A stretch of DNA of 14,414 nt from a bacterium. GTDB lineage: Bacteria > JAMCPX01. The notes beneath the pieces were generated by a model. That model did no database searches. It was given only the letters and a program-made list of their open reading frames with translations, and had not been told where the DNA came from. Each line of letters starts with the position of its first letter. The first letter of the stretch is position 1. This document shows, one piece after another, positions 1-14,414 of this stretch. The position numbers were made by a program, and so were the translations under genes. The stretch covers positions 1 to 14,414 of the forward strand of contig JAJYUJ010000049.1 of NCBI GenBank assembly GCA_021792615.1, in the 5' to 3' direction.

Positions 1-2
1 TT

Positions 3-413
3 CCGATATCCTTGGGTATCATGCAGATTATGCCGTCAACAGCCTCACGGGTGGCAAAAAGTATAGACCTTACTCCTTTCTCCTCCCAAATACTCATGGA
101 TCCCCAGATAAATTTAGGCATCGGGATATGGTATTTTAAACAGCTTATGATGAAGTATAAAGGTAATTATGTTTTGAGCCTTGCAGCATATAATGCAGGT
201 GAGAAGTCCGTCGACCAGTGGCTGGCACATTCTACGGATTGTAATACGGACGAATTCATAGAGGACATACCATTTCCGGAAACCCGGCATTACGTAAAGA
301 GCATCCTTGCAAATCTCGTCGCCTATTCGACTATATACGGAGGCAGTATCAACCTCGAAAAGCACCTGTACATGGAAGGCAGTTTTTTGAAAAACTGCCT
401 TCCAAAGAAGTAG
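3..413 (+). CDS. Lytic transglycosylase, C-terminal part (5' truncated by window edge)
   Basis: This is the end of a Slt70-like (GH23) soluble lytic transglycosylase, which cleaves the MurNAc-GlcNAc bond of periplasmic peptidoglycan to give 1,6-anhydro ends. The frame is open to the left edge, so the apparent TTG start at 12 is not the true start. Visible family motifs are the GIMQIMPSTA block, the NLGIGIWYF block and LAAYNAG, followed by the IEDIPFPETRHYVKSI segment typical of Slt-type enzymes. The catalytic Glu, in the ES motif that precedes GxMQ, lies just outside the window, so activity cannot be judged here. The last codons are built into a perfect inverted repeat (373-404), and the stop sits 2 nt from the stop of the convergent gene. 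Family assignment is firm; the exact subfamily is not. Confidence 0.9.
   Translation, partial: PISLGIMQIMPSTASRVAKSIDLTPFSSQILMDPQINLGIGIWYFKQLMMKYKGNYVLSLAAYNAGEKSVDQWLAHSTDCNTDEFIEDIPFPETRHYVKSILANLVAYSTIYGGSINLEKHLYMEGSFLKNCLPKK
373..404. terminator. Perfect 15-bp inverted repeat at convergent gene ends, possible bidirectional terminator
   Basis: Arms 373-387 and 390-404 are perfectly complementary (TGGAAGGCAGTTTTT and its complement) with 2 nt between them. The outer 9-10 bp are GC-containing and the centre is a T/A run, so transcripts from either side form the same hairpin. It lies inside the last codons of the transglycosylase, 12 nt from the end of the convergent ferritin-like gene. 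There is no U-run after the stem, so calling it a terminator is an inference from position and symmetry. Confidence 0.45.
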
Positions 414-415
414 GA

Positions 416-934
416 TTACATCTCTACAGAATATTCCATGGTATCAAACCAGAAACCGGTTTTCTTTATGTTGTCAATCTCTGCCTGGATCATGGTGTAA
501 TGTGCTTCTTCCATCTCTGCAAGCCGCTTGAAGGTCGTCTGTATTTCGGGTAATGCCGCATTTTTTGCGTTGGTTGAATAATAATCGACCGCCCTCTGCT
601 CAAGTGCCCGTGCAGTCTCAAGTGCGGACAGTTCGGTTGCATTCGCCTTGCCCATGGTTTGTATATCCTTCTGGCTAATTTTTGGCAGCAACGGTTCTAC
701 GGCCGAACGGTCAATCTCAATGGATTGCCAGCCTTTCTGTGCGATGACATTGTTTATCTGGTTATCCAGAAGTGTCATGTGTCCGAACTCGTCTGTTGCA
801 AGCCGTATGAACATGTTTTTACCACCTATATCTTTTGTCTGACGTGCAAACTTAAGATAGGTTAAAAGTGCTTCTTTCTCAGACTCGTTGGCCCCGCGTA
901 ATACCTTGAGCAACTCTTTATCTCTGTTTTCCAT
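416..934 (-). CDS. Rubrerythrin-like diiron (ferritin-like) protein, 172 aa
   Basis: A four-helix-bundle ferritin-like protein of the rubrerythrin superfamily without a rubredoxin domain. The diiron ligand pattern is complete and symmetric: E19, E49-x2-H52, E112 and E142-x2-H145, with exactly 30 residues between the first and second Glu of each half. Such proteins usually act as peroxidases or in iron/oxidative stress handling in anaerobes; the actual substrate cannot be read from the sequence. There is no signal peptide, so it is probably cytoplasmic. The ATG at 934 is preceded by a strong AGGAGG. It lies 15 nt downstream of another ferritin-like gene (950-1402), and the two almost certainly share one promoter. 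No electron donor domain is fused. Confidence 0.85.
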   Translation of the reverse strand: MENRDKELLKVLRGANESEKEALLTYLKFARQTKDIGGKNMFIRLATDEFGHMTLLDNQINNVIAQKGWQSIEIDRSAVEPLLPKISQKDIQTMGKANATELSALETARALEQRAVDYYSTNAKNAALPEIQTTFKRLAEMEEAHYTMIQAEIDNIKKTGFWFDTMEYSVEM

Positions 935-949
935 TTATTTACCTCCTGT

Positions 950-1402
950 TTAGTCTTCTGTAAGAACGTACGCATCGTACTCCAACTGGAGAGAATCGCG
1001 ATGAGACTGTTCTTCCTTAATAAGCCTGTCGAATACCTTCTGCTGTTCCGGATCTTTAACAATATCCCGGATATCCGTATACAGTTTTGCAGACAGTGTC
1101 TCTCTTTTTATGGCAAGCAAGAGTATCTGCTGATATTCCATATGAAACTGCATATCATTCGGAAATGATTCGTGGATTGAATAGTCATCAATGTTCAGCA
1201 CGGAAAGATCCATGAGCACTTCTTTCGATAACTGCATGCTTTCGAGCTTTTGCTTGTGAATGAGCTCCTGTTTTGCAAGTTGATCGAAAAATGTTTTGGC
1301 GTTCGATGTCTTCGCATTCTTTTTTGCCTCTGTATAGAAGTTATAGGCGTCCAATTCCCGCTCTATGGCGAACTGTACTATGTCTTTATACTGTTTATCC
1401 AT
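950..1402 (-). CDS. Rubrerythrin-like diiron (ferritin-like) protein, 150 aa
   Basis: A second, diverged ferritin-like protein, first gene of a two-gene operon with 416-934. Inferred ligands are E16, E46-x2-H49, E101 and E131-x2-H134, again with 30-residue spacing within each half, as expected for a rubrerythrin-type diiron centre. It has no C-terminal rubredoxin cysteines and no signal peptide. The start was chosen at 1402 rather than 1426, because the ATG at 1402 (MDKQYKDI) is preceded by GAAGGAGAG at good spacing, while the upstream TTG/Leu start has no ribosome binding site. A sigma-70-like promoter lies about 43 nt upstream. A role in peroxide/oxygen defence or iron handling is likely from the family, but not shown. 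Confidence 0.85.
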   Translation of the reverse strand: MDKQYKDIVQFAIERELDAYNFYTEAKKNAKTSNAKTFFDQLAKQELIHKQKLESMQLSKEVLMDLSVLNIDDYSIHESFPNDMQFHMEYQQILLLAIKRETLSAKLYTDIRDIVKDPEQQKVFDRLIKEEQSHRDSLQLEYDAYVLTED

Positions 1403-1444
1403 AAACTCTCCTTCAAAGTTAAGCATCCTTATGAGAATGTAAAG

Positions 1445-1472
1445 AATATAAAATTAAATACAAGACGGTCAA
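1445..1472 (-). promoter_or_regulatory. Sigma-70-like promoter of the diiron-protein operon
   Basis: On the minus strand, a -35 TTGACC (1467-1472) and a -10 TATATT (1445-1450) are separated by 16 nt, in an AT-rich stretch upstream of the start at 1402. No operator palindrome was seen overlapping it. Confidence 0.6.
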
Positions 1473-1522
1473 TAGATTTTTAAATAGGTGTGTTCCTGAG
1501 CCATCCGCCGTGTTTAAGGGGA

Positions 1523-1539
1523 CCGGGAAACAAACCCGG
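1523..1539. repeat. Small GC hairpin downstream of tyrS
   Basis: CCGGG and CCCGG arms flank a 7-nt A-rich (plus strand) loop, 8 nt past the tyrS stop. No U-run follows on the minus strand, so it is only a weak candidate for the tyrS transcript end. Confidence 0.3.
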
Positions 1540-1546
1540 CGTGTAC

Positions 1547-2737
1547 TTATACGAATACAATCTTGACCGGCTTGTTCTTCCCTGCCTGAATGACATACGA
1601 GCCTTTTGTATCTATTTTATAAAAAATATCTTTTACCGGTGAGCCGTTTATGGTAACCCCGCCTCCCTGGATAAGCCGTTTTGCTTCTGTTTTGCTTGGG
1701 GCTGCAGCCGCATCAACCAGGATCTGGTATACAAAAGCCTGCTCACCCGAAGATTTTAGTTTGAATTCCTGGAGTTCGTCGGGTACCTCTTTTCTGGAGA
1801 ATACCTTTTCAAAGGACCCTTGAGCCTGCCGTGCCTCTTCAGAAGAATAAAACCTTTTGCACAGCAGCAATGCAAGCTGTTTTTTTATCTCCATGGGGTT
1901 TATTTTTCTCAGTCTTGCCTGTCCTTTTAATAGTTCTATTTCATCCTGCGGCAGCTCCGTTAGAAGTTCATAGTACGTCCACATCAGTTCATCCGATATA
2001 CTCATGACCTTGCCGTAGATCGTATCTGCGGGCTCATCTATTCCTATATAGTTGCCGTAGGATTTGCTCATCTTCTTTACTCCGTCAAGCCCCGGCAATA
2101 GCGGCATGGTAAGCACAACCTGCGGCTGCTGGCCATAAGCCTCCTGAAGCACCCTGCCGACCAGAAGGTTGAATTTTTGATCCGAGCCCCCGATCTCGAC
2201 ATCCGCTTTCAGCATGACGGAATCGTATCCCTGCATCAGCGGGTAAAGGAGCTCGTGCATGCCGATGGGTTTTTTTTCAGAGTATCTTTTCGTAAAGTCA
2301 TCCCGTTCGAGCAGTCTTGCGACCGTATACCGTGAGGTAAGTTTTATCAATTCCATCATGTCGAATTTCATATACCACTCGGAATTATACCGTACTTCCG
2401 TCTTGCCGGGATCGAGTATCTTGAATGCCTGCATGGTGTACGTCTTTGCATTCTCCTGCACCTGCTCTCTGGTGAGCTGGGGCCTTGTTATCGACACACC
2501 TGTGGGGTCGCCTATCATTGCCGTAAAGTCGCCTATCAGAAAAACAACGGTATGCCCTGCGAGCTGGAAGTGCCTCAGTTTCTCCATGAGGACCGTGTGG
2601 CCCAAATGTATGTCCGCCGAGGTAGGATCAAAGCCGGCCTTGATGCGGAGCGGTCTGTTGGTTGAAAGCCTTTTTTTTAATTCGTTCTCCTGAATAATCT
2701 CAACAGAGCCCTTTTTTATAAGTGAAAAAGATTCCAT
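1547..2737 (-). CDS. tyrS: Tyrosyl-tRNA synthetase
   Basis: Class I aminoacyl-tRNA synthetase that charges tRNA-Tyr with tyrosine in the cytoplasm. From the ATG at 2737 the protein is 396 aa, the usual length for the shorter bacterial TyrRS type. The catalytic core shows [13 protein letters not shown] (HIGH-type motif HLGH at 44-47), the GGSDQ tyrosine-binding segment near 183-187 and KMSKS at 222-226. The C-terminus carries an S4 RNA-binding domain ([19 protein letters not shown]). A longer reading from a TTG at 2770 was rejected, since family members begin near this ATG; however, neither start has a clear Shine-Dalgarno. The gene begins only about 34 nt after the terminator that follows the ferredoxin, leaving little room for its own promoter, so its expression is puzzling (see findings). 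Confidence 0.96.
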
Positions 2738-2770
2738 AACTATGGTGAATAGATTTACAATTTTAAGCAA

Positions 2771-2799
2771 TAAAAAAGGACGGTCTTGAGCGGCCGTCC
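2771..2799 (-). terminator. Rho-independent terminator after the ferredoxin gene
   Basis: On the minus strand GGACGGCC and GACCGTCC (one G-T wobble) form an 8-bp stem with a 6-nt loop, followed at once by six U (2772-2777). It lies 10 nt past the ferredoxin stop and ends the rpsB-to-ferredoxin direction of transcription. The plus-strand side also has a CTTTT after the stem. It is also the leader region of tyrS, so an attenuator role is possible. Confidence 0.75.
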
Positions 2800-2808
2800 T
2801 CTTTTCGT

Positions 2809-4231
<1,423 letters not shown>

Positions 4232-4789
4232 CTATACCTCCATGAGTTCCTTATTTTTTTTCTCGGCGAGTTCATCTATCTTCTTCATATGTTCATCGGT
4301 AATAGTCTGGACCTTCTTCTGCAGCGTTTTTGACTCGTCTTCGGTGAGCTGTTTATCTTTTTCCGACTTTTTAAAATCGTCAATGGCCACACGCCGGATG
4401 TTTCTGATCGATACCCTTGCCTCTTCCAGCATCTTTCCTATTACCCTGGTAAGGTCCTTCCTTCTTTCCTCCGTTAACGGTGGAATTGCTATCCGGACAA
4501 CCTTACCGTCATTTATTGGAGTTAACCCGAGATCCGATGCAAGGATTGCCTTTTCGATCAAACCGATTGCCTTGACGTCCCACGGTTGTATGACTATCTG
4601 TCTCGGGTCCGGTGTCGATACCGAAGCCATCTGGCTGATCGGTGTCAGGGTGCCGTAGTAATCGACTTTTACGATGTCCAGTATCGAAACGGATGCCCTG
4701 CCTGTCCTGAGCTTGGAAAGTTCGTTTTTGAATGCTGCAATGGTCTTTTCCATCTTATCTTTTGCACTGTGCAGTGTCTTCTCATCCAT
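4232..4789 (-). CDS. frr: Ribosome recycling factor
   Basis: RRF, which with EF-G splits post-termination ribosomes in the cytoplasm. From the ATG at 4789 the protein is 185 aa, the standard length. Conserved blocks are visible: LRTGRAS near 30, YYGTLTPISQMASV, KAILASDLGLTP, PPLTEERRKDL and VSIRNIRRVA. The GTG at 4798, three codons upstream, overlaps the pyrH stop but sits directly against the Shine-Dalgarno; GGAAGG is 8 nt ahead of the ATG at 4789, so that start is preferred. Third gene after tsf and pyrH in the usual order. Its last codons (ATGGAGGTATAG) double as the ribosome binding site of the downstream amidohydrolase, and the two frames are identical across the TAG. Confidence 0.97.
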   Translation of the reverse strand: MDEKTLHSAKDKMEKTIAAFKNELSKLRTGRASVSILDIVKVDYYGTLTPISQMASVSTPDPRQIVIQPWDVKAIGLIEKAILASDLGLTPINDGKVVRIAIPPLTEERRKDLTRVIGKMLEEARVSIRNIRRVAIDDFKKSEKDKQLTEDESKTLQKKVQTITDEHMKKIDELAEKKNKELMEV

Positions 4790-4794
4790 GGTTT

Positions 4795-5517
4795 TCACCT
4801 TCCTGTAATAAGCGTTCCTACCTTCTCACCGAGGACTATTCTTTTTATGTTGTCCTTTATGTTAATGTCAAAAACGATTATGGGAAAATTATTGTCCATG
4901 CTCAAGGATATGGCGGTTGAATCCATCACCTTCAACCCGCGTTTCAAAACATCTATATATTTCATTTGATCGAACTTTACGGCGGATTTGACGATATTCG
5001 GGTCTGCATCATATACGCCGTCGACCTTTGTCGCTTTCATCAATATATCCGCTTTTATCTCTATTGCCCTGAGTGCCGCAGCAGTATCCGTCGTAAAATA
5101 GGGATTGCCGGTGCCCGCGGCAAAGATAACAACACGACCTTTCTCAAGGTGGCGCATTGCTCTTCTGCGGATGTAGGGTTCTGCTACTTCATGCATCTCT
5201 ATGGCCGTCTGTACCCTTGTAGGGACATTGTGATGTTCCAATACATCCTGGAGTGCTATGGCATTGATGATCGTCGAAAGCATACCCATATAATCCGCGG
5301 TTGCCCGGTCTATCCCGATTTCGTGCGATACACCGTCACCCCTTATGATGTTCCCGCCTCCTATCACCATGGCTACCTGGACCCCAAGGCCGGTAATCTC
5401 CTTAATCTGCTCTGCTATGCCTCTCAGCGTCTCGGACGCAAAGCCTGCACCCTTTTCACCGCCAAGGATTTCGCCGCTCAGTTTCAACAATATTCTTTTA
5501 TACTTAAGGTTATCCAT
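4795..5517 (-). CDS. pyrH: UMP kinase
   Basis: Bacterial UMP kinase (amino acid kinase fold, hexameric), which phosphorylates UMP to UDP in pyrimidine nucleotide synthesis. 240 aa, normal length. Motifs: RILLKLSGE near the N-terminus (phosphate-binding Lys), [10 protein letters not shown], the [12 protein letters not shown] helix, [19 protein letters not shown] (nucleotide-binding), [13 protein letters not shown] and the C-terminal GTLITG. It follows the tsf stop by 6 nt; the Shine-Dalgarno is weak (GAAAAAGA), which suggests translational coupling to tsf. Its stop overlaps the alternative GTG of frr. Confidence 0.97.
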
Positions 5518-5523
5518 TCTTTT

Positions 5524-6132
5524 TCAGGATTTTGCGGTCTCTCCGATCTGGTATCTGGCAAACCGTCTTATAATAATGTTTTCTCCGACCTTGGCTATCA
5601 TGGATTTCAGCAGATCGCCTATCACGACATTCGGGTCTCTTATGTAGCTCTGCTCGAGCAGGCAGACTTCTTTGTAGAATTTTTCAAGCTTTCCCTGGAC
5701 CATTTTCTCTATGACCGGGGCAGGTTTGCCGGATGTCTTCGATTGCTCGGCGTAGATCTCCTTCTCTTTTTCAACAATAGCGGCAGGAACCGATTCTCTG
5801 TCGACATACAGGGGGTTTGCCGCAGCTATCTGCATGGCTATATCTTTGGCGAATATTTTAAAATCCTGGGTTCTTGCGACGAAATCAGTCTCGCAGTTAA
5901 TCTCAACCATCACGCCTATTTTGCTCCCCGCATGGATATAAGCCTCGATAACGCCTTCTATAGCAGTTCTTCCGATTTTCTTGGACGCGGATGCAATACC
6001 TTTCTTTCTCAGTATGTCAACGGCTTTATCGAAATTACCGCCCGCCTCATTCAGAGCGCTCTTGCACTCCATGATACCTGCACCGGTCTTTTCCCTTAAC
6101 GTTTTAACCATTTCAGCAGTTACTTCTGCCAT
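5524..6132 (-). CDS. tsf: Translation elongation factor Ts (short form)
   Basis: Nucleotide exchange factor for EF-Tu. The N-terminal UBA-like domain ([19 protein letters not shown], residues about 9-27) and the core signatures [24 protein letters not shown] are clear. At 202 aa it is the short form found in many bacteria, lacking the longer C-terminal subdomains of the 283-aa E. coli protein; it ends in a conserved-looking [10 protein letters not shown] tail, so it is not truncated by a frameshift. The start at 6132 has GAAGGAG 9 nt upstream. It is preceded by a 158-nt gap after rpsB that holds several possible hairpins, suggesting regulated read-through from rpsB. Confidence 0.97.
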
Positions 6133-6176
6133 CTTCGTGTGCTCCTTCTCGTACTTTTTATTTACAGGAGAAAATC

Positions 6177-6197
6177 ATTCCGTGTTTGTTACGGAAT
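6177..6197 (-). promoter_or_regulatory. Hairpin in the tsf leader
   Basis: ATTCCGT (6177-6183) and ACGGAAT (6191-6197) pair perfectly around a 7-nt loop; on the minus strand the stem is followed by GATTTTC. The right part overlaps a 12-bp perfect palindrome, ACGGAATTCCGT (6191-6202). It lies about 30 nt upstream of the tsf ribosome binding site. Its role is unknown; it may belong to an attenuation system with 6244-6263. Confidence 0.4.
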
Positions 6198-6243
6198 TCC
6201 GTCTCCTTCTTTCTGAAATTCGTGTTTTCTCCGAGGAATGAAA

Positions 6244-6263
6244 GAACACGGCAATTCGTGTTC
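6244..6263 (-). terminator. Hairpin after rpsB, weak or conditional terminator
   Basis: GAACACG and CGTGTTC form a perfect 7-bp stem with a 6-nt loop, 27 nt past the rpsB stop. On the minus strand it is followed by UUUCAUU, a poor U-run. CGTGTTC can also pair with AACACG copies further downstream (complements of 6221-6226 and 6181-6186), so the structure may be switchable. A partial terminator between rpsB and tsf is known in E. coli; here it is inferred. Confidence 0.45.
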
Positions 6264-6290
6264 AAACTCCTCCGGTCTCACTGTTGCCGA

Positions 6291-7100
6291 CTAAAATTCG
6301 TCCGGTACATCAAGCTGTTTTTCTTCTCCGGTTGCCTCTGCGGGCGTTTCCGCTGCCTGGGGGGTCGCTGCCGCTGCTTCTTGCTGTACATCCTCTGTCT
6401 TCGGCATTTTATCGCTCCGGATCTTTGCACCTTCAAGGCATGCATCGGCTATCTTGGAAGTGAGCAGCTTGATTGCCCTTATTGCATCATCGTTTGCGGG
6501 TATGGGATGTTCGATGACCTCGGGGTTGCAATTTGTGTCGACGATACCGACAATGGGAATGCCGAGCTTATTGGCTTCTTTCACTGCGATCCCCTCATGG
6601 TTTGTATCAACGACAAACATCATGTGAGGAAGTTTTTTCATATTCCTTACTCCGCCCAGGTACTTTATCAGCTTTTCTTTTTCCTTGGTAAGCTGCATCT
6701 GCTCTTTTTTAGTGAGCTTCTCGAACGTACCATCTGTCTGCATTTTTTCGATCGTCTCAAGCCTTGACAGGTTACTCCTGATCGTTTTGAAGTTTGTCAG
6801 CATACCGCCGAGCCACCGGATGTTGACATAAAACATACCGGCTCGCTCCGCTTCCTCTTTGATGGACTCCTGTGCCTGTTTCTTTGTCCCGACAAAAAGA
6901 ATTGTCCCGCCTTCTCCAACCGTTTTTACGACAACTTCGTAGGCGGCTTTCAATGCCTCGAGCGTTTTCTGAAGATCTATTATGTAGATCTTGTTCCTTG
7001 CTTCAAAGATGAACGGCTTCATCTTTGGGTCCCACCTGTTTGTCTGGTGGCCGAAATGTACCCCTGCTTCAAGCAGGTCTTTCATTGTTACGTCAAACAT
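6291..7100 (-). CDS. rpsB: 30S ribosomal protein S2
   Basis: Component of the small ribosomal subunit. The start at 7100 ([19 protein letters not shown]) has GGAGG 6 nt upstream; an in-frame reading from 7139 would add 13 residues unlike S2. Conserved blocks: [47 protein letters not shown], and [14 protein letters not shown] near residue 190. The protein is 269 aa, longer than the 241 aa of E. coli because of an acidic, Ala/Pro/Glu-rich, probably disordered tail (about residues 233-269). It is first in the rpsB-tsf-pyrH-frr order, with a candidate promoter at 7205-7235 and a leader of roughly 100 nt that could bear S2 autoregulation. Confidence 0.98.
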
Positions 7101-7198
7101 GTTTTTCCTCCATGGTTTTTTTCTTCCACCCGCAGTCAACTCGGCAGCAAGACTCTTAAAAGCACCCTTGCGCCAATATGCAGGTGTGTTTTTTAGTT
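7101..7198 (-). promoter_or_regulatory. rpsB 5' leader, possible S2 autoregulatory region
   Basis: About 98 nt between the candidate promoter and the rpsB ATG. It contains a weak stem GCAAG...CTTGC and G-rich segments before the GGAGG. In many proteobacteria S2 binds its own leader; no specific consensus could be matched by eye, so this is positional inference only. Confidence 0.3.
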
Positions 7199-7204
7199 AG
7201 TCAA

Positions 7205-7235
7205 ATTATATTGCATACTTAATTATAATATTCAA
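7205..7235 (-). promoter_or_regulatory. Candidate promoter of the rpsB operon
   Basis: On the minus strand, a perfect -10 TATAAT (7205-7210) lies in a very AT-rich stretch. The best -35 is TTGAAT (7230-7235), at a long 19-nt spacing. A second TATAAT-like sequence lies within the spacer. It sits about 105 nt ahead of the rpsB start, as expected for a ribosomal protein leader. Confidence 0.5.
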
Positions 7236-7247
7236 GCAATATCTTCG

Positions 7248-7302
7248 GTTCGCGCCGCCCCAACATTCCCGTCCCGCCAACGGCGGGAGGGTCAAGGCGA
7301 AC
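7248..7302. repeat. REP-like two-part GC hairpin
   Basis: The outer stem GTTCGC (7248-7253) pairs with GCGAAC (7297-7302). The inner stem TCCCGCC (7272-7278) pairs with GGCGGGA (7282-7288) around a 3-nt loop. It is GC-rich against AT-rich surroundings, which is typical of repetitive extragenic palindromes. Copy number elsewhere in the genome is unknown. Confidence 0.5.
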
Positions 7303-7351
7303 TATGCGATTAACCCGAAAAATACGATTGTAAAATAAGGAGGTTTATGCA

Positions 7352-7429
7352 ATGAGCGATAATCCCGCGTCAGATAAAGGTATTCTTCGAAAATCCGATG
7401 AGGAAACCATACCTGGTAATTGCATATAA
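7352..7429 (+). CDS. Possible 25-codon small ORF inside the inverted repeat
   Basis: An ATG 8 nt after a perfect AAGGAGG opens a 25-codon frame (begins MSDNPASDKG) that ends at TAA just before the nested element. No family is recognised. The peptide is hydrophilic with no membrane segment. The ribosome binding site belongs to the block repeated in the other arm, where no ATG follows. It could be the 5' remnant of a gene once carried by the element, interrupted when the nested MITE inserted, or chance. Translation is unproven. Confidence 0.3.
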   Translation: MSDNPASDKGILRKSDEETIPGNCI

Positions 7430-7525
7430 ACCCCGTTGGAAATGTCAGAATAATACAGATTTTTTTATAATAAATTTTCAATCTATTGTCGTACAAATTA
7501 TCATCTGCTGAGTTTCTAACGGGGT
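7430..7525. repeat. 96-bp MITE-like element with ACCCCGTT ends
   Basis: It begins ACCCCGTTGGAAA and ends with the complement of ACCCCGTTAGAAA; the similarity continues inward through TCAG on both sides. The interior is very AT-rich (runs of T/A around 7461-7480). No ORF and no transposase. Short palindromic elements with such ends are plausible non-autonomous repeats; the family name is not known to me. Confidence 0.5.
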
Positions 7526-7539
7526 AAACATACACAGGA

Positions 7540-7578
7540 CTGAAATCTCGTTTCTCTATGGAAATGTTTAGATTTCAG
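7540..7578. repeat. Hairpin within the right arm of the large repeat
   Basis: CTGAAATCT (7540-7548) and AGATTTCAG (7570-7578) are perfectly complementary; inside them TTTC and GAAA can extend the stem after small internal loops. Confidence 0.5.
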
Positions 7579-7650
7579 GTGGATCGCGGGATTGAGCGAA
7601 TAAGTAAACCTCCTTATTGCATTTTTCGGGTTAACATGTTCGATACCAAC

Positions 7651-7684
7651 GAAGAAGCCACGCTGTTTACAGCGTGGCTTCTTC
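7651..7684. terminator. Perfect 15-bp hairpin, possible terminator upstream of the PilZ gene
   Basis: GAAGAAGCCACGCTG (7651-7665) and its exact complement (7670-7684) are separated by TTTA. On the plus strand the stem is followed by a T-rich AATTTCTCTT, though not a clean U-run. It would insulate the PilZ gene from transcription coming out of the repeat region. It could equally be another mobile palindrome. Confidence 0.45.
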
Positions 7685-7770
7685 AATTTCTCTTGTCGCA
7701 TAGTATGCTTTATCGGGACAGCGGTTTTTTCTTGCAAAGTAGCTCCCGTTGTGTAATTTGTATATCATAT

Positions 7771-8115
7771 ATGGAATTTTACAGTGAGAAAAGGAAAACG
7801 AAACGGATTGATACCAGGCTGAGGGTGAATTGCAGAAAAAGCGGTGTATTCTTTTCTGATTTTGCAAGGGATATCTGTCTGGACGGTATTAAGGTGGAAA
7901 CACCAGCACTGCTTGGTAAAAACATGGAGGTAGAGCTATCCTTTTATCTGCCCGATGAATCGGATCCTATTATTGTAAAGGGCAGGGTTGTCTGGTCGGG
8001 TGTGGAAGAACATACGAACTTTAATTCTGTCCTCGGCATAAAATTCGAAGACCTGAGCGAAACCCACCGCAGCATGCTCGTAAACTTTATAGAAAATCGC
8101 GGCACAGACGCGTAG
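7771..8115 (+). CDS. Small PilZ-domain protein
   Basis: Single-domain PilZ protein of 114 aa; PilZ domains bind cyclic di-GMP and usually act in motility, exopolysaccharide or biofilm control. From the ATG at 7771: an N-terminal basic RxxxR site (RIDTR, residues about 12-16), then RDICLDGIKVET, the counterpart of the D/NxSxxG motif with Cys in place of Ser, then the beta-barrel strands (VELSFYLP, IVKGRVVWSG) and a closing helix (SETHRSMLVNFIENR). The frame is open further upstream to 7558, but that part runs through the repeats and is not PilZ-like. No clear Shine-Dalgarno precedes 7771. It stands alone, convergent with the glycosyltransferase at 8177; a link to the polysaccharide cluster is only positional. 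Confidence 0.82.
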   Translation: MEFYSEKRKTKRIDTRLRVNCRKSGVFFSDFARDICLDGIKVETPALLGKNMEVELSFYLPDESDPIIVKGRVVWSGVEEHTNFNSVLGIKFEDLSETHRSMLVNFIENRGTDA

Positions 8116-8176
8116 AAGACGCCCGCCGCTCTCATTACGCGCGTCATAGATGGAATTTACTATTACAAAACAGTTT

Positions 8177-9205
8177 TTATTTGTATTTAACCTCTTCCGC
8201 AGTTCTTTGATTGTAAAATTTCAGCATTATTTTATTCAGGTCATCAGTTGAAATGGATCTGATTTTCTGTATCTTTATACGCTCTTTGAACAAATACGGT
8301 ACTGTCTTTAAAAAAGTATAATATCCTTTTAATATTGCCCTGACCCCTCCAACAGAATATATATATTTAACACTCTTGAGATGCCCCAAAATGAGCCATG
8401 GAAAGGATTTTATTATCAAAGAACCCGGCATATCTTTAACAATTACAGACACATTGTTTTTCAATACAAGAGAGCCCATAAGTATAGAGCGTTTTTTGTA
8501 TGACATATTTACCTTATGATAGGCTATAGCCTGTGGTTCAAAATAATTTTTATAACCTATCAACCTTGCCCTGAAGCCGAGATCAACATCATCAAGATAA
8601 GCTACGAAAAGTTCGTCCAGTCCGTTCAGTTGTTTGAGTAATTTTGCTTTGTACAGTGACGCTGCCCCGGAAGCAGAAAAGATCTCTGCAGCATTTGTAT
8701 AGAGTTCAGCAGGCTGATTGTAACCTCGTTTAAATGCTCGACCCTCTCTTGTATAGACATCTCCAGCATCATCCATCTTATTTCTATCATAAAAATTAAG
8801 TATCTTGGCGTTTATAGAAAACGCATCTCTATATCTTTCTATGGCTGTAATCATATATTCCAACCATCGGGAATCCAGCTCTATATCACTATTAATGAGG
8901 GCAATGTATTTACCATGAGCATAATCTATTCCTGCATTGACAGCATGGCAGAATCCAGCATTCCTCTTTAATGGTATGACGTTAATATCATGCCATTTTG
9001 ATTTGATGTACTCTGCAGAACCATCTGTAGAGTGATCGTCAACGACAATAACTTCAAAATCTTTGAAGCTTTGTCTCAATACACTCTCTATACAGACATG
9101 GATAAATTCCTTGCCATTATAATTGGGTATTATGAAAGAAACTGCAAAGGGGTGCCTTGTATCCCTATAGTAGTCAAGCCTATCAATACCGTTTTGAGAA
9201 CTCAT
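8177..9205 (-). CDS. Glycosyltransferase family 2 (WbbL/rhamnosyltransferase-like)
   Basis: GT-A fold inverting glycosyltransferase, probably adding a sugar to a lipid-linked surface glycan on the cytoplasmic face. 342 aa. Visible: SFIIPNYNGKEF near 23-34, VVDDHSTDGS (54-63), KRNAGFCHAVNAGI, the metal-binding INSD (104-107), and the downstream LDDVDLGFRARL block that in this COG1216-type subfamily corresponds to the acceptor/ED-type motif. The C-terminal part (about 240-310) is hydrophobic/amphipathic and may touch the membrane. The start at 9205 has only a weak AAAGG 11 nt away, and this lies in a short palindrome (AAGGTTTAACCTT). It is separated from the upstream GT2 gene by 169 nt. Donor and acceptor cannot be told; a deoxyhexose donor fits the cluster. 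Confidence 0.9.
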   Translation of the reverse strand: MSSQNGIDRLDYYRDTRHPFAVSFIIPNYNGKEFIHVCIESVLRQSFKDFEVIVVDDHSTDGSAEYIKSKWHDINVIPLKRNAGFCHAVNAGIDYAHGKYIALINSDIELDSRWLEYMITAIERYRDAFSINAKILNFYDRNKMDDAGDVYTREGRAFKRGYNQPAELYTNAAEIFSASGAASLYKAKLLKQLNGLDELFVAYLDDVDLGFRARLIGYKNYFEPQAIAYHKVNMSYKKRSILMGSLVLKNNVSVIVKDMPGSLIIKSFPWLILGHLKSVKYIYSVGGVRAILKGYYTFLKTVPYLFKERIKIQKIRSISTDDLNKIMLKFYNQRTAEEVKYK

Positions 9206-9374
9206 TTAAGGTTAAACCTTTCCATCAATTCAATACTTCTTTTTGTTGAGTCGACTCATAAAATGTGGCTAACCAGCCGTGCCGTGTTTTGATAAATTAC
9301 CTTCTCAATGGCAATATAATTGAATAATACATTAATCATTTGATATACGCTCTCCCTATAATACATAGAATGAT
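9206..9374. other. 169-bp intergenic gap between the two glycosyltransferases
   Basis: The only sizeable gap inside the otherwise packed sugar cluster. It is AT-rich and contains a 12-bp perfect palindrome, TGAGTCGACTCA (9247-9258). No convincing -35/-10 pair or terminator with a U-run was found. It may carry a promoter or a lost gene. Confidence 0.4.
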
Positions 9375-10457
9375 CTACATGTTAAGGAAGCCTGCATAGT
9401 AGCCATACTGCTTTTGCAATTCTTTACTCGCTACAGTGTTTTTCTTATTGAATATAAATAATTTTCTGCTTTTATTTAACATTACAAACACATAATATCC
9501 TAATGAAAAATAATGTCGAAACCATGCGAGTGTAAATAGTGCTATTGCATATTTTTTTGAATTTAACCCAGAATAGAGCGCCCCTGCCACGTTGTACGCC
9601 GTTTCGATTTTGTTTTCTTTAATGAACATAACACCGCCCCAGAAAAAGATTTCCCTGAGCCAGACTACCAATTTTTCTGTTGCATTAATCCTTACATCTA
9701 CAGGCAGAAATTCATTTTCCTTAAGATTCTTAATAATCTTCAGATAGCCATATTTGATAAATTGCTCATCACCCAAAATGTGAGCAATAGAAGAATTATC
9801 AGCGACAACAGAAAAGATTGCACATGGTCTTTTTATTATTACAAATGGGAATCGGGCAGCTGAACGCAATTCATAATCTAGATCCATCGGATAGCCTATT
9901 TCCTGATCCAATAAGCCAATATTTTCTATAATCTCTTTTCTGAATAAAATAGCAGTCCATAAAGGGCAATTTTTACCTATCATGGAAAAAAGCCCTTCGG
10001 GTGGGGCATAATAGCCTTCTCTTGCCCATTCCGATAATGGGGTATTTATAATTTTTCCATTGCTTGATACAGGAATGGTTTCACCAGCAGAGAATATCGC
10101 TTGAGGAAACTTTTCAAACCCTCGCATGACTACCTCAAAAAACCAAGGAAGCAATACATCGTCATCTGAAAGGAATGAAAAAAATGGCGTCTCCACATGT
10201 TTCATTCCGTAGATGAAGTTATTAACCAAACCGATATTTTCTTTATGACAGAAATAACTCACCCGAGAATCGTGCTTTGCTATCTCTGAAACAATTTCTG
10301 CGGTTTCATCGCCGGATGCATTATCGTAAACGCATACTTTAAAGTGAGGATATGTCTGATTCAGCACACTACGAATCGCACGTCCCAGGAGTTTGGGACG
10401 GCGATAGGTTGGTATGATTGTTGTTATAATTGCCTGTGGAGTATCATAAGGAATCAT
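9375..10457 (-). CDS. Glycosyltransferase family 2
   Basis: Second GT-A glycosyltransferase, 360 aa. The N-terminal domain shows IIPTYRRPKLLGRAIRSVL (14-32), VYDNASGDET (43-52), ENIGLVNNF and the metal-binding SDDD (97-100). The C-terminal third is variable and contains hydrophobic stretches (for example FTLAWFRHYFSLGYYVFVML) that suggest membrane association. Its ATG directly abuts the TAA of the CmcI-type gene (TAAATG) with no Shine-Dalgarno, so translation is probably coupled by re-initiation. Overall similarity is to the generic family of polysaccharide GT2 enzymes; specificity is unknown. Confidence 0.9.
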   Translation of the reverse strand: MIPYDTPQAIITTIIPTYRRPKLLGRAIRSVLNQTYPHFKVCVYDNASGDETAEIVSEIAKHDSRVSYFCHKENIGLVNNFIYGMKHVETPFFSFLSDDDVLLPWFFEVVMRGFEKFPQAIFSAGETIPVSSNGKIINTPLSEWAREGYYAPPEGLFSMIGKNCPLWTAILFRKEIIENIGLLDQEIGYPMDLDYELRSAARFPFVIIKRPCAIFSVVADNSSIAHILGDEQFIKYGYLKIIKNLKENEFLPVDVRINATEKLVVWLREIFFWGGVMFIKENKIETAYNVAGALYSGLNSKKYAIALFTLAWFRHYFSLGYYVFVMLNKSRKLFIFNKKNTVASKELQKQYGYYAGFLNM

Positions 10458-11192
10458 TTATTTGACACACTTTAAGTATCCGCTGGGGGCTACGGTTATC
10501 AGTAGCTTCTGCTCTATGTCCTTATCAATAACAAAGCGATCATTGTGTTTGAGAAACTCGAATACTGCAGTTTTAGGGTTGTTCCCTTTGTCCCATGGTC
10601 TGTCCGGGTAGAATTTTTTTGGCAGATCTTCAATGATAGTATCGAAAACAACAAGATAACTGCCTTTTGTCACCATGGGGGAATAGTTTTCAAGCTCTTT
10701 CAAAGCGTGTTCATGGGTATGATTGGAATCAAGGGCAACAAGTACGCATTTTTTTTCCTTTGCAAAATCCGATGCTTTTTTAACAATATCTGCATCAACA
10801 GAAGAACCCTGTATCATCTTAATCCTTTTAAACATAGGATGTTTTTCAATCTCGCTCCTGTTGTGTTCCCTGATATCAATATCTATTCCAAGAACCTGTC
10901 CCTCTCCACCGAGCAATTCGAGCATGGATGCATAAAAGATTAAAGAGCCGCCGTGCGCTATACCTGTTTCAATGATCAAATCGGGGTTTACCTTCCATAT
11001 AATTTCCTGCATTGCAAGTATGTCTTGAGGATACTGAATTATAGGCCTTCCCATCCACGAGAAGTTGTATGAATATTTAGCCGGGGTAGATTCGATCATG
11101 AATTTATTTGTCGCATCAAGAAGCGGTGCGTTCCTTGAATAGCTTTTTATTCTCTGTTCACATTCTGCTTTAAATTCGTCTGTTCTGTTCAT
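10458..11192 (-). CDS. CmcI-family (cephalosporin hydroxylase-like) SAM methyltransferase
   Basis: Member of the family named after CmcI/rhamnosyl O-methyltransferase, 244 aa; despite the 'hydroxylase' name these are SAM-dependent O-methyltransferases and are common in surface-sugar clusters. Visible: the family segment YPQDILAMQEIIW (54-66), SAM-binding LIIETGIAHGGS (72-83), the acidic GIDIDIREHNR (101-111), LDSNHTHEHAL (153-163), probably part of the metal/catalytic site, and VVFDTIIEDLP. The start at 11192 has GGAG 6 nt upstream. It lies 13 nt after the SDR gene. It likely O-methylates a sugar of the glycan, either on the nucleotide sugar or after transfer; which one is not shown. Confidence 0.85.
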   Translation of the reverse strand: MNRTDEFKAECEQRIKSYSRNAPLLDATNKFMIESTPAKYSYNFSWMGRPIIQYPQDILAMQEIIWKVNPDLIIETGIAHGGSLIFYASMLELLGGEGQVLGIDIDIREHNRSEIEKHPMFKRIKMIQGSSVDADIVKKASDFAKEKKCVLVALDSNHTHEHALKELENYSPMVTKGSYLVVFDTIIEDLPKKFYPDRPWDKGNNPKTAVFEFLKHNDRFVIDKDIEQKLLITVAPSGYLKCVK

Positions 11193-11205
11193 GGCTCGCT
11201 CCTTT

Positions 11206-12051
11206 TTAACTTACAACACTTTTCATCTTTCTGTTGCATCCCCAAAATGCCATTGGTTCATATTCCGGGTAATCGTGGTATCCCAAATTCAGTTTTATAT
11301 GCTTTCCCCTTGTTTTAAGGTGATCCTCAACAAGCTTTCTTATCGAAATTGGTTTTCCGCTGCAGCAGTTAAAAATCCCGTTCTTCTGGTTCTGGATGCT
11401 GATTTTTACTATGAATTCCGCTGCCTTTTCGACATGCAAATAATCCCTGAGTTGCTCCCCGCCTGACATATTAAAAACTTCTTCGTTGTTATCAATTGCC
11501 CTGTCAAGCTGGCTTAAAATTGCATTCTCATTTTGACCTTTACCATAGAGATAAAAAAGCCTTATCCATGTATAATCAAACCTATATTGCCTGCTTAATG
11601 CATCTATAAATCTTCTTAAAGTATCTTTTGCTATGCTGTAAGGTGTATCCGGCATTGTTGGTACCCCTTCATCCAAACACCCGTTTTGCATTCCATATTC
11701 CAGACAAGTTCCTGTCACAGAAAGCTTTTTTAAACCGTTCTGTAACAAGTTTTTTATAAAAGCATAGTTCTCGGAAAGATTTCTTTCAAAGTGGAACAGG
11801 TCCTTATAATTGGGCAGTCCCTCCCATGCAAGATGGATTAATAAATCAGGTTCTTTGAATAAGGTAAAAAGGTCTTTATGAATAGATTTGTTTAATTCAT
11901 ACGGAATATAGGTTACCCTGCTAAACCAGCCGAATGATTTAGCCTTGTCGATGTTCCTGGAAGTGGCAATGACATCGGCACCAGACTTTAAGAGGTATTC
12001 CACAACATGATTACCGATAAATCCGCTTGCTCCTGTAACAAGTACCTTCAT
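11206..12051 (-). CDS. NAD(P)-dependent sugar epimerase/4-ketoreductase (extended SDR)
   Basis: Nucleotide-sugar short-chain dehydrogenase of 281 aa. N-terminal Rossmann motif GASGFIG (7-13), active-site T113-G-T115 with CLEYG, and Y138-SIAK-142 (YxxxK). The C-terminal part has the LFYLYGKGQ and RDYLHV blocks of extended SDRs. The start at 12051 was chosen because its ATG overlaps the stop of the upstream C-methyltransferase (ATGA); the upstream TTG at 12096 adds an unrelated leader. In this cluster the likely job is stereospecific reduction of the 4-keto group after epimerisation and C-methylation, giving the final CDP-sugar; a plain epimerase cannot be excluded. Confidence 0.85.
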   Translation of the reverse strand: MKVLVTGASGFIGNHVVEYLLKSGADVIATSRNIDKAKSFGWFSRVTYIPYELNKSIHKDLFTLFKEPDLLIHLAWEGLPNYKDLFHFERNLSENYAFIKNLLQNGLKKLSVTGTCLEYGMQNGCLDEGVPTMPDTPYSIAKDTLRRFIDALSRQYRFDYTWIRLFYLYGKGQNENAILSQLDRAIDNNEEVFNMSGGEQLRDYLHVEKAAEFIVKISIQNQKNGIFNCCSGKPISIRKLVEDHLKTRGKHIKLNLGYHDYPEYEPMAFWGCNRKMKSVVS

Positions 12052-13274
12052 AGTATTTGTAACTCCGGTATAGCTATAACAAATCTTGCGCCCCATTCTC
12101 TTATGTAGCTTAGCTGTGCCATGATCTCATCTTTTATATTCCACGGCAGGATGATCACATAATCAGGCTTGTACTGCTTTATCCTGCTTTCATCCACAAC
12201 AGGGATGTGACTTGCGGGCAGCAATTTACCCTGTTTGTGCGGTGATGCATCTACGACAAACCGAATGAGGTCGCTCTTAATCCCGCAATAATTAAGCAAA
12301 GTGTTGCCCTTGGCCGCTGCACCATAAGCTACTACCTTTTTGCCCCTTTGGTTCTGTTTTATAAGAAATCCAACAAACTCGTTTTTAACCTTGTTTATTT
12401 TGTCCTGAAAATTCAGATAGAAATCCACCTTGTTCATACCAATTGAATGTTCCTTCTCGAGCAGTGTATCTACGTTCTTTGAGATGGCTCTGTCTTTGTC
12501 GCCTTCATGACGTGCATAAATCCTTAAGGATCCTCCATGGGTCGTCAGTTCATCGACATCAAAGATGATAAGTTTGTAAGATTCGAATATGGATCTGACC
12601 GTCATAAACGAAAAATAAGAAAAATGTTCATGATATATAGTGTCAAACTGATTATGCCCGATAAGCTGCATGAGGTGAGGAAATTCCATGGTGATAATTC
12701 CGTCATTCTTCAACAGTATTTTTAATCCTTTTACAAAATCATGGATACGAGGGACGTGGGCTAAAACATTGTTGCCGATAAGCAGGTCTGCCTTTATTTG
12801 CTTTTTTACTAAATTTTGCGCGAGCGTCTCCCCAAAGAAATCTTCTATTGTATCTATGCCCTTCGCCTTTGCTATGTGCGCGGTATTTTTAGCCGGTTCT
12901 ATTCCGAGTACGTTAAATCCCCTCTCTTTAAAATACTGTAAAAGGTAACCGTCATTCGACGCAATCTCAATAATCATTGATTCCCGATTCAACGGAAATC
13001 TCTCCGTCATCGATCTGACATATTCCCGTGCATTATTAAGCCAGGTTTTTGAATAGGATGAAAAGTAAGCATAGTTATGGTTAAATATTTCGTCTGATTT
13101 TTTATACTCATCTACCTGAACTAAAAAGCATCTCTCGCATACAAAAAGTTTCAATGGATAAAACACCTCCGGTTCGTTGAGCTGTTCCTGTGTGAGAAAC
13201 GAATTGGATGGCGGAGCATTCCCTAAATCCGCAAAAATATGGGTGAGTTCATTGCTACAGAACCTGCACTTCAT
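12048..13274 (-). CDS. Sugar C-methyltransferase (TylC3/EryBIII/TcaB9 type)
   Basis: Three-domain SAM-dependent C-3 methyltransferase of 4-keto-deoxysugars, 408 aa, full length. An N-terminal zinc-binding domain has C3-x2-C6 and C46-x2-C49. The SAM domain shows IIEIASNDGYLL (101-112) and NNVLAHV (168-174). The catalytic Y214-H-E216-H217 follows, then a C-terminal Rossmann-like domain with VVAYGAAAKGNTLLNY and a YVIILPWN segment. From memory of the TcaB9 structure work, Tyr76, His181, Tyr222, Glu224 and His225 are its active-site residues; here Y68, H173, Y214, E216 and H217 fall at a constant offset of 8, supporting an active enzyme. Its ATG overlaps the stop of the epimerase gene (ATGA). It should install a branch methyl at C3. 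Confidence 0.9.
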   Translation of the reverse strand: MKCRFCSNELTHIFADLGNAPPSNSFLTQEQLNEPEVFYPLKLFVCERCFLVQVDEYKKSDEIFNHNYAYFSSYSKTWLNNAREYVRSMTERFPLNRESMIIEIASNDGYLLQYFKERGFNVLGIEPAKNTAHIAKAKGIDTIEDFFGETLAQNLVKKQIKADLLIGNNVLAHVPRIHDFVKGLKILLKNDGIITMEFPHLMQLIGHNQFDTIYHEHFSYFSFMTVRSIFESYKLIIFDVDELTTHGGSLRIYARHEGDKDRAISKNVDTLLEKEHSIGMNKVDFYLNFQDKINKVKNEFVGFLIKQNQRGKKVVAYGAAAKGNTLLNYCGIKSDLIRFVVDASPHKQGKLLPASHIPVVDESRIKQYKPDYVIILPWNIKDEIMAQLSYIREWGARFVIAIPELQIL

Positions 13275-13822
13275 AAATCTATCCCGGTAAAATCTCTATC
13301 AAGTGCTTTTGCCTGCAGGTCTTTGTCCGAGATTTCCGTAATGTGAATAGGCCATGCTATGTTTATTCGCTTATCATCATACCTTAAGGTCCTTTCATTC
13401 TCAGGACGGTAGTATGCTGTATGATGGTATATTAGCTCTGAGTTGTTCTCTAGTGTCTGAAAACCGTGGGCGAAACCTTCCGGTATGTAGATCATCGTCA
13501 TGCCTTGCTTGGATAATTCAATAGCAAACCACTTCAAAAAGGTCGAAGACTCCTTTCTTATATCTACGATGACATCGAAAACCTTGCCGTTTACACACCC
13601 GATAAGCTTCGTTTCTGCTGAAGGTGGTATCTGATAGTGCATCCCTCTTACGGTCCCCTTTTGATTCGTTATAGAATAATTTATTTGAACAATTTCTTTG
13701 CTCTGGTTGATCCCGGAAAACTCATCTTTGGAGTAAAGCCTTACAAATGTTCCTCTCGTATCTCTATGCGGTTCAAGCTCTATTATATAAGCACCTTTTA
13801 ACGGAGTTTCTTTAAACCTCAT
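13271..13822 (-). CDS. RmlC-like dTDP/CDP-4-keto-6-deoxysugar 3,5-epimerase
   Basis: Cupin-fold epimerase of 183 aa, the normal length for RmlC. Motifs: RDTRGTF (20-26), GTVRGMHYQ with catalytic His62, VFDVIVDIR (81-89), YIPEGFAHGFQTLE (112-125), the Tyr-rich IYHHTAYYRPE (131-141, including the catalytic Tyr region) and a terminal SDKD. Because the neighbour is a CDP-glucose (not dTDP-glucose) 4,6-dehydratase, the substrate is more likely CDP-4-keto-6-deoxyglucose than the rhamnose precursor, and the symbol rfbC is withheld for that reason. It starts 3 nt after the dehydratase stop with little Shine-Dalgarno, so it is probably translationally coupled. Confidence 0.9.
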   Translation of the reverse strand: MRFKETPLKGAYIIELEPHRDTRGTFVRLYSKDEFSGINQSKEIVQINYSITNQKGTVRGMHYQIPPSAETKLIGCVNGKVFDVIVDIRKESSTFLKWFAIELSKQGMTMIYIPEGFAHGFQTLENNSELIYHHTAYYRPENERTLRYDDKRINIAWPIHITEISDKDLQAKALDRDFTGIDL

Positions 13823-13825
13823 GTG

Positions 13826-14414
13826 TTAAACCCATACAGCTTTTTTTGCCCTCGCATCAGCAATATATTCATCCAGGTCACTCGTGCTCGCAACATCGGC
13901 CTTGTGGTAAAACTCTTTGTACCAATTTATTGTTTTTTGTAAGCTTTTCTCTGTCGTCCATAAAGGCATCCAGCGAAGTTTTTCATAGGCCTTTGAACAA
14001 TCGAGTTTAAGCAACCCGGCTTCATGCGGAGTTTTATAATTACGATGCATAGTATATTTTATGTCAGGCCAAAATGCTTTTGCACCCTTTACTATTTCTT
14101 CTACCCTCCATGAATCCAGATAACTCTGACCAAAGTTCCATGACCCGGCAAAACCGGCTTTGCCCTCTAATAATTTTTGACCCAATACGAGGTAGCCTGA
14201 TAAGGGTTCAAGGACATGTTGCCACGGCCTGATCGCTTTCGGATTTCTTATGAAAACCTGTTTACCTTTAGAAACAGCCTTCATGATATCCGGTATAAGC
14301 CTGTCTACCGCCCAATCCCCACCCCCTATTACATTGCCGGCCCGTGCACTCGCTATCAATACCTTGTTATTAAAAAAGGAGTTTCTATAGGATGAGGTAA
14401 CAAGCAGATCGGAA
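13826..14414 (-). CDS. rfbG: CDP-glucose 4,6-dehydratase, C-terminal part (5' end outside window)
   Basis: Extended SDR that makes CDP-4-keto-6-deoxyglucose from CDP-glucose, the entry step to CDP-deoxysugars. The frame is open to the right edge; the apparent TTG start at 14359 is internal. About 195 of roughly 360 residues are present. Hallmarks: SYRNSFF, RAGNVIGGGDWA, DRLIPDIM, IRNPKAIRPWQHVLEPLSGYL and SWNFG, which separate this enzyme from dTDP-glucose dehydratases. The Rossmann motif and YxxxK lie outside the window. It is the first visible gene of a tightly packed operon running leftward; a glucose-1-phosphate cytidylyltransferase (rfbF) would be expected just beyond the edge. Confidence 0.92.
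   Translation of the reverse strand, partial: SDLLVTSSYRNSFFNNKVLIASARAGNVIGGGDWAVDRLIPDIMKAVSKGKQVFIRNPKAIRPWQHVLEPLSGYLVLGQKLLEGKAGFAGSWNFGQSYLDSWRVEEIVKGAKAFWPDIKYTMHRNYKTPHEAGLLKLDCSKAYEKLRWMPLWTTEKSLQKTINWYKEFYHKADVASTSDLDEYIADARAKKAVWV

Follow-up and report, generated by a model that had tools for sequence, protein, structure and literature searches.

Related elements and the locus

Bacterial MITEs such as MITEAba12 (PMC6382973) and the TIMEs (PMC4133298) are miniature inverted-repeat elements, short and non-coding, with terminal inverted repeats, target duplications and presumed movement in trans. The eukaryotic piggyBac superfamily targets and duplicates TTAA (PMC7351741), and piggyBac trees have taken IS1380 transposases as their prokaryotic outgroup (PMC10813416). 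REP and BIME are palindromic intergenic repeats. The inverted repeat in the window (the whole stretch of 14,414 nucleotides that was analysed) bears a likeness to each of these: it has the anatomy and putative trans movement of the MITEs, the TTAA target and duplication of piggyBac, and a flanking double hairpin that resembles REP and BIME, and its presumed mover, at locus L135 of a relative, has a probable transposase of the IS1380 family (NF033539 / PF13701), CCC ends and a TTAA duplication.

Very probably, the locus holds a non-autonomous MITE on which a DDE transposase of the IS1380 family acted in trans, the nested compound having spread as a unit, a reading that starts from observed copies, ends, duplications, empty sites and an insertion sequence with matching ends. 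The puzzling inverted repeat is explained as two nested miniature transposons and is ordinary in kind; both MITE families are new, and the outer of the two is linked to a transposon of IS1380 type. The remark in the earlier note that no element with such a structure had been described is too strong, as the anatomy is that of a MITE.

Organization of the nested element

The features of the locus are as follows, with positions in the window.

7260-7309 (limits approximate), no strand: left part of the target, first hairpin of the double-hairpin repeat that holds the MITE; uninterrupted in the related species G003
7310-7313, no strand: left target-site duplication TTAA; a single TTAA at the orthologous empty site of G003
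7314-7325, plus strand: left terminal inverted repeat CCCGAAAAATAC (family consensus CCCGAAAAATGC); same ends on the insertion sequence in L135
7334-7347, plus strand: left box 2, AATAAGGAGGTTTA; complementary to 7605-7618 and co-varying with it across copies
7352-7429, plus strand: mini-ORF of 25 codons, ATGAGCGAT...ATATAA; nothing clearly marks it as a gene
7361-7369, plus strand: left box 3, AATCCCGCG; complementary to 7585-7593
7427-7430, no strand: TAAA, duplicated target of the nested element (left copy); supported by uninterrupted copies of the outer element and by the target duplications at free members of the nested family
7431-7524, no strand: nested second MITE, 94 bp, ends CCCCGTTGGAAA and TTTCTAACGGGG
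7525-7528, no strand: TAAA, duplicated target of the nested element (right copy)
7585-7593, minus strand: right box 3, CGCGGGATT
7605-7618, minus strand: right box 2, TAAACCTCCTTATT
7619-7630, minus strand: right terminal inverted repeat GCATTTTTCGGG
7631-7634, no strand: right target-site duplication TTAA
7635-7684, no strand: right part of the target, second hairpin GAAGAAGCCACGCTGTTTACAGCGTGGCTTCTTC of the same double-hairpin repeat

The repeating unit covers 7310-7634, 325 bp including both TTAA, around a core of 317 bp (7314-7630), and the core of the simple form, which lacks the nested element, measures 219 bp. The unit opens with TTAA and CCCGAAAAAT... and finishes with ...ATTTTTCGGG and TTAA, its ends reading TTAA, CCCGAAAAATGC...GCATTTTTCGGG, TTAA, with a 4-bp target duplication and no transposase gene. 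The inverted repeat that had been placed at 7298-7642 is real, with its true limits at 7310-7634 and the extra bases belonging to the target; the three pairs of blocks described as identical in both arms are all exact (TTAACCCGAAAAAT at 7310-7323 and 7621-7634, box 2 at 7334-7347 and 7605-7618, box 3 at 7361-7369 and 7585-7593).

Its neighbours are rpsB (minus strand; Ribosomal_S2, E 5.3e-100) and, from about 7771, a PilZ-domain gene (plus strand; E 1.9e-15). A reading frame at 7558-8115 begins within the MITE and continues in frame into the PilZ gene, probably by chance. The MITE core, short and without a transposase as in MITEs, matches no protein family, and scans of the window gave no Rfam match at the gathering score and nothing for tRNA.

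Regarding the palindromic element seen in the middle, it is indeed present and nested, with a length of 94 bp rather than the 96 bp first given, and it lies between TAAA duplications at 7427-7430 and 7525-7528. Copies of the outer element without the insert read GCATATAAACATAC at the insertion point. The end ACCCCGTTAGAAA is found in 8 of the 9 genomes of the bacterial family, often as facing pairs about 85-110 bp apart; identical flanking 4-mers, mostly TNNA, bound 13 of the 26 copies examined, and free copies show the 4-bp duplications TAAA, TTTA, TCAA, TTGA and TGAA. The nested element is a second, independent MITE family, for which no mover was found.

Copies and distribution

Copy counts come from sequence searches of the host genome, which comprises 2.54 Mb in 77 contigs and is 99.55% complete. 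With window 7250-7700 as the query, 68 matching pieces were found in it, the copies taking two forms, a simple one of 227 bp and a compound one of 325 bp that carries the 94-bp insert. The 14-base end has 156 host matches with up to 2 mismatches against 26 for a reversed control, and the 16-base end, present in all 9 family genomes, has 82 with up to 1 mismatch against 0 for the reversed control; this excess, together with the dozens of copies, indicates that the inverted repeat is not due to chance. The 227-bp query matched 9/9 genomes of the bacterial family and 0/32 outside it, and collections of plasmid, phage and viral contigs gave no match to the MITE. Among the genomes searched, the outer family is confined to one bacterial family. 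A repeat family with conserved boxes, one of the readings offered by the earlier note, is borne out, and a single-copy sequence without homologues is excluded.

Among the host elements with enough flanking sequence, joining the flanks gives a frame of at least 100 codons across the junction in just 5 of 35 (two of these being mispaired ends), so most host copies are intergenic. Several MITE copies lie at contig ends. Very short forms also occur (L061 1050-1109, L070 2027-2087 and G005:C5:141-170), the shortest of which, 30 bp in G005, is a back-to-back pair of overlapping ends. A 1.16-kb pair of ends in L075 was considered as an autonomous copy and rejected, as it encloses an apparent NAD-dependent epimerase-like gene and no transposase.

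Target duplications and empty sites

The bases immediately outside CCC...GGG are mostly TTAA, and of the 86 elements bounded by two ends, 57 have the same 4-mer on either side. Even among the 43 elements that do not have TTAA on both sides, 14 match (TTCA/TTCA, TGAA/TGAA, TCAA/TCAA, TTTA/TTTA and ATAA/ATAA), compared with 4.2 on average and never more than 12 in 10,000 shuffles.

Empty sites were found at four places in G003. At the window locus, where the flanks are 94-97% identical, this species reads GGCGAACTATGCGATTAACATGTTCC, with a single TTAA and no element; three further host insertions are absent from it, each leaving one target 4-mer, and one insertion is common to both. The comparison of the two sequences shows insertion since the separation of host and G003, seamless loss being less likely, although a seamless excision could also leave a single TTAA.

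The sequence that the MITE entered is in turn repetitive: it consists of two hairpins, GTTCG..GGCGAAC and GAAGAAGCCACGC..GCGTGGCTTCTTC, and has 21 matches in the host and copies in all 9 family genomes. Between the host and G003, whose copy lies in L145, the second stem differs by a compensatory change. The double-hairpin repeat is also nested within the 94-bp element in L082 and L083, and probably in L252.

Candidate transposase

The relative G006, unlike the host, carries an autonomous element whose ends match: a 1628-bp insertion sequence at L135 1085-2712, with perfect TTAACCCGAAAAATGC ends of 16 bases and TTAA on both sides, encoding a probable IS1380-family transposase in two overlapping frames (1197-1460 and 1414-2580). 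NCBIfam NF033539 (IS1380) is by far its best family, with E 3.7e-49, the larger frame alone reaching 167.5 bits, below the cut-off of 180 set by NCBIfam, and the N-terminal frame separately 22.9; the match to PF13701 (E 6.9e-23, score 81) is above the Pfam cut-off of 34.7. This is the only full-length insertion sequence with matching ends, and its transposase is split in two frames. A second, partial copy on another G006 contig has neither gap nor indel where the frames join, so both copies share the layout in two frames, either as an inherited frameshift or as a programmed one.

The last (right) 25 bases of this insertion sequence equal the MITE end at 25/25 in L120 and at 23-24/25 in many other copies, and a 3'-end remnant with the same right end occurs in G007. 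Inside, the two share no further sequence, and since only about 20-25 terminal bases are common, the MITE cannot be derived from the L135 element by simple internal deletion. The same ends, the TTAA duplication and the IS1380-type transposase of L135 together make an IS1380-type transposase the likely mover of the MITE, which would have moved in trans, now or formerly.

In the host genome, the cognate transposase that the earlier note proposed to look for is missing: the IS1380 search found no intact gene, just a weak relic on contig C18 without MITE ends, and no DDE_Tnp_1 (PF01609) was found. The mover is thus absent from the host assembly, and intact IS1380 genes are rare in the bacterial family. 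Weak transposase matches in G002-G004 (e.g., L129) were rejected as the mover because their ends differ. Other IS1380-type transposase genes, at L132 1464 (G006) and L127 2025 (G008), lie near a different end-like sequence, TCAACCTGAAACCTGC / TAAACCTGAAACCTGC, which suggests that a second lineage of IS1380 shares this style of target. A limited literature search found no published IS1380-driven MITE.

In the proposed sequence of events, an IS1380-family DDE transposase would recognise the CCCGAAAAATGC ends and join them to TTAA-like 4-mers, duplicating the 4-mer. Earlier, a 227-bp MITE would have received the second MITE, of 94 bp, with its TAAA duplication, and the 325-bp compound would then have spread as a unit, until one copy inserted at TTAA in the linker of the double hairpin, in the gap between rpsB and the PilZ gene, after the split from G003. 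Through coupled changes, the arms remain complementary.

Coupled evolution of the arms

The arms were compared in an alignment of 52 simple copies from the bacterial family. Box 2 varies by subfamily yet matches between the arms, as GGAGG/CCTCC, GGAAG/CTTCC, GGGAAG/CTTCCC and GCGAAG/CTTCGC. Pairing of the arms is held in 95.6% of cells, with 13 pairs showing double changes, and the double-changed cells number 86 against 27.5 when shuffled and 7-15 when slid. On a tree of the remaining columns, only 135 in number, such changes occur repeatedly, as in columns 29/254, with 7 changes on the left, 5 on the right and 7 jointly. Among imperfect pairs, G-U exceeds A-C by 63 to 25 cells, 46 to 23 parsimony events and 29 to 19 distinct types; the first two counts are suggestive of selection at the RNA level, the third is not. 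Moreover, some copies (L076 10828-11077, L062 12308-12803 and L097 1072-1418) carry a hairpin segment of 21-23 bp, GGGGTACCC...GGGTCG, in the left arm, and others (L217-L226) carry it at the equivalent position of the right arm, which points to exchange between the arms. The most conserved part is box 1, that is, the two ends (mean majority share 0.95-0.96), as would be expected for binding by a transposase.

As boxes 2 and 3 change jointly in both arms, it is the complementarity that is kept and not the letters AAGGAGG, which had been taken for a ribosome-binding core; in other copies, this motif is replaced by GGAAG, GAAAG, GGGAAG or GCGAAG, usually matched by the other arm, and a role as ribosome-binding site was rejected since the motif is not kept across copies. 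The likeliest cause of the coupling is template switching between the inverted arms, a known mutation process (PMC8794818, PMC8604942), or a need for the arms to pair, rather than a ribosome-binding role, and selection on the blocks, as formerly suggested, is one of these two readings. It is unlikely that the coupled boxes 2 and 3 represent a selected hairpin (structured RNA or DNA) on a TTAA-targeting IS1380, piggyBac-like element.

The left arm sequence AAGGAGGTTTATGCAATGAGC opens a frame of 25 codons in the host's own genus and of 50-57 codons in many G008 copies. The synonymous share of changes is 0.24 against 0.235 expected in the own genus and 0.356 against 0.241 in G008, a weak excess, and the frame has no protein family match. 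With no clear coding signal in the codon changes and no family matches, it was rejected as a gene and is taken to be incidental to the box sequence; it could also be what is left of a lost gene.

Alternative explanations

A structured RNA, once transcribed, or a hairpin used by the host, with arms under selection and transposition having merely spread the element, is improbable but the strongest of the alternatives. The 95.6% pairing, the 86 double-changed cells against 27.5 shuffled, the recurrence of coupled changes on the tree and the surplus of G-U over A-C by cells and events all speak for selection on the hairpin; against this, the surplus is small by distinct pair types (29 vs 19), Rfam has no match, the copies lie in many unrelated places and template switching during replication can homogenise arms without selection (PMC8794818, PMC8604942). 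Derivation from a different, unseen transposon with similar ends and the same 4-bp target preference, not an IS1380 element, has little probability: the inner MITE sequence has no counterpart in the L135 insertion sequence and intact IS1380 genes are rare in the family, but perfect 16-base ends with a TTAA duplication do stand on an IS1380-type element.

The thought that the repeat might be the 5' regions of two ordinary genes in inverted order, each with ribosome-binding site and start, is excluded by dozens of copies at unrelated loci, and together with its variant, a small gene carried on the element, it would be very improbable. AAGGAGGTTTATGCAATGAGC does resemble a start region and its frame reaches 50-57 codons in many G008 copies, but the synonymous share is about that expected in the own genus and only weakly raised in G008, no family matches, and in the own genus, where the element has spread all the same, the frame mostly ends after 25 codons. 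Least probable of all is a REP/BIME-type repeat mobilised by a RAYT (HUH) transposase, a link raised in the earlier note. Such a repeat would likewise be intergenic, palindromic and high in copy number, and the separate flanking double hairpin looks REP-like; however, 4 bp of the target are duplicated, where a REP/RAYT element would insert without duplication, the empty sites hold a single copy of the target, and the ends are common to a DDE transposon, all of which fits an IS1380-type transposase.

Comparison with known systems

Interest in the locus lies mainly in ends that match a bacterial IS1380-type transposon and in arms that evolve in step, the latter being the unusual point that is worth a specialist's time, as the dozens of copies offer a direct test set for template switching versus selection on pairing. 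Terminal inverted repeats, target duplication, dispersed copies and insertion polymorphism, as in MITEs, were all found. Compared with the IS1380 family, the window element has no transposase gene and shares only the terminal 20-25 bases, and, unlike piggyBac, its family also targets TGAA, TCAA, TTTA and ATAA. It differs from REP and BIME in making target duplications and in having the ends of a DDE transposon. MITEAba12 and the TIMEs have other ends and another transposase, whereas the window holds two unrelated nested families whose compound has itself spread, and the arms of its MITE change jointly beyond the ends.
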